From Eubacteriales bacterium (GTDB taxonomy: Bacteria > Bacillota > Clostridia > Lachnospirales > Lachnospiraceae): DNA of 57,823 nt. The notes under the pieces are model-generated. The model saw only the letters and a list, made by a program, of their open reading frames with translations. It had not been told where the DNA came from and did not search any database. Location of the stretch: contig JAUNPJ010000017.1 of NCBI GenBank assembly GCA_030536755.1, positions 1 through 57,823 on the forward strand, written 5' to 3'. Of the stretch, positions 1 through 57,823 are shown in pieces (position 1 is the first letter of the stretch; the number at the start of each line of letters is the position of its first letter). Position numbers and translations under genes: made by a program.

Positions 1-158
1 AACCGTTAAGGTGGAAATGTATGCATATATATTTATATACATTTTAAGTAACGGCAAGAATATAGACCAATAAGATAAATTGTAAGCAATTGGCATCGGA
101 ATAGGGATGATCGGGATGAACCGTGAAGGGCAAAAGAAGCCCCTGTTCATCCCTTCGC

Positions 159-773
159 TTATAGTTTTCGGATTGCCTCAATAACCGCAGAACAGGCACC
201 GCCGGCACTATCGATGGACAGATAATGTTCGGCGCTGCGATCAACCAATAGTTTTCCGGAGGCTGCAAATTCATCATCGGACTCCCAGAATCTGACCAGA
301 ATAGGAAACATGGGGGCATAAGGGATGACCACTTCGACATCCGCTCTTCCGCGGAGCTCTTTTCCGCCAAGCAGCAGACAGCGTGCTAAAAATTCAGCTG
401 CTGTAATATTGGAAAAATATCGGTCGAACATAGTCTCGATATCTTTATCAAATCCCCGTCCGCGGGTGACTCCGCCAGGCATTTGCTGTAAGCTGATCCA
501 TTGTCCGGATAAAGGAGTTCCATCTGCTGTACCCAGATACTGAAGCAGGGTTAAATGATGCCATATATCCAGTTCCTGTTTGATGGCGAAGTCCGGATAA
601 TGGATGAAGATATCCGTTCCCATACTTGGCAGACAAAAATTCTGTTCGTTTTCATCAAAGGAAGCCATTGTGTTTTTGCAAAGCGTTTTCGGAGAATACT
701 GTTTGAGCTGCTCTCGAATCGGCTCAAGCATTGTTTGCAGTTGTCTGTGTTTGATCTCATTGTAACTTTCCAT
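159..773 (-). CDS. DUF3786 domain-containing protein
   Basis: A 204-residue soluble protein with no signal peptide or membrane segment. It resembles the DUF3786 family of anaerobic Firmicutes: a central block around LSGQWISL, and near the end the pattern FPILVRFWESDDEF followed by a short Asp/Arg/Ala strand and SxDSAGG. The gene at 37949-38608 shares the same layout (FWEKDEEF followed by an Ala-Thr-Asp-Tyr block), so the window holds two divergent paralogues. The biochemical role of the family is not known to me. Translation starts at ATG 773 behind GAAGGGAAGAAACG. Its promoter region carries two tandem palindromes (818-866), so it is probably controlled by a dedicated regulator. It stands alone, divergent from the PARG-like gene. 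Confidence 0.75.
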   Translation of the reverse strand: MESYNEIKHRQLQTMLEPIREQLKQYSPKTLCKNTMASFDENEQNFCLPSMGTDIFIHYPDFAIKQELDIWHHLTLLQYLGTADGTPLSGQWISLQQMPGGVTRGRGFDKDIETMFDRYFSNITAAEFLARCLLLGGKELRGRADVEVVIPYAPMFPILVRFWESDDEFAASGKLLVDRSAEHYLSIDSAGGACSAVIEAIRKL

Positions 774-817
774 CGTTTCTTCCCTTCTTTTTGTCTGTTT
801 TTTTCAGTATATCACAA

Positions 818-866
818 AAACTTGACAGTAAAAAGTTTTCAATAAAAACTCAACAGTAAAAAGTTT
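818..866. promoter_or_regulatory. Two tandem palindromic operator-like sites
   Basis: Two near-identical 21-base sites lie at 818-838 and 846-866, 28 bases apart. Each has the form AAACTY-N9-AAGTTT with the core ACAGTAAA; they differ at two positions. They sit just upstream of the DUF3786 gene transcribed leftwards, whose TATACT-like -10 (minus strand, near 805-811) lacks a good -35. A repressor or activator that binds two turns apart would fit. The regulator is not identified. Confidence 0.5.
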
Positions 867-984
867 ACATGCTTAAGAAGCCTGTGAATCCCTAAACAGA
901 CGGTGGAAAAAGAATATTTGGCTTGCTGTGATTAAGAAGCGTGAGTGGATTGAGGGAATGTGTGAAGGATTGGAGTGATTATAG

Positions 985-2253
985 ATGGATAGAAGAACAA
1001 AGAATGTGAATATTTTTAAGGATTCTGTTGACCTGATGCAGGAAAACAGCAGACTGCAGCAGGTAATTAAGGAATCTGTTAAGAATCAGAAATTATATTT
1101 TGAGACAGCAGAGATTGCAGTTCCTGAGAGTAAAGGGCTTAGTTGTAAGACTGTTGTTTCTACAAAGAGAAGTTTTGAAGCGGCATCCGCTTACTCAAAA
1201 GTTGGTAAGAAGGTAGCGGTACTTAATTTTGCGTCTTCTACAAATCCCGGTGGTGGAGTGACACATGGCAGCTCTGCTCAGGAGGAATGTCTTTGCAGAT
1301 GCAGTACGCTGTATCCTTGTTTGGATATAGATATGATGTGGGATAAATTTTATAAGCCGCACCGCAGAGCTGGGGATCCTCTTTATAATGATGACTGTTT
1401 GTATACTCCGGGAGTGATTGTATTCAAAAGTGATATTTCTTTTCCGGAGAGAATGGATGAAAGGGATTGGTATCAAGTAGATGTGATTACCTGTGCAGCT
1501 CCTAATCTTAGAAATATTCCGAGTAATCTGATGAATCCATTTTCAGGGGATGCACCTGCAGACATCGAGGATGATGGTTTGTATGAATTGCATTGTCAGA
1601 GATTAGATCGAGTATTCAGAGTGGCAGCAGCGAATGGTGCAGAGGTTCTTATATTAGGTGCCTTTGGCTGTGGAGCTTTTTGTAATCCTCCGGCAATTGT
1701 AGCAAAGGCTTTCAAGGCAGTGCAGGAGAAATATGCTTCTTATTTTGAGACTATTGAGTATGCCGTATTCTGCGGTGGACATGAAACTCAGAATTACGAT
1801 GCTTTTTGTGAAGTGTTTGATGCTGAGAAGACATATGACCTGAGCAGATTTATAGAGGCTCATGAGAAGGATTATCAGAAGGCACTTAAGGAATTGAGGG
1901 ATGGTTATAAACGAACACATTGGATGTGGTATATCTTCCCTCAGATTGCTGGACTTGGATTTAGCAGAATTGCTCAGTTTTATTCGATTTCAGATTTGGG
2001 TGAAGCGAAGGCTTATCTGCAGGATGCAGTTCTTGGAGCTCATACGATGGAACTGTGTGAGGCACTTTTGGCTCTTGAAACTAATGACGCAACAGAGGTT
2101 TTTGACTGGCCAGATGATATGAAGCTGAAATCCTGCATGACTTTGTTTGAAATAGCAGATCCGGGGCAGAAGGCTTTTGGAACTGTGCTGGATAAGTTCT
2201 TTGATGGAGAAAGAGATGAGAAGACCATCAAGCTTTTGAACAACAAGAAATAA
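985..2253 (+). CDS. PARG-like (TIGR02452) / DUF1810 fusion protein
   Basis: A 422-residue cytosolic protein with two domains. Residues about 10-275 match the microbial poly(ADP-ribose) glycohydrolase-like family (TIGR02452). They show the GGG signature at 89-91 and Q99-E100-E101, the spacing used by PARG catalytic loops, followed by a Cys-rich CLCRCSTLYPC and the ADP-ribose-binding-like stretch GAFGCGAFCNPP. Residues about 284-418 match DUF1810, with the HWMWYIFPQIAGLG motif typical of that family. PARG-type enzymes remove ADP-ribose from proteins or nucleic acids; the role of DUF1810 is unknown to me, and joining the two suggests a related NAD or ADP-ribose substrate. ATG 985 follows GGATTGGAGTGATTATAG. 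A broken second copy lies inverted at 12918-13109. Confidence 0.85.
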   Translation: MDRRTKNVNIFKDSVDLMQENSRLQQVIKESVKNQKLYFETAEIAVPESKGLSCKTVVSTKRSFEAASAYSKVGKKVAVLNFASSTNPGGGVTHGSSAQEECLCRCSTLYPCLDIDMMWDKFYKPHRRAGDPLYNDDCLYTPGVIVFKSDISFPERMDERDWYQVDVITCAAPNLRNIPSNLMNPFSGDAPADIEDDGLYELHCQRLDRVFRVAAANGAEVLILGAFGCGAFCNPPAIVAKAFKAVQEKYASYFETIEYAVFCGGHETQNYDAFCEVFDAEKTYDLSRFIEAHEKDYQKALKELRDGYKRTHWMWYIFPQIAGLGFSRIAQFYSISDLGEAKAYLQDAVLGAHTMELCEALLALETNDATEVFDWPDDMKLKSCMTLFEIADPGQKAFGTVLDKFFDGERDEKTIKLLNNKK

Positions 2254-2397
2254 TATTGCAAGAATTGTAACGAGCTGTTCACTCCAACATTTATCCAATA
2301 TACTATGGAAATGCATATATTGACGACAAGATACTTAAGATGTCCTCATTGTAAGACAAAGACCTGGTGTAAGAAAGTCATGACAAAAGAAAAATAG
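2254..2397 (+). pseudogene. Zinc-ribbon protein relic, start lost
   Basis: Directly after the TAA that ends the DUF1810 gene, the same frame stays open for 47 codons and reads like a genuine zinc ribbon: CKNC near the start and CPHC about 25 residues later, then a basic tail (KTWCKKVMTKEK). There is no ribosome site or early start codon. I take it as the 3' end of a small zinc-ribbon gene whose 5' end was lost, not as a translated extension. Confidence 0.45.
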
Positions 2398-2482
2398 ATC
2401 CATCATATAGATTATGGAAACAGCAAGTTGCTTTTCATAACCTTGATTTTTCTTTATGATATGGATAATGGAGGTGATGATT

Positions 2483-2965
2483 ATGGAAACAAAAAGTATT
2501 ATTTTGAAACTTCGGACACAAAGAGGATTGTCACAGGATGAGTTAGCTGAAAAAATTATGGTAACAAGGCAGGCTGTATCCAGGTGGGAAAATGGAGAAA
2601 CAGTACCAAATACAGAAACCCTGAAGCTTTTGTCAAAGGAATTTGATGTCTCAATCAATACTCTTTTGGGAGAACCAAGAAAGCTGATTTGTCAGTGCTG
2701 TGGGATGCCGATTGATGATGATTCTATATTAGGTCGTGACAAAGACGGCACATTAAACGAGGAGTATTGTAAATGGTGTTATGCTGATGGTAACTATACA
2801 TATAACAATATGGATGAATTGATTGATGTGTGTGTAAAGAATATGGTAAATGAATATTTTACTGAAGAACAGGCACGTTCCTATTTGAATGAAATGCTTC
2901 CACAATTGGATTACTGGAGAAGGTATGATGAGTTCAGTGACAACGAACAGTTTGAAGATAAGTAA
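2483..2965 (+). CDS. XRE-family regulator with C-terminal zinc ribbon
   Basis: Start ATG 2483 is chosen because GGAGGTG at 2470-2476 sits six bases upstream. The product is about 160 residues. Residues 1-60 form a Cro/C1-type helix-turn-helix (RTQRGLSQDELAEKI, TRQAVSRWENGET). The second half matches the putative zinc-ribbon family PF12674: CQCCGMPI, a Gly/Asp-rich turn, then EYCKWCYADG, giving two CxxC pairs, ending in a helical block with LDYWRR. Such proteins are small metal-binding transcription regulators; the target is unknown. Just after its stop the frame continues into the YunG-like sequence. Confidence 0.8.
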   Translation: METKSIILKLRTQRGLSQDELAEKIMVTRQAVSRWENGETVPNTETLKLLSKEFDVSINTLLGEPRKLICQCCGMPIDDDSILGRDKDGTLNEEYCKWCYADGNYTYNNMDELIDVCVKNMVNEYFTEEQARSYLNEMLPQLDYWRRYDEFSDNEQFEDK

Positions 2966-3034
2966 ATCAGGGATCCGAAACATCTCTATGACCTGCTTTC
3001 AGAGATTTGGTGTGCAGATACCTGTGCACCAAGA

Positions 3035-3334
3035 ATGAGAGATAGATGGACAAAAGAAAATATGACACTGGGGCAGTGCTCTATCACGGCATTCCTTGCG
3101 CAGGATATTTTCGGTGGAGAGGTATATGGCATCCTTAGGCCCGGTGGAAATTATCATTGCTACAATGTAGTTGGAAAGTGCGTGTTTGATTTGACTAGTG
3201 AACAGTTCGGTGATGAGGTGCTTTCTTATGAAGACAATCCGATTCAGTCACGAGAAGTACATTTTGCAAAGGAAGAGAAGCGACTGAGATACGAATATTT
3301 AAAGGAGCGGCTGAAGAAGGGCCAGAACAAATAA
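3035..3334 (+). CDS. YunG-like protein, 5' end apparently lost
   Basis: A 99-residue product from ATG 3035, but the family homology clearly begins earlier: in the same frame, from 2966 right after the previous stop, one reads a helix plus IWCADTCAPRMRDRW, which matches the N-terminal (A/I)W-x-x-DTC-x-P pattern of B. subtilis YunG-type proteins. The conserved core LGQCSITAFLAQDIFGGE and the NYHCYN and DLTSEQF blocks follow. No ribosome site precedes ATG 3035. I infer that a deletion joined the gene body to the upstream stop codon and that the gene may be dead or translated only by coupling. Function of the family is unknown. Confidence 0.55.
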   Translation: MRDRWTKENMTLGQCSITAFLAQDIFGGEVYGILRPGGNYHCYNVVGKCVFDLTSEQFGDEVLSYEDNPIQSREVHFAKEEKRLRYEYLKERLKKGQNK

Positions 3335-3382
3335 CAAGAATTTATCTAATTTTAGTAATGTAAGTGTTGGAGGAATAGAAAA

Positions 3383-3910
3383 ATGTCAGAAACATTAAAA
3401 GTATTAGAAACAAGAAGAAGCTGTCGTGCCTATAAACCGCAATTGATTGAGGAAGAGAAATTGCAGGCAATTATCAAAGCGGGAACTTATGCTGCTACCG
3501 GTATGGGAAGACAGTCTCCGATTATCATTGCTGTTACAAATAAAGAGATGAGAGATAAGCTTTCTGCAATGAATGCAAAAATTATGGGACAGGGCGACGG
3601 TTTTGATCCATTCTATGGAGCACCAGAACTTCTGATTGTCCTTGCCAATAAAGATATGCCTACCTATATTTACGATGGAAGTCTTGTGATGGGAAATCTG
3701 ATGAATGCGGCAGCAGATTTAGGCGTGGACAGCTGCTGGATTCACAGAGCGAAGGAAGAATTTGAATCCGAGGAAGGCAAGGAAATTTTAAGGAGTCTTG
3801 GCATCGAGGGGAATTACGAAGGAATCGGTCATCTGGTTCTGGGGTATTCAGCTGCTTCGCTTAAGGATGCTGCACCGAGAAAAGAAGACTATGTTTACTA
3901 TGTTAGATAG
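3383..3910 (+). CDS. Nitroreductase family protein
   Basis: A 175-residue FMN-dependent nitroreductase-like oxidoreductase. The N-terminal ETRRSCRAYKP is the usual FMN-phosphate-binding start; the body has QSPIIIAV, the YDGSLVMGNLMNAAADLGVDSCWI helix-strand unit, and a C-terminal GHLVLGY strand. Family members reduce nitro compounds, quinones or flavins using NAD(P)H. Start ATG 3383 follows TTGGAGGAATAG. It is followed 40 bases later by the deformylase-like gene and may share its transcript. Length is near the short end of the family. Confidence 0.88.
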   Translation: MSETLKVLETRRSCRAYKPQLIEEEKLQAIIKAGTYAATGMGRQSPIIIAVTNKEMRDKLSAMNAKIMGQGDGFDPFYGAPELLIVLANKDMPTYIYDGSLVMGNLMNAAADLGVDSCWIHRAKEEFESEEGKEILRSLGIEGNYEGIGHLVLGYSAASLKDAAPRKEDYVYYVR

Positions 3911-3950
3911 CTGAATACCAATAACATTGAAAAAATGAAGAGGAAAAGAA

Positions 3951-4361
3951 ATGGTAAAACCAATATGTAAAGATGTTTTCTTTCTGGGACAGAAATCAGA
4001 GCCTGCAACAAAAGCAGATATTCAGGTGGGAAGAGACTTGCAGGATACGTTAAAAGCCAACAGAGTACATTGTGTTGGTATGGCTGCCAACATGATTGGC
4101 GTGAAGAAAAATATTATTATTATCAATATGGGATTGGTCGATGTAGTCATGTTTAATCCTGTAATTCTGTCAAAAAGTGAGCCTTATGAAACAGAGGAAG
4201 GCTGTCTTTCTCTGAGTGGTGTCCGACCGACGACACGTTATCAGAATATTGAAGTGGAGTATTATGATTTCAATTGGAAAAAACAACGAAAGAAACTGAG
4301 CGGATGGACTGCACAGATAGCTCAGCATGAGATTGATCATCTGAGCGGAAGAATCATATAG
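3951..4361 (+). CDS. Peptide deformylase-like metalloprotease
   Basis: A 136-residue protein with all three deformylase motifs: motif I VGMAANMIG (42-50), motif II EGCLSLSG with metal ligand C85, and motif III HEIDH with H126, E127 and H130. Deformylases remove the formyl group from the N-terminal Met of new proteins. The usual Gln of motif I (GxAAxQxG) is Asn47 here, and the protein is shorter than the housekeeping type (150-190 residues), so it is likely a secondary, specialised form and not the essential Def. Ribosome site AGAGGAAAAGAA precedes ATG 3951. Confidence 0.8.
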   Translation: MVKPICKDVFFLGQKSEPATKADIQVGRDLQDTLKANRVHCVGMAANMIGVKKNIIIINMGLVDVVMFNPVILSKSEPYETEEGCLSLSGVRPTTRYQNIEVEYYDFNWKKQRKKLSGWTAQIAQHEIDHLSGRII

Positions 4362-4446
4362 AGGTAACATTAATTATGGCACCAAGGTTTTTCATATATT
4401 GATGGCTGCAGCAGCGAAAGGAGTCGATATTTTGGACTTTTGATAC

Positions 4447-4474
4447 TTGAGCAAATTGAAATACTCAATCTCAA
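4447..4474. promoter_or_regulatory. Candidate autoregulator operator
   Basis: TTGAG at 4447-4451 and CTCAA at 4464-4468 form an inverted repeat, with a second CTCAA half-site at 4470-4474, immediately upstream of the -35 of the HTH/DUF2075/MazG operon. The position suits binding by the small HTH protein encoded first in the operon. This is inference from position and symmetry. Confidence 0.4.
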
Positions 4475-4475
4475 A

Positions 4476-4504
4476 TTGAAAAATATATCAAAATATGATA
4501 TGCT
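4476..4504 (+). promoter_or_regulatory. Sigma-A promoter of the HTH-DUF2075-MazG operon
   Basis: TTGAAA at 4476-4481, 17-base AT-rich spacer, TATGCT at 4499-4504. It lies about 40 bases before the HTH start at 4547 and drives the three-gene operon to 6969. Confidence 0.6.
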
Positions 4505-4546
4505 TTTTTAACGTTGTTAATGTTTTTATCTTGAATGAGGTTAGTG

Positions 4547-4756
4547 ATGAAAGTTAGTTACAATAGGTTATGGAAACGTTTGATTGATGAAAATATGATG
4601 AAGAGAGACCTTAGATTAAAGGCTGGACTTACAACAAATGTAATTGCCAAGATGGGAAAAAATGAACATGTTTCAACAGAAGTGATTTGCAAAATATGCG
4701 AAACTCTTGGGTGTAATGTTGATGATATCATAGAATTCATACCTGAAGATAAGTAA
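4547..4756 (+). CDS. Small Cro/C1-type HTH regulator
   Basis: A 69-residue single-domain helix-turn-helix protein (HTH_26 type): RLWKRLIDENMMKRDLRL, AGLTTNVIAKMGKNEHVS, then VICKICETLGCNVDDIIE. ATG 4547 is chosen over ATG 4535 because GAGG at 4537-4540 is well spaced for it. It is the first gene of a tight operon with a helicase/nuclease-like ATPase 18 bases downstream, and probably represses that operon through the palindrome at 4447-4474. The architecture is like the small regulators that guard defence modules. Confidence 0.8.
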   Translation: MKVSYNRLWKRLIDENMMKRDLRLKAGLTTNVIAKMGKNEHVSTEVICKICETLGCNVDDIIEFIPEDK

Positions 4757-4774
4757 CAGAAAGAAGATGGAAAA

Positions 4775-6652
4775 ATGATAGTATACGATGGATTGAAAAC
4801 AGATTTTTTATCTAGTTGTGAGAATGATTCTATCGCAATTGAGATTGAAGAAAATATTCTATCAAAGCTTGGAAGGCATACTCCGAAAGCAGAATTTCGT
4901 TCTTGGGAGAATTCTTTAAATTATATGTATAAGGTGCTTAACGATGATGGGATTCTGTCTGATGCCGGAGTAGCTATAGAATTTAATATTCCGCAGACCT
5001 CTAAAAGAGTTGATTTTATAATTTCTGGATATGGAGCTGAATCAGATCCGGAAATGGTTATTGTTGAATTAAAGCAATGGGAAAATCTGAATGAAGTGGC
5101 AGGGACTGATGCGCTAGTGGACACTTTTACAGGTGGAGCGAATCGAAGGGTTGTACATCCATCATATCAGGCCTGGTCGTATGCTCAACTGATAAGAGAT
5201 TATAATGCGAGTGTTCAGGACAGACGTGTAAAGTTGTCACCATGTGCGTGCCTTCATAATTATATTCGTCACGAGAATGATCCTATTGATGCCGAGCAAT
5301 ATGAAGAATACCTAGAAGAAGCTCCTGCATATACAAAGGGACAGCTTCCGGAGTTGCGTAATTTTATAAAGAGCTCCATTAGAAAAGGAGACAACAAAGA
5401 AGTTTTATATTTGGTAGATCACGGCAAAATAAGACCTTCAAAAAGTTTGCAAAATGCAATCGGTTCTATGCTTAAAGGTAATAGAGAATTTGTAATGATT
5501 GATGAACAGAAGGTTGCTTATGAAGAGATACTACGACTTTCATTAAAGTCTCAAAAGGACTTTAAAAAGAGGACAATCATAGTTCAAGGCGGACCGGGCA
5601 CTGGTAAAACGGTTATAGCTGTTAATCTTTTAGCTGAACTGACCCAGCGAGATCAGATGGTTCAGTACGTTTCTAAAAATAGTGCACCACGTCAGGTTTA
5701 TCTTAAAAAACTAAAAGGTCAGATGAAGAAAAGTAGTGTAGATAATATGTTCAAGGGATCTGGAACATATACCGAGGCAGGAAATAATGTCGCCCACACA
5801 CTTCTGGTTGATGAAGCTCATAGATTAAATGAAAAATCTGGTATGTTTCATAACCTGGGTGAAAACCAGATTAAAGAAATTATACATGCAGCATTTTGTA
5901 GTGTGTTCTTCATTGACGAGAGTCAGAGAGTAACTATGGATGATATTGGATCTGTAGCTGAAATCGAGCATTGGGCCAAAGAAGAAGGATCAGAAATTCA
6001 TTATCTTGAACTCCAGTCACAATTTAGATGTAACGGATCCGATGGATATTTAGCATGGCTTGATGATGTTTTGGATATTCGTGAGACGGCAAACTATGAC
6101 TTGGAAGGCGTCGATTATGATATTAGAATATGCGACTCACCCAATGAGATGAGAGAACTTGTTATAGAGAGAAATAAAATTTCAAATAGAGCTCGTGTTC
6201 TTGCAGGGTACTGTTGGGAATGGATAAAAGCAGGACAAAATGATACGAACTGTCATGATATCAAGATTGGTGAGTTTGAGATGAGCTGGAATCTTGGAAA
6301 CGGAGAGCCGTTTGCTGTTAGTGATACTTCAATTAATGAGGTCGGATGCATTCATACATCGCAGGGCCTCGAATTTGATTATGTTGGCGTGATCGTAGGA
6401 GACGATATCAGGTATGAAAATGGACAGGTTATTACAGATTTTACAAAGCGCGCCAGAACTGATCAGTCTTTGAAGGGGATAAAAAAACTCTATAAGGAAT
6501 CTCCGGAAGTTGCACAGGCAAGAGCAGATGAAATTATTAAAAACACATACAGAACCCTTATGACCAGAGGAATGAAGGGTTGTTATATCTATTGCACTGA
6601 TGCAGGAATGAAAGAATATTTAGTAAGCAGATTGGAGCATATAAAGAAATGA
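4775..6652 (+). CDS. PD-(D/E)XK nuclease-like / DUF2075 helicase-like ATPase
   Basis: A 625-residue cytosolic protein. The N-terminal part (about 40-160) contains RVDFIISG with D80 and IVELK with E98 and K100, the D...ExK pattern of restriction-type PD-(D/E)XK nucleases. Residues about 240-620 match DUF2075 (COG3410), a superfamily-1-like ATPase: Walker A GGPGTGKT (272-279), Walker B LLVDEAH (343-349), QSQFRCNG (about 414-421), HTSQGLEFDYVGVI (about 527-540) and a final YRTLMTRGMKG arginine-finger-like motif. It should use ATP to move on or open nucleic acid and may cut it. Its neighbours are an HTH regulator and a MazG enzyme overlapping by 4 bases. The exact substrate is unknown; a role in phage defence is inference. 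Confidence 0.85.
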   Translation: MIVYDGLKTDFLSSCENDSIAIEIEENILSKLGRHTPKAEFRSWENSLNYMYKVLNDDGILSDAGVAIEFNIPQTSKRVDFIISGYGAESDPEMVIVELKQWENLNEVAGTDALVDTFTGGANRRVVHPSYQAWSYAQLIRDYNASVQDRRVKLSPCACLHNYIRHENDPIDAEQYEEYLEEAPAYTKGQLPELRNFIKSSIRKGDNKEVLYLVDHGKIRPSKSLQNAIGSMLKGNREFVMIDEQKVAYEEILRLSLKSQKDFKKRTIIVQGGPGTGKTVIAVNLLAELTQRDQMVQYVSKNSAPRQVYLKKLKGQMKKSSVDNMFKGSGTYTEAGNNVAHTLLVDEAHRLNEKSGMFHNLGENQIKEIIHAAFCSVFFIDESQRVTMDDIGSVAEIEHWAKEEGSEIHYLELQSQFRCNGSDGYLAWLDDVLDIRETANYDLEGVDYDIRICDSPNEMRELVIERNKISNRARVLAGYCWEWIKAGQNDTNCHDIKIGEFEMSWNLGNGEPFAVSDTSINEVGCIHTSQGLEFDYVGVIVGDDIRYENGQVITDFTKRARTDQSLKGIKKLYKESPEVAQARADEIIKNTYRTLMTRGMKGCYIYCTDAGMKEYLVSRLEHIKK

Positions 6653-6969
6653 AACAAGAGACAATCGACAGAATCAGAAAATTTTCAGAAGATCGGGACT
6701 GGGATCAATTTCATTCTCCAGCGAATCTAGCAAAGTCAATTGTAATTGAAGCAGCGGAACTATTGGAGTGTTTTCAATGGTCAGATGAAAAATATGATAT
6801 TCAACATATCAAAGAAGAACTAGCAGATGTGCTGGTATATAGCCAGAATTTACTTGATAAGCTAGGACTTGATGCAGACGAGATTATCAATATGAAAATG
6901 ACTCAAAATGAAGCCAAGTACCCGGTGGAAAAAGCCAAGGGAAGTGCCGCGAAGTACGATCAGTTATAA
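6649..6969 (+). CDS. MazG-like nucleotide pyrophosphohydrolase
   Basis: A 106-residue all-alpha NTP pyrophosphohydrolase of the MazG/RS21-C6 class. Metal-binding Glu pairs are visible in EAAELLECFQW and the following HIKEELADVLVYSQNLLDKLG, the E-x2-E...E-x3-D pattern that holds Mg. Such enzymes hydrolyse (d)NTPs to the monophosphate and pyrophosphate. It starts inside the end of the DUF2075 gene (ATGA overlap), so the two are translationally coupled. Linkage with a nuclease/helicase suggests nucleotide depletion or clean-up together with nucleic-acid attack, which is inference. Confidence 0.88.
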   Translation: MKQETIDRIRKFSEDRDWDQFHSPANLAKSIVIEAAELLECFQWSDEKYDIQHIKEELADVLVYSQNLLDKLGLDADEIINMKMTQNEAKYPVEKAKGSAAKYDQL

Positions 6970-6991
6970 ATCAGAGAGGGAGGAATACAAG

Positions 6992-7021
6992 GTGGAGACC
7001 GAAAGTTATGTTTATAAGTAA
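6992..7021 (+). pseudogene. Nine-codon stub of a fourth operon gene
   Basis: After the MazG gene comes GGGAGG at 6978-6983 and, eight bases on, GTG 6992 opening METESYVYK before a TAA at 7019-7021. The stop falls exactly at the sequence I read as the left end of the IS66 element (AGTAACTATTCAGTA). The good ribosome site with so short a reading frame implies a gene truncated by the insertion, the rest having been lost with the right half of the element. Confidence 0.45.
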
Positions 7022-7676
7022 CTATTCAGTATCCCTTTAAAGTGCACTTTCTCTTTGATTTTAATTACTTATCCACAGTCATTTTAACGAAAAGGTCAAA
7101 ATCGGTAATTCGCTTTTTTCCAGTTTTGTGCTAAAATAGAAGTATCATATTTTAGAGGAAGAAGGTGAGCTGATTGACAAAGGCCGAAATGAATAAGCAG
7201 TTAATACAACAGGTTAACTCATTAAAATCAACGGTAGATTCTTTGAATGCTACAATCAGCGCACAGACTCAGTTAATTGCACAACTCAATCAGACGATTC
7301 AGGAACTTAGGGAACAGCTCAATAAAAATTCCAAAAACAGTTCCAAACCACCATCAAGTGATGGATTTAAAAAGCCTGCTCCTAAGAGTTTACGCAAGTC
7401 ATCTGGTAAAAAGGTAGGTGGACAGAAAGGACACCAGGGGAACCATCTGGCCGTGATCAAAGCTCCGGATGAAATCGTCAAATATATGCCATTTGCATGT
7501 GAAGGTTGCCTGCACTACCAGATGTGCAAAGGCGTCGCATGCATTGCAGAGAAACGCCATGTTATAGATGCAGTTGTTACAGTCCATGTAACAGAGCATC
7601 AGGCACTGGAACTGCCAATCTGTATGCTGCATGGAGTTACCCGGATATCAAGCATGGAGTTTTTGAGTACCTGACC
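7018..7676 (+). mobile_element. Truncated IS66-family element
   Basis: The left end lies near 7018, where the operon's fourth gene stops abruptly, and the recognisable part ends near 7665-7676 inside the transposase. Only the 5' part of the tnpC-type transposase remains; no tnpB and no right terminus were found. The break coincides with GTACCTGACCCC (7667-7678), which recurs inverted at 10982-10993. The element is immobile on its own. Confidence 0.7.
7174..7674 (+). pseudogene. tnpC: IS66 transposase N-terminal fragment
   Basis: A 166-residue fragment starting at TTG 7174 behind GAAGGTGAG. It has the leucine-zipper-like N terminus of IS66 transposases (long Gln/Leu/Ser heptads), the hallmark NSKNSSKPPSSDG, then KKVGGQKGHQG and the Cys-rich zinc-finger region (CEGCLHYQMCKG). 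Full-length proteins have about 450-550 residues and a DDE domain, all missing here. The last residues (about MEFLST) are outside the family. A dead copy. Confidence 0.85.
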
Positions 7677-7703
7677 CCAATGTTCGTTCAAAACCGTTGG
7701 CGG

Positions 7704-7743
7704 TTACAATTAAACGATATTAAGTGAGGAAGTGAAATTGTAA
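7704..7743. repeat. Inverted repeat in the spacer behind the IS66 remnant
   Basis: TTACAATT at 7704-7711 is repeated inverted as AATTGTAA at 7736-7743. The 295-base spacer 7678-7972 otherwise shows no gene; only this repeat and the promoter at 7847-7875 stand out. Its origin is unclear; it may be the footprint of another small element. Confidence 0.3.
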
Positions 7744-7846
7744 TCTAGCGAACGGTTAGATTCTAATTTAACCTTCTGTAGTGGGCGATTTAAGTAAGTC
7801 GAGTTAGATCTTATAATCGGAATTTGAAAGATTTTTTAGAAAATGC

Positions 7847-7875
7847 TTACATAAAATAAAAAATTGTGTTAATAT
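7847..7875 (+). promoter_or_regulatory. Promoter for the DUF2798-YczE gene pair
   Basis: TTACAT at 7847-7852, 17-base spacer, TAATAT at 7870-7875, about 100 bases upstream of ATG 7973. The region is very AT-rich. Confidence 0.45.
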
Positions 7876-7972
7876 ATATTTTTATTAAAATAATATGGTT
7901 TAATTGGAAACGCACAATCCTTCTGGATGATAACGAACAACACATAATATTATCATTTAGGAGGATTTTTTT

Positions 7973-8158
7973 ATGCCAAAAAACAAATTTCAGGATGTTG
8001 TATTTACTATTATTATGGCCACAATCATGGTTTATGGAATGGTTGTCTATAATGTGGCATTAAGCATGGGAGGACTCATAAATGAAGCTTTTTTAAAGAG
8101 AAGAATACTGAGACACATCAAAGATAATCTTGGACATATTACGGAGGAACAAGAATGA
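7973..8158 (+). CDS. Small membrane protein, DUF2798-like N terminus with foreign tail
   Basis: A 61-residue product behind a strong TAGGAGGA site. The first 36 residues (MPKNKFQDVVFTIIMAT, then one membrane helix and NVALSMGG) look like the start of DUF2798-type membrane proteins, which normally continue with three further helices to about 130-160 residues. Here the rest (FLKRRILRHIKDNLGHITEEQ) is charged and soluble, resembling the C-terminal end of a small regulator. I infer a deletion that fused two genes in frame. The stop overlaps the next start (ATGA). Confidence 0.55.
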   Translation: MPKNKFQDVVFTIIMATIMVYGMVVYNVALSMGGLINEAFLKRRILRHIKDNLGHITEEQE

Positions 8159-8802
8159 GTAAAACTGAAATAGCAAAGAGATATATTTTGTTCGTTTTGG
8201 GGCTGTTTTTTGCGGCAATAGGTGTAGCATTTACAAAACATGGAGAGCTTGGAGTATCTCCTATATCATCGGTTGCCAATGTACTAAGCTGTAAATTCAG
8301 CGCTTTTTCGTTGGGCACTTGGCTTATCATCTGGAACTGCATATTAATTGTGGGACAGATCGTAGTGCTGAGAAAGAAATTTCAGCTGATTCAGCTACTG
8401 CAAGTTCCGCTGTCATTCCTGTTCGGCTGGTTTACGGACTTTGGAATGTGGGTGGTTGCAGGAATTCCCACACCCAATTATTTTACAAGAATGACTATGG
8501 TGCTGATTGGTATCATCATACTTGGATTTGGAATATCACTTTCAGTCACGGCAAATGTAATTCTCAATTCGGGAGAAGCTTTTGTAAAGGCAATATCCGA
8601 CACTACCCATAAAGAGTTCGGCAATGTCAAGATCGCCTTTGATGTTACCTGCGTGATTCTAGCGGTCGTGCTGTCATTAATCTTCTTTGATTTATCTGTA
8701 GTTGGAACAAGAGAAGGTACGATCATATCGGCACTGCTTACCGGATTTGTTGTAAAGATATTCTTGAAGATTGTCAAGAAACCACTTGAATCTGTACTTT
8801 GA
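8155..8802 (+). CDS. YczE/DUF6198-family membrane protein
   Basis: A 215-residue integral membrane protein with about five to six hydrophobic helices. It starts AKRYILFVLGLFFAAIGVAF and has the typical GVSPISSVANVLS and TWLIIWNCILIVGQI blocks, a FGWFTDFGMW segment and a conserved GTREGTIISALLTGFVVKIF near the end. These are the marks of the YczE/YitT-related family of Firmicutes. Molecular function is unknown; transport has been suggested from structure only. It is coupled to the small upstream gene by a 4-base overlap. Confidence 0.8.
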   Translation: MSKTEIAKRYILFVLGLFFAAIGVAFTKHGELGVSPISSVANVLSCKFSAFSLGTWLIIWNCILIVGQIVVLRKKFQLIQLLQVPLSFLFGWFTDFGMWVVAGIPTPNYFTRMTMVLIGIIILGFGISLSVTANVILNSGEAFVKAISDTTHKEFGNVKIAFDVTCVILAVVLSLIFFDLSVVGTREGTIISALLTGFVVKIFLKIVKKPLESVL

Positions 8803-8858
8803 TGTAAGGCTGTGCAGATATCATCCCTTTATTCATAGCAAATTTACGACAAACACAA

Positions 8859-8867
8859 TGCTATAAT
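8859..8867 (+). promoter_or_regulatory. Extended -10 promoter for the MBL hydrolase
   Basis: TGCTATAAT, a full extended -10, 38 bases before ATG 8905. No clear -35. It suits separate transcription of the MBL-MATE pair. Confidence 0.45.
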
Positions 8868-8904
8868 AAATCTAATAAATGAAAGAATATACGAGGTGAA
8901 AATC

Positions 8905-9591
8905 ATGTCATATGAAATCATAAAAATCAATGAAACAACATATCGCATCGAAGACAATAATGTGCGTTTCTTTTTACTGACCGGTACCAAACGAGCTCTT
9001 TTAATTGATAGTGGATTAACTGTTACAAATGCTCGTGAGATTGCAGAAGGTCTGACGGATCTTCCTGTTTCACTTCTTAATACACATAGTGATCCTGATC
9101 ATATCGCAAGCAATCATCAGTTTGAATCTTTTTACATGCACGAGGCTGAATCATTCTTCTATTTCAATATCATGCACAAAACCGGTGAATTGATCCCATT
9201 AAAAGATGGGGAAATCATCGACCTGGGTGATCGTCCACTGGAAATCGTAACGCTGCCTGGTCACACACCTGGAAGTGTTGGTGTTCTTGATATCAATCAG
9301 CGCGTTTTGATTAGCGGAGATCCTATTCAGGACGGAATGATTTTCATGTTTGGCCCAGGAAGAGATATGACTGTTTATCGAAACAGTTTGAGAAAATTAG
9401 ACGGATATCGAACCTTTTTTGATACAATCTATCCGTCCCACGGAACATTTCCTGTAGGGAAAGAGCTGATTGATCAGTTGTATGAAGTGACAGAGGATCT
9501 CAGCACATTTCCACGTTGGGATATGGAAATGCACGACCAAATTGTTGATTGCGTGGATACAGGCGTTGCCAAATTTTTGATTTCGAAATAA
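8905..9591 (+). CDS. MBL-fold metallo-hydrolase
   Basis: A 228-residue metallo-beta-lactamase-fold hydrolase. Start ATG 8905 follows CGAGG at 8892-8896; the in-frame GTG 8896 overlaps that site. The metal motif reads NTHSDPDHIASN (H-x-D-x-D-H form), followed by LPGHTPGSVGVLD and SGDPIQDG, which supply the remaining ligands, and the C-terminal YPSHG. Family members cleave thioesters, phosphodiesters or lactones; the substrate cannot be told. It lies nine bases before the MATE gene and is probably co-transcribed. Confidence 0.88.
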   Translation: MSYEIIKINETTYRIEDNNVRFFLLTGTKRALLIDSGLTVTNAREIAEGLTDLPVSLLNTHSDPDHIASNHQFESFYMHEAESFFYFNIMHKTGELIPLKDGEIIDLGDRPLEIVTLPGHTPGSVGVLDINQRVLISGDPIQDGMIFMFGPGRDMTVYRNSLRKLDGYRTFFDTIYPSHGTFPVGKELIDQLYEVTEDLSTFPRWDMEMHDQIVDCVDTGVAKFLISK

Positions 9592-9600
9592 GGAGCATAA

Positions 9601-10929
9601 ATGAGTACTCAATATGAGAAAATGACGACTTTCAAAGAAGGACCATTGATCATAAAAATGGCCATTCCGAGTATCATTACTATGCTGATCACGAATATTT
9701 ACAACATGGCGGATACTGCATTTGTCGGACAATTAGGAACTAGCGCCAGCGGAGCTGTCGGAATTGTGTTCGGATTTATGGCAATTTTGCAGTCTATCGG
9801 ATTTTTGTTTGGCCAAGGCGCGGGCAGCATTTTATCGCGAAAACTTGGAAGTCAGGATTATGACGCGGCAAATGTAACTGCCTCCACCGGACTTTTCTGT
9901 GCGGGACTTCTTAGTATTGTCGCTACAATCATTTGTTTTATCTTTTTAGATCCAATGGTAAGAATCCTTGGAAGTACGGAAACCATCGCACCATTTGCAA
10001 AGACATATATTTCCTATATTCTGATTGCTGCACCGTTTATCGTAACCAGCTTTTCTATGAACAACATTCTTCGTTTTGAAGGAAAAGCTGCTCTTGGAAC
10101 AGTCGGAATGATGACTGGAGCCGTTCTGAATATTATCGGGGACGCAATCCTGATGCTCGTATTTCATATGGGAATCGCCGGTGCAGGCCTGTCGACCTGT
10201 ATTTCCCAGATTATCAGCTTCTGCATCCTTGCAAGCATGTTTATTCGACGTAAATCACAGATTCGTCTGTCCATCCGATATGTGAAAATAGATCCAAGAC
10301 TCATCCTGGACATTGTGGGAACCGGTCTTCCAAGTCTCATCAGACAGGGACTTAACAGCGTAGCAGTCATCGCGCTAAATATGGAAGCAGCCGTTTATGG
10401 AGATGCCGCCATCGCAGCCATGAGTATCGTCGCACGAATCGTATTTTTTGTATTCTCCATTTCACTTGGAGTCGGTCAGGGCTATCAGCCGGTCTGTGGC
10501 TTCAATTACGGTGCGCACAAATACGACCGTGTGAGAAGAGCCTTCCGATTTACCTTTATTTTCGGAGAATGCGCCATGGTTATTCTTTCCGGCGCTGCAT
10601 TTTTCTTCTCTGCAAACCTCATAGGGATATTCCAAAAAGACCCCCAGGTTATCGCCATCGGAACAAGAGCACTGCAGCTACAACTTATCTCTCATCTCGC
10701 TACACCGCTATCCGTTGTAACCGAAATGACCCTCCAGAGCACTGGAAGGAAATTCCAGGCTTCACTGTTATCTTCACTTAAAAGTGGCGTGATATTTATC
10801 CCGCTCTTATTCATCCTCGCAGATGTACGTGGCCTAAGTGGAATCCAGGAAGCACAACCACTCACAAACATCCTCGTCCTCGCACCATGCATCTACTACA
10901 TGAAGAAATTCTTCGAGGATCTCGTTTAA
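9601..10929 (+). CDS. MATE-family multidrug/sodium efflux transporter
   Basis: A 442-residue membrane protein with about 12 helices in two halves. The N terminus has IKMAIPSIITMLITNIYNM and ADTAFVGQLG, the MATE signature, and the halves are separated by a cytoplasmic loop near RRKSQIRLSIRY. GVGQGYQPVCGFNYGA marks the second half. It exports cationic drugs or metabolites in exchange for Na+ or H+. Start ATG 9601 follows AAGGAGCATAA directly after the MBL gene. The length is normal for the family. Confidence 0.92.
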   Translation: MSTQYEKMTTFKEGPLIIKMAIPSIITMLITNIYNMADTAFVGQLGTSASGAVGIVFGFMAILQSIGFLFGQGAGSILSRKLGSQDYDAANVTASTGLFCAGLLSIVATIICFIFLDPMVRILGSTETIAPFAKTYISYILIAAPFIVTSFSMNNILRFEGKAALGTVGMMTGAVLNIIGDAILMLVFHMGIAGAGLSTCISQIISFCILASMFIRRKSQIRLSIRYVKIDPRLILDIVGTGLPSLIRQGLNSVAVIALNMEAAVYGDAAIAAMSIVARIVFFVFSISLGVGQGYQPVCGFNYGAHKYDRVRRAFRFTFIFGECAMVILSGAAFFFSANLIGIFQKDPQVIAIGTRALQLQLISHLATPLSVVTEMTLQSTGRKFQASLLSSLKSGVIFIPLLFILADVRGLSGIQEAQPLTNILVLAPCIYYMKKFFEDLV

Positions 10930-11050
10930 ACTTGTGGGACGGTTCTGGAGAGAAATTTAATCATTGGCATTAAGCATACAGGGGGTCAGGTACAATAAAG
11001 TGAACAGCAACCACTCGAACCTGTTTTGGAGGGAGACAAAGGAAGTGCGG
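10930..11050 (+). repeat. REP-like sequence fragments downstream of the MATE gene
   Basis: GGGACGGTTCT at about 10937-10947 is the core of the palindrome at 53434-53500, and GGGGTCAGGTAC at 10982-10993 is the exact inverse of 7667-7678. Both resemble the short palindromes that accompany Y1/RAYT transposases. No transposase gene is present here. Confidence 0.4.
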
Positions 11051-11079
11051 TTGACTTCACGAAATCCGCAAAGTATAAT
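11051..11079 (+). promoter_or_regulatory. Sigma-A promoter for the flavoprotein-macrodomain operon
   Basis: TTGACT at 11051-11056, exactly 17 bases, TATAAT at 11074-11079. Near-consensus, so the operon is expected to be well transcribed unless repressed. Confidence 0.7.
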
Positions 11080-11130
11080 GAATAAAACAGCTATAAACTC
11101 TGTAATTTGAAAAAAGGAGTGGAAATAGCA

Positions 11131-11565
11131 ATGAAAATCTTAGTTTTAAACGGAAGTCCGAGAAAAGGAAATACGGTCACTGCAATTCATGCTTTTGCAC
11201 AAGGAGCGAAAGATGATACGAATACAATTGTTGATAAGATTGTTGATGCAGATGTGATAATTTTTGCGACACCTGTTTACTGGTGGGGAATCACGGCTCA
11301 GATCAAGCTTGTTCTTGATAAATGTTATTGTAAGGGAATGATGCTGAAAGGAAAGAAAGTTGGAGTCATTGTAGTGGGTGGTTCTACGACAGATAATGAA
11401 CAGTATCGTTTGATCAGAGGACAGTTTCGATGTATTTCCGAATATTTGGAATGGGATATTCTTTTTCACAAGTCTTATTATGCTTCCGGAAAAGAGGATT
11501 TGGCTGGAAATGCAGAAGCTCTTGCAGAGTTGAGAACTGAAGGGGAAAGAATATATGCCATTTAA
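11131..11565 (+). CDS. Flavodoxin-like NAD(P)H-dependent oxidoreductase, internally deleted
   Basis: A 144-residue flavodoxin-fold protein. ATG 11131 is preferred because AAAGGAGTGG lies upstream. MKILVLNGSPRKGNTVTAI is the FMN-phosphate loop and ATPVYWWGITAQIKLVLDKCY the flavin-ring loop. In full-length relatives a strand, the Cys-rich ACxxC-type segment and a KDD turn lie between the first helix and DDTNTIVDKI; here the sequence jumps straight from FAQGAK to DDTNTIV, so roughly 35-40 residues are missing in frame. The protein may fold poorly or lack activity. It overlaps the macrodomain gene by 11 bases. Confidence 0.75.
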   Translation: MKILVLNGSPRKGNTVTAIHAFAQGAKDDTNTIVDKIVDADVIIFATPVYWWGITAQIKLVLDKCYCKGMMLKGKKVGVIVVGGSTTDNEQYRLIRGQFRCISEYLEWDILFHKSYYASGKEDLAGNAEALAELRTEGERIYAI

Positions 11566-12133
11566 GATTGTTCGCAATGATATTACAAAAATGAATACGG
11601 AAGCCATTGTGAATACGGCAAATGATCATGCGGCAGTTGGCACGGGATGTGACAGTGCCATATATAACGCAGCCGGATATGAGGAATTGCTCAAATACAG
11701 GAAAGAAAAAATTGGATTTGTTCCGGAGGGCGAGGCTTTTCTCACGCCTGGATTTCATCTGCAGGCAAACTATATCATTCATGCGGTCAGCCCTCTTTAC
11801 CGGGGAGGAGATCAGGGGGAAGAAGAAAAGCTGCGCTCCTGCTACAGAAAAAGTCTTCAGATTGCAAAAGAGAATCACATCAAATCGATTGCATTTCCAT
11901 TGATTTCTACGGGCGGATTTGGTTATCCAAAGGAAGAGGGGATGCGCATTGCGGCAGATGAGATTCACGCGTTTCTTCTGGAAAATGAGATGCTGATCTA
12001 CCTGGTTGTATTCGACGGTCAGTCAACAAGACTGGGGGAAAAACTCTATTCTGATCTGGAAACATATATTGATCGCAATTATGTAGAAGAAAAACAAGCG
12101 GAAGAATATGGTCTTCCCTGCATTATTTCATAA
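11555..12133 (+). CDS. Macrodomain protein (ADP-ribose-binding), C-terminal region collapsed
   Basis: A 192-residue macrodomain protein. Residues 1-170 show the ADP-ribose pocket: NDITKMNTEAIVNTAN, HAAVGTGCDSAIYNAAG and PLISTGGFGYPKEEG. Such domains bind or hydrolyse ADP-ribose or O-acetyl-ADP-ribose. From memory, the usual clostridial form is about 330 residues, with a C-terminal helical, HTH-like region ending in a motif like EEHGLPCI(I). Here EEYGLPCIIS follows directly after the macrodomain, so the intervening part appears deleted in frame. It shares a transcript with the flavoprotein and ends before a strong terminator (12140-12168). Confidence 0.8.
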   Translation: MPFKIVRNDITKMNTEAIVNTANDHAAVGTGCDSAIYNAAGYEELLKYRKEKIGFVPEGEAFLTPGFHLQANYIIHAVSPLYRGGDQGEEEKLRSCYRKSLQIAKENHIKSIAFPLISTGGFGYPKEEGMRIAADEIHAFLLENEMLIYLVVFDGQSTRLGEKLYSDLETYIDRNYVEEKQAEEYGLPCIIS

Positions 12134-12139
12134 ATGTTG

Positions 12140-12168
12140 CCGGTCGCTCTGTGAGCGACCGGTTTTTT
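12140..12168 (+). terminator. Intrinsic terminator of the macrodomain operon
   Basis: CCGGTCGCT, loop ctgtg, AGCGACCGG, then TTTTTT. A perfect 9-bp G+C-rich stem with a U tract, six bases after the macrodomain stop. Confidence 0.9.
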
Positions 12169-12234
12169 GTTCAACTTGTGTATAATAAGTGCATCAGAAG
12201 ACATATAAATCAAAAATGAAGGAGGATATGAAGG

Positions 12235-12915
12235 ATGCGTAAAGGTTTAACAGAAGTAGTTTTTATTTTGGACAGAAGTGGTTCGATGAGTGGGCTTGAG
12301 GCAGATACGATTGGCGGATTCAATTCTATGATTGAGAAACAGCGTAAGGAGGAGGGAGAGGCGTATATCTCCACTGTACTTTTCGATGATCAGACAGAAG
12401 TGCTTTATGACAGAGTGCCGGTTGGTAAAATCAAACCTATGAATGACAGGCAGTATTATGTAAGAGGATGTACAGCTCTTCTGGATGCAATCGGCGGAGC
12501 AATTCATCACATTGCGAATGTCCATAAATATGCCAGAGAAGAAGATCGACCGGAAAAGACGTTGTTTATTATCATCACAGATGGTATGGAGAATTCGAGT
12601 CATTTGTATACTTACGATAAAGTAAAGAAAATGGTCGAGAAGGAGAAAGAGAAGTATGGATGGGAATTCCTTTTTCTCGGAGCAAATATTGATGCGATTG
12701 AGGTTGCAGGACGTTTTGGGATAGGAGCTGACAGAGCAATTAACTATGAATGTGACAGTGTGGGAACTCAGTTGAATTATCAGGTGCTGTCTCAGACGAT
12801 GTCAGCGGTTCGAAAATCTGGCAGCCGCATGGAAATAGATCGCGCGATGGATTCCTGCTGTACAACAATCAGAAAAGATTATGAGAAGAGACATCATCAA
12901 AGAAAAAGAAGATAA
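12235..12915 (+). CDS. vWA domain protein
   Basis: A 226-residue cytosolic von Willebrand factor A domain. The MIDAS metal site is complete: D13-x-S15-x-S17 in FILDRSGSMSG, the Thr in RGCTALLDA and the Asp in IITDGMENS. C-terminal helices carry GRFGIGADRAINYECDS. Such bacterial vWA proteins bind Mg and partner proteins and often stand next to macrodomain, kinase or phosphatase genes in stress-signalling clusters, which fits the neighbouring macrodomain and PARG relic. Start ATG 12235 follows GAAGGAGGATATGAAGG. The last residues run into the inverted PARG relic, so its original 3' end may have been altered. Confidence 0.85.
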   Translation: MRKGLTEVVFILDRSGSMSGLEADTIGGFNSMIEKQRKEEGEAYISTVLFDDQTEVLYDRVPVGKIKPMNDRQYYVRGCTALLDAIGGAIHHIANVHKYAREEDRPEKTLFIIITDGMENSSHLYTYDKVKKMVEKEKEKYGWEFLFLGANIDAIEVAGRFGIGADRAINYECDSVGTQLNYQVLSQTMSAVRKSGSRMEIDRAMDSCCTTIRKDYEKRHHQRKRR

Positions 12916-12917
12916 GC

Positions 12918-13109
12918 GGAACGAACAGTCTGAAATGCTTTTGCAACAATCTCAGGTGGATTGCAAAAAGCACCGCACCCAAATGCTCCCAATATGAGAA
13001 CCTCAGCCTGATTTGCAGCAGCGATCCGGAATATGCGTTCAATTCTATGCAAATCCTCTATATTCAAACATGGATATAAAGTACTGCATCTGCACAAACA
13101 TTCCTCCTG
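12918..13109 (-). pseudogene. Relic of a TIGR02452 PARG-like gene
   Basis: Read leftwards from 13109 the frame gives QEECLCRCSTLYPCL, then jumps to RIERIFRIAAANQAEV and GAFGCGAFCNPPEIVAKAF. Both blocks align closely with the intact gene at 985-2253 (from Q99, then from about residue 203), so about 90 residues between them are deleted and both ends are missing. A stop codon (TAG, 13110-13112) precedes the first block. It is a dead second copy, convergent with the vWA gene. Confidence 0.85.
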
Positions 13110-13200
13110 CTAAGTCATAGGGATAAATAGAATTTAAAAATAATTTTGTTGCAAAAACGGCGATAACATAATAAAGTATAATCAGGAGGAATCTTTGCCT

Positions 13201-14307
13201 ATGGATGAACAAAAACCAATCACCGATGCGATAGCTGCAGCCGATGCTTCTTCCACACCGCGGATAACTTACCACGATCAGAAAGATATCGAAAATACGC
13301 TGAAGCTTCGTGAGGTTTTGAAGTCTCTTCCACCTTTTGTAAAAGATTATTTTCGGGCTGCGGAAGCAACGACATCTACGCGTACCAGGCTTTCTTATGC
13401 TTACGATTTAAAAGTGTTTTTTCAGTTCTTGATAGATGAAAATCCAGCTTTCAAGAATTATGCTGTAAAGGACTTCAAAGTGACGGTTCTTGATGAATTG
13501 CAGGCGGTTGATATTGAAGAATATCTGGAATACCTGAAGGTTTATTCAAGTGGTGACAAAACGCTCACCAACAGAGAACGGAGTATCAAGCGCAAGCTGG
13601 CTTCTCTCAGAAGCTTCTATACTTACTACTATAAAAGAGAAATGATCCACAACAACCCTACCGTATTGATTGACATGCCGAAAATCCATGAACAGGCTAT
13701 TACACGTCTGGATACGGATGAGGTTGTTCTTTTGCTGGATTTCATTGAGCATGGCGGCGATTCTCTGACTGGTCAGAAAAAAGCATATTATGAAAAAACG
13801 AAAGAACGCGACCTTGCCCTGGTGTCGCTTCTTTTGGGAACTGGTATTCGTGTTTCGGAATGTGTCGGCCTCGATGTAGAGGATGTGGATTTTAAAAACA
13901 ATGGAATCAAGGTCACTCGAAAAGGCGGGAATGAAATGATGGTATATTTTGGGAGCGAGGTAGAGAAGGCTTTGCGAAAATATCTGAGCGTGCGTCAGGG
14001 AATCACTCCTGTGGCGGGACATGAGCATGCACTTTTCTACTCTACCCAGCGCAAACGGATTACGATTCGTGCGGTAGAAAATCTGGTAAAAAAGTATGCA
14101 AGAGAAGTCACAACCACAAAAAAAATTACGCCGCATAAGCTGCGAAGCACTTACGGCACTGCATTGTACCAGGAAACCGGGGATATTTATCTGGTAGCAG
14201 ATGTCCTGGGGCATAAAGATGTCAATACCACCAAAAAACATTATGCGGCTTTGGACGATCACCGAAGGCGTATGGCAGCTACAGCCGTACATTTGCGGGA
14301 AGATTAA
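13201..14307 (+). CDS. Tyrosine recombinase (Xer-like)
   Basis: A 368-residue site-specific recombinase, longer than XerC/D (about 300) and closer in size to XerS-type single recombinases. An N-terminal SAM-like DNA-binding domain (about 45-150) is followed by the catalytic domain. Counted from ATG 13201 the catalytic residues are R217 (TGIRVSE), H312 and R315 (TPHKLR), H338 (LGHKD) and Y348 (KKHYAAL). A role in resolving chromosome dimers at dif is likely, because no phage or integrative-element genes adjoin it. TTG 13195 is an alternative start, five bases after AGGAGG. Confidence 0.88.
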   Translation: MDEQKPITDAIAAADASSTPRITYHDQKDIENTLKLREVLKSLPPFVKDYFRAAEATTSTRTRLSYAYDLKVFFQFLIDENPAFKNYAVKDFKVTVLDELQAVDIEEYLEYLKVYSSGDKTLTNRERSIKRKLASLRSFYTYYYKREMIHNNPTVLIDMPKIHEQAITRLDTDEVVLLLDFIEHGGDSLTGQKKAYYEKTKERDLALVSLLLGTGIRVSECVGLDVEDVDFKNNGIKVTRKGGNEMMVYFGSEVEKALRKYLSVRQGITPVAGHEHALFYSTQRKRITIRAVENLVKKYAREVTTTKKITPHKLRSTYGTALYQETGDIYLVADVLGHKDVNTTKKHYAALDDHRRRMAATAVHLRED

Positions 14308-14336
14308 AAACAGAAAAATTGGAGGAAGAAGAGAAG

Positions 14337-16202
14337 ATGAAAATGAAAAAACTGGTAAGTTCTTTACTTGTTCTGGCTATGAGTGTATCTTTACTGGCTG
14401 GATGTGGAAGTAAGGAAGCAGAAAAAGGGACAGAAGCAGCGGAAACAGCGGAAGGAAAAGAGCAGGTAGTCGTTGCACTTTGGGGCAACCAGATGTTGGA
14501 TGGATATACAGAGTATCTTTGCGACAAATTTCCGGATGTGGATTTTAAATTTGAGTTGGCAACAAATTCAACGGACTATTACAGATTCCGGCAGGATCAT
14601 GAAGATATGCCTGACATCCTGACGGTGCGCCGTTTTGCTTTAAAAGATGCCGTGCTGTTGAAAGATTATCTGTATGATCTGGGAGATACGGAATTAGCTT
14701 CTACTTATTATGGAACTTATCTTGATAATTACACTTATGATGATGGAACAGTGAACTGGCTTCCTGCCTGTGCAGAAGTAGACAGTTTCATTATCAATGA
14801 ATCTTTGTTTGAAGAATATGATGTACCGCTTCCGACGGATTATGACAGTTTTATTGCTGCCTGCGAAGCCTTTGAAAAAGTCGGCATTAGAGGTTATGTG
14901 TCCGATTTTGCTTCCGATTTTACGTGTATGGAAGTACTGCAGGGAATGTCAGTAGCCAAACTTCTGTCCATGGAGGGAAGAGAGTGGCGTCAGCAGTATG
15001 AAAGCGGCAGTACAAATCAGCTCTCGGAAGAAGTCTGGATGCCTGTGTTTGAAAAATTCTTTGATATGACAGAAAAAGCAGGACTGGCTGAAGAAGCAGA
15101 AATGGTAAACAGAGAGCCAAAAGAGATGTTTACAGAGGGGAAGGCAGCAATGTACCGTGGTACCGGTGCAGATGTTATTACATTCCCAGGCCGGGGAGAA
15201 GATAAAGTCTCGCTTCTTCCTTACTTCGGAGATACAGAAAATGATAACTGGTATCTGACATATCCTGCTTTCCAGGTAGCGGCCAGCAATAAAGGAATGG
15301 ACGATCCACAACGGGAAAAACTGATTTTAGATATTATGACAGCTATGCTGAATCAGGAAGGACAGGAAAAAATCTCCTATGGAAAGAATATGATCCCTTA
15401 TAATAAAAACGTGACACTGGAATTGCTGCCTGAGCTGGAAAACCTGAGACCTTACATTGCTGAAAACAAGATGTATATACGACTTGCTTCTAATGACATG
15501 TTCAGCGTTTCACAGAGTGTGGTACAGCAGATTCTGAAAGGTGAGCTGAAAACTCCAAAAGATGCTTTTGATGCATTTAATTCAGAACTGGAAGGTGAGG
15601 ATCCGGAGGATCAGGTGGCAGTACATGTTGACACTGGTTATTCGAATGAATTCACAGCGGAACACGGCAATCAGGCAGCTTCTGCTATCTGTAATACCAT
15701 GAGAGAGGAAATTGGTGTTGATGTGCTGTTTGCCCAGTCATGTTATATCGCATCTGATATTTATGAAGGCGGCTACACAGAAAAAGACGTGGAATATCTG
15801 TCAAAGAATGATGGAGGATGGCTGGTAAGAACAGATCTGACCGGAGATCAGCTTTATCAGCTGGTGGAGGAAACCCTTGCGCTCAAAGCAAATCGTGGTG
15901 CTGTCTGCAATGACAGTACACTGTATGTGTCCAGTGGTTTTGAGATGGACATTGCCAGAACAGAGGATGGTTATACTTTGAATAAATTGACGCAGAATGG
16001 GAAAGACCTTGACCGTTTTGCAACATATTCTGTTGTAATCTATAGTGATCGTGACTGGTATATGCCGGCGGTACAGGAAAAGGTTGGTTTTGAGGTAATG
16101 CCGATTGAAACTGTTCCAAGAGCATACGAATTAATTAAGCAGCGTCTTGTAGAAGAAAAGAAACAATTGGCAGAGCCTACAGATTATATTACGATAAAAT
16201 AG
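14337..16202 (+). CDS. Extracellular binding lipoprotein with 5'-nucleotidase-C-like domain
   Basis: A 621-residue exported lipoprotein: signal peptide with lipobox LLAGC and lipidated C23. Residues about 45-420 resemble ABC-type family 1 solute-binding proteins (VVVALWGNQM, DILTVRRFALK, GKAAMYRGTG). The last 180 residues resemble the C-terminal domain of 5'-nucleotidases (GNQAASAICNTM, DLTGDQLYQLVEETL, LYVSSGFEMDI). No ABC permease genes are near. Instead a hybrid sensor kinase follows 44 bases later, so I infer that the protein binds an extracellular ligand and presents it to the kinase. ATG 14337 follows GGAGG at 14321-14325, which lies 11 bases upstream. Confidence 0.8.
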   Translation: MKMKKLVSSLLVLAMSVSLLAGCGSKEAEKGTEAAETAEGKEQVVVALWGNQMLDGYTEYLCDKFPDVDFKFELATNSTDYYRFRQDHEDMPDILTVRRFALKDAVLLKDYLYDLGDTELASTYYGTYLDNYTYDDGTVNWLPACAEVDSFIINESLFEEYDVPLPTDYDSFIAACEAFEKVGIRGYVSDFASDFTCMEVLQGMSVAKLLSMEGREWRQQYESGSTNQLSEEVWMPVFEKFFDMTEKAGLAEEAEMVNREPKEMFTEGKAAMYRGTGADVITFPGRGEDKVSLLPYFGDTENDNWYLTYPAFQVAASNKGMDDPQREKLILDIMTAMLNQEGQEKISYGKNMIPYNKNVTLELLPELENLRPYIAENKMYIRLASNDMFSVSQSVVQQILKGELKTPKDAFDAFNSELEGEDPEDQVAVHVDTGYSNEFTAEHGNQAASAICNTMREEIGVDVLFAQSCYIASDIYEGGYTEKDVEYLSKNDGGWLVRTDLTGDQLYQLVEETLALKANRGAVCNDSTLYVSSGFEMDIARTEDGYTLNKLTQNGKDLDRFATYSVVIYSDRDWYMPAVQEKVGFEVMPIETVPRAYELIKQRLVEEKKQLAEPTDYITIK

Positions 16203-16246
16203 TCATTTATGATACGAATGCAGATGGCGGATAGGGAGATGATAAA

Positions 16247-18880
16247 GTGAGTGAAGACAGAATAAACAGAAAAACGTTAAATAAATATATGATTCCGCTG
16301 CTGTCTGTATCTGTAATGGTAGTATGTCTGGTGTTTGGTATTCTTTATATTCGATCTTTTATGGAGAAGCAGACGGCAGAGGAACGGGCAGCCCAGCTCG
16401 AGGAGATGATCACGCAGATTCGTGTGAATCTGGAGTATGGACTTGAGATTCACTGGAACCTTCTTGAAGGAATTGCTGGGGCTGCAGAGGAAAGAGATTA
16501 CAGTGACATAAACGCTCTGACAGAAGAAATTGAATATTTGGAACAAACATTCCGGCTGCAATCTTTTGGCTGCAGAATCATGCTGATTGAATCAACAGGT
16601 ACGGCATATTTGAGTGGCGGCGATGTCGGAATCTGGGATGATATGAAGTATCTTTCGAATGGAGAACCTAGAGCAACTTTCGTTTCTGATACCAGTAATG
16701 TGGAGGGGACTTTTCTGGCGTTTGCCAAAAAAATGAACAAACCGATTGTAGTCACAACGGATGATATTTGTTTTACCCATATTATTTTATTGAAAGATAT
16801 TGAGTATGTAAAAAAATATTACACGACAGAGTCCTATGGAGGGTATGCATCTACTTATATCATTAAGGAGAATGGTACGTTGGCGTACTTTGATTCCGAA
16901 GAGGAGGATGTGCTGAAGGCCCGTAATATTTTTAAGGCATTGAATGAGGCAGAATATGTAAGCGAAAAAAATTTCAATATTGTAAAAGAAGAGCTGGAAC
17001 AAGAGGGAATGTCAGCTGCCAATATTCGAATCAATCAGACAGAATATTTTTATTCGCTGGCGGATTTAAAAGATTATGACATGACATTGATGCTGTTGAT
17101 TCCGGCGAGCGAGGTTGCTGTCAGTACCATGAATATGATGGCAGCTGCCGTTCGGGTTCTTGCTATCTTTATGTTTGTGCTGGCAATAACGTTGATTTTG
17201 GCATTGCTTAGTTTTATTAAGGCACAGCGCAGTAATCAGTTGGTTAAGATTGAACAGAAAAATAATCAGGAGTTAAATCGATTGCGAGAGGCTGCTGAGG
17301 ATGCATTACACGCTGCTGAAGTGGCAAATAAATCCAAAAGTGTATTCCTTTCTAATATGTCACATGATATCAGAACCCCGATGAATGCAGTGATTGGATT
17401 TGCAAATCTTGGATTATCTCATATTGACAATAAGGAGAGGGTGAAAGATTATCTGACAAAGATTCTTTCCTCGGGTAATCATCTGCTTTCCCTGATTAAT
17501 GATATTCTGGACATGAGTCGTATCGAGAGCGGAAAAATTAACCTTGAGGAAACGGAAGCAAATCTGTCGGATATGCTCCATGACATTAAGACAATTATCG
17601 GCGGACAGGTCCATGCAAAACAATTGGAATTGTATATGGATGTGATCGATGTAACCGATGAGGATATATATTGTGATAAGACCAGATTAAATCAGGTTTT
17701 GTTGAATCTGTTATCGAATGCAATTAAGTTCACGATGCCCGGAGGTACGGTTTCCGTGCGGATTGCACAGTTGTCGAATGTATCTGCTGAAAAAGGTTTG
17801 TATGAAATTCGTGTTAAGGATAACGGAATTGGTATGAGTCAGGAGTTTGCAGAGAGGATATTTGAACCCTTTGAGAGGGAACGTTCTTCTACAGTAAGCC
17901 GGATTCAAGGTACCGGACTGGGCATGTCTATTACAAAAAATATCGTTGATATGATGGGTGGTACGATTGAAGTCCAGACAGAAGAGGGGAAAGGAACAGA
18001 GTTTATTCTTCGGCTGGAACTTCGCCTCAAACCTGAGCAGAGGAAAAAAGGAAAGATAAAAGAACTGGAAGGCTTGAAGGCACTGGTGGTAGATGATGAT
18101 TTCAATACCTGCGACAGTGTGACCAGAATGCTTGTGGATATCGGTATGCGCTCTGAATGGACACTCTCGGGCAAGGAGGCAGTTCTCCGTACAAAACAGT
18201 CAATAGAAATGAATGATGCATTCAGCGTTTACATCATTGACTGGCGGCTTCCGGATATGAATGGTATTGAGGTTGCCAGACGTATCAGAAGACTTGGAGA
18301 TGATACACCAATCATTGTTCTTACGGCGTATGATTGGGATGATATCGAGATAGAGGCAAGAGAGGCAGGCGTTACAGGATTTTGTGCAAAGCCAATGTTC
18401 GTGTCGGATTTGAGAGAATCGTTAATGTCGGCGTTGGGACATAAATTCGGTGAGGAAGAAGATCATGGAGTATTTGGCAAAGATGCAGTAGAGAATTTCA
18501 TGGATAGACATATTCTCCTGGTTGAGGATAATGAACTCAACCGGGAGATTGCACAGGAAATTCTTTCTGAATATGGTTTCCGTATCGATGTGGCAGAAAA
18601 CGGTGCAGAAGCTGTGGAAAAGGTATCATCATCGAAGCCGGGTGATTATGACCTGGTGCTTATGGATATTCAAATGCCTGTTATGGATGGACATGAAGCA
18701 ACAAGACAGATTCGAAAGCTGGATGATCCGCAGCTGGCATCGATTCCGATTATAGCCATGACAGCAAATGCCTTTGATGAAGATAAAAAAGCAGCAGTCG
18801 ACAGTGGTATGAATGGCTTTGTCTCCAAGCCAATCGTAATGGAAGAGATCATTCAGGAACTCAAAAATGTGTTTGAATAA
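16247..18880 (+). CDS. Hybrid sensor histidine kinase with two receiver domains
   Basis: An 877-residue membrane kinase starting at GTG 16247 behind ATAGGGAG. A first helix (about 15-34), a large extracellular sensing domain (35-295) and a second helix (about 298-325) lead to a coiled coil, HisKA with phospho-acceptor H373 ([15 protein letters not shown]), and HATPase_c with [15 protein letters not shown] and [11 protein letters not shown]. Two receiver domains follow, with D665 and D807 as phosphorylation sites. No Hpt or DNA-binding domain is present, so its output must pass to another protein. It is transcribed with the binding lipoprotein and ends at a terminator. Confidence 0.92.
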
Positions 18881-18885
18881 ATATA

Positions 18886-18954
18886 AGAGTACAGACGAAA
18901 TCCGGGACTGGCGTCTGGCTGGTCCGGGAAATCATCCGTACTCTCATTTTTTTA
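18886..18954 (+). terminator. Terminator after the sensor kinase
   Basis: GAGTAC (18887-18892) pairs with GTACTC (18938-18943), with an inner CCGGGAC/GTCCGG pairing, followed by CATTTTTTT. Confidence 0.7.
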
Positions 18955-18968
18955 ACAGAAATCGGATC

Positions 18969-18993
18969 GGGACAAGGGACAGCTGCCTGTCCT
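18969..18993. repeat. REP-like palindrome fragment
   Basis: GGGACAAGGGACAG followed by CTGC and CTGTCC forms a short hairpin. The GGGACAAGGG(G)AC core also begins the long palindrome at 53434. No transposase nearby. Confidence 0.4.
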
Positions 18994-19007
18994 ATTTGAA
19001 AGAGTTA

Positions 19008-19016
19008 TGATATAAT
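19008..19016 (+). promoter_or_regulatory. Extended -10 promoter
   Basis: TGATATAAT, a perfect extended -10 element, 33 bases before the transglutaminase-like gene. Confidence 0.5.
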
Positions 19017-19049
19017 TTTGCATAAAGAAAATGATAAAAGGGGGAATCT

Positions 19050-20315
19050 ATGCGTAAGCGAAAAAACAATCGAAGAACAAATAGAAGACTCAGGAGACGA
19101 AAAAAATCGCCGATAATGCCTGTTCTTTTTGTTATTCTGGCGGTGCTGCTTTTGGTGGAGTCAGCAGACAAAATGCCTCAGAAAATGACGCAATTGGAGG
19201 CAATCCGGGAACAGGTGACTTTAGAAATTGAAGATATCAAAGAGAATGGTGCCGGAGAAATCTTTTCTGAAGACAAAGATGAGGAACTGGCACAGATCAA
19301 TGAGAGCAACCGTCTCTATTATTATTTTCCAAATCTGAATGAAGAAGAGCGGGTCGTGTATACAAAGATCATAAACGGATTCAATGAAATGGATACCAAT
19401 ATCAAAATTCAAACAGACCAGGAACAACTTGCAAAAATCATACGCATGATACTGGCAGACCACCCGGAAATATTCTGGACCGAGGGTGCTTATCAATTTA
19501 TAAACTATGGACCGTATATCGTGCTGCAGCCAGACTACAACTGCGATGCATCCGTAAAGCAGCAAAGAGCGCAGGAGATTGAAAATGAGGTGGTGCGTGC
19601 TCTGGAACAGATACAGGCAGGAACTTCTCAGTACGAATACGTGAAAAATACATTTACATATCTGATCGATACGGTTGATTATGTGGCGGATGCTCCGGAC
19701 AACCAAAATATTTACAGCACGCTGGTCAATAAAAGAACAGTGTGTGCAGGCTATGCAAAAGCAACACAGTATTTGCTTCAGAGGATGGGAATGACTGCAC
19801 TGTATGTGACGGGAAAGGTTGTCGACCGGGGAGACCATGCATGGAACATCGTTCAGTGTGATGGGGAATACTACCAGGTGGACACAACATTTGGAGACCC
19901 CAATTTTATAGATTACAGTTCTGAGCAGATGGAAACCCTTCCGGGTGAATTTCTGCACGACTATTATTACTTGTGCTGCAATGACGAGATGATGTATCGC
20001 GACAGAACGGCAGATGCAGAACTTCCTGTTCCGGTATGTTCTTCAGCAGCATATAATTATTACGAAATGAACAATATTTATTACGAGAGTTATTCACCGG
20101 ATGTTGTGGTGGATCTGACAAACAGTATCCTCAATGGAGAACGAAGCTGGTCTTGCAGATTCTCCAATCAGGAGGCATACAGGCAGATGTTTGCGGAAAT
20201 TCAAAATGGTCTATATTCCAAACTGGTTTTAGAAAACAGCGGCCAGGCTGTATCCAGCATTCGGACGTATTTTTCGTACAGAGACGAAACGTGTGTGATT
20301 AAGCTTTGGTATTGA
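19050..20315 (+). CDS. Membrane-anchored transglutaminase-like protein
   Basis: A 421-residue protein. A very basic N terminus (RKRKNNRRTNRRLRRRKK) precedes one membrane helix (about 22-38); the rest lies outside the cell. Residues about 195-290 form a transglutaminase/protease core with the catalytic triad C232 (RTVCAGYAK), H263 (GDHAWN) and D278 (YQVDTTF). Family members act as transglutaminases, peptidases or structural domains at the envelope. Start ATG 19050 follows AAAAGGGGGAATCT; this leader and the basic N terminus are repeated at 24630-24700 in front of a mini-protein. Transcribed alone. Confidence 0.85.
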   Translation: MRKRKNNRRTNRRLRRRKKSPIMPVLFVILAVLLLVESADKMPQKMTQLEAIREQVTLEIEDIKENGAGEIFSEDKDEELAQINESNRLYYYFPNLNEEERVVYTKIINGFNEMDTNIKIQTDQEQLAKIIRMILADHPEIFWTEGAYQFINYGPYIVLQPDYNCDASVKQQRAQEIENEVVRALEQIQAGTSQYEYVKNTFTYLIDTVDYVADAPDNQNIYSTLVNKRTVCAGYAKATQYLLQRMGMTALYVTGKVVDRGDHAWNIVQCDGEYYQVDTTFGDPNFIDYSSEQMETLPGEFLHDYYYLCCNDEMMYRDRTADAELPVPVCSSAAYNYYEMNNIYYESYSPDVVVDLTNSILNGERSWSCRFSNQEAYRQMFAEIQNGLYSKLVLENSGQAVSSIRTYFSYRDETCVIKLWY

Positions 20316-20334
20316 TATAAAAATTCATATTGTT

Positions 20335-20363
20335 TTGCTTTTCGCACTTTACTGTGGTATAGT
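20335..20363 (+). promoter_or_regulatory. Promoter of the esterase-ATP-grasp operon
   Basis: TTGCTT at 20335-20340, 17 bases, TATAGT at 20358-20363, 55 bases before ATG 20418. It should drive all three genes to 23188. Confidence 0.55.
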
Positions 20364-20417
20364 TACAGAGAAATATATTTGCGGAATTTTTGACCGTGAC
20401 ATTATCTGGAGGAAATT

Positions 20418-21182
20418 ATGGTTATCAAATGGAATGTTACACTTCCGGAACTGACAGGCAGTGAGGAAAGAACTGCCTATCTTTATCTTCCGGAATCGTA
20501 TAATTATGAACCTGACAAACGCTATCCCGTCCTTTATATGTTCGATGGACACAATGTATTTTTTGACTCAGATGCTACTTATGGAAAATGCTGGGGTATG
20601 AAAGAATATATGGATTATACCAACACGCAGCTGATCATTGCTGCTGTGGAATGCAATCACAGCCCGGATAACGGAAGACTGCGGGAATATTCTCCGTACT
20701 CATTCACCGATCCAAAGCTGGGAACGATTGAAGGACACGGAAAACTCACGATGGACTGGATGATACATACATTTAAAAAAGACATTGACAGTCGTTTCCG
20801 TACACTGGCAGATCGCGAGCATACTTTTATCGCCGGAAGCTCTATGGGCGGTCTGATGAGCCTGTACGCGATTCTAGAATACAACCAGTATTTTTCCCGT
20901 GCAGCTGCGTTATCGCCTTCCATCTGGTTTGCGGCAGACAAATTACAGAATATGATTGAGTATGCGAAGATTCAGCCGGATACCGTTGTGTATATGGATT
21001 ATGGTTCGAGAGAACTTTATCATCATGCAAATATGAAAAGTCAGTTTGCCAGAGTGACAGCACAGCTTCTCAATCAGGGAGTGATGCTGGAAAGCCGGAT
21101 CGTTCCCGGAGGAAATCACTGCGAGGCAAGCTGGGAGAAACAGATACCATTTTTTATGAATACGCTGATGTATCAGCCATAA
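20418..21182 (+). CDS. Esterase-D-type alpha/beta hydrolase
   Basis: A 254-residue alpha/beta hydrolase of the putative esterase family (PF00756). It opens with ERTAYLYLPESY and RYPVLYMFDGHNVFFD, has the nucleophile elbow AGSSMGGLMSL (Ser in GSSMG), and a likely Asp in DYGSRE and His in GGNHCEASW. No signal peptide, so it works in the cytosol. It is first of three genes on one transcript, followed by a second hydrolase and an ATP-grasp ligase. The substrate is unknown; related enzymes cleave short esters, S-formylglutathione or siderophore esters. Confidence 0.85.
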   Translation: MVIKWNVTLPELTGSEERTAYLYLPESYNYEPDKRYPVLYMFDGHNVFFDSDATYGKCWGMKEYMDYTNTQLIIAAVECNHSPDNGRLREYSPYSFTDPKLGTIEGHGKLTMDWMIHTFKKDIDSRFRTLADREHTFIAGSSMGGLMSLYAILEYNQYFSRAAALSPSIWFAADKLQNMIEYAKIQPDTVVYMDYGSRELYHHANMKSQFARVTAQLLNQGVMLESRIVPGGNHCEASWEKQIPFFMNTLMYQP

Positions 21183-21203
21183 TGGAAAGTGAGGAGAAGA
21201 ACG

Positions 21204-21962
21204 ATGGAAACACAATACTTTAAACAGTACAGTCCTGCGCTGGGGCGCGATATGGAGTGCAAGGTCTACGGCCATGCAGGAAGACCGGTCCTTTTTATTC
21301 CCTGCCAGGATGGGCGCTTTTTTGATTTTGAGAATTTTTCCATGACAAATGTGTGGGCTCCGTGGATCGATGCCGGAGAAGTCATGGTATTTGCAATTGA
21401 TACCATTGATCAGGAAACCTGGTCAAATAAAAATGGAGATGCACGCTGGCGCATTTGCCGCCATGAACAGTGGATTCGCTACATTACCGATGAGATGGTG
21501 CCGTTTATGCGCGGCATGGTAAACGAAAGAAACGGATGGACCGGTTATCCGGGAGTGATGGTGTTTGGCTGCAGTCTGGGAGCTACTCACGCAGCAAATC
21601 TATATTTTCGAAGACCGGATCTGTTTGACGGACTGTTGGCACTCAGCGGTATTTACAGCGCAGAATACGGATTTGATTCGTATATGGACGATCTGGTCTA
21701 TGCAAATTCACCGGTACATTATCTGGCAAATATGCCGAAAGATCATCCTTATATTGAACTGTACAATAAGAAAAAAGCAATCATCTGTGTAGGGCAGGGA
21801 CCCTGGGAGCTTCCAGAGTCTACAAGACAACTGCAGCAGATCTTACGGGATAAGGGAATCGATGCATGGGTGGATTTCTGGGGTTATGACTGCAGTCATG
21901 ACTGGTGTTGGTGGTACAAACAGGTAGAATATTTTGTTCCCTATTTACTGGGACAAAAATAA
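21204..21962 (+). CDS. Second alpha/beta hydrolase (esterase family)
   Basis: A 252-residue protein starting at ATG 21204 after GTGAGGAGAAG. It has the elbow VFGCSLGATHAANL (Ser in GCSLG) and a late His in YDCSHDWCWW. It is only distantly similar to the preceding esterase. Trp- and Asp-rich segments (APWIDAGEVMVFAIDTIDQETWS) match a family of esterase-like proteins that often sit beside ATP-grasp genes in Lachnospiraceae, as far as I recall. The spacing of 21 bases from the first gene and 29 to the ATP-grasp gene shows an operon. Function unknown. Confidence 0.78.
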   Translation: METQYFKQYSPALGRDMECKVYGHAGRPVLFIPCQDGRFFDFENFSMTNVWAPWIDAGEVMVFAIDTIDQETWSNKNGDARWRICRHEQWIRYITDEMVPFMRGMVNERNGWTGYPGVMVFGCSLGATHAANLYFRRPDLFDGLLALSGIYSAEYGFDSYMDDLVYANSPVHYLANMPKDHPYIELYNKKKAIICVGQGPWELPESTRQLQQILRDKGIDAWVDFWGYDCSHDWCWWYKQVEYFVPYLLGQK

Positions 21963-21991
21963 AAATGAATACGAAAGAAGAGGGGGTTCTT

Positions 21992-23188
21992 ATGAAAAAC
22001 TTTATTTTTATTTCTCCAAATTTTCCAACAAATTACTGGCAGTTTTGCAGAGAATTGAAGAAGAATGGTCTGAATGTTCTCGGCATCGGCGATCAGCCAT
22101 ACGATGAACTGTCCAACGAATTGAAGGACAGTCTCAATGAGTATTACAAGGTAAGTGATCTGGAAAACAGTGAGGAAGTCTACCGGGCGGTAGCATTTCT
22201 GACTTACAAACACGGAAGAATCGACTGGCTGGAGTCCAACAATGAATACTGGCTGGAGCGCGATGCGAAGCTTCGTACAGATTTTAACATCACCAGCGGT
22301 TTTCAGGAAAAAGATATCCCGCGCATTAAGTTCAAATCCAAGATGAAGGAATACTATGCACAGGCGGGAATCCCTACCGCGCGTTATCATATGGTGGATA
22401 CGCTGGAGAACTGTCTGGCATTTGCGCAAAAGGTCAATTATCCGGTGGTTGCCAAACCGGACAATGGTGTGGGTGCTTCGCATACCTTCAAAATCGAAAA
22501 CGAAGAGCAGATGAAGCAGTTTTTTGATCTGAAATGGCCAGATACGATTTATATCATGGAAGAGTATGTAAACGGTGAAGTAAATTCCTACGATGCGATC
22601 ATTGACTCCAACGGTGAGCCGATGTTTGAGACGGGTAACGTCACACCGATGTCCATCATGGATATTGTAAATCATTCCGACAATTCAATCTTTTATATTC
22701 TGAAGAACCTGCCGGAGGATACCTGTGCTGCCGGACGCGCGACTGTAAAGAGCTTTGGAGTAAAGAGCCGCTTTGTTCACTTTGAATTCTTCCGTCTTCT
22801 GAAAGACCAGGAAGGACTTGGAAAGAAGGGAGAACTGGTGGCTTTAGAGGTAAACATGAGACCAAGCGGCGGTGTGACGCCGGATATGATTGATTTTGCT
22901 CACAGCACAGACGTTTACAAAATCTGGGCAGATATGATTGCCTTTGACCGTTCCACGATGCCGGTAGGTGAGCATGCATACTGCGCTTTCGCAGGAAGAA
23001 GAGATGGAAAAGATTTCATCATGGGTCATGAAGACATTATGGAAAAATACGGCGAGAATATGAAAATGGCTGAGAGAATCCCGGATGTATTGTCTGGAGC
23101 GATGGGAAATCAGATGTATGTAGCAATCTTTCCGTCACAAAAAGAACTTGATGCGTTCTATGAAGATATCTTAAAATGCAATGAATAA
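21992..23188 (+). CDS. ATP-grasp ligase-like protein
   Basis: A 398-residue enzyme starting at ATG 21992 after AGAGGGGGT. An N-terminal Rossmann-like domain (KNFIFISPNFPTNYW) precedes the ATP-grasp fold: KFKSKMKEYYAQAGIPTARY, NYPVVAKPDNGVGASH (ATP-binding Lys and glycine loop), YIMEEYVNGE, and the metal/ATP site VALEVNMRPSGGVTPDM with E and N. Such enzymes join a carboxylate to an amine or thiol through an acyl-phosphate. With two hydrolases in the operon it may build or remodel a small peptide-like or ester metabolite; that is inference. Confidence 0.85.
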   Translation: MKNFIFISPNFPTNYWQFCRELKKNGLNVLGIGDQPYDELSNELKDSLNEYYKVSDLENSEEVYRAVAFLTYKHGRIDWLESNNEYWLERDAKLRTDFNITSGFQEKDIPRIKFKSKMKEYYAQAGIPTARYHMVDTLENCLAFAQKVNYPVVAKPDNGVGASHTFKIENEEQMKQFFDLKWPDTIYIMEEYVNGEVNSYDAIIDSNGEPMFETGNVTPMSIMDIVNHSDNSIFYILKNLPEDTCAAGRATVKSFGVKSRFVHFEFFRLLKDQEGLGKKGELVALEVNMRPSGGVTPDMIDFAHSTDVYKIWADMIAFDRSTMPVGEHAYCAFAGRRDGKDFIMGHEDIMEKYGENMKMAERIPDVLSGAMGNQMYVAIFPSQKELDAFYEDILKCNE

Positions 23189-23315
23189 AATTTTTCTGCA
23201 AAGGCCCTGGAACAAAGCAATCCGGGGCCTATAAAATTGACACATTTTGCTGTGTTTTGGAACTATTCATAATCACAGGCGTAAGATACAATAGTGGCAT
23301 GAAGGAGGTAGGAAA

Positions 23316-24521
23316 ATGAAATCAAAAAGACGAATTTCTATCATGACATTACTGATGACGGCAGTGCTGTTGTTGAGCAGTACACTGACTGTCTGGGCGG
23401 CTGATACAGATGACTATACGGATACCGCAAATAATTATTATTTTTCCGGTGAGGATAAAATCGTAGAAGGCGGCGTGTTCTTCAGCGGTTTCGGAGCCGG
23501 AAAAGATCTGAAGGTTCAAAACTGTAAGTCCGATGATTCGATTGCAATGGCCGGATTGAACCTGACCGTGGCTGATTCAAAAATCGGAGGTTCTGTTTAT
23601 CTGGCAGGCAATGGAATCAAAGTGAACGCAAGCAACGTCAAAGGAAACATCATTGCAGCAGGCAACAGTATTTCGGTTGATTCTGATACCGCATGTAATG
23701 GAGTGCTGGCGACCGGAAGAGAAGTCACTTTTGATGGTCAGGCGAAAGCACTGACAGCAAGTGCACAGACGGTAGTGGTAAACGGAACCATTGAGGGTGA
23801 CGCTGAGATTTCGGCTGAAAAGGTTGAGATTGGCGACGGAGCAGTTGTAACAGGAAACCTGAAAATTGAAGCGAAGACAGAACCGACCATCCCAGCAGGT
23901 GCAAAGATTGGCGAGCTGGAATTTGAGAAGACAGTCGAAGATCAGGATAACAAAGACAGCGAGAAGAAAGACGACGAGAGTACATACACAATAGGACAGC
24001 GCTTTGCAAAAGCTGTGAAATCCGCAATTTACTGGTCCGTTGCAATGGCAGTGATTGGCCTTCTGCTGTTTGCGTTTGGAAGAAAACATCTGGAGCAGTC
24101 CGCTTCCATGGTTCGGGAACGTACAGGCGCAATGCTTGGATCAGGAGCTATCGCACTGATTATCGTTCCGATCGTATCCGTGATCTGTATGATTACCGTG
24201 ATCGGCATTCCGACTGCACTGATCGCTTCGACCATTTATGTGCTTCTGATCTGCGTATCGGTTGCATTTGCAGGCGCATCCCTGGGCCCTGTATTTTTGA
24301 AAAAGATGCCTGCGCTTCTGGCAAGTGTACTTGGCATCGTTATACTGGAAGTTTTGAAGAAGATTCCATATGTGGGCATTTTGATTAAGCTTGCAGCAGT
24401 ACTGTATACGATGGGATATTTCATCCAGTATATTTACATGGGAAGAACGAAAAAGCAGAAGAGAGAAATTGTGGCTGAGACTGTGGAAGCTCTTCCGGAA
24501 CTGATAGAAGAAAATAAATAA
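23316..24521 (+). CDS. Exported bactofilin-like/beta-solenoid membrane protein
   Basis: A 401-residue protein behind GAAGGAGGTAGG. A signal peptide (about 1-29, ending VWA) is followed by a 180-residue region of repeating short strands (GGSVYLAGNGIKV, GNIIAAGNSISV, GVLATGREVTF, EGDAEISAEKVEI) typical of polymer-forming, bactofilin-like beta-helices. A charged linker (EDQDNKDSEKKDDES) leads to four or five membrane helices (about 240-375) and a basic cytosolic end. The solenoid should lie outside the cell, the reverse of classic cytosolic bactofilins. A role in envelope organisation is inference. Confidence 0.75.
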   Translation: MKSKRRISIMTLLMTAVLLLSSTLTVWAADTDDYTDTANNYYFSGEDKIVEGGVFFSGFGAGKDLKVQNCKSDDSIAMAGLNLTVADSKIGGSVYLAGNGIKVNASNVKGNIIAAGNSISVDSDTACNGVLATGREVTFDGQAKALTASAQTVVVNGTIEGDAEISAEKVEIGDGAVVTGNLKIEAKTEPTIPAGAKIGELEFEKTVEDQDNKDSEKKDDESTYTIGQRFAKAVKSAIYWSVAMAVIGLLLFAFGRKHLEQSASMVRERTGAMLGSGAIALIIVPIVSVICMITVIGIPTALIASTIYVLLICVSVAFAGASLGPVFLKKMPALLASVLGIVILEVLKKIPYVGILIKLAAVLYTMGYFIQYIYMGRTKKQKREIVAETVEALPELIEENK

Positions 24522-24540
24522 TAAGGATAGAAAAATGGGG

Positions 24541-24570
24541 AAAGCATTCAGGAAACTGGGTGCTTTTTTT
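24541..24570 (+). terminator. Terminator after the bactofilin-like gene
   Basis: AAAGCATTCAG, GAAA tetraloop, CTGGGTGCTTT and a T run; one mismatch in the stem. Confidence 0.7.
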
Positions 24571-24644
24571 GGCAAATGTACGATATAATAAAAGCAATTC
24601 TATCATAGAGAGAAAAAAGTAAGCTGTTAAAAAAGGGGGAATCT

Positions 24645-24782
24645 ATGAGCAGACGAAGCAATCATCGAAGAACAAACAGAAGATACAAACGGAGAAGAAA
24701 ATCATGGGTATTTCTTGCCCTTTTCTTCCTTGTGATATTTCTGTTTTTGAAATATGCCCCATTGGCCATCATTGATAAATGA
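24645..24782 (+). CDS. Arginine-rich 45-residue membrane mini-protein
   Basis: A short gene with the same leader as the transglutaminase gene (AAAAGGGGGAATCT before the start). It encodes 19 mostly Arg/Lys/Asn residues containing HRRTNRR, as in the transglutaminase N terminus, followed by one strong membrane helix (WVFLALFFLVIFLFLKY) and a short end (PLAIIDK). Ribosome site and first 70 bases are well conserved between the two loci. It is either the remains of a second transglutaminase paralogue cut just after the anchor, or a real small membrane protein. It sits 53 bases before the desulfoferrodoxin. Confidence 0.6.
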   Translation: MSRRSNHRRTNRRYKRRRKSWVFLALFFLVIFLFLKYAPLAIIDK

Positions 24783-24835
24783 GTATGAATGTGGTAGGAT
24801 AAAACATAAAATATACAGAAAAAAGGTGATAAATT

Positions 24836-25438
24836 ATGGAACAGAAATTTTATGTTTGCGAACATTGTGGGAAAATTGTAGCGATTGTTAAGGAAAGTGG
24901 CGCTTCGCTGATGTGTTGCGGTGAGAAAATGAAAGAATTGATTCCAGGAACCACAGAGGCGGCCACAGAAAAACATATTCCTGTCTGTACAGTAAAGAAC
25001 AATCAGGTGACAGTGACAGTAGGTGAGGTTTCCCATCCGATGATTCCGGAACATTACATCGAATGGATTTCTCTGGAGACAAAACAGGGCAATCAGAGAA
25101 AAGTGTTAAAACCGGGTGACAAACCGCAGGCATCTTTTGCTATTTGCGAAGGGGATGAAGTGGTTGCCGCATATGCTTATTGCAATTTGCATAGTCTCTG
25201 GAAAAAAGAAATCGAGGAGAAAAAGCAGGAGGAGCAGATGCAGGATGGAAATTATATAGTATGTAAATGCAATAATGTCAGCTATTATGATATTATTGAT
25301 CAGGTACATAAGCATAACAATATGGACGAACTTCTCAAAGTTTTTGAAGATGTAAGAGATACAACACGTTGTTCTACAGGCTGTGGTGGGTGCTATAATA
25401 AGGTTATGGATATTATTTCCAAAACGATTATGGGATAA
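24836..25438 (+). CDS. Desulfoferrodoxin fused to a BFD-like [2Fe-2S] domain
   Basis: A 200-residue cytosolic redox protein that reduces superoxide to peroxide without making oxygen. Centre I ligands are C8, C11, C27 and C28; centre II ligands are H47, H67, H73, C116 and H119 (EKHIP, SHPMIPEHYIEWI, YCNLHSLW). Normal desulfoferrodoxin ends near residue 125. Here a Lys/Glu-rich linker leads to residues 140-198, which match the bacterioferritin-associated ferredoxin fold: C143-x-C145 and TGCGGC with C183 and C186, plus an extra C179. The added cluster probably passes electrons to the superoxide-reducing iron. ATG 24836 follows AAAAAGGTGATAA. Confidence 0.9.
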   Translation: MEQKFYVCEHCGKIVAIVKESGASLMCCGEKMKELIPGTTEAATEKHIPVCTVKNNQVTVTVGEVSHPMIPEHYIEWISLETKQGNQRKVLKPGDKPQASFAICEGDEVVAAYAYCNLHSLWKKEIEEKKQEEQMQDGNYIVCKCNNVSYYDIIDQVHKHNNMDELLKVFEDVRDTTRCSTGCGGCYNKVMDIISKTIMG

Positions 25439-25470
25439 AACTCCGCCCCAGTGATTACAGGCATGTAATG

Positions 25471-25514
25471 AAAAGACTTGTGTATTAACATTAGTTGGTA
25501 TACAGGTCTTTTTT
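25471..25514 (+). terminator. Terminator after the desulfoferrodoxin gene
   Basis: AAAAGACTTGTGTA pairs imperfectly with TATACAGGTCTTTT around a 15-base loop, with a T run at the end. Confidence 0.7.
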
Positions 25515-25567
25515 GATACGAAAATGAGACGAAAAATATATTGCATTTTTAAAGTAGACTTGATACG

Positions 25568-26437
25568 ATGAATACAATAAGAAAACAGAAGGACTATAAA
25601 AAAGAAATATTAGACAATATGGAAAAATTGAAGAAAATAAAGAAAAAAATAAAAATTCTGCTTATATCGTTGCTGACAGTGTTGCTTTTTCTGACGGTTG
25701 GTTTTGGCGTCTATGTTGGAAATTATTATCATGCGACAGAAACAGCAGAAGAAGCTATAGTTGCAACAGCAGAAATTTCTGTGCAGGAAAATCAAGAGGA
25801 AATTGTCTTTGCTTCTGATGAACCGCAGGCAGGATTTATCTTTTATCCCGGGGGCAAAGTGGAACATACGGCGTATGCACCTTTGATGAAGGCACTGGCA
25901 GAAAAAGATATTTTATGTGTGCTTGTGAAAATGCCATTTCACCTTGCTGTGTTTGATGTAAATGCAGCAGATGGTATCAGGGAGCAATTTCCAGAAATCA
26001 AGAGTTGGTATATTGGAGGGCACTCTCTTGGAGGGAGCATGGCAGCAAGCTATTTGTCAAAACATACCGAAGACTTTGAAGGACTTGTTCTGCTGGCTGC
26101 TTATTCCACAGAAGACTTGTCTGATTCGGGATTAAAAGTGCTTTCTGTTTATGGATCGGAGGATGGAGTGCTGAACAGAGAAAAATATGAAGAGTACCAA
26201 AGCAATTTACCGGAAGATATGGTTGAATATGTGATTGAAGGCGGAAATCACGCAGGGTTTGGAAGTTATGGAGAACAGGAAGGCGATGGACAGGCAAAGA
26301 TTTCACAGGAAGAGCAAATAGAGGTTACAGTAGAGAAGATAAAAAACTATATCAAAAGGCAGTCTCTGGAAAGCAGCAAAGAAGAGGTTTCTGAGCGGGA
26401 ATTAAGAAAATATCAGAGATGCATGATTTACAATTAA
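25568..26437 (+). CDS. Membrane-anchored alpha/beta hydrolase
   Basis: A 289-residue protein with a basic N terminus (many Lys) and one helix (about 38-58, LLISLLTVLLFLTVGFGVYV), so the hydrolase lies outside the cell. The core shows GFIFYPGGKVEHTAYAPL, the elbow IGGHSLGGSMAAS (Ser in GHSLG), an Asp in YGSEDGV and a His in GGNHAGFGSYG, a full catalytic triad of the PF12695-type family. A Glu-rich tail follows. No strong ribosome site precedes ATG 25568; ATG 25619 is an alternative start. Substrate unknown. Confidence 0.8.
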   Translation: MNTIRKQKDYKKEILDNMEKLKKIKKKIKILLISLLTVLLFLTVGFGVYVGNYYHATETAEEAIVATAEISVQENQEEIVFASDEPQAGFIFYPGGKVEHTAYAPLMKALAEKDILCVLVKMPFHLAVFDVNAADGIREQFPEIKSWYIGGHSLGGSMAASYLSKHTEDFEGLVLLAAYSTEDLSDSGLKVLSVYGSEDGVLNREKYEEYQSNLPEDMVEYVIEGGNHAGFGSYGEQEGDGQAKISQEEQIEVTVEKIKNYIKRQSLESSKEEVSERELRKYQRCMIYN

Positions 26438-26571
26438 AATTGGAATGTGTTTGTGATTACGAAATCATTATGAAATCGGGAATAATAAAATTATCTTCAG
26501 TAGAATATATGATGGGAAATTACAAAAATTAATAGTATAAGGCAAATATATTATAATAAAATGGAGACTCA

Positions 26572-27180
26572 ATGAACGATTTACATAACAAAACGCTTGA
26601 TTATTACAACAAAAATGCCCCCGAATTCATCACATCCACCGTGACTGTGGATTTTACACAAACCCAGGATCACTTTCTGAAATTATTAGCCCAAGCCTCA
26701 CGTATCCTTGACTTTGGCTGTGGTTCTGGGCGGGATACAAAGTATTTCCTCTCTAAAGGATATCGTGTGGATGCGATAGATGGATCAGAAAAGCTTGTGG
26801 AAGCTGCCAGCAATTATACCGGAATCGAAGTGCGCCGTATGCTTTTTCAGGAACTGGATGAAGTCTCAAAATATGATGGGATTTGGGCGTGTTCTTCGAT
26901 TCTCCATCTTTCGAAAGAAGAACTGGCTGATGTGTTTGGCAGGATGAGTGCGGCACTAAAGCCGGAAGGAATTGTCTATACATCCTTTAAATATGGCGAA
27001 TTTGAAGATTGGAGAAGTGGAAGATATTTTACGGATTTTACCGAGGAAACTTTTGTAGAGTTTGTAAAAAATATTCGGACGTTGGATGTGGAAGAGTACT
27101 GGATTACGAATGATGTGAGACAGGACAAAGGAGAAGAGAAATGGCTGAATTTGATTTTGCGCAAACGGGAAGTCATTTGA
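26572..27180 (+). CDS. Class I SAM-dependent methyltransferase
   Basis: A 202-residue methyltransferase. Motif I is ILDFGCGSGRDTKYFLSKG, followed by the acidic residue at the end of strand 2 (VDAIDGSEKLVEAA) and motif IV IWACSSILHLSKEEL. The closest general type is the SAM-methyltransferase family of small-molecule or tellurite-resistance enzymes; the substrate is unknown. Start ATG 26572 follows AATGGAGACTCA. A truncated HNH nuclease gene follows on the same strand. Confidence 0.85.
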   Translation: MNDLHNKTLDYYNKNAPEFITSTVTVDFTQTQDHFLKLLAQASRILDFGCGSGRDTKYFLSKGYRVDAIDGSEKLVEAASNYTGIEVRRMLFQELDEVSKYDGIWACSSILHLSKEELADVFGRMSAALKPEGIVYTSFKYGEFEDWRSGRYFTDFTEETFVEFVKNIRTLDVEEYWITNDVRQDKGEEKWLNLILRKREVI

Positions 27181-27229
27181 CAATTGGCAGAAAATATTAT
27201 AACACGCTGGACATTCGGGGTTTTCGCAG

Positions 27230-27541
27230 ATGACGAAAGATCCTTCTTACTGTTACAAATTTTACTGGCTTGAGGCGATTGTCAATCTGATTCTGGAAAA
27301 TGTGGAGGAAACTACTTTTGATGCAGTTATAGATGAGATGATTGCCAATGCCTGGTATTCGGTTGTGGAGTTTCATGTTCATTTGAGTGGGATTATGAGT
27401 GACGGTTCGGTGCGTGATGGATTGGAACGTGCTGTTTGCAAATTGCATGAGTTGAGTGGTCTTCCAGGTAATGTATCCAAAACGGAGATTAAAAATGCTA
27501 TTTTACAGTATAATGATGGAATTCGAAAGAAGTGTTTGTGA
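27230..27541 (+). pseudogene. N-terminal fragment of an HNH endonuclease-type protein
   Basis: 103 residues (MTKDPSYCYKFYWLEAIV, then EMIANAWYSVVEFHVHLSG and LCELSGLP-like blocks) that I recognise as the start of a longer clostridial protein of about 350-400 residues carrying an HNH endonuclease domain. The HNH domain is absent; the frame ends at GIRKKCL. No good ribosome site precedes the ATG. Probably a remnant of a restriction-type or mobile gene. Confidence 0.6.
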
Positions 27542-27652
27542 ACGTTCTTTCCAGAAATATGCAACCGGTGTATGATTCTGCGAGGAGGCAGGAATATCAA
27601 ATCTGGATATGAATTAATTGGTAATTATGCGATAACAGAAGTAGAAAAGGAG

Positions 27653-28165
27653 ATGAAGCAATTTATGAATTTTAAGCAGGAATTAAATTCGGTTTGTAAG
27701 ACGCAAACAAAAGAGCAAGAGTTGAGTGAAGCTGCTAAACGGGCCCGGAATGATTATCTTTATGTAAAAAAGAAAATAAAAAAGGAAGCAGAACGTAAGG
27801 CATATACGACCTTGGAGAATGGGAAAAAAAGAATTAAAATTTATGAAGAACCTTTTTGGATGAATAAATTTGAATGTATGAATATTAGAACATGGCAAGA
27901 AACGAAAAAAGAAAGTTTTTTTAAATATACAATATATTATTATGCATCTTTAGATTGTAGTTTAAAGTATTCAGATTATGTTTCGACATATCAAAAAGTA
28001 TTAAAGAAAACTGCCGAGGAAGATGGGGTAAAGGTAGAATTTATAGTACATGGCTATAATACTGATTTTGGAATATATTCCTATCCAATGTATATTAAAA
28101 GAACTTCATTTCGATATTATGCAAACAATTTTAAGGTTGGTATTAATTTTGTTATTGATTTCTGA
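27653..28165 (+). CDS. Hypothetical AT-rich protein
   Basis: About 170 residues, not recognised. The first half is Lys/Glu-rich and likely a helical coiled coil (EQELSEAAKRARNDYLYVKKKIKKEAERKAY). The second half is aromatic-rich with alternating strands (KYTIYYYASLDCSLKYSDYVS, VEFIVHGYNTDFGIYSYPMY). Base composition is clearly richer in A+T than the flanking genes, which points to recent acquisition. Start is uncertain: AAAGGAG at 27646-27652 touches ATG 27653, and ATG 27665 is the next choice; the frame is open from 27572. Confidence 0.5.
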   Translation: MKQFMNFKQELNSVCKTQTKEQELSEAAKRARNDYLYVKKKIKKEAERKAYTTLENGKKRIKIYEEPFWMNKFECMNIRTWQETKKESFFKYTIYYYASLDCSLKYSDYVSTYQKVLKKTAEEDGVKVEFIVHGYNTDFGIYSYPMYIKRTSFRYYANNFKVGINFVIDF

Positions 28166-28243
28166 GGAATTTTGCAAGAAAATACCTGATAAATCAAATA
28201 AAGTAGATAGAAATAAATCATTCAGTCAGAGAGGCGCTACTCA

Positions 28244-28357
28244 ATGGAAAAATTAATAAAATTACACGCCCTTTGGACATTCACTCTCATCGGCAGTTTT
28301 GTGATGCTGATTGTCACGGGCCATCAGATGCTTCGAGAGAGCAAAAAGGAACAGTAA
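28244..28357 (+). CDS. 37-residue single-pass membrane protein
   Basis: MEKLIKLHALWTFTLIG, then a hydrophobic stretch and a charged tail (MLRESKKEQ). GAGAGG at 28229-28234 lies nine bases upstream of ATG 28244. The stop codon falls within the ribosome site of the next gene (AAGGAG 28356-28361), so translation is probably coupled to the SGNH-like hydrolase. Not recognised; it could also be the end of a degraded transporter gene. Confidence 0.5.
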   Translation: MEKLIKLHALWTFTLIGSFVMLIVTGHQMLRESKKEQ

Positions 28358-28371
28358 GGAGAGCGAACGAT

Positions 28372-28932
28372 ATGCGTATATTGATGTTGGGAAACAGTTT
28401 TACCGCAGCCAACAACCTTCCGCAGCAGCTTGCCTCGCTTACAGGGGCGGAGGTTGTTGCACACACCAGAGGCGGTGCTCGTCTGGCGGAGCAGATGAAT
28501 CCGAAGACGAAAATGGGAGCCAGAACTCTTGCGGCGCTTGTGAATGAACGCTGGGATTATGTAATTTTGCAGGAGATGAGCAATGGACCGGTAACTGCCA
28601 GGGAGAAGTTTTTGCAGAGTGCCAGAGGACTCTGCGAGAAGATTCGCGCAGCAAGTGCGATTCCGGTTTTTTATGCGACCTGGGCGTATGAGAACGGCAG
28701 TAAGAAGATGGCTGTCATGAATATGAGCTATGAGGAAATGTATCAGGCAATGTATGAAGCGTATCATCATGCCGCAGAAGAGAATCAGGCACTGATTGCG
28801 GATGTGGGTAAGGCGTTTTATGAGAAAGCAGATGAGATAAAGTTGTATGCAGAGGACAGTTGTCATCCGAATGAGATGGGAACGAAGCTGGCCGCGGAGG
28901 TCATTGCGGAAGTTATTTTGCAGGATACATAG
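28372..28932 (+). CDS. SGNH/GDSL-like hydrolase
   Basis: A 186-residue protein starting at ATG 28372 after AAGGAG. Block I is MRILMLGNSFTAANN, where the nucleophile Ser sits in GNSFT; block V DSCHPNEMGTKLAAE holds the D-x2-H pair (DSCHPN). The middle has DYVILQEMSNGPV. This matches SGNH hydrolases (DUF4886-like), esterases that remove acyl groups from sugars or lipids. No signal peptide. It is followed at once by an SDR gene, probably in the same transcript. Confidence 0.8.
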   Translation: MRILMLGNSFTAANNLPQQLASLTGAEVVAHTRGGARLAEQMNPKTKMGARTLAALVNERWDYVILQEMSNGPVTAREKFLQSARGLCEKIRAASAIPVFYATWAYENGSKKMAVMNMSYEEMYQAMYEAYHHAAEENQALIADVGKAFYEKADEIKLYAEDSCHPNEMGTKLAAEVIAEVILQDT

Positions 28933-28953
28933 TTTTTCATGGGGAATAATGAT

Positions 28954-29667
28954 ATGAGCAGAGAGTTTGAGAATAAAGTAGTTGTGATCACCGGCGGGGC
29001 ACATGGCATTGGAAAAGCGATTGCGGAATCGTTTTTGGCAGAAGGTGCGAATGTAACTGTGATTGATGTGATCGATGGAACTCACTATGTAGGAGATATC
29101 AGCAAAAAGGAAGTTCTGGAGGCGTTTGCCGGTGAGGTGCTGGAGAAATATGGGCAGGTAGATGTTCTGGTGAACAATGCGCCGCCGATGATGAAGGGAT
29201 TGGATGAGTGCTCTTACGAAGAGTTTCAGCAGGCACTTGCTGTTGGTGTGACGGCACCGTTTTATCTAACCAAACTGTTTCGGGAGCATTTTGCGCAGGG
29301 AGCGTCCATCATCAATATTTCTTCTTCCAGAGACCGTATGAGCCAGCCGCAGACGGAGAGTTATACGGCTGCAAAGGGTGGGATTGCTGCGCTTACGCAT
29401 GCGTTGGCGGTTAGTCTGGCGGGAAAGGTGCGGGTGAATTCGATTTCGCCTGGATGGATTGATACGGAGTATACGGTTTACGAAGGTCCGGATGCTGTGC
29501 AGCAGCCGGCGGGCAGAGTTGGGAATCCGATGGATATTGCAAATATGGTTTTGTTTCTGTGCTCGGAGAAGGCTGGATTTATCACCGGCGAAAATGTCTG
29601 TATTGACGGTGGCATGACCAGGCAGATGATTTATCATGGTGACTGGGGATGGAGACTTGAGAATTAG
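28954..29667 (+). CDS. Short-chain dehydrogenase/reductase
   Basis: A 237-residue SDR enzyme. The cofactor loop is TGGAHGIGKAIAE and an Asp after strand 2 (VIDVIDG) favours NAD(H). The NNAG motif reads NNAPP; the catalytic Ser lies in NISSSRD and the YxxxK in SYTAAKGG. C-terminal INSISPGWIDTEY and GENVCIDGGMTRQM are typical. ATG 28954 is preferred to 28939 because GGGG at 28941-28944 gives a ribosome site. Substrate unknown. Confidence 0.87.
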   Translation: MSREFENKVVVITGGAHGIGKAIAESFLAEGANVTVIDVIDGTHYVGDISKKEVLEAFAGEVLEKYGQVDVLVNNAPPMMKGLDECSYEEFQQALAVGVTAPFYLTKLFREHFAQGASIINISSSRDRMSQPQTESYTAAKGGIAALTHALAVSLAGKVRVNSISPGWIDTEYTVYEGPDAVQQPAGRVGNPMDIANMVLFLCSEKAGFITGENVCIDGGMTRQMIYHGDWGWRLEN

Positions 29668-29717
29668 CGCAATATTGGTATAATACAATTAAAAAAGAAG
29701 GAAAAGGTAACAGCATT

Positions 29718-30674
29718 ATGAAAAAAATTCTTGTAGTTCTGCCTGTAGAAGACAGACATAAAAAATTCTTGGAACAGGCTGCACCGGATGCGATATTTAC
29801 ATATTCTTCGGTTTCGGAAGTTACGGAGGAAATGGTGCAGGAGGCGAATGTAATTGTAGGAAATGTACCGGCGAAGTTTTTGAAGGCTTCTGAGAAACTC
29901 GAACTTTTGCAGCTGAATTCTGCTGGTGCGGATGCTTATATCAAAGAAGGTGTTTTACACTCGGCAACGATCTTGACGAATGCGACCGGGGCTTATGGAA
30001 AAGCGGTCTCCGAGCATTTGTTTGCGATGGCACTGGCACTGCAGAAAAAGCTGCATTTGTACAGAGATGATCAATTTGAGGGAGAATGGAATGATTATGG
30101 ACAGATTACGTCTCTTTCGGATGCCACGGTGCTTGTAATTGGACTTGGAGATATCGGATTGGCATTTGCGCGTCTGTGCAAGATGCTTGGAGCTCATACG
30201 ATTGGTGTCAAGAGAAGACCTTCTGTCTGTCCGGAAGGTGTGGATGAACTGTATCTTACAGAGGAGCTTCTTAAGGCAGTACCAAGGGCAGATCTGGTTG
30301 CAGCAGTTCTTCCGGGAACAGCAGAGACGTATCATATATTTGATGCGAACTTTTTCTCTGCCATGAAATCCACAGCGATATTTTTGAATGCTGGCCGCGG
30401 CGGTTCAGTCGATCAGGAGGCTCTGCTTTATGCATTGGAGAATGGTGAAATTTATGCTGCCGGTCTGGATGTGACAGATCCGGAACCGCTTCCTGCGGAT
30501 CACCCGCTTTGGAAACAACGTAATGTCATGATTACGCCGCATGTGTCCGGTAAATATCATTTGCAGGAGACGTTTGAGAGAATTGTGCGGATTGCAGCGG
30601 AGAATCTGGAGCATTATGTGAAGCAGGAGCCGCTTCGCAATGTGGTGGATTTTTCTACCGGATATAAAAAATAA
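29718..30674 (+). CDS. D-2-hydroxyacid dehydrogenase family protein
   Basis: A 318-residue NAD-dependent dehydrogenase. The Rossmann motif is VIGLGDIGLAFARLCKMLGA, the catalytic Arg region is LNAGRGGSVDQEALL, the Glu lies in DVTDPEPLPADHPLW and the catalytic His in ITPHVSGKYH. It reduces 2-oxo acids to D-2-hydroxy acids or the reverse. Start ATG 29718 follows AAGAAGGAAAAGG. The usual Trp near the end of the substrate loop is replaced, so the exact acid cannot be named. Confidence 0.88.
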   Translation: MKKILVVLPVEDRHKKFLEQAAPDAIFTYSSVSEVTEEMVQEANVIVGNVPAKFLKASEKLELLQLNSAGADAYIKEGVLHSATILTNATGAYGKAVSEHLFAMALALQKKLHLYRDDQFEGEWNDYGQITSLSDATVLVIGLGDIGLAFARLCKMLGAHTIGVKRRPSVCPEGVDELYLTEELLKAVPRADLVAAVLPGTAETYHIFDANFFSAMKSTAIFLNAGRGGSVDQEALLYALENGEIYAAGLDVTDPEPLPADHPLWKQRNVMITPHVSGKYHLQETFERIVRIAAENLEHYVKQEPLRNVVDFSTGYKK

Positions 30675-30734
30675 TCGAGAATGGTATCACTGATACCATT
30701 CATGATACGATTGATACCAATATGGAGAAGAGAA

Positions 30735-31277
30735 ATGAAAAAAAGAACGAAGATTTTGGCTGCAGGTGCAGTGACTGTCCTTGTTATTACCGCCGCAATA
30801 ACAGCAAAAAAATATGTATCTGTTGATCGTGATGGCAGGTCGATATCGATTATTGGCGGTTCAGATGGACCAACATCGATCTTTTTGGCAGGAAAACTGT
30901 CGGGAGAGGATGAAAACGAAGACGAATATGAAAATGAATATATATCCATTACGATGGAAGAAGCCAAAACGATTTTTGAAGTTCCCGGTGACTATGTGAT
31001 TGTAGATGTCAGAACAGTGGAGGAATTTTCGCAGGGGCATATTCCGGGGGCGATCAATATTGCAAATGAAACGATTACAGATGAGGAACCAAAAGAGCTG
31101 CCGGATAAGAATCAGACGATATATGTGTATTGTCGAAGCGGCAACAGAAGCAAACAGGCTTCGGCCAAACTTGCAGCAATGGGCTATACGGATGTGATTG
31201 AGTGTGGCGGAATTCTTGACTGGACAGGAGAACTTGACATGAAGTCAGCACTTCCCATGCGACGAAGATTTGGATGA
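30735..31277 (+). CDS. Membrane-anchored rhodanese-like protein
   Basis: A 180-residue protein starting at ATG 30735 after ATGGAGAAGAG. A basic N terminus and one helix (about 7-24) anchor it outside the cell. Residues 37-52 read SISIIGGSDGPTSIFL, the same motif found in the beta subunit of sodium-pumping decarboxylases. An acidic linker leads to a rhodanese domain (about 75-172) with VDVRTVEEFSQGHIPGAINI and the active-site loop CRSGNRS (Cys present). Rhodaneses move sulfane sulfur. The end (RRRFG) is basic. It stands alone. Confidence 0.82.
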   Translation: MKKRTKILAAGAVTVLVITAAITAKKYVSVDRDGRSISIIGGSDGPTSIFLAGKLSGEDENEDEYENEYISITMEEAKTIFEVPGDYVIVDVRTVEEFSQGHIPGAINIANETITDEEPKELPDKNQTIYVYCRSGNRSKQASAKLAAMGYTDVIECGGILDWTGELDMKSALPMRRRFG

Positions 31278-31409
31278 GCTGGTGCTGGCTTATGCAATCA
31301 AAATTGTGATATTATGTGACAGATAATATTGCGAGAATCTTTTGAAAAAGAAATAATATTTAGAAAATAAAATAATATTCTGAATATTTAAAAATAACAA
31401 AGAAAGTGA

Positions 31410-31438
31410 TTGACAAATAAGCGGAAATGTTGTATAGT
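31410..31438 (+). promoter_or_regulatory. Near-consensus promoter of the 31.4-kb RNA locus
   Basis: TTGACA at 31410-31415, exactly 17 bases, TATAGT at 31433-31438. Among the best sigma-A matches in the window, although no conventional gene follows before the terminator at 31710-31755. Confidence 0.8.
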
Positions 31439-31577
31439 AAAATCATCAAAAGAAACAAGGAATTCAAAAATTAAAAGAAAGAGGTAGAGTCCAATGTACG
31501 CTTAGTCTTTATTCCAAATTTTAAAAAATCTCTGAAAGAGTTGATCGTATAGATGTAACAGAAGGAGATGATACATA

Positions 31578-31598
31578 TGAAAGGCAGAGGCCCATAGA
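31578..31598 (+). CDS. Six-residue ORF MKGRGP
   Basis: ATG 31578 stands nine bases after AAGGAG (31563-31568) and is followed by a TAG after six codons. Good ribosome site; existence of the peptide is unproven. Confidence 0.3.
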
Positions 31599-31687
31599 GA
31601 CAATATCCGAAAATTAAAACAGGAGGTACGGTCCAACAAAAACTTAATCCACTACTCATAATCTAAGAAAGTCGAAGGTGTATAAGA

Positions 31688-31711
31688 TGAAATTACTGAA
31701 TATTCACTAAT
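31688..31711 (+). CDS. Seven-residue ORF MKLLNIH
   Basis: ATG 31688 stands eight bases after GAAGG (31675-31679); the TAA at 31709-31711 is the first arm of the terminator stem, so ribosomes stopping here would sit on the terminator. Unproven peptide. Confidence 0.3.
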
Positions 31712-31755
31712 AGCCCGGTCGAGAGGAAAAAGAATCGATCGGGCTATTATTTTGT
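31710..31755. terminator. Strong terminator, probably bidirectional
   Basis: AATAGCCCGGTCGA pairs with TCGATCGGGCTATT over 14 bp (one G-U) around a 12-base A-rich loop, then ATTTTG. It ends the 31.4-kb RNA and, read leftwards, lies just after the TetR gene. Confidence 0.9.
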
Positions 31756-31770
31756 CCTGGGATGAAAAAA

Positions 31771-32307
31771 TTATTCAACGGGTGGATATTTGATTTTATA
31801 GGCTTCATTCAGCACATCCATCATATAATCAATATCATACTGTTTGTGGTATTTCTGATAGGTATAGAATCCGCCCTGAATCTGGAAGGTCAGAAGGATG
31901 TTGACCTTGGGGTCGTCTTTTGCTTCCGGAATTACCTTGAAAATGTAATCTTTTAATTCTTTTTCCAGATTGCTTGCCAAAATAGAAGACTGTGAGCCGG
32001 AAAATAAGATATCGATCAGAGTCTGCTGCGTGTGAAATGCATGAAAAAGAAGCTCGGTAAATTTGACGCTGTCGGATAAACACAGCTCCGCTTGGGGAAT
32101 ACTGTCCAGGACACTTTTTAAGACTTCTTTCTGAAGGCATTCGGAAAGATCGTAAATGTCACGGTAATGCAGATAAAAGGTTGCCTTGCTGATTTCCGCC
32201 AGTTCGGCAAGTTCTTTGATGGTGATTCGTTCCAATGGTTTTGTAGTTCTTAATTGTATAAATGCATTCTTAATACTTCTCTTTGTTTTTTTCTCTCTTA
32301 AATCCAT
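31771..32307 (-). CDS. TetR/AcrR-family regulator
   Basis: A 178-residue repressor. The N-terminal HTH reads RSIKNAFIQLRTTKPLERITIKEL-type helix, then AEISKATFYLHYRDIYDL, the classical TetR recognition helix. The C-terminal ligand domain has no clear signature. It is divergent from glgB and convergent with the 31.4-kb RNA; either could be its target. Translation starts at ATG 32307 behind AAGGAAGTAT. Confidence 0.88.
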   Translation of the reverse strand: MDLREKKTKRSIKNAFIQLRTTKPLERITIKELAELAEISKATFYLHYRDIYDLSECLQKEVLKSVLDSIPQAELCLSDSVKFTELLFHAFHTQQTLIDILFSGSQSSILASNLEKELKDYIFKVIPEAKDDPKVNILLTFQIQGGFYTYQKYHKQYDIDYMMDVLNEAYKIKYPPVE

Positions 32308-32451
32308 ACAACCGATACTTCCTTGTCAATTTTTTTAAAACGTCCAGTAATTGATGAATAACAAATATTGAAAATAGCAGTTTCTGGAAGTTCCTGCTAC
32401 TATCATTATAGTTAATTTCTAGACATGAGTCAATTAATGGAGGGTAGTTTT

Positions 32452-34236
32452 ATGATGGATATATATGGATTTTACACAGGACAGATTTTTGATGCGTACC
32501 AGTGGCTGGGCGCGCATGTTTTGGAAAACGGAGTTGTTTTCCGTACCTTTGCACCGAATGCGGGAAAAGTGGAACTGCTCTGGAATGGGCAGGTCATTCC
32601 GATGATGCCGGTGTGCAACGGACAGTTTTATGAGACTACGGTGGCCGATGCGAAGGAAGGAGATCGATATGAGTATCGCGTTTACGGACAGAATGGTGAG
32701 GCGACGGATCACTGCGATCCGTTTGGCTTTGGGATGGAATTGCGTCCGGAGCATCAGTCGATTGTCCGCAATCTGGATGACTATGCTTTTGGAGATCAGG
32801 AATGGATGAATTCCAGAAGTGATATGCGTGAGAAACCGCTCAATATTTATGAATTGCATCTTGGTTCCTGGAGAAAAAAGACGGAGGAAGCGACTGGATG
32901 GTATCGCTATGATGAGATTGCACAGCCTCTGGTGGCTTACCTGAAGGAGAGCGGATACAACTACGTGGAGTTTCTTCCGGTGAGTGAGCATCCATGCGAT
33001 GAGAGCTGGGGATACCAGAATACAGGTTTTTATGCACCGACCAGCCGTTACGGGGCGATGAATGATCTGAAGAAACTGATTGATGTGCTGCATCAGAATG
33101 GAATTGGTGTGATCCTTGACTTTGTTCCGGTGCATTTTGCGGTCGATTCGTATGCACTGGCGAAATACGATGGAACGGCTCTGTATGAATATCCGCACAA
33201 CGATGTCGGTGTGAGTGAATGGGGAAGCCACAATTTCATGCATTCGCGCGGGGAGGTTCGCAGCTTTTTGCAGTCGAATGCCAATTACTGGCTCAAAGAA
33301 TATCATTTTGATGGTCTGCGTATGGATGCGATCAGCCGTATCATTTACTGGCAAGGAGATGAGAGGCGCGGTGTCAATGGAAATGCCGTTGATTTTATTA
33401 AAGTCATGAATCAGGAACTGAAGAGGATGAATCCTGGATGCATTCTGGCTGCCGAGGACTCCACCAATTATCCGGATGTTACAAAGCCCGTGAGTGAGGG
33501 CGGACTGGGATTTGATTATAAGTGGGATATGGGCTGGATGCATGATACATTGGAGTATTTTCAGGCATCACCCCAGGAGCGAAAGGAACAGTATCATAAG
33601 CTTACTTTTTCCATGATGTATTACTGGAATGAGAAATATCTGCTTCCGTTCTCGCACGATGAGGTGGTGCATGGAAAGGCGACGATTCTGCAGAAGATGA
33701 ATGGCGATTATGAGGCGAAATTCCCGCAGGCGAGGGCGATGTATCTGTATATGATGGTGCATCCCGGCAAGAAGCTGAATTTTATGGGAAATGAGATCGG
33801 ACAGTTCCGGGAGTGGGATGAGAAGAGAGAGCAGGACTGGAGTCTGAGAAGCTATCCGGTACACGATGCGTTCTATCATTATATGCAGGAGCTGAATCAC
33901 ATTTATCTGACACATCCGGCGTTATCCGAGAGAGATTACCGTGGAGACGGATTTGCATGGCTGGATTGCCATCAGGAAGAGAATTGTATTTACAGTGTGT
34001 TGCGGGAGAGTGAGAGGGAACAGCTGATTGCAGTGTTCAATTTCAGTGACGAGATACAGACAGATTATGAGGTGAAGGTAGAAAATGCAAACAATGCAAA
34101 GCTTCTGCTGAACAGTGACTGGCAGCGTTTTCATGGAAATACTCCAGAGACGGAGTCGGTGTTTCAGGCAGGAGATGGGACTATCACCTGCACGCTGCAG
34201 CCGTTTTCGGCAATGTTAATCCAGATAGATAAATAG
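32452..34236 (+). CDS. glgB: 1,4-alpha-glucan branching enzyme
   Basis: A 594-residue GH13 enzyme that makes the alpha-1,6 branches of glycogen. A carbohydrate-binding module 48 domain (about 15-105) precedes the (beta/alpha)8 barrel. Counted from ATG 32452 the catalytic residues are D292 (LRMDAISRI), E335 (AAEDST) and D403 (FSHDEVVHGK). FMGNEIGQFREWDE is also typical. The ATG at 32452 follows GGAGGG at 32439-32444. It lacks the extra N-terminal domain found in long forms (about 730 residues). No other glycogen genes adjoin it. Confidence 0.92.
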   Translation: MMDIYGFYTGQIFDAYQWLGAHVLENGVVFRTFAPNAGKVELLWNGQVIPMMPVCNGQFYETTVADAKEGDRYEYRVYGQNGEATDHCDPFGFGMELRPEHQSIVRNLDDYAFGDQEWMNSRSDMREKPLNIYELHLGSWRKKTEEATGWYRYDEIAQPLVAYLKESGYNYVEFLPVSEHPCDESWGYQNTGFYAPTSRYGAMNDLKKLIDVLHQNGIGVILDFVPVHFAVDSYALAKYDGTALYEYPHNDVGVSEWGSHNFMHSRGEVRSFLQSNANYWLKEYHFDGLRMDAISRIIYWQGDERRGVNGNAVDFIKVMNQELKRMNPGCILAAEDSTNYPDVTKPVSEGGLGFDYKWDMGWMHDTLEYFQASPQERKEQYHKLTFSMMYYWNEKYLLPFSHDEVVHGKATILQKMNGDYEAKFPQARAMYLYMMVHPGKKLNFMGNEIGQFREWDEKREQDWSLRSYPVHDAFYHYMQELNHIYLTHPALSERDYRGDGFAWLDCHQEENCIYSVLRESEREQLIAVFNFSDEIQTDYEVKVENANNAKLLLNSDWQRFHGNTPETESVFQAGDGTITCTLQPFSAMLIQIDK

Positions 34237-34283
34237 TAACTATTCAGTAGGTAATATCCCGCGAGGTGTTTTCATGCATTTTA

Positions 34284-34336
34284 GGAGGCTCTATTTCGGC
34301 AGAGTAAAATCTGTCGAGATAGAGCCTCCGTTTTTT
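34284..34336. terminator. Bidirectional terminator between glgB and the GntR gene
   Basis: GGAGGCTCTATTTCGGCAGA pairs with TCTGTCGAGATAGAGCCTCC around a short A-rich loop, followed by GTTTTTT. Strong 19-20-bp stem between convergent genes. Confidence 0.9.
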
Positions 34337-34361
34337 ATTTTTATTTTATGGATGTATTTGG

Positions 34362-35042
34362 TTAAAGTAATTCTTCGGCCATTTCCTGCATGTGTTTTTC
34401 CATCGCCGCTCTGGCAGCGTGGGCATCGTGTGCTTTGGCGGCGTCGAGAATGGCCTTGTGGGATTTCAGACCGGAAGCGTTTCCGCGGCGGTGGACAATG
34501 TCTTTCATAGCACGGGAGAGGTTGCCGCAGATCATCTGATAGGCGGCTTCCAGAACCTGGTTGCCGCAGCAGGAGGCAAGGGTTGTATGGAAGGTCACGT
34601 CTGCATTGGCGAATGCGGCTTCGTTTTGCTGCATGGAGCACATGTCATCATACGCTTTCTGCAGTCTTGCCAGATCCTCGTCTGTCATGCGGGAGACTGC
34701 CAGCTCACACAAGGGTCCTTCCATGACACAGCGAAACTCCAGCAGTTCCCGAAATTCCTGGTCACTCAGACCGATGGGAATGCTTACTCTGGACATGGCT
34801 TCGCTGATGGAAAAATTGCGGACGTAGCTTCCGTCACCGACTTTTGTCTCAATCAAGCCCTCACCGGCAAGTTTCTGGAGTGCGTTTCGCACCGTTACGC
34901 GGCTGACACCGAAGGTCTCGCACAGCTGCATTTCACCGGGAAGGCGTTCGCCCGGTTTCCAGCTCCCTTTTTCAATGTTTTTTTTCATCTGTGAGATGAC
35001 CTGATCGCTGACGCTGTTTCGTGTTACCTGATGTAAACCCAT
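34362..35042 (-). CDS. GntR-family (FadR/FCD) regulator
   Basis: A 226-residue regulator. The N-terminal winged helix has PGERLPGEMQLCETFGVSRVTVRNALQKLAGEGLIETKVGDGSYV; residues about 95-215 form an all-helical FCD ligand domain with metal-binding-type His/Asp positions (FHTTLASCCGN, SHKAILDAAKAHD). It lies downstream of and on the same strand as the aldolase and the dehydratase, and is probably their repressor, binding the palindrome at 37797-37823 and responding to a sugar acid or its 2-keto-3-deoxy derivative. Confidence 0.88.
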   Translation of the reverse strand: MGLHQVTRNSVSDQVISQMKKNIEKGSWKPGERLPGEMQLCETFGVSRVTVRNALQKLAGEGLIETKVGDGSYVRNFSISEAMSRVSIPIGLSDQEFRELLEFRCVMEGPLCELAVSRMTDEDLARLQKAYDDMCSMQQNEAAFANADVTFHTTLASCCGNQVLEAAYQMICGNLSRAMKDIVHRRGNASGLKSHKAILDAAKAHDAHAARAAMEKHMQEMAEELL

Positions 35043-35111
35043 GGTTGTTTGTACCTCCTGTCTGGCAGTCTTTGTATGTTATCGCCTGTTGCTGTTGTTT
35101 TCTGTGTTTGA

Positions 35112-36011
35112 TTATACCGCGAGAATGCCCTCTCTTACAAGGAATTCATGTACTTTTTTCTGTTCTGTCTCGTCAAGATCCGGCATCGGGAAGGTACATT
35201 TCGCATGTTCGATGAAGCCGCACTGGCGAACTGCCTCTTTGACATACGGAACAAACGGAGCTCCGATGAAGTAAATATCCATGCAGCGATTGATTTTCTG
35301 CTGGAAAAGAGCGGCCTGTTCCAGATTACCGGCGTTGATTGCTTTTACCCAGTCGGTACAGAGTTTCGGAACGATGTTGGACATACCGCAGATCGCGCCG
35401 TCTCCTCCGGACAGTACGTTGTGGGCGAAGTTATCATCAAAACCGGAGTAAATTTCAAAGTCCGAGCGGACTGGCTTTACGGCCTTGATCAGTTCTCTGG
35501 TGTGATCCATACCGGAGATGGTGTCTTTGATGCCGACGATGTTGCTGTTTTCCTCTGCGAGGCGGCGGACAACAGAAGGGCTGATGGTGTAGCCTGTGCG
35601 GTCCGGGAAGTTGTAGATATATACCGGTCCATGGATCTCTCTTGCCATGCGGCTGTAAAAATCATACATTTCGTTGTCTCCAAAGCAGAAGTAGAACGGC
35701 GGTACGATCATAACGGCGTCTGCTCCTGCATCCAGACAAGTGTTGGAAAGCGGCGCGATTTCCTCCGCAATCATGTTTGCAGTGCCGATGATGACTTTCA
35801 TACGGCCTGCGATGCGTTCTACGGCAAAACGCGCAAGTTCTTCACGCTGCTGCAGTGTCTGTCCAAAAAATTCTCCGAGGCTGCCTCCGATCAGAACGCC
35901 GTCGATGTCGTTGGCGATCAGATTGTCATAGAGGCGGCCTGCACTTTCAAAATCAATGGTACCGTCCTGGTGGAACGGTGTAATTGCCGGGCAAATCCAT
36001 TTTGCATTCAT
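35112..36011 (-). CDS. DHDPS/KDG-type aldolase family protein
   Basis: A 299-residue class I aldolase of the DapA/NanA family. ATG 36011 is chosen because AGGAGGAAAGAAC precedes it. Schiff-base Lys lies in VGIKDTISG and the catalytic Tyr in YIYNFPDRTGY; GGSLGEFF resembles the G(S/T)TGE carboxylate-binding loop. Beside an IlvD/Edd dehydratase and a GntR regulator, the likely task is cleavage of a 2-keto-3-deoxy sugar acid to pyruvate and an aldehyde, rather than lysine synthesis. 19 bases separate it from the dehydratase gene. Confidence 0.85.
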   Translation of the reverse strand: MNAKWICPAITPFHQDGTIDFESAGRLYDNLIANDIDGVLIGGSLGEFFGQTLQQREELARFAVERIAGRMKVIIGTANMIAEEIAPLSNTCLDAGADAVMIVPPFYFCFGDNEMYDFYSRMAREIHGPVYIYNFPDRTGYTISPSVVRRLAEENSNIVGIKDTISGMDHTRELIKAVKPVRSDFEIYSGFDDNFAHNVLSGGDGAICGMSNIVPKLCTDWVKAINAGNLEQAALFQQKINRCMDIYFIGAPFVPYVKEAVRQCGFIEHAKCTFPMPDLDETEQKKVHEFLVREGILAV

Positions 36012-36030
36012 TGTTCTTTCCTCCTGTTTT

Positions 36031-37749
36031 TTAATCAAGTCCCGCACCCTGCATGGCGCTCAGTGCGTGTTCGGTGTATCGTTTGTAAAAGCCTTTTCTG
36101 GCTGGTCTTGGGATAATTTCTTTTTTGCTTCTCTCTGCAAGAATTGCAGCGGCTTCGTCCGGTGTCACTTCTTTTCCGGACAAGCCCACAAGGTTGAGGC
36201 TGCGTGCCTCAATGTCGTACTGGATCAAATCTCCCTCTTCGATGAAGGCGATTGGTCCGCCGGCAGCGGCTTCAGGGCTGATGTGTCCGATGGCAGCACC
36301 GCGGGTAGCACCGGAAAAACGTCCGTCTGTGATGAGAGCGACGTGACCGTTTAAGGATTCGTCGCAGACGATGGCTTCTGTAGTCATGAGCATTTCCGGC
36401 ATGCCGCATCCGCGCGGTCCTTCGTAGCGGATGACGATGACATCACCCGGGTTGATTTTTTTGTCAACAACGGCCTGGTAGGCATCCTCTTCCTCGTTGA
36501 ATACGCGGGCAGGACCGGTGAATACACGCTGGGAGAGTGCAACGGCAGAATATTTGACAACACTGCCTTCCGGGGCGATGTTTCCTTTGAGGATGGCAAC
36601 GCTTCCCTTTTCGGTGGCCTTTTCTACCGGGAAAATGACTTCGTCCCGGGTGAGCCCATAGTTATGGAGATAGCCGAGGTTGCGCTCGAAGAAGTTGTCT
36701 TTTTGCAGATCTTCCAGATTTTCACCCAATGTTTTTCCTGTTACAGTCATGACATCCAGATCCAGCATATCTTTCAGGAGAAGCTGTACATAAGGGATGC
36801 CGCCTGCGAACCAGAAGCTTTCCGTCAGGTGTTTTCCGCTTGGTGTGACATTTCCGAGATGAGGCACCTGATGGTTGATCTCATCAAACAGTTCAATCGG
36901 CATGTCGTATCCCAGTTCACGTGCAATGCTTGGCAGATGCAGTGTGGCATTTGTGCTGCCGCCGATGGCACTGTGTACGATCAGTGCATTGCGAAATGCT
37001 GCCGGGGTCATGATATCCGAAACAAGGATATTTTTTTCAACAAGCTGCATGATGCTGCGGCCCGCCTGGCGTGCATAGCGAAGAATGTCGGTCATGGTGG
37101 CAGGGGCGAGTGCGGAGCCTGGCAGTGCCATACCGAGAGCTTCTGCCATGCACTGCATGGTGCTTGCCGTACCGAGGAAGGTACAGGCACCGACGGAAGG
37201 ACAGCCGGTCAGGTAGTAATCGCGGATTTCCTGCGGGGAGATGGCATCCTTGCGTTTCTGGCGAAGAGAGATGTCGCCTGCCACAAGGCTTGTGGTCTGG
37301 TTGGGGCCGGGACGCATGCTGCCTCCGGGGATAAAGATGGTCGGAATGTTCATGCGGGCGGCTGCTTTCAGGTGAGCCGGAATGGACTTGTCACAGCTGC
37401 TGGACAGAATCATGCCGTCCCAAGGTACCGCGCTTGCGTGGACTTCTACCATATCTGCAATGGCTTCACGGGATGCGAGAACAACGTTCATACCGTTATG
37501 TCCCTGCGCGCATCCGTCGCAGACATCGGTGGTGTGGTAGTGTGCAGGGAAACCGCCTTTTTCAAATACGCCGATTTCTGCCTGTTTGGCGAGCTGGTGG
37601 AGATGAACACTGCCTGGGTGAGAATCGCCGTACACATCCTCAATCATGATCTGAGGCTTTTCGATGTCGGTGTCATCCCAGCCGCTTCCCATCTCAAGGG
37701 CATTGAACTGCGCCCACCAGAGACGCTCTTGGGCACTTTTTTGCTTCAT
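36031..37749 (-). CDS. IlvD/Edd-family sugar-acid dehydratase
   Basis: A 572-residue iron-sulfur dehydratase. Cluster cysteines appear in CDGCAQGHNGM, SSSCDKSIPAHLKAA and TGCPSVGACTFLGTASTM; the C-terminal half has GPRGCGMPEMLM and ITDGRFSGATRG. Its company (aldolase, GntR regulator) indicates a sugar-acid dehydratase (xylonate, arabonate or gluconate type) giving a 2-keto-3-deoxy acid, rather than the IlvD of branched-chain amino-acid synthesis. First gene of the leftward operon, ATG 37749 behind AAGGAGGTTCCC. No transporter belongs to the operon. Confidence 0.87.
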   Translation of the reverse strand: MKQKSAQERLWWAQFNALEMGSGWDDTDIEKPQIMIEDVYGDSHPGSVHLHQLAKQAEIGVFEKGGFPAHYHTTDVCDGCAQGHNGMNVVLASREAIADMVEVHASAVPWDGMILSSSCDKSIPAHLKAAARMNIPTIFIPGGSMRPGPNQTTSLVAGDISLRQKRKDAISPQEIRDYYLTGCPSVGACTFLGTASTMQCMAEALGMALPGSALAPATMTDILRYARQAGRSIMQLVEKNILVSDIMTPAAFRNALIVHSAIGGSTNATLHLPSIARELGYDMPIELFDEINHQVPHLGNVTPSGKHLTESFWFAGGIPYVQLLLKDMLDLDVMTVTGKTLGENLEDLQKDNFFERNLGYLHNYGLTRDEVIFPVEKATEKGSVAILKGNIAPEGSVVKYSAVALSQRVFTGPARVFNEEEDAYQAVVDKKINPGDVIVIRYEGPRGCGMPEMLMTTEAIVCDESLNGHVALITDGRFSGATRGAAIGHISPEAAAGGPIAFIEEGDLIQYDIEARSLNLVGLSGKEVTPDEAAAILAERSKKEIIPRPARKGFYKRYTEHALSAMQGAGLD

Positions 37750-37796
37750 AGGGAACCTCCTTAAAAGATAAATTTTTATGAATGATGATTTTTGAA

Positions 37797-37823
37797 AAAT
37801 CTGTATACCTGTATTACAGATTT
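37797..37823. promoter_or_regulatory. GntR-type operator palindrome
   Basis: AAATCTGTA at 37797-37805 and its exact inverse TACAGATTT at 37815-37823, nine bases apart, touching the -10 of the sugar-acid operon on the downstream side. A classic repressor site position. Confidence 0.65.
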
Positions 37824-37852
37824 AGAATAAAAGAAGTGCAGGAAAAAGTCAA
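37824..37852 (-). promoter_or_regulatory. Promoter of the sugar-acid operon
   Basis: Read leftwards: TTGACT (complement of 37847-37852), 17 bases, TATTCT (complement of 37824-37829). The operator lies over the start site. Confidence 0.65.
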
Positions 37853-37948
37853 GAATTTTCTTTGGAAATTTATAGGAAAATTTGGGAGTTCCGTTGTATA
37901 ATAAAAGGAATAAAAGAACGTGTATTTGTGATGGGGGAGGAATAAGCG

Positions 37949-38608
37949 ATGGGTTTTCATTCATATCGAAACATTGGTTTTTCTTTTACGGATGCAGAAG
38001 TAACCTGCAGAAAATGGAGAGATAAATTTTCAGGATTTGATTCAACGGGAAAGGAACGATACATAACTTTTACGAAGGATCAGGAGTATCTCTTGCTTTC
38101 ATATTATGGAACTGCGTATCGCCTGAACTGCAAAAATGGTGTTTTGGAAAAGAAAGATGGTACTTTATGGACGGACGGGCTTCAGATGAATGAAGCACTG
38201 GCAGTATATCATTATCTTGGGGATGGGACAGGAGAGGTTCATGAGATGGGAAACTGGGTTCCGGAGAGTGCTCTGGATCCAGTGCGTATTCGAAGCAGCG
38301 ACAGGACGGATCCGTTGTTTGCAAATTTTGCAAATGATTATTCCGGACGGGTTCGTGAACTGGAACAGCGATGTAAAATGGCCGGCGGAGAGTACGAAAA
38401 ATCGAACGGTGATACAGCGTGGATTTTTTTCCCTTTTCCAGAGATACCAATCAAGCTTGTTTTCTGGGAAAAAGATGAGGAGTTCTCTGCTCAGGTAAGG
38501 ATTTTTGTTCGTGAAAATGCAACCGATTATGTGCATTATGAGGCTGTCTCATTTATGATTGCGGATTTGTTTCAGAAGATAGATGCGCTAAGTGTTATAG
38601 AATCGTAA
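37949..38608 (+). CDS. DUF3786 domain-containing protein (second copy)
   Basis: A 219-residue soluble protein. It has the standard DUF3786 pattern: an early ITFTKDQEYLLLSYYGTAYRL strand pair, VYHYLGDG, GNWVPESAL, then IFFPFPEIPIKLVFWEKDEEF and ENATDYVHYEAVSFMIADLF. It is more complete at the N terminus than the gene at 159-773. No signal peptide. Start ATG 37949 follows GGGGGAGGAATAAGCG. Function unknown; alone between a divergent operon and a regulator gene. Confidence 0.82.
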   Translation: MGFHSYRNIGFSFTDAEVTCRKWRDKFSGFDSTGKERYITFTKDQEYLLLSYYGTAYRLNCKNGVLEKKDGTLWTDGLQMNEALAVYHYLGDGTGEVHEMGNWVPESALDPVRIRSSDRTDPLFANFANDYSGRVRELEQRCKMAGGEYEKSNGDTAWIFFPFPEIPIKLVFWEKDEEFSAQVRIFVRENATDYVHYEAVSFMIADLFQKIDALSVIES

Positions 38609-38705
38609 GTTCCGTGTAGAGGAGAAGAAAAATATGGAAGCAACTGAGAGTTGACAAATTGAAAGGTCGGCTTGGTGGCTTGCAACTACGCGAAAGTTTA
38701 TGCTG

Positions 38706-38740
38706 AAAGTATCTGATAAGGTACAGAACAGATACTTTTT
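38706..38740 (+). terminator. Terminator after the second DUF3786 gene
   Basis: AAAGTATCTG (38706-38715) pairs with CAGATACTTT (38729-38738), then TT. Moderately strong, 10-bp stem. Confidence 0.6.
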
Positions 38741-38769
38741 CAGATAAATAAGCGCAAGGAGGATAGTTT

Positions 38770-39759
38770 ATGATTTTAGCAGATAAAATCACGGAAGAAC
38801 GGAAAAGAAACGGATGGTCACAGGAGGAGCTGGCGGAGAAACTGGGGATTTCAAGACAGGCGGTTTCCAAATGGGAAAGTGCGGGATCCATTCCTGATTT
38901 ACAGAGGATTATACAATTGTCAGAATTGTTTGGCGTCAGTACAGATTACCTCTTAAAGGATGAAATGGATTCGTCTTCTTATATCAGCACAGAAGTAACT
39001 GAATCAGAGCCGGTATATCGAGTTTCTATAGAAGAAGCCAATTTGTTTCTTGATACGAAGAGAAAAGCTGCTCCCATTATCGCGAATGCTACTTCTATGT
39101 GTATTATCAGCCCGGCTCTTCTGGTATTGCTTGGCGGTATGGCGGATTCGCATGTGGGACATGTTTCAGAAGATCTGGCAGCGGGAACAGGATTAGTATT
39201 TTTATTTGGAATGATTGCAGCGGCAGTGTTTCTGTTTATCACCTGCGGTATGCGTGAGAGTCATATGGAACATCTCGAAAAGGAGAATTTTGAGACGGAG
39301 TATGGCGTATCCGGAATGGTAAAAGAAAAACGAAGTGCTTATGAAGTGATATTCTCCAGAGGCATTGCTGTTGGAACAGTTCTTTGTATTTTGGCAGTCG
39401 TTCCTCTTTTGTTGGTCGGGATTATGGAGGCGCCGGATTATGTCTGTTGTATATTCACAGCGTTGCTGCTGCTTTTGATTGCGGTAGGTGTGAATATGAT
39501 GATTCGCGTCAGCATCATTAAGAGCAGTTACGACACGCTTCTTCAGGAAGGCGAGTTTTCAAAATCAGAGAAGAGAGTAAAAAGAAAACTGAATGCACTT
39601 CATGGAGCTTACTGGTGTCTTGTAACTGCGATTTATCTTGGGTGGAGTTTTTGGACCATGCGCTGGCATTTTACATGGATTATCTGGCCTGTAGCTGGAG
39701 TGCTGTTTGCGGCAGTGTCTGCAATCATGAGACTTGTTGTTGGGGCAGAAGAGAATTAA
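38770..39759 (+). CDS. XRE-family HTH membrane regulator
   Basis: A 329-residue protein. Residues 1-62 form a Cro/C1 helix-turn-helix (RKRNGWSQEELAEKLGISRQAVSKWESAGSIPDL). From about residue 105 there are about six membrane helices (SMCIISPALLVLLGG, LVFLFGMIAAAVFLFI, VLCILAVVPLLLVGI, IFTALLLLLIAVGV and two near the end). Membrane-bound XRE regulators of this type are common in Lachnospiraceae and may sense envelope stress; the target is unknown. AGGAGGATAG precedes ATG 38770. Confidence 0.85.
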   Translation: MILADKITEERKRNGWSQEELAEKLGISRQAVSKWESAGSIPDLQRIIQLSELFGVSTDYLLKDEMDSSSYISTEVTESEPVYRVSIEEANLFLDTKRKAAPIIANATSMCIISPALLVLLGGMADSHVGHVSEDLAAGTGLVFLFGMIAAAVFLFITCGMRESHMEHLEKENFETEYGVSGMVKEKRSAYEVIFSRGIAVGTVLCILAVVPLLLVGIMEAPDYVCCIFTALLLLLIAVGVNMMIRVSIIKSSYDTLLQEGEFSKSEKRVKRKLNALHGAYWCLVTAIYLGWSFWTMRWHFTWIIWPVAGVLFAAVSAIMRLVVGAEEN

Positions 39760-39765
39760 AAATGA

Positions 39766-40542
39766 TTATAAAAGATGCAAACGAGAAGAAATCCTCAGGA
39801 TGTCCCATCTGGAAGATACATTCATTTTCTTAAAGAGATTCTGCAGGTGTTTTTGTACAGTGTGCTCGGTAATGCCGAGTTCCCGTGCCATTTCATCGCT
39901 GTTGCAATACTGATAAATCAGCGCGAGCAGCTCTGTCTCCCGATTTGTCAGAGCGTATTGCTGTCTCATTGCTTCCAGATCTGAGTCAGATATGGAATGT
40001 GAAGATTTCTTTGTTTTGCATAAATGATGAATCAAAAGGTTTAAGTGGGCGCCGCAGGAGCGAAGGTAGAACATATCTTCATCCGAGAAGGCGCCGTCTA
40101 TTTTTGTACGGAATAAGGTCAGGATGCCGAGAATCGTGCCTTCATAAGTGATACTGTACTGAAGCGTATCGAAAATATTATATTTTGCATAGCAGTGTTT
40201 GTAGATAAAGGAGCTGACTCTTTTTGTCTCATCGATCAGGTCGCTTTCTCTTACAAGTGTCGATTCCTGGCCGTGCATGAGCCAGAGAAGGTTATCTCTG
40301 TCGGAATTTTTGATATATTCGTTTTCGGCGTCTGTAAAAAAATCAGGAAAACAGATGGGCGTGTGAAACTGGATGTTGGCAGTAGTTTTATCAATATCAC
40401 ACAGCAGTATGCTCGCATAGCTGAATGGAATCAGCATTTTCAGCTTGGAAAAGAACTGACTTTTCAGGTCGGTAAGTTCGTGGCATTTGTTCAGACTGTA
40501 GATGATTTCGTTGTACATGAGAAATTCATTTTTTTCAATCAT
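39766..40542 (-). CDS. LuxR-family regulator with GAF-like domain
   Basis: A 258-residue regulator; ATG 40542 is chosen because GAAAGGAAAAATC precedes it. Residues about 15-165 look like a GAF sensor domain (PFSYASILLCDID, YEGTILGILTLF). Residues about 195-258 hold the LuxR HTH: LTNRETELLALIYQ, NSDEMARELGITEHTVQKHLQNLFKKM. It is divergent from the putrescine cluster, separated by 215 bases, and is the likely activator of that cluster. Confidence 0.85.
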   Translation of the reverse strand: MIEKNEFLMYNEIIYSLNKCHELTDLKSQFFSKLKMLIPFSYASILLCDIDKTTANIQFHTPICFPDFFTDAENEYIKNSDRDNLLWLMHGQESTLVRESDLIDETKRVSSFIYKHCYAKYNIFDTLQYSITYEGTILGILTLFRTKIDGAFSDEDMFYLRSCGAHLNLLIHHLCKTKKSSHSISDSDLEAMRQQYALTNRETELLALIYQYCNSDEMARELGITEHTVQKHLQNLFKKMNVSSRWDILRISSRLHLL

Positions 40543-40700
40543 GATTTTTCCTTTCAAAAATATGGAATGATAAGATAAAAATACCACGAAAACTACTTAT
40601 TTTCAAGTAGTAATACTTATTATAGAGTATAAATTGCTTGTTAATAATCATTGAAAAGCAGTAATCGATGTGTTAGTATAATGGCAACAAAGATGCAAAG

Positions 40701-40730
40701 AGGCATACAGTTTCGGCTGTATGCCTTTTC
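40701..40730 (+). terminator. Hairpin in the leader of the aldehyde dehydrogenase gene
   Basis: AGGCATACAG, loop TTTCGG, CTGTATGCCT, then TTTC. It lies between a TATAAT box (40677-40682) and ATG 40758, so it could attenuate the putrescine operon. Confidence 0.55.
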
Positions 40731-40757
40731 TATTTCAGGTATAAAGTGGGAGATTTT

Positions 40758-42239
40758 ATGGAAATAAAAAAACTTTTTATTGATGGAAAATGGACAGAAG
40801 GAAGCAGCGGAAAAACATTCAAGAGTATCAACCCGTCAAACGGAGAGGTGCTTGCAGAGATTGCAGAAGCTTCGATTGAGGATGTGAGAACTGCGATTGC
40901 CGCAGCAAAGAAATCTTTTTATAAGACAAGAGAGTGGAGAGACATGGATTCTCAGACAAGAGGGGACATGCTTTTGAAAATCGCAGATGCGATCGATGCA
41001 AATAAAGAAGAATTCGCGAGACTGGACTGTATGGATCATGGCAAGCCGTTGAGAGAGGCGGAAGCGGATGTCGATGATGCGGTTCACAATTTCAGATATT
41101 ATGCCAGCCTGATCAAAACGCCGCATGGTGGTGTGTATGAAGTAAACGAAGGCTTTGGAAAAATGCACAGCTATACCGTTCACGAACCGACTGGTGTCTG
41201 TGCACTCATTACTCCGTGGAACTACCCTCTTTTGATGGGGGTGTGGAAACTGGCACCGGCGCTTGCGGCGGGAAACAGCGTCGTATTCAAACCGGCAAGC
41301 AATTGTGTATTGTCAAGCATTCGACTGTTTGAAATTTTCGAGGAAGTGGGAATGCCGGCAGGAAGCTGCAACCTGATTCTTGGACCGGGAGGAACGATTG
41401 GAAATGAGCTGGCTGAGAATAAAGATGTGGATATGGTTACCTTCACAGGTTCTACAGAGGTTGGACAGTCCATCATGAGAGCTGCCGCAAGCAATGTGAA
41501 AAAGATTGGACTGGAGCTTGGCGGAAAATCACCAAATGTGATTTTTGCAGACGCAGATCTGGAAGGCGCTGTGGAATGGGCGATGATCGGAATCTTTTTG
41601 AATCAGGGCGAGATTTGTTCCGCCGGTTCGAGAATTCTCGTAGAGGAAAGTATCAAAGATCAGTTCGTGAAACGTCTTGCCGAGAGAGCAAATGCGATCA
41701 CAATCGGTAATCCGCTGGAGAATCCGGATATGGGTCCGCTCGTGTCGGAAAGCCATATGAAGAAAGTGCTTGCGTATATTGAGAAAGGAAAAAGCGAAGG
41801 TGCAACTTTAGTATGCGGAGGCGAACGATATACAGAAGGTGATTGTGCAAAAGGTTATTATGTAAGACCGACCATCTTTGATGACTGTACCGATGATATG
41901 ACGATTGTAAAGGAAGAAATTTTCGGACCGGTCGTGACAGTACAGACATTTAAAACCGAGGAAGAGGCCATCGAGATGGCAAACAATACGCCGTATGGTC
42001 TCGCGGGAGCCGTATTTACAGCGGATGGTTCGAGAGCTTTGCGAGTGATCAAGGAAATCAGAGCCGGTATCACCTGGATTAACTGCTATAACCCATGCTT
42101 CAACGAAGCACCGTGGGGAGGCTATAAGATGAGCGGTATCGGAAGAGAACTGGGAGTTCACGGTCTGGAAGAATATCAGGAAATTAAGCAGATCAATATC
42201 AATTTGAATCCGGGTATTGTCGGATGGTATGAACATTAA
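40758..42239 (+). CDS. NAD-dependent aldehyde dehydrogenase (aminobutyraldehyde type)
   Basis: A 493-residue ALDH superfamily enzyme. ATG 40758 follows GTGGGAG. Catalytic residues are E253 (LELGGKSPN) and C287 (NQGEICSAGSR); the NAD loop is FTGSTEVGQSIM, and ITPWNYPLLMGVWKLAPALAAGN is a standard block. The substrate is inferred from the next gene, a putrescine aminotransferase: 4-aminobutanal would be oxidised to GABA. Betaine aldehyde is the other common substrate in this branch. Confidence 0.9.
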   Translation: MEIKKLFIDGKWTEGSSGKTFKSINPSNGEVLAEIAEASIEDVRTAIAAAKKSFYKTREWRDMDSQTRGDMLLKIADAIDANKEEFARLDCMDHGKPLREAEADVDDAVHNFRYYASLIKTPHGGVYEVNEGFGKMHSYTVHEPTGVCALITPWNYPLLMGVWKLAPALAAGNSVVFKPASNCVLSSIRLFEIFEEVGMPAGSCNLILGPGGTIGNELAENKDVDMVTFTGSTEVGQSIMRAAASNVKKIGLELGGKSPNVIFADADLEGAVEWAMIGIFLNQGEICSAGSRILVEESIKDQFVKRLAERANAITIGNPLENPDMGPLVSESHMKKVLAYIEKGKSEGATLVCGGERYTEGDCAKGYYVRPTIFDDCTDDMTIVKEEIFGPVVTVQTFKTEEEAIEMANNTPYGLAGAVFTADGSRALRVIKEIRAGITWINCYNPCFNEAPWGGYKMSGIGRELGVHGLEEYQEIKQININLNPGIVGWYEH

Positions 42240-42305
42240 TCATAGAAAACTTGTTAACAGGTATGAAACAGAGAGAAATCTGTGAGACGAAAGGGGAAAT
42301 ATAGA

Positions 42306-43679
42306 ATGGAAAACAAGAATGAACAGGTAATCAAAGATTTAGACAGAGTCGTAAGATTAATTAAGACAGACAGCAAGGATATCACTCCGGAAGAGAAAAA
42401 ACAGATGGTGGCAGATACGCTGGATCAGTTTGATAACTATGTAAGCCCGGGCTGGCTGAAATACCGTAAATCTGTTTCTTCTGATTCTGAGGCGGGAGCT
42501 GTGCTGGAGTGGGAAGACGAAGGTGCTTACTGCTACGGATTGAATGGCGAGAAATTTATCGACTGCCTTGGTGGATTTGGTATTTATACCTGCGGACACA
42601 GAAATCCGGAAATCCTTGAGGTCGTAAAAGCGCAGCTGGATCATCAGGCACTGCATTCTCAGGAGCTTCTTGATCCGCTTCGTGGATACCTTGCTAAAGC
42701 GATGGCAGAGATCACACCGGGAGATCTGCAGTACTGCTTCTTTACAAATGGTGGTGCAGAGGCTGTTGAGATGGCATTGAAGCTTGCGCGTATTGCAACA
42801 GGCGGACGCTGGTATATTTCCACGGTCGGTGCTTTCCACGGAAAATCAATGGGAGCCGTTTCCATGGGTGGAAAAGGAACTTACCGTATTCCATATGCAC
42901 CAATGGTTCAGCAGGTGCAGCATGTAGAGTATGGAAATGCAGAAGATATGAGAAAAGCCATCCGAAATCTTCAGGCAGTAGGCGAGAAAGTTGCCGCTGT
43001 GATTCTTGAGCCGATTCAGGGTGAGGCAGGAGTTATCATTCCTCCAAAAGGTTATCTGAAAGAAGTGCGCGAGATCTGCGATGAGTATGGCGTAGCACTG
43101 ATCTTTGATGAGATTCAGACAGGTATGGGACGTACCGGTACGATGTGGAGATGCGAGGCTGAGGGTGTTACTCCGGATATCATGACATATGGTAAAGCAT
43201 TTGGAGGCGGAATCATGCCGATCACAGGTATCATCTGCAAACCAAAAATGTGGACACAGCAGCTGATCGACAATCCATGGCTGCTTGGTTCTCCGACATT
43301 CGGCGGAAATCCACTTGCTTGTTCCGCTGCAATTGCAACGATCAAATATATGCTGGAGAATGATATTCCAGGTGTATGTGCAAAGAAAGGTGAGCTTTTG
43401 AAAGCCGGACTGGAGAAGGTTGCCGCTGAGTATCCGCAGGTCATTCAGGAGGTTCGTGGTACAGGTTTGATGCTGGCAATTGAGTTCCACACCTGCGATA
43501 TCGGATATGAGACTTCTAAGGGATTGTTTGCAAGAAAAGTCATGACTGCCGGAACACTGGTCAATGCGAAGACGATTCGTTTTGAGCCGACAGCTGTGAT
43601 TTCTGAGCAGGATATCAAGGATGTCATCGAGAGACTGGAAGAAGCCTGTGCAGATACAGTAAAAGTAATGAATCTGTAA
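42306..43679 (+). CDS. patA: Putrescine aminotransferase
   Basis: A 457-residue class III PLP aminotransferase. It follows E. coli YgjG/PatA closely in blocks: YVSPGWLKYRKSV, FIDCLGGFGIYTCGHRNP, LHSQELLDPLRGYLAKA, GAFHGKSMGAVS, ILEPIQGEAGVI, FDEIQTGMGRTG. PLP Lys is K297 in YGKAFGGGIMPI. It transfers the amino group of putrescine to 2-oxoglutarate. ATG 42306 is 66 bases after the aldehyde dehydrogenase, and a terminator (43713-43751) follows it. Confidence 0.88.
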   Translation: MENKNEQVIKDLDRVVRLIKTDSKDITPEEKKQMVADTLDQFDNYVSPGWLKYRKSVSSDSEAGAVLEWEDEGAYCYGLNGEKFIDCLGGFGIYTCGHRNPEILEVVKAQLDHQALHSQELLDPLRGYLAKAMAEITPGDLQYCFFTNGGAEAVEMALKLARIATGGRWYISTVGAFHGKSMGAVSMGGKGTYRIPYAPMVQQVQHVEYGNAEDMRKAIRNLQAVGEKVAAVILEPIQGEAGVIIPPKGYLKEVREICDEYGVALIFDEIQTGMGRTGTMWRCEAEGVTPDIMTYGKAFGGGIMPITGIICKPKMWTQQLIDNPWLLGSPTFGGNPLACSAAIATIKYMLENDIPGVCAKKGELLKAGLEKVAAEYPQVIQEVRGTGLMLAIEFHTCDIGYETSKGLFARKVMTAGTLVNAKTIRFEPTAVISEQDIKDVIERLEEACADTVKVMNL

Positions 43680-43712
43680 TTGAGGAAACAAAAGAAATTT
43701 CATATATGCGAA

Positions 43713-43751
43713 GGGGCGTATGTATCAGAAGATATGTACGCCCCGTTTTTT
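43713..43751 (+). terminator. Intrinsic terminator between patA and the antiporter gene
   Basis: GGGGCGTA (43713-43720) pairs with TACGCCCC (43737-43744), then GTTTTTTG. Some readthrough into the antiporter gene is likely. Confidence 0.85.
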
Positions 43752-43782
43752 GTTTTCGCATTTTAAGCGAGGAGGATTGGTA

Positions 43783-45138
43783 ATGTCGAATGGTCTTATT
43801 GCAGTAATTATTATCACAATTGTAATTGTAGGTGCGATTGTCACAAAACGATGTACAGAGTTTTTGTTTTTAGGATCTGTTCTTGGTGCGATTGTCCTGT
43901 TTGGAAAGGACATGCCGATGGAATATGTCGGAATCCTGGAGGAAGTAGTTGGTGACCCCGATAATGTATGGCTGTGGCTTGTCTGCGGTCTGTTCGGAAG
44001 TTTGATTGCTCTTTTGCAGGCGGCAAAGGGAACATTTGGATTTCAGAGAATCATCGAAAAAATATGTAAAAATGAGCGCAGGACGATGCTTGCATCCTTT
44101 ATTCTCGGAATCCTGATTTTCGTAGATGATTATCTGAATGTTCTGACGGTAGGTGTCTGCATGAAAGGTGTCTATGATAAGCGCAAGATTCCAAGAGAGT
44201 CACTGGCGTTTATTCTTGATTCCACAGGCGCTCCGGTATGTGTACTGCTGCCGTTTTCTACCTGGGCAGTGTTCTATGCAAACCTGTTTTATTCTGAGGA
44301 TGCTGTGGCAAACAGCTTTTCATCCGGAATCAACGCATACATTCATGCGATTCCGTTTTGCTTCTATCCGTTTATCGCACTGCTGATCGTATTCTTGTTC
44401 TGTATGGGAATCTTCCCGAAGCTGGGTGCGATGAAAAAGGCTTATAAGCGAGTGGAAGAAACGGGAATGGTATACTCCGAGGCAAGTAAAAAATACAACA
44501 TGAATGAGCCGGAATATACAGGTGAAGGCAATGTGTGGGATTTCATTATTCCAATTGGACTTTTGATTGCAGTCGGAATTTCATCCGGTGAGATTCTTCT
44601 CGGTGTCCTGGTAGCAATCATTACCTGTCTTGTTTTATATGTGCCGAGAAAATTGATGAGTATGGAAGCGTTTTTTAACTCTATGGTAGAAGGCTTTGCA
44701 ACCATGCTTTCCATCTTCTTTATGCTGGTTGGTGCGTTTTCGCTGGCAAATGTGTGCGGACAGCTTGGTCTGACAGAGTACCTGATTGACCTTGCAAAAC
44801 CATTCCTGTCAGCATCCTTGTTCCCGATGCTTACCTTCCTGCTTCTGGCAGTACTTGCGTTTGTTACGGGTTCTAACTGGGGAATGAGTGCGGTAGTCAT
44901 CCCGATCATGATTCCGATGTGTGTGGCACTGAATGCAAATCTGGTTCTCACGATGGCAGCTATCATTTCCGGCGGTGCGTTCGGAAGTCATGCATGCTTC
45001 TATACAGATGCGACCGTGCTGTCCTCGAACAGTGCCGGAATTGACAACATGGAGCACGCGCTGACGCAGTGGCCATATGTATTTATCTCGGCAGGATTGT
45101 CGTGTGTACTGTTTTTGATCACTGGAACCGTTTTGTAA
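43783..45138 (+). CDS. NhaC-family Na+/H+ or amino-acid antiporter
   Basis: A 451-residue membrane protein with about 11-12 helices; ATG 43783 follows GAGGAGGATTGG. NhaC-type signatures: FGSLIALLQAAKGTFGF, VDDYLNVLTVGVCMK, FVTGSNWGMSAVVIPIMIPM and GGAFGSHACFYTDATVLSSNSAG. Such carriers exchange Na+ for H+ or amines/amino acids. Placed after putrescine genes it could import putrescine or export GABA, but this is only inferred from position. Confidence 0.85.
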   Translation: MSNGLIAVIIITIVIVGAIVTKRCTEFLFLGSVLGAIVLFGKDMPMEYVGILEEVVGDPDNVWLWLVCGLFGSLIALLQAAKGTFGFQRIIEKICKNERRTMLASFILGILIFVDDYLNVLTVGVCMKGVYDKRKIPRESLAFILDSTGAPVCVLLPFSTWAVFYANLFYSEDAVANSFSSGINAYIHAIPFCFYPFIALLIVFLFCMGIFPKLGAMKKAYKRVEETGMVYSEASKKYNMNEPEYTGEGNVWDFIIPIGLLIAVGISSGEILLGVLVAIITCLVLYVPRKLMSMEAFFNSMVEGFATMLSIFFMLVGAFSLANVCGQLGLTEYLIDLAKPFLSASLFPMLTFLLLAVLAFVTGSNWGMSAVVIPIMIPMCVALNANLVLTMAAIISGGAFGSHACFYTDATVLSSNSAGIDNMEHALTQWPYVFISAGLSCVLFLITGTVL

Positions 45139-45158
45139 CTGTAATAATGACAAGAATA

Positions 45159-45167
45159 TGCTATAAT
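45159..45167 (+). promoter_or_regulatory. Extended -10 promoter
   Basis: TGCTATAAT, 28 bases before ATG 45196; no clear -35. Confidence 0.5.
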
Positions 45168-45195
45168 GGGAAAATAAAACTAGGAGGATTTTGAG

Positions 45196-45810
45196 ATGAG
45201 TCATAGCAGATATGTGGTAACGATTACAAGACAGTTCGGAAGTATGGGACGCCCGATTGCCAAGAAGATGGCGGAGATGCTGGGTATTGAATATTATGAC
45301 AGGGATCTGGTTGATCAGGCGGCAGAAAAGTTAAATCTTCCTGTTTCCGTTATTAATGAAGTTGAAGAAAAGGCAAACAGTCTTGCGAAAAATCCGTTTT
45401 TCCGGATGGCAAGTCCGCTCGGAAGCGGAACGACAACGACACAGGATAAGATATTTGAGGCACAGCAGAATATCATCAAATTCCTGGCGGAGAAAGAAAC
45501 CTGTATTATTGTAGGAAGATGCGCTGACTTTACTCTGAGTGAGATGGAAAATGCGATTCACATTTATATTTATGCTTCCTACGAGGCGAGACTGGAGCAT
45601 TGCATCAAGGATCTGGGAATGGAAGAAACGGAGGCCAGAAGAATGATGGCTGCGGTTGATAAGGCGAGAGAATCTTATCATGTGAATTTCACGGGATATA
45701 CGCCGGATGATAAGAGCCATAAGGATATTCTGATTGACAGCAGCCTGCTGGGCGTGGAAGGTACGGCAGAGTATCTGGTAGAGTTGGTAAAGAAAAAATT
45801 CGGAGAATAA
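45196..45810 (+). CDS. Cytidylate kinase-like family protein
   Basis: A 204-residue P-loop-like protein of the cytidylate kinase-like family (PF13189). VVTITRQFGSMGRPIAKKMAEMLGIEYYDRDLVDQAAEK is a degenerate nucleotide-binding loop plus the DRDLV motif; IIVGRCADF, YIYASYEARLEHCI and the R-rich lid VDKARESYHVNFTGY follow. The true Cmk has a GxSGSGKST loop, absent here, so the substrate differs or is unknown. It precedes L-serine dehydratase by 75 bases. Confidence 0.82.
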   Translation: MSHSRYVVTITRQFGSMGRPIAKKMAEMLGIEYYDRDLVDQAAEKLNLPVSVINEVEEKANSLAKNPFFRMASPLGSGTTTTQDKIFEAQQNIIKFLAEKETCIIVGRCADFTLSEMENAIHIYIYASYEARLEHCIKDLGMEETEARRMMAAVDKARESYHVNFTGYTPDDKSHKDILIDSSLLGVEGTAEYLVELVKKKFGE

Positions 45811-45818
45811 AAAGCTGG

Positions 45819-45861
45819 ATAAAAGGGTTATGCTATTGGAAAATGGCATGGGCCCTTTTAT
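45819..45861 (+). terminator. Long hairpin between the kinase-like gene and sdaAB
   Basis: ATAAAAGGG (45819-45827) pairs with CCCTTTTAT (45853-45861), with an inner ATGC/GCAT pairing. No U run follows, so it may act as a processing or regulatory hairpin instead of a true terminator. Confidence 0.45.
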
Positions 45862-45884
45862 CGTATAAAAAGAGGAGATGCGTA

Positions 45885-46553
45885 ATGAACATTTTTGATA
45901 TTTTGGGGCCGGTGATGGTAGGGCCTTCGAGCTCCCATACAGCCGGAGCAGTCCGGATTGGACTGATGACAAGAAAGCTTTTGGGGCAGAAGCCTGTGCA
46001 GGCGACAATCGGAATGTATGGATCTTTTCTGGCTACGGGAAAAGGCCATGGTACGGATAAAGCTCTCGTTGCGGGACTTTTGGGGATGCATCCGGATGAT
46101 ATTCGCATTCCGGACAGCTTCCGTCTGGCAGAGGAAGAGGGACTTTCTTTTTCCTTTTGCGAAGCAAATCTCAGAAATGCACATCCAAACTCCGTCCTGC
46201 TGGAAGTCAAAGGAGAGGATGGACGGGAACTGAGTGTACAGGCTTCGTCTCTTGGCGGTGGTCGGATTATGGTGAATCGGCTGGATGATATTGATGTCAA
46301 CTGTACGTGTGAGATGCCAACGCTGATTGTCCATAATATGGACCAGCCCGGTCATGTGGCAGAAGTGACTTCGATGCTTTCTCATAAGTGTGTGAACATT
46401 GCAAATATGTCTCTCTACCGGGACAAGCGTGGCGGCCGTGCCGTGATGGTCATTGAGACAGACCAGGATATTCCGGGTGAGTCTCTGAAATGGCTGGAGC
46501 ATCTGGAGGGAGTTTTGAAGGTAACGTACATTAATGTCGGAGGAGATGTATAA
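45885..46553 (+). CDS. sdaAB: L-serine dehydratase, iron-sulfur-dependent, beta subunit
   Basis: A 222-residue subunit, ATG 45885 behind AAGAGGAG. The N-terminal DILGPVMVGPSSSHTAGAVRIG is the diagnostic beta-subunit block, and residues about 148-220 form an ACT domain (LIVHNMDQPGHVAEVTSMLSHKCVNIANMSLYRD) that probably binds serine. With the alpha subunit it deaminates L-serine to pyruvate and ammonia. Stop and next start overlap (TAATG), so the subunits are made together. Confidence 0.95.
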   Translation: MNIFDILGPVMVGPSSSHTAGAVRIGLMTRKLLGQKPVQATIGMYGSFLATGKGHGTDKALVAGLLGMHPDDIRIPDSFRLAEEEGLSFSFCEANLRNAHPNSVLLEVKGEDGRELSVQASSLGGGRIMVNRLDDIDVNCTCEMPTLIVHNMDQPGHVAEVTSMLSHKCVNIANMSLYRDKRGGRAVMVIETDQDIPGESLKWLEHLEGVLKVTYINVGGDV

Positions 46554-47425
46554 TGGCTTTTGGAAGTTTGAATGAGATTTTGCAGATATGTGAGGAAGAA
46601 CAGATGCCATTTTGGAAGGTGGTTCTTCGTGATGATATGAATGAGCGGAATGTATCGGAGGAAGAGTCGCTTGCACAGATGCAGCAGCTTTGGGAGGCAA
46701 TGCAGCAGGCAGCGGCTTCTTATGATAAGAAACTGAAATCGCAGAGCAGCCTGGTGGGCGGCGATGGCGGAAAAATGCAGGAATATCTGGAGCAGGGAGA
46801 TACCTTGTGCGGTCCTTTTATGGGAAAAGTGATCGCGGGTGCGCTTCAGATGGGCGAATCGAATGCCTGCATGAAAAGAATTGTGGCAGCTCCGACAGCA
46901 GGAGCCTGCGGTGTGCTTCCGGCTGTGTTAGTGCCGTATTTTCTGGAGAAAAAGGCAACACAGCAGCAGGTCGTGGAGGCACTTTATGTGGCTGCTGGAA
47001 TCGGGCAGGTGATTGCGCTTCGGGCATTTATCGCGGGAGCTTCGGGAGGATGTCAGGCGGAGATTGGTTCTGCCAGTGCGATGGCGGCCGGGGCGATGGT
47101 GCATTTGCGCGGCGGAAGTCCGGATCAGATTGCACAGGCATCTGCCATGGCGCTGAAAAACCTGCTTGGTCTTGTCTGTGATCCGGTAGCCGGTCTGGTG
47201 GAAGTGCCCTGTGTCAAACGAAATGTTGTGGGGGCAGTGAATGCGCTGGCATCTGCCGATATGGCGCTGGCGGGAATTGCGAGCCGGATTCCGCCGGATC
47301 AGGTCATCGATGCTATGCGCGAAGTCGGTGAGCGTATGCCTGCGGAAGTCAGAGAGACCGGCGAGGGCGGCCTGGCTGCCACGACAGAAGGAAAGGAAAT
47401 CGCAGCCCGTATTTTGACAAGCTGA
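46553..47425 (+). CDS. sdaAA: L-serine dehydratase, iron-sulfur-dependent, alpha subunit
   Basis: A 290-residue catalytic subunit. Oxygen-sensitive [4Fe-4S] ligands are seen in APTAGACGVLPAV, LGLVCDPVAGLVEVPCVKRN; GASGGCQAEIGSASAMAAGA is also typical. It works with the beta subunit encoded directly upstream. A strong terminator at 47465-47516 closes the operon. Confidence 0.95.
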   Translation: MAFGSLNEILQICEEEQMPFWKVVLRDDMNERNVSEEESLAQMQQLWEAMQQAAASYDKKLKSQSSLVGGDGGKMQEYLEQGDTLCGPFMGKVIAGALQMGESNACMKRIVAAPTAGACGVLPAVLVPYFLEKKATQQQVVEALYVAAGIGQVIALRAFIAGASGGCQAEIGSASAMAAGAMVHLRGGSPDQIAQASAMALKNLLGLVCDPVAGLVEVPCVKRNVVGAVNALASADMALAGIASRIPPDQVIDAMREVGERMPAEVRETGEGGLAATTEGKEIAARILTS

Positions 47426-47464
47426 TTTTTTGAAATAATTTTGCAAAATAAATTTTTCTATTTC

Positions 47465-47516
47465 AAGGCGAAGGAATGAGCCGCAGCGGTGGCTACGTCT
47501 CATTCCTTCGCCTTTT
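47465..47516. terminator. Bidirectional terminator between sdaAA and the LacI gene
   Basis: AAGGCGAAGGAATGAG (47465-47480) and its exact inverse CTCATTCCTTCGCCTT (47499-47514) with T/A tails on both sides; perfect 16-bp stem between convergent genes. Confidence 0.95.
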
Positions 47517-48544
47517 TAGAAGATGTCCAGTCTGCGGCAGCTGTCCCGTTCAATCAAAGTGTGCGGCACAATGATTTTGGTTGCCATGAGATTTGGATTT
47601 TCAATGTGATTGATGACCTGTGAAGCGGCTTCGATGCCAAGCTGGAAGGAATTTACGTCAATCGAGGTCAGCTGTGGCGAGGTCAGTCGCGCAAACAGCG
47701 AGTTGTTGAAGGAAAGGATAGAGATGTCCTTCGGGATGGAAAGTCCATGCTGCATACATACCCGCTCTAAAGAAACAGCCAGAATGTCATCGCTGACGAT
47801 GATGGCTGTCGGGCGTTCTTCAAGCTCCAGAAGTTCATGAAGCGGCTGGCTGCAGTCGACAGAGGCGTCGGTGAGCTCAATACAATAACGGGAATCGGCG
47901 GGCAAATTATGTTTTAATAAGGTAAGCTGATAGCCGGATTTTCTGTCTGCCGAAAACATCATGGAGGTGTCGCTTCCAAGATACGCAATCCGTCTGTGAC
48001 CAAGTGTGTACAGATATTCAGCGGCTTCCTGGCCTGCCAGGAGATTGTCGTTGTCCACATAGATGGTCTGGTTTGCAAACTGCTGTGCCTTTCCAATCAG
48101 CACATACAGCAGCCCTTCATTATACAGATAATCAATGATGGCGTCATCCTGCTTGGAATACAGAACAACGAAGCCGTCAATCTGTCCGTTTTTTATCAGG
48201 GTGTCGATGGTGCTTAGGATTTCTTCGTCATGCTGCCCCGTAAGAATAGTGCTGATAGCATGATGCGTATTGCAAAATTGGCTGATTCCTCGGATTGCCT
48301 CGAGATAGAAGGGATTTTCATAAGTCTCCCGCGGTGATGGCGGAAGGATGATGCCGATATTTTTTAAAATTTGTGCGGTCTGACTGCTGGTCTGAAAATT
48401 GGGCTCATATCCAAGTTCCGTCATGGCACGCCGCACCTTTTCTTTTGTTTCCTTGCTGATGGATGGATGGTCTTTGCAGGTCCGCGAAACAGTGGAGGGG
48501 GAGACTCCTGCAAGGGCCGCTACATCTTTGATTGTAACTCCCAT
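47516..48544 (-). CDS. LacI/GalR-family regulator (MalR-like)
   Basis: A 342-residue repressor. HTH: VTIKDVAALAGVSPSTVSRTCKDHPSISKETKEKVRRAMTELGYEPN with the hinge helix. The periplasmic-binding-like effector domain (about 60-340) ends IIVPHTLIERDSCR. It is divergent from the maltose PTS operon and separated from it by 309 bases that hold repeated TTGCATAAA half-sites. By position it should repress that operon and respond to maltose or a maltose derivative. Confidence 0.87.
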   Translation of the reverse strand: MGVTIKDVAALAGVSPSTVSRTCKDHPSISKETKEKVRRAMTELGYEPNFQTSSQTAQILKNIGIILPPSPRETYENPFYLEAIRGISQFCNTHHAISTILTGQHDEEILSTIDTLIKNGQIDGFVVLYSKQDDAIIDYLYNEGLLYVLIGKAQQFANQTIYVDNDNLLAGQEAAEYLYTLGHRRIAYLGSDTSMMFSADRKSGYQLTLLKHNLPADSRYCIELTDASVDCSQPLHELLELEERPTAIIVSDDILAVSLERVCMQHGLSIPKDISILSFNNSLFARLTSPQLTSIDVNSFQLGIEAASQVINHIENPNLMATKIIVPHTLIERDSCRRLDIF

Positions 48545-48747
48545 AGTTGCACACTCATTTCTGAAAATTTTGATTTTATTTTCGTAATATATTTTTCTTC
48601 CTTAATTTTATAAAAGAATAAAACAAATGTCAACGAAAGAAAGGGAAGATTTCTATGTTTTGTTGTGGTAAAAGTATACAAAACAAGGCGCGAAAAATTG
48701 GTGAAAAGGTAGAAGTTGCCAAATGGAACGCAAAATGGCTTGCAATA

Positions 48748-48833
48748 TTTATGCAAACGAGATATATTTATTGCATAAAGATTGCGTGATAAAAATACGA
48801 AAATTGCGCAAAATAAAATGTGCGTTGCATAAA
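48748..48833. promoter_or_regulatory. Array of LacI-type half-sites upstream of the maltose PTS gene
   Basis: TTTATGCAA at 48748-48756 is the exact inverse of TTGCATAAA at 48771-48779, and TTGCATAAA recurs at 48825-48833; TTGCGCAA at 48804-48811 is a perfect 8-bp palindrome. All lie in the 309-base spacer between the LacI gene and the PTS gene, which otherwise holds no gene. Confidence 0.55.
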
Positions 48834-48853
48834 CAAAATGAAGGGGGATTTGT

Positions 48854-51061
48854 ATGAGTAGTACAAAAGAAAAAAACAAGGTTCTTTCCGTTATTGCTCC
48901 ATTGTCCGGCAAAGTAGTTGCATTGGAGCAGGTTCCAGATCCGGTATTTGCGGAAAAGGCACTGGGAGAAGGTGCGGCGATTATTCCGGAAAGCGGAAAA
49001 ATTTACAGTCCGGTTGACGGAGAGGTTGCATCTGTTGCAGCAACTCAGCACGCCTTTGGATTTAGTTCCACAGATGGACTGGATGTTCTGGTTCATGTTG
49101 GATTGGAAACGGTAGCTCTGGATGGTGAGGGATTCACCGTTCATGTAAAAGAGGGCGATAAGGTAAAGGCAGGAGATCTGGTTGCAGAGGTGGATCTGAA
49201 GTTTTTAGAGAGCAAGAATATCAATCCAATCACACCGGTTATCATCTGTGATGGAATGGATGATATGTCCATGAGCACTGCAGGCGGAACTGTTTCTGCC
49301 GGAAAAGATGCTGTTATCACTTTAAAAGCAGAAGGAAAAGAGGATGTAAAGAAGGCAGCTCCTGTCAAAACAGAAAGCGCAGCTTCCACAGAACCGGAAA
49401 AACAGAAGAAAAAACTGGGAATCAATTTTGATTTTCTGCAGAAGCTTGGTAAAGTATTAATGACCGTTATTGCAGTTATGCCTGCAGCCGGTCTGATGCT
49501 GAGTTTAGGTAAACTCGTTCAGATTGCAGGTGCAGATATTTCTGTGCTTGTTACGATTGGAAGCACGATGGAGAATATCGGATGGGCGATTATTACCAAC
49601 CTGCATATCCTGTTTGCAGCAGCAATCGGTGGTTCTTGGGCGAAGGAACGTGCCGGCGGCGCATTTGCAGCAGTTATTGCTTTTATATTGATTAACCGTA
49701 TTACAGGTGCTGTATTCGGTGTGACGGCAGACATGCTGAATGACTCAAGTGCGGTTGTACATAGCTTTTTCGGTCAGGAAATGGAGGTTGCAAATTACTT
49801 CACTTCGATTCTTGGCTCGCCGGCATTGAACATGGGTGTATTTGTGGGTATTATAGCCGGTTTTGTGGGCGGCGTTGTATACAATAAGTACTACAATTTC
49901 CGTAAATTGCCGGATGCGCTGTCTTTCTTTAATGGCAAACGTTTCGTGCCGCTGGCAGTTATCGCTTACTCCGTAGTGATTTCACTGGTAATGTCCATAA
50001 TCTGGCCGGTTGTTCAGGCAGGTATCAATGCGTTTGGTGTGTGGATTGCGAACTCTTCCTCCACCTCGCCGGTACTGGCACCGTTTATTTATGGAACTCT
50101 GGAGCGTCTGCTGCTTCCGTTTGGACTGCATCATATGCTGACAATTCCGATGAACTATACTGCCTTTGGCGGAACTTATACAATTCAGACCGGTATCACA
50201 GCAGGTTCTCAGGTGTTTGGACAGGATCCGTTGTGGCTGGCATGGGTAACAGACTTAATTAACTTTAAAAATGCAGGTGATATGGCTGCTTACCAGAACC
50301 TGCTGACAACCGTAACTCCTGCACGTTTTAAGGTTGGTCAGATGATTGGTGCGACAGGACTTCTTCTTGGTATTGCGCTGGCAATGTACCGTCGTGTGGA
50401 TGAGGATAAAAAGAAAAATTACCGTTCCATGTTTATTTCCACAGCACTGGCAGTATTTCTGACAGGTGTTACAGAGCCTCTGGAATTTATGTTTATGTTC
50501 TGTGCATTGCCATTATATGTGGTTTATGCAGTTCTTCAGGGACTTGCGTTCGCTATGGCAGGTATCATTGATCTGCGTCTGCACTCCTTTGGAAATCTGG
50601 AATTTCTTACTCGCATTCCGATGTCTCTGAAAGCAGGACTGGGGCACGATATTGTGAACTTTGTGATTTGTGTCATTGCCTTCTTTGTAATCGGTTATGT
50701 GGTTGCTTATTTTATGATTGGAAAATTTAAATTTGCGACACCGGGACGTCTGGGAAATTACACAGATGAAAATGCAGATGACGGTGATGTACAGGTTTCC
50801 GGAACATCTCAGGGCAAGGGCGGCGCAAACAGCCAGCCAGAGAGAATTATTGCATTGCTGGGAGGAAGAGAAAATATTATACTGGTAGATGCATGTATGA
50901 CTCGTCTGCGTGTTACGGTAAAAGATCCTTCCAAAGTAGCAGAGGCTCCGGACTGGAAGGCAGAGGGTGCTCTTGGTTTAGTAAAGAAGGATAACGGTAT
51001 TCAGGCTATTTACGGACCAAAAGCAGATGTATTAAAATCAGATATCAACGATATTTTATAA
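48854..51061 (+). CDS. PTS glucose/maltose-type transporter, domains A-C-B
   Basis: A 735-residue permease. Residues 10-155 form EIIA (glucose family) with H66 and phospho-acceptor H81 (VHVGLETV). A linker leads to EIIC (about 190-625; ten or so helices, FGLHHMLTIPMNYT, TEPLEFMFMFCALP). Residues about 660-735 form EIIB with C681 (VDACMTRLRVTVKD). The order A-C-B differs from the usual C-B-A or C-B. Downstream MapP- and MalQ-like genes point to maltose as substrate. AAGGGGGATTTGT precedes ATG 48854. Confidence 0.9.
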   Translation: MSSTKEKNKVLSVIAPLSGKVVALEQVPDPVFAEKALGEGAAIIPESGKIYSPVDGEVASVAATQHAFGFSSTDGLDVLVHVGLETVALDGEGFTVHVKEGDKVKAGDLVAEVDLKFLESKNINPITPVIICDGMDDMSMSTAGGTVSAGKDAVITLKAEGKEDVKKAAPVKTESAASTEPEKQKKKLGINFDFLQKLGKVLMTVIAVMPAAGLMLSLGKLVQIAGADISVLVTIGSTMENIGWAIITNLHILFAAAIGGSWAKERAGGAFAAVIAFILINRITGAVFGVTADMLNDSSAVVHSFFGQEMEVANYFTSILGSPALNMGVFVGIIAGFVGGVVYNKYYNFRKLPDALSFFNGKRFVPLAVIAYSVVISLVMSIIWPVVQAGINAFGVWIANSSSTSPVLAPFIYGTLERLLLPFGLHHMLTIPMNYTAFGGTYTIQTGITAGSQVFGQDPLWLAWVTDLINFKNAGDMAAYQNLLTTVTPARFKVGQMIGATGLLLGIALAMYRRVDEDKKKNYRSMFISTALAVFLTGVTEPLEFMFMFCALPLYVVYAVLQGLAFAMAGIIDLRLHSFGNLEFLTRIPMSLKAGLGHDIVNFVICVIAFFVIGYVVAYFMIGKFKFATPGRLGNYTDENADDGDVQVSGTSQGKGGANSQPERIIALLGGRENIILVDACMTRLRVTVKDPSKVAEAPDWKAEGALGLVKKDNGIQAIYGPKADVLKSDINDIL

Positions 51062-51072
51062 GAAGTGAATGT

Positions 51073-51930
51073 ATGAAATTATTAACTTTAAATACACATA
51101 GTCTTCTGGAAGAAAATTATGAGCAGAAGACAAGAGATTTTGTGGCCGCAGTGATCAAAGAGCGGCCGGATATCCTTGCATTGCAAGAGGTGAATCAGTC
51201 TGTCAATGCAAAAGAGGCGAATCGAACGCTTCTGGAAGGATATGTTCCCTGTAAGGAAAACTCTATACCTGTGCGGCTTGACAATCATGCCGCGCAGGTG
51301 GCCCTCCTTTTGAGACAGGCGGGAATCTTTAGCAGCTGGACCTGGATCCCGGCAAAACTGGGATATGGAAAATATGATGAGGGAATGGCAATTTTCAGTC
51401 TCAGTGCCCCTATTACAGAAGTCGATTCCTTTTACATCAGTCGTGGGCAGGATTACGAAAACTGGAAAACGAGAAAGGTGCTTGGCGTCCGGGTTGCCGG
51501 AAAAAGTGACTGGTTCTACACCGTTCATATGGGATGGTGGGACGATGATGAAGAGCCTTTTGAGGCACAGTGGGATGTGCTGCACGGAAGATTGGATGAG
51601 AGAAAAGAGCCAGTCTGGCTGATGGGTGACTTTAACAGTCCGGCAGAAATCCGGAATGAAGGTTATGATTGTATTTTAAATTCGGGATGGAAAGATACCT
51701 GGGTGATGGCGAAACAGAAGGACAGCGGAATCACTGTGAAGGGTGTTATTGACGGATGGAGAGAGAAGTTAAAGGATTCCTCGGACGGGATAACAGGCAT
51801 GCGCATTGATCATATATGGTGCAGCGAAGAAATACCGGTGGATTGTTCCAGTGTTATATTTAACGGGGAAAGAGAGCCGGTTGTATCCGACCATTTCGGA
51901 GTAATGATTCAGTATAAAAAAGGAGAATAA
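51073..51930 (+). CDS. mapP: EEP-family phosphatase, probable maltose 6'-phosphate phosphatase
   Basis: A 285-residue endonuclease/exonuclease/phosphatase-fold enzyme of the RgfB-like type. Metal and catalytic residues are seen in LLTLNTHSLLEENY, ILALQEVNQ (Glu), VHMGWWDDD, LMGDFNSPAE (Asp, Asn) and VSDHFGVMI (Asp, His). In Enterococcus faecalis, maltose entering by a PTS as maltose 6'-phosphate is dephosphorylated by MapP; position between a PTS transporter and malQ supports that role here. It starts 11 bases after the PTS gene. Confidence 0.7.
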   Translation: MKLLTLNTHSLLEENYEQKTRDFVAAVIKERPDILALQEVNQSVNAKEANRTLLEGYVPCKENSIPVRLDNHAAQVALLLRQAGIFSSWTWIPAKLGYGKYDEGMAIFSLSAPITEVDSFYISRGQDYENWKTRKVLGVRVAGKSDWFYTVHMGWWDDDEEPFEAQWDVLHGRLDERKEPVWLMGDFNSPAEIRNEGYDCILNSGWKDTWVMAKQKDSGITVKGVIDGWREKLKDSSDGITGMRIDHIWCSEEIPVDCSSVIFNGEREPVVSDHFGVMIQYKKGE

Positions 51931-51931
51931 G

Positions 51932-53434
51932 ATGAGCAGAGAAGCAGGAATTTTATTAGCAATATCCAGCCTTCCTTCCAAATATGGAATCGGTTGTTTT
52001 TCACAGGAAGCATATCGTTTTGTAGACTGGCTGAAGGAGGCGGGACAGACATACTGGCAGATTTTGCCGGTCGGACCGACCAGCTACGGGGATTCCCCGT
52101 ATCAGTCGTTTTCTACTTTTGCCGGAAATCCATATTTTATCTGTCTGGAGACACTGATCGAAGAAGGTGTTCTGACGAAAGAAGAGTGTGATGCGGCAGA
52201 TTTCGGAAAGAAAGAAAATGATATCAATTATAAGAAATTGTATGAGGAACGTTTCCCGCTTCTTCGCAAAGCATATGAGAGAAGCAACGTCAGCGAGAAT
52301 CAGGAGTACCAGAAGTTTGTGGCAGAGAATCAGTGGTGGCTGTCCGATTATGCGCTGTTTATGGCACTGAAAAACCGTTTTGACGGCCATGCATGGACCG
52401 AGTGGCCGGAAGATATCCGTCTGAGATATGGATATGCGCTGGATTATTATCGCAAGGAGCTGTATTTTGATATTGAGTTCCAGCAGTATCTGCAGTTTAA
52501 ATTCTTTGAGCAGTGGTATCAGCTGAAATCGTATGCCAACAGTAAGAGTATCAGGATTGTCGGAGATATTCCGATTTATGTGGCAATGGACAGTGCGGAC
52601 ACATGGGCTCACCCGGAGCTGTTTCAGCTGGATGAAAACAATGTGCCGACTGCAGTTGCAGGATGCCCGCCGGATGGATTTTCCGCAGACGGACAGCTTT
52701 GGGGCAATCCGCTGTATCGTTGGGATTATCACAGAAATACCGGTTACCAGTGGTGGGTTTCCCGTCTGTGGTACTGCTTCAAGCTGTATGATGTAGTAAG
52801 AATTGACCATTTCCGTGGCTTTGATGAGTATTTTTCTATTCCATATGGAGATACAACGGCTAAAAACGGACACTGGGAAAAAGGACCTGGCATTGAACTG
52901 TTCCGCCGTGTCGAGCAGTGCCTGGGATGGCATGAAGTCATTGCGGAAGATCTTGGTTACATGACAGATTCTGTTCGCCAGCTTGTCAGAGAGAGCGGAT
53001 TTCCGGGCATGAAGGTTCTGGAGTTTGCATTTGACTCCCGTGACTCCAGCTCTGCGAACGATTACCTGCCGCATAATTATCCGGAAAAATGCGTGGCCTA
53101 CACGGGCACTCATGACAATGAGACGATCACCGGATGGCTGGACAGCATCACAAAAGAGGAATTCAAGAATGTGCGGGAGTATCTCTGCGATCAGTACACA
53201 CCGAAGAAATGGCTCTATAAATCTATGATTGGCCTTGTAATGAGAAGCAATGCCAAAACATGTATCATTCCTATGCAGGATTATCTGGGAATGAATAATA
53301 AGTGCAGAATGAATCAGCCGTCTACCGTAGGTAAGAACTGGCGCTGGAGACTGACAGAGAAGGATCTCAGTGATCAGCTTCAGGCAGAGATTCTGCATAC
53401 GACAAAGCTTTATGGACGAATGAACTGGAATTAA
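51932..53434 (+). CDS. malQ: 4-alpha-glucanotransferase
   Basis: A 500-residue GH77 amylomaltase. Catalytic residues: D292 (VRIDHFRGFDEYF), E339 (VIAEDLGYMT) and D395 (TGTHDNETI). GIGCFSQEAYRFVDWLKEAGQTYWQILPVGPT is a typical start, including the acceptor site. It disproportionates maltose and maltodextrins to glucose and longer glucans. It is one base after the phosphatase gene, so the three genes form one operon ending at the palindrome 53434-53500. Confidence 0.95.
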   Translation: MSREAGILLAISSLPSKYGIGCFSQEAYRFVDWLKEAGQTYWQILPVGPTSYGDSPYQSFSTFAGNPYFICLETLIEEGVLTKEECDAADFGKKENDINYKKLYEERFPLLRKAYERSNVSENQEYQKFVAENQWWLSDYALFMALKNRFDGHAWTEWPEDIRLRYGYALDYYRKELYFDIEFQQYLQFKFFEQWYQLKSYANSKSIRIVGDIPIYVAMDSADTWAHPELFQLDENNVPTAVAGCPPDGFSADGQLWGNPLYRWDYHRNTGYQWWVSRLWYCFKLYDVVRIDHFRGFDEYFSIPYGDTTAKNGHWEKGPGIELFRRVEQCLGWHEVIAEDLGYMTDSVRQLVRESGFPGMKVLEFAFDSRDSSSANDYLPHNYPEKCVAYTGTHDNETITGWLDSITKEEFKNVREYLCDQYTPKKWLYKSMIGLVMRSNAKTCIIPMQDYLGMNNKCRMNQPSTVGKNWRWRLTEKDLSDQLQAEILHTTKLYGRMNWN

Positions 53435-53500
53435 TGGGACAAGGGGACGGTTCTTATGTCCGGGAATACCCGGACATAAGAACCGTCCCCTCTGTCCCAT
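53434..53500. repeat. Long REP-like palindrome between malQ and purC
   Basis: GGGACAAGGGGACGGTTCT and the rest of the left arm pair almost perfectly with the right arm ending AGAACCGTCCCCTCTGTCCC, around a short AATA loop; stem about 29 bp with one or two interruptions. I recognise the sequence type (GGGACGGTTCTTATGTCC core) from other Clostridia as a dispersed palindrome, probably a REP element linked to Y1 transposases. It overlaps the last base of malQ and can end transcription of both convergent genes. Confidence 0.8.
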
Positions 53501-53505
53501 GTCTT

Positions 53506-54381
53506 TTAAAGATCTTTATCTGTCAGCATTTTGTATGCCTGCAGGTATTTATTGATGGTTTTCTCTACGATGTCGTCCGGAAGTGTCCAGTCGTTGTCCG
53601 GATTTGCTTTCAGCCAGTCGCGGGCAAACTGTTTGTCGAAGGATGGCTGGCCATGTCCTGGTTCATAGCCATCTGCAGGCCAGAAACGGGAGCTGTCCGG
53701 TGTCAGCATCTCGTCACCGATGACGATGTTGCCGTTCTCATCAAGACCAAACTCAAATTTGGTATCTGCGATGATGATACCGCGGCTCAGTGCGTAGTCG
53801 GCACATTTTTTGTACAGTGCGATGGTGCAGTCGCGAAGTTTTGTTGCGTACTCTTCTCCTTTGCCCGGGAAGTATTTCTCCAGGTGAGCGATGCTCTGCT
53901 CGAAGGAGATGTTTTCATCGTGATCACCAATCTCAGCTTTTGTGGATGGTGTGTAGATTGGTTCAGGCAGTTTGTCAGACTCTTTCAGTCCTTCCGGCAG
54001 TTTGATGCCGCATACAGTGCCGTCTTTTTTGTAGCTTTCCCAGCCGCTTCCTGTAATGTAGCCGCGCACGATACATTCGATCGGGAGCATTTCAAGCTTG
54101 CGGCACATCATGCTGTTGCCGTCAAACTGTGGCTGCTGGAAAAATTCCGGCATATCTTTTACATCAACAGAAATCATGTGGTTAGGAAGAATATCTTTTG
54201 TCAGATCAAACCAGAATTTGGACATCTGAGTAAGTACCGTTCCTTTTTTGGTTACGATATTTTTCAGAATAACATCGAAGCAGCTGATGCGGTCAGTTGC
54301 AACCATGATCAGACTGTCGCCGTTGTCATAAATTTCGCGAACTTTACCTTCTTTGATCGGTTTCATTGCTTCAGTACTCAT
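53506..54381 (-). CDS. purC: Phosphoribosylaminoimidazole-succinocarboxamide synthase
   Basis: A 291-residue SAICAR synthetase of purine synthesis: CAIR + aspartate + ATP to SAICAR. Family blocks: KEGKVREIYDNGDSLIMVATDRISCFD, IECIVRGYITGSGWESYKKDG, FEFGLDENGNIVIGDEMLTPDSSRFW and the KQFARDWL end. It is the longer eukaryote-like PurC type (about 290 residues) rather than the 235-residue bacterial form. It stands alone with no other pur genes in sight; no purine riboswitch was found in the 160 bases upstream. Confidence 0.93.
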   Translation of the reverse strand: MSTEAMKPIKEGKVREIYDNGDSLIMVATDRISCFDVILKNIVTKKGTVLTQMSKFWFDLTKDILPNHMISVDVKDMPEFFQQPQFDGNSMMCRKLEMLPIECIVRGYITGSGWESYKKDGTVCGIKLPEGLKESDKLPEPIYTPSTKAEIGDHDENISFEQSIAHLEKYFPGKGEEYATKLRDCTIALYKKCADYALSRGIIIADTKFEFGLDENGNIVIGDEMLTPDSSRFWPADGYEPGHGQPSFDKQFARDWLKANPDNDWTLPDDIVEKTINKYLQAYKMLTDKDL

Positions 54382-54477
54382 AACATTACCTCACTGTATT
54401 AAAAAATTTGTAGTTCCTCTATCAACATAGTAAAACAGATTTTTCTCCAAAAATCAATAGTCTTGCGACGTTTTGTT

Positions 54478-54517
54478 ACAAAAAAAACCGTTGAAGAATG
54501 GGCGAACTTCAACGGTT
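54478..54517 (-). terminator. Terminator of the 34-residue peptide gene
   Basis: Read leftwards: AACCGTTGAAG, ten-base loop, CTTCAACGGTT, then TTTTTTT. A perfect 11-bp stem, 23 bases after the peptide stop. Confidence 0.9.
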
Positions 54518-54539
54518 GAAAGGGGGCTAAAGAAAGATT

Positions 54540-54644
54540 TTACGGACGATAATATCCGCTGCCGTTTACCAGATAATAGGAAGTAACGGCCATTGCGATT
54601 TCGTGTTTGTTTTCATTCCAATATTTTTTTAATCTTTTTAACAT
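54540..54644 (-). CDS. 34-residue peptide of unknown function
   Basis: A tiny gene with a perfect AAGGAGGGA site (54651-54659) six bases before ATG 54644 and its own terminator. The first half is basic and amphipathic (MLKRLKKYWNENKHE), the middle is mildly hydrophobic (IAMAVTSYYLV) and the end is Gly/Tyr-rich (NGSGYYRP). No signal peptide or cysteines. It might be a secreted or signalling peptide, a modified-peptide precursor or a small regulator. It sits between purC and a divergent AraC regulator. Not recognised. Confidence 0.7.
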   Translation of the reverse strand: MLKRLKKYWNENKHEIAMAVTSYYLVNGSGYYRP

Positions 54645-54822
54645 AATAATTCCCTCCTTATTCATCTCTGTAATTGACTTTTTTCTTGTATCTATATCAA
54701 CAGTGTTTCAACTGATGGTCTTATCTTATGGGATTTTTGAAGAAAATATAAGGTGCAATATTAACAAAAAAGTAGTCGATATTGACTTTTAAGTGGAATT
54801 GGAATAGCATAGGAAAAAATGA

Positions 54823-55707
54823 ATGGAGAAAACTGTCATGGAAGAAAAGAGAGAACATATTCGCTATGAAAATACAAAAGTGCCGGATAACAGGGGCTTT
54901 CAGATTCGATTTGTGACGATGGCGCACAATACACCGCTTCACTGGCACCGGGAAATGGAGATTCTCTATATATTAAATGGAAATGCGCAGGTGACACTGG
55001 ATGGAAGAAGCCATTATCTGGGGGCACTGGATTTGATGGTCATTGATTCGTCCCAGTTTCATGATGTGATTTATGCGCTTCCGCAGACGATGGGAATCTG
55101 TATTCACGTTTCTAAGGAATATCTGAAAAGATATCTGCCGGATATTGAGCAGATGCGCTTTTCGTGCAGCCCACAGGAAGTGGAGGCATCCGAGCAGGAG
55201 GCGTATATGAAATTGTGCGGCTATATGAAAGATTTGACGGTGTTGTATTTTCAACAGAAAAGCAGTTATCCGCTTGCCTGCAGTGCAGTGGTTTTGCAGA
55301 TTATGGCTGGTCTTGTGGATCATTTCAGCCAGAAGCTGTCTCAGGATATGGAAGTATCCAGCGTGGACAATCTTGTACGTATGGAGCAGATTTTTCAATA
55401 TGTAGAAGAACACTATAAGGAAGCGATCTCTTTGCAGGATGCTGCCGATATGCTGGGATTGAATAAAGAATATTTCTGCCGCTTTTTTAAGCATAATACC
55501 AGTATGACTTTTCTGCAGTATGTGAATCAGGTGCGGCTCAACCACATTTATCACGATCTTCTTCACACGGAAGGAAGCGTGCAGGAGATTATGGAGCGCC
55601 ATGGAATGTACAATGCGAAGGTTTTTTACCGTATGTTCAAGGATACGTATCACTGTACACCGCGGGAGATGAAGAAAATGGCTGGGGATAGTATGTATTT
55701 AAGCTGA
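54823..55707 (+). CDS. AraC-family regulator
   Basis: A 294-residue regulator. Residues about 25-100 form a cupin sensor (TPLHWHREMEILYILNGNAQV, a His-rich strand, DLMVIDSSQFHDV); residues about 190-290 hold the two HTH motifs (ISLQDAADMLGLNKEYFCRFFKHNTSMTFL, MERHGMYNAKVFYRMFKDTYHCTPREM). It probably senses a sugar, but no sugar genes adjoin it. The start may be ATG 54838, which has GGAG 11 bases upstream. It is divergent from the peptide gene. Confidence 0.88.
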   Translation: MEKTVMEEKREHIRYENTKVPDNRGFQIRFVTMAHNTPLHWHREMEILYILNGNAQVTLDGRSHYLGALDLMVIDSSQFHDVIYALPQTMGICIHVSKEYLKRYLPDIEQMRFSCSPQEVEASEQEAYMKLCGYMKDLTVLYFQQKSSYPLACSAVVLQIMAGLVDHFSQKLSQDMEVSSVDNLVRMEQIFQYVEEHYKEAISLQDAADMLGLNKEYFCRFFKHNTSMTFLQYVNQVRLNHIYHDLLHTEGSVQEIMERHGMYNAKVFYRMFKDTYHCTPREMKKMAGDSMYLS

Positions 55708-55720
55708 TGTTGATATAGCT

Positions 55721-55749
55721 TTGACATACCTGCGGTTTGTTGTTAAAAT
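55721..55749 (+). promoter_or_regulatory. Sigma-A promoter of the HD-MnmM-nuclease operon
   Basis: TTGACA at 55721-55726, 17 bases, TAAAAT at 55744-55749, 37 bases before ATG 55786. Confidence 0.7.
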
Positions 55750-55785
55750 ACTCAGTAAAATACGAAGGTAAAGAGGTTGATAGTT

Positions 55786-56376
55786 ATGACAAGTAAACTG
55801 ACAAGAGACGAAGCATTTGCGTTACTCAGAAAATACAACAAGGAACCGTTTCACATTCAGCATGCATTGACGGTCGAGAGTGTGATGCGCTGGTATGCGA
55901 AGGAACTGGGATACGGCGAAGAGGAGGAGTACTGGGGAATCACGGGACTTCTGCATGATATTGATTTTGAGCTGTATCCACAGGAGCATTGCCAGAAGGC
56001 ACCGGAGCTTCTGCGGGAAGGCGGTGTCGATGAGGATATGATTTATTCTGTCTGCTCGCATGGATATGGCATCTGCTGTGATCTGGAGCCGAAGCACGAG
56101 ATGGAGAAAGTAATGTTTGCGGCCGATGAGCTGACGGGGCTGATCTGGTCTGCGGCATTGATGCGTCCGTCCAAAAGTGTCATGGATATGGAAGTCAAGA
56201 GTTTGAAGAAGAAATTCAAAGACAAGAAATTTGCGGCAGGCTGCTCGAGAGATGTGATCCGCCAGGGCGCAGAGCGTCTTGGATGGGAGCTGGACGAGCT
56301 GTTTGAAAAGACAATCCTTGCCATGCGTTCCTGTGAGGCACAGGTGGCAGAATTTATGGAATCCTACGAGGCATAA
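55786..56376 (+). CDS. HD-domain phosphohydrolase
   Basis: A 196-residue HDIG-type protein. Metal ligands: FHIQHALTVESVMRWY (His), GITGLLHDIDFE (His-Asp), SHGYG (His) and AADELTG (Asp). HD proteins hydrolyse nucleotides or cyclic dinucleotides; the target is not known here. ATG 55786 follows AAAGAGGTTGATAG. It is four bases upstream of the methyltransferase gene. Confidence 0.85.
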   Translation: MTSKLTRDEAFALLRKYNKEPFHIQHALTVESVMRWYAKELGYGEEEEYWGITGLLHDIDFELYPQEHCQKAPELLREGGVDEDMIYSVCSHGYGICCDLEPKHEMEKVMFAADELTGLIWSAALMRPSKSVMDMEVKSLKKKFKDKKFAAGCSRDVIRQGAERLGWELDELFEKTILAMRSCEAQVAEFMESYEA

Positions 56377-56379
56377 AAG

Positions 56380-56943
56380 ATGAAGAATTATCAGATTACG
56401 GAATGGGTGCATCATTTTATTGGGGAGCAGGTGAAGGAAGGCGATCTCTGCATCGATGCCACGATGGGAAAAGGTAACGACACCGTGCTCTTGTCGAAGC
56501 TGGCGGGAAAGACCGGTAAAGTGATTGGCTTTGATATTCAGCAGCAGGCGGTAGACAGTACCAGAGAACGGCTGCAAAGAGAGGCATGTCCGGAAAATTA
56601 TGAATTGCTGCTTGTGTCTCATGAGTATATGGCGTCGTATGCAAAAGAGGACAGTGTCTCCTGCATCATGTTTAATTTTGGCTATCTGCCGGGAGGAGAT
56701 CACAGCAAGGCGACGAAGGCCGCAAGCAGTCTGGCAGCGATTGAGGCGGGACTGAAGCTGCTGAAGAAAAGGGGGCTGATGAGCCTTTGTATTTACAGCG
56801 GCGGTGACAGCGGATTCGAGGAACGGGATGCGATTCTGGATTATGTGCAGAAACTGGATTTTCATCAATATCTTGTCATCCAGTCCGAGTATGTAAATCG
56901 CCCGAACAACCCGCCTATTCCTGTGCTGATCATAAAATTATAA
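56380..56943 (+). CDS. mnmM: tRNA mnm5s2U methyltransferase (YtqB/MnmM family)
   Basis: A 187-residue class I methyltransferase. CIDATMGKGNDTVLLSKLAG is motif I of the YtqB family, VIGFDIQQQAV the acidic strand end, and FNFGYLPGGDHSKATKA the family's own active-site block; NPPIPVLIIKL ends the protein. B. subtilis YtqB (MnmM) methylates the aminomethyl group of wobble uridine in tRNA. Length equals that of the family. It lies in an operon with the HD protein and the nuclease. Confidence 0.85.
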   Translation: MKNYQITEWVHHFIGEQVKEGDLCIDATMGKGNDTVLLSKLAGKTGKVIGFDIQQQAVDSTRERLQREACPENYELLLVSHEYMASYAKEDSVSCIMFNFGYLPGGDHSKATKAASSLAAIEAGLKLLKKRGLMSLCIYSGGDSGFEERDAILDYVQKLDFHQYLVIQSEYVNRPNNPPIPVLIIKL

Positions 56944-56957
56944 AACGGGAGAGTATC

Positions 56958-57725
56958 ATGAGTAATAATAAGAAAAAATTAGACAATCCTCTTTTTAAGA
57001 AGATTTTTATAGCGGTCTTTTGCCTGATTGCGGCAGTTACCGGATTTGGGTATAAACAGGGGGCCAGTCAGGACGATGTACGCAGAAGTGCAGAGCAGGC
57101 ATATACGTATGTTCAGGAAATTCTGGAAGATCTGGATAATGTCGAAACCGTCGAGGAGATTCCGGAGTATGAGGGTGAGACGTATATTACCGTCAATGAC
57201 AATGAGCCGGAATTTACCGAGGAGCAGCAAGAAGCGGAGCCTTACGAATATTACAGTGAGCTGGATAGCCTCGACCGCTGTGGGTATGCGGAGGCAAAAA
57301 TTACAGAAGATTTGATGCCGACGGAAAAGCGTGAGTCGATCAGTTCCGTCAAACCAAGTGGATGGCAAAATGAGAAATACGATTGTGTAGATGGAAAGTA
57401 TCTGTATAATCGCTGTCATCTTCTCGGCTATCAGCTGACTGGAGAAAATGCCAACGAAAAGAATCTGATCACGGGAACACGCTATCTGAATGTGGATGGA
57501 ATGCTGCCATTTGAGAACGAAGTGGCAACTTACATCAAAGACACAGGCAATGCCGTGCTGATGCGTGTGACACCCGTGTTTGAGGGAGATGAGCTGGTTG
57601 CCAGAGGTGTGCAGATGGAGGCACAGTCCGTTGAGGATGATGAGATCAGCTTTAATGTGTTTGTGTATAACATACAGCCAGGAGTAGAGATTGACTATGC
57701 CACCGGTGAGAGTCAGGAAGAGTAA
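56958..57725 (+). CDS. Membrane-anchored/secreted DNA/RNA non-specific endonuclease
   Basis: A 255-residue protein with one N-terminal helix (about 14-29) as signal or anchor, an acidic linker (EEIPEYEGETY, EEQQEAEPYEYY) and a nuclease domain (about 105-245). The beta-beta-alpha metal motif reads NRCHLLGYQLTGENANEKNLITGTRYLN with the catalytic His after Cys; the usual DRGH is NRCH, as in DNA-entry nucleases (EndA/NucA type). It may degrade extracellular DNA for food or uptake. ACGGGAGAGTATC precedes ATG 56958. Confidence 0.85.
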   Translation: MSNNKKKLDNPLFKKIFIAVFCLIAAVTGFGYKQGASQDDVRRSAEQAYTYVQEILEDLDNVETVEEIPEYEGETYITVNDNEPEFTEEQQEAEPYEYYSELDSLDRCGYAEAKITEDLMPTEKRESISSVKPSGWQNEKYDCVDGKYLYNRCHLLGYQLTGENANEKNLITGTRYLNVDGMLPFENEVATYIKDTGNAVLMRVTPVFEGDELVARGVQMEAQSVEDDEISFNVFVYNIQPGVEIDYATGESQEE

Positions 57726-57823
57726 AGGGCAGAACAGGGGCGGAACAGGGGACAGGTTTTTTTACCGCCTTTTTTACGGTAACAAAACCATTCCCCCGTA
57801 AGCCCCCCCCCCCCCCCGAAAAA

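Follow-up and report, generated by a model that had tools for sequence, protein, structure and literature searches.

By comparison with its relatives, the locus described here is one member of a large and apparently uncatalogued RNA family; it lies in a 57,823-nt stretch of Lachnospiraceae DNA, the whole of which is called the window below. Members of this family share a plan that consists of a near-consensus sigma-70 promoter, 1 to 11 ribosome-binding units, a terminal open reading frame (ORF), and a terminator. The comparison points to a stand-alone RNA with tandem ribosome sites and a terminal ORF that appears to be coding and embedded in the terminator. Our reading, which we hold tentatively, is that of a translation-responsive decoy or buffer RNA whose 3′ end may be coupled to translation and which may act in trans.

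Organization of the locus

The transcription unit in the window holds four ribosome-binding units. Its parts and its neighbors are as follows:

30681-31277, + strand: upstream neighbor, a rhodanese-domain gene
31410..31438, + strand: sigma-70-type promoter, near-consensus (11/12 matches), with TTGACA at 31410-31415 and TATAGT at 31433-31438, 17 nt between
31478..31505, + strand: unit 1, GAGGTAGAGTCCA and the mini-ORF ATG TAC GCT TAG (MYA-stop), ATG at 31494
31530..31559, + strand: between unit 1 and unit 2, the hairpin CTCT-GAA-AGAG and the TATAGATGTAAC element, conserved in a 5-locus alignment
31561..31597, + strand: unit 2, GAAGGAG and the mini-ORF MKGRGP-stop, ATG at 31577
31618..31647, + strand: unit 3, GGAGGTACGGTCCA and the start-less frame ACA AAA ACT TAA, with its in-frame stop
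31674..31710, + strand: terminal unit, GAAGGTG and the mini-ORF MKLLNIH-stop, ATG at 31687, stop inside the terminator stem
31708..31756, + strand: intrinsic terminator with 15-nt arms and a T tail
31771-32307, - strand: downstream neighbor, a convergent gene whose match to TetR_N is weak and sub-threshold

The original prediction, made from the letters of this stretch, had placed here a TTGACA-N17-TATAGT promoter and a 14-bp terminator with no ordinary gene between them. The promoter is as claimed, and no ORF of at least 80 amino acids lies between 31278 and 31770. The terminator arms (31708-31722 and 31735-31749) are 15 nt long and 93% complementary, with a 12-nt loop and TTTTGTC following; a simple inverted-repeat scan with a loop limit of 8 omits this terminator. 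The ultrashort ORFs are present as well, with ATG codons one base lower than had been given. The prediction had also described a duplicated GAGGTA..GTCCA block with ultrashort ORFs. Such units turned out to be general in the family, and the second block (31618-31647) itself precedes the start-less frame of unit 3, which had not been counted. The last ORF does end in the terminator stem: its TAA (31708-31710) provides the first three bases of that stem.

Several features of this copy recur in close relatives. The mini-ORF of unit 1 has the counterparts MA, MGK, and MGT, each followed by a stop (L003, L004, L005, and L008). In five relatives, the peptide of unit 2 reads MKKGRGP, MKGRAP, MKGRDP (twice, with CCA and CCT), or MEGRGP, and the constant parts are GGC AGA, the proline, and TAG. 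The subfamily to which the window belongs is marked by a middle ORF M(K/E)GR(G/A/D)P-stop in six loci and a terminal MKLxxIH-stop. For the hairpin at 31530..31559, the single compensatory change seen by eye is CTCC/GGAG in L005. The window copy shows no strong global structure, because the minimum energy of the whole-RNA fold has a z of only -1.86 and 4/100 shuffles fold as well.

Two further copies are found in the same genome, namely, L002 (contig C92, about 25027-25200) and L264 (contig C23, about 2883). The congeneric counterparts of the latter, L263 and L265, keep the mini-ORF stop while it changes from TGA to TAA. Among the neighboring sequences, the N-terminal half of the rhodanese gene matches the OAD beta subunit below the cut-off, and a perfect 10-bp inverted repeat, GAATGGTATCAGTGATACCATTC, lies at 30679-30701 of the window between the hydroxyacid dehydrogenase and rhodanese genes.

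Distribution of the family

BLAST searches of 98 relatives returned full or partial copies; L003 to L008 look genuine, and L009 to L013 look like chance matches. A model of a single unit that uses sequence alone, built from 69 units, has a match in 177/397 genomes of the window's family and in 151/334 genera. The unit 18-mer, allowing at most one mismatch, was found in 104/397 family genomes, compared with 14 for the reversed control pattern. We fetched 109 distinct placements and kept 100, discarding nine as chance matches (mostly inside long ORFs). With a weight matrix that covers the site and spacer, 219 units were found in the transcripts of 100 relatives and two in shuffled transcripts; 39 transcripts have one unit, and the maximum is 11.

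Searches with short patterns beyond the family were less informative. An exact 17-mer matched 1/246 genomes across the order, and that genome belongs to the window's own family; the 17-mer is a poor guide to absence from the order because it also performs poorly inside the family. Across the class, the 18-mer matched 8/196 genomes (three in the own family, one of them a known chance match, and five outside) against seven control matches. Viral contigs scanned with the unit yielded 14 matches; on reading, none showed an array with a promoter, and we claim no link to phages.

The family appears to be absent from the catalogs that were searched. No Rfam 15 covariance model reached its gathering score in the window, and the best sub-threshold match in the element is SpF39 (19.8 bits vs. 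a cut-off of 60). The same models gave only two tRNA matches on 20 family loci plus six distant loci, and ARAGORN found no tRNA or tmRNA gene in the window. A search of the open-access journal literature returned no description of this RNA.

Promoter, terminator, and gene neighborhood

Promoter-like sites of the same quality as that of the window (at least 11/12 matches, within the 350 nt that precede the first unit) are present in 76/98 family members, compared with 6/332 random flank windows and 3/98 shuffles. At the seventh position past the -10 hexamer, 79/80 relatives have an A, which is likely the transcription start. A terminator, as scored here, was found in 86/100 family members, and the median length from promoter to terminator is about 370 nt.

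Co-directional genes are no commoner downstream (61/95 loci) than upstream (66/98). The Pfam families are diverse on both sides; the commonest is glycosyl hydrolase 3 downstream (10/95) and LUD upstream (6/98). Relatives conserve the promoter, the units, and the terminator but not the neighboring genes. This comparison therefore supports the small RNA gene that had been proposed as one option, and the locus is, on that evidence, a stand-alone RNA gene and not a leader.

Internal ribosome-binding units

In each unit, a spacer separates the Shine-Dalgarno sequence from the codon that occupies the start position, and a stop in frame with this codon usually comes after three codons. Units are at least 46 nt apart; their spacing is mostly 51-60 nt and most often 51-54 nt, which would leave room for one ribosome on each. 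Unit number can change in whole steps, as the congeneric loci L002 and L006 differ by exactly one 56-nt unit.

The codon at the start position is often not a start codon. Among the 219 units, it is CCN in 106, ATG, TTG, or GTG in 80, AAG in 16, ACA in 12, and another codon in five, such that 139/219 units have no start codon; unit 3 of the window is of this commonest type. Part of the units have AUG, one or two codons, and a stop, and many start-bearing units have only two or three codons (MA, MY, MKT, and MGT, each followed by a stop). In the long arrays of L121 and L122, start-bearing units of two or three codons come first and start-less units come after. Since the 18-mer bait favors CCR and ACR at this codon, the count was repeated with a bait that ends before it. 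This independent set comprises at least 81 matches in at least 80 loci, of which 71 were kept by eye; 10 loci were left out by eye (L188 among them may be genuine) and L167 was left out later. Among the matches listed, the codon is CCN in 44, AAG in 15, a start codon in eight, and another codon in four.

The reading frame set by this codon is kept with respect to the stop. All 139 start-less units have an in-frame stop within 18 codons, compared with 96 and 127 in the other two frames. The corresponding numbers are 62/63 vs. 43 and 52 in the independent set (among the matches listed), and 13/15 vs. 6 and 12 in 15 diverged CCN units that the matrix had missed. Units without a stop at codon 4 still favor frame 0 moderately (41/51 within 30 nt vs. 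23 and 28; p 2e-4, a value that is optimistic, as are the other p values, because the sequences are related). Codons 1-2 of the start-less units show no excess of third-position changes (30/30/28), and for this reason, we do not claim translation of these units beyond the stop.

The start-position codon, or codon 0, is coupled to the spacer. The variable base of GG(A/T)CC, two positions before the second C, is A in 91/105 CCN units and T in 58/80 start units. Of the 44 transcripts that contain units of both kinds, 31 have the A more often in their CCN units, one has it more often in its start units, and 12 are tied. In the independent set, among the matches listed, the A and T counts are 34 and 10 for CCN, 1 and 14 for AAG, and 1 and 7 for start codons. 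Codon 0 is thus CCN with GGACC and AUG or AAG with GGTCC, combinations predicted to close and to open a Shine-Dalgarno hairpin, respectively. In this prediction, the A completes the hairpin GGU-ACGG-ACC, and pairing of the codon-0 CC with the Shine-Dalgarno GG lengthens the stem. The modeled local energy averages -3.4 kcal/mol for the CCN-unit hairpin and -1.9 kcal/mol with AUG or AAG substituted. CCN units can, according to these models, pair with their own Shine-Dalgarno sequence, in a weak hairpin. The predicted accessibility of the Shine-Dalgarno sequence does not differ from that in flank-shuffled controls (0.43 vs. 0.41, p 0.37). A hairpin loop, GACGAGAAA, occurs in 14/80 transcripts vs. 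1.0 in shuffles, both in internal hairpins and in terminators. Its carriers include L005, L025, L032, L052, and L055; L005 was read by eye and is outside the 80.

Terminal ORF and terminator

Among 170 candidate loci, 150 have a terminator and 20 do not as scored here. A ribosome site with a mini-ORF that ends near the stem, searched from -8 to +15 for the distance between stop and stem, precedes 127/150 of these terminators, and 23/150 have no terminal ORF. Other terminators of the same loci served as a control and have such an ORF in 4/72, with a score threshold of 20 that is stricter than the 17 used for family terminators. The stop-to-stem distance has a median of +1 and an interquartile range of -1 to 3, and the ORFs are mostly 5 to 7 codons long.

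The terminal ORFs start with ATG (88), TTG (35), or GTG (4) and stop with TAA (62), TAG (39), or TGA (26). Changes between nearest neighbors number 31/40/67 at codon positions 1/2/3. Given the three start codons, the three stop codons, the excess of third-position changes, and the matching changes between stem stop and partner in distant relatives (see below), the terminal ORF looks translated. Its peptide sequence is only loosely held, since non-synonymous changes (66) outnumber synonymous ones (37). Examples of the peptides are MDSIV, MDEIV, MIEESK, and MDNEIR, each followed by a stop. They are net acidic in 108/127 cases and have an acidic residue at position 2 or 3 in 111/127; MKLLNIH of the window is not acidic.

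Distant relatives

Outside the window's family, the class has diverged forms in five or more families. When the unit model was run on 148 class genomes, three matches fell outside the window's family, each of them showing the same plan. One of the three belongs to a family in which 8/16 genomes match, and all eight loci have this plan. The same holds, among the matches listed, for three loci of the independent scan labeled Oscillospiraceae or Clostridia. The distant form has one 5′ mini-ORF (MRN, MRI, MKT, and similar, each with a stop), a longer middle part in which hairpin-like segments are conserved, and the terminal ORF MLDIKSEQK-stop or similar. In L320 (genome G790, from another family), tandem GGTACGGTCCGATGTTCCGGTA repeats (MFR-stop) lie directly 5′ of the terminal ORF MTLDIKNEQK-stop.

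A model of the 3′ end of the distant form matched 13/245 class genomes in six families. Nine of these loci, leaving out L324 and L332, were read; seven show the plan, and L323 and L325 lack the element. In 18 distinct distant loci with a stop codon inside the stem and a matching partner, the pairs are TGA.TCA (14), TAA.TTA (2), TAG.CTA (1), and TGA.TTA (1). An alignment of 11 sequences of the distant form has compensatory changes in 8/24 predicted pairs. In this comparison, the joint change of stop and stem partner appears to be what most strongly indicates that both the frame and the terminator are retained.

Possible functions

The RNA may be built for ribosome binding rather than for protein output. 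On the decoy or buffer reading, which we regard as plausible if short of probable, start-less or self-closing units would hold or test 30S subunits and release a tripeptide at most, and the start-bearing mini-ORFs would hold one ribosome each. A ribosome completing the terminal mini-ORF would have to open the lower terminator hairpin, with less termination or exposure of the 3′ end to exonucleases as the result. As this opening depends on a ribosome ending the last ORF, the RNA level would answer to translation: plentiful initiation would lower the amount of intact RNA, and a failure of ribosomes or of early elongation would raise it. The output would be exerted in trans via ribosome occupancy. 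According to one study (PMC11282234), early acidic residues cause ribosome pausing or drop-off that is relieved by EttA in Escherichia coli, and early acidic codons decide the attenuation by mgtL. Because of this effect, the terminal ORF would be a plausible sensor in the acidic branch of the family only, and not in the case of the window's MKLLNIH. A more specific version is doubtful: the evolvable array of ribosome sites, with CCN or AAG in place of the start and the in-frame stop kept, would be a dosage-tunable 30S decoy, its 3′ end set by a ribosome reading into the terminator stem, that measures or buffers translation capacity across Clostridia.

CsrB and RsmZ are sponge RNAs that titrate a CsrA-type regulator. 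By analogy with CsrB and CsrA, the tandem GGAGGUACGGACCACC hairpins could titrate a translational regulator (an RNA-binding protein or a small RNA). The stand-alone gene, the tandem copies in variable number, and the conserved local hairpin of CCN units agree with this idea and recall the repeated GGA-containing, hairpin-like units of those sponges. However, CsrA scores above the Pfam cut-off in only 15/46 RNA-positive genomes tested, and the genome of the window contains no match, such that a CsrA sponge was rejected as a general explanation. Genes with look-alike ribosome sites, which were considered as targets, were likewise rejected: they are not in excess (in 18 genomes, the pattern has 111 matches and its reversed control has 131). 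A sponge also accounts neither for the in-frame stops nor for a translated ORF that ends in the terminator, and we consider it unlikely. In G030 (L254) and G230 (L261), an exact look-alike of the ribosome site of the unit precedes two long ORFs, with 310 and 221 codons; these ORFs are possible co-regulated genes, although such look-alikes do not exceed the control.

The short peptides (MKGRGP, MKLLNIH, MDSIV, and MLDIKSEQK) could themselves be the product, as signals or nascent-chain sensors, with the rest of the RNA as a leader. The coding signature of the terminal ORF and the retention of MLDIKSEQK with synonymous changes in distant families are consistent with this, as is the R-x-P-stop of the window's middle ORF, which we take to resemble known arrest motifs. 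Yet the terminal peptides vary widely between loci, have 5-10 residues and no secretion signal, and the start-less units yield no peptide by any known route. We regard a peptide gene as quite unlikely, and the tandem peptide signal that had been suggested for the window gained no support, as nothing ties the peptide to export or sensing.

In leader-peptide attenuators (trp, pyrBI, and mgtL type), the position of a ribosome on a short ORF can decide transcription termination. The present RNA is like them in having a short translated ORF that overlaps a terminator, to judge from the 127/150 family terminators and the control above, and, for mgtL, in the early acidic residues found in most family terminal ORFs. 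An attenuator that acts through ribosome position had been proposed for the window, and its geometry stands, with a stop at or inside the terminator stem family-wide. The gene to be attenuated is missing: in the window, the gene that follows is convergently oriented, and in the family, the downstream genes are diverse and no more often co-directional than the upstream ones. Cis attenuation, in which mini-ORF translation would decide read-through into the next gene, was therefore rejected as a general explanation and is improbable. Further differences are that the stop lies in or at an intrinsic terminator stem and that tandem ribosome sites lie upstream.

A minigene-type inhibitor, causing peptidyl-tRNA drop-off and tRNA sequestration, would suit the many start-bearing units of two or three codons but is very improbable given the majority of start-less units and the fact that no rare codon recurs in the units.

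Comparison with known systems and significance

Known RNAs resemble this family in parts. It shares with the CsrB/RsmZ sponges a stand-alone RNA with repeated units, but CsrA is absent from most carriers tested, the units keep frame and stop, and the terminal ORF appears to be coding. SgrS and RNAIII are dual-function small RNAs with an ORF, and VcdRP is reported to be another; here, codon-position and stop-codon comparisons likewise suggest a small RNA that is also translated. Unlike those RNAs, the ORFs in this family have 2-10 codons, several occur per RNA, and many are start-less. Look-alike ribosome sites, as candidate pairing targets, are not in excess. STAB-SD stabilizers are single elements in long mRNA leaders, in which a Shine-Dalgarno sequence binds 30S without a translation start. 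Binding of this kind is predicted here, in a repeated array with in-frame stops and a gene of its own. Minigenes such as the two-codon ORF of lambda bar have, like these units, a strong ribosome site, few codons, and a stop. The minigene mg2 of axe-txe is reported to act in cis on txe (PMC8708949). In the present family, the arrays are mostly start-less and reside in a stand-alone RNA.

We know of no counterpart for this design, which differs from every class known to us. The stop codon embedded in an intrinsic terminator would be a conserved device, and genome annotators may be missing a widespread, probably strongly transcribed gene. If this is confirmed, dominant gut bacteria would have a conserved RNA organized around ribosome binding without protein output, and it would give direct access to the way in which cells sense free ribosomes and early elongation.
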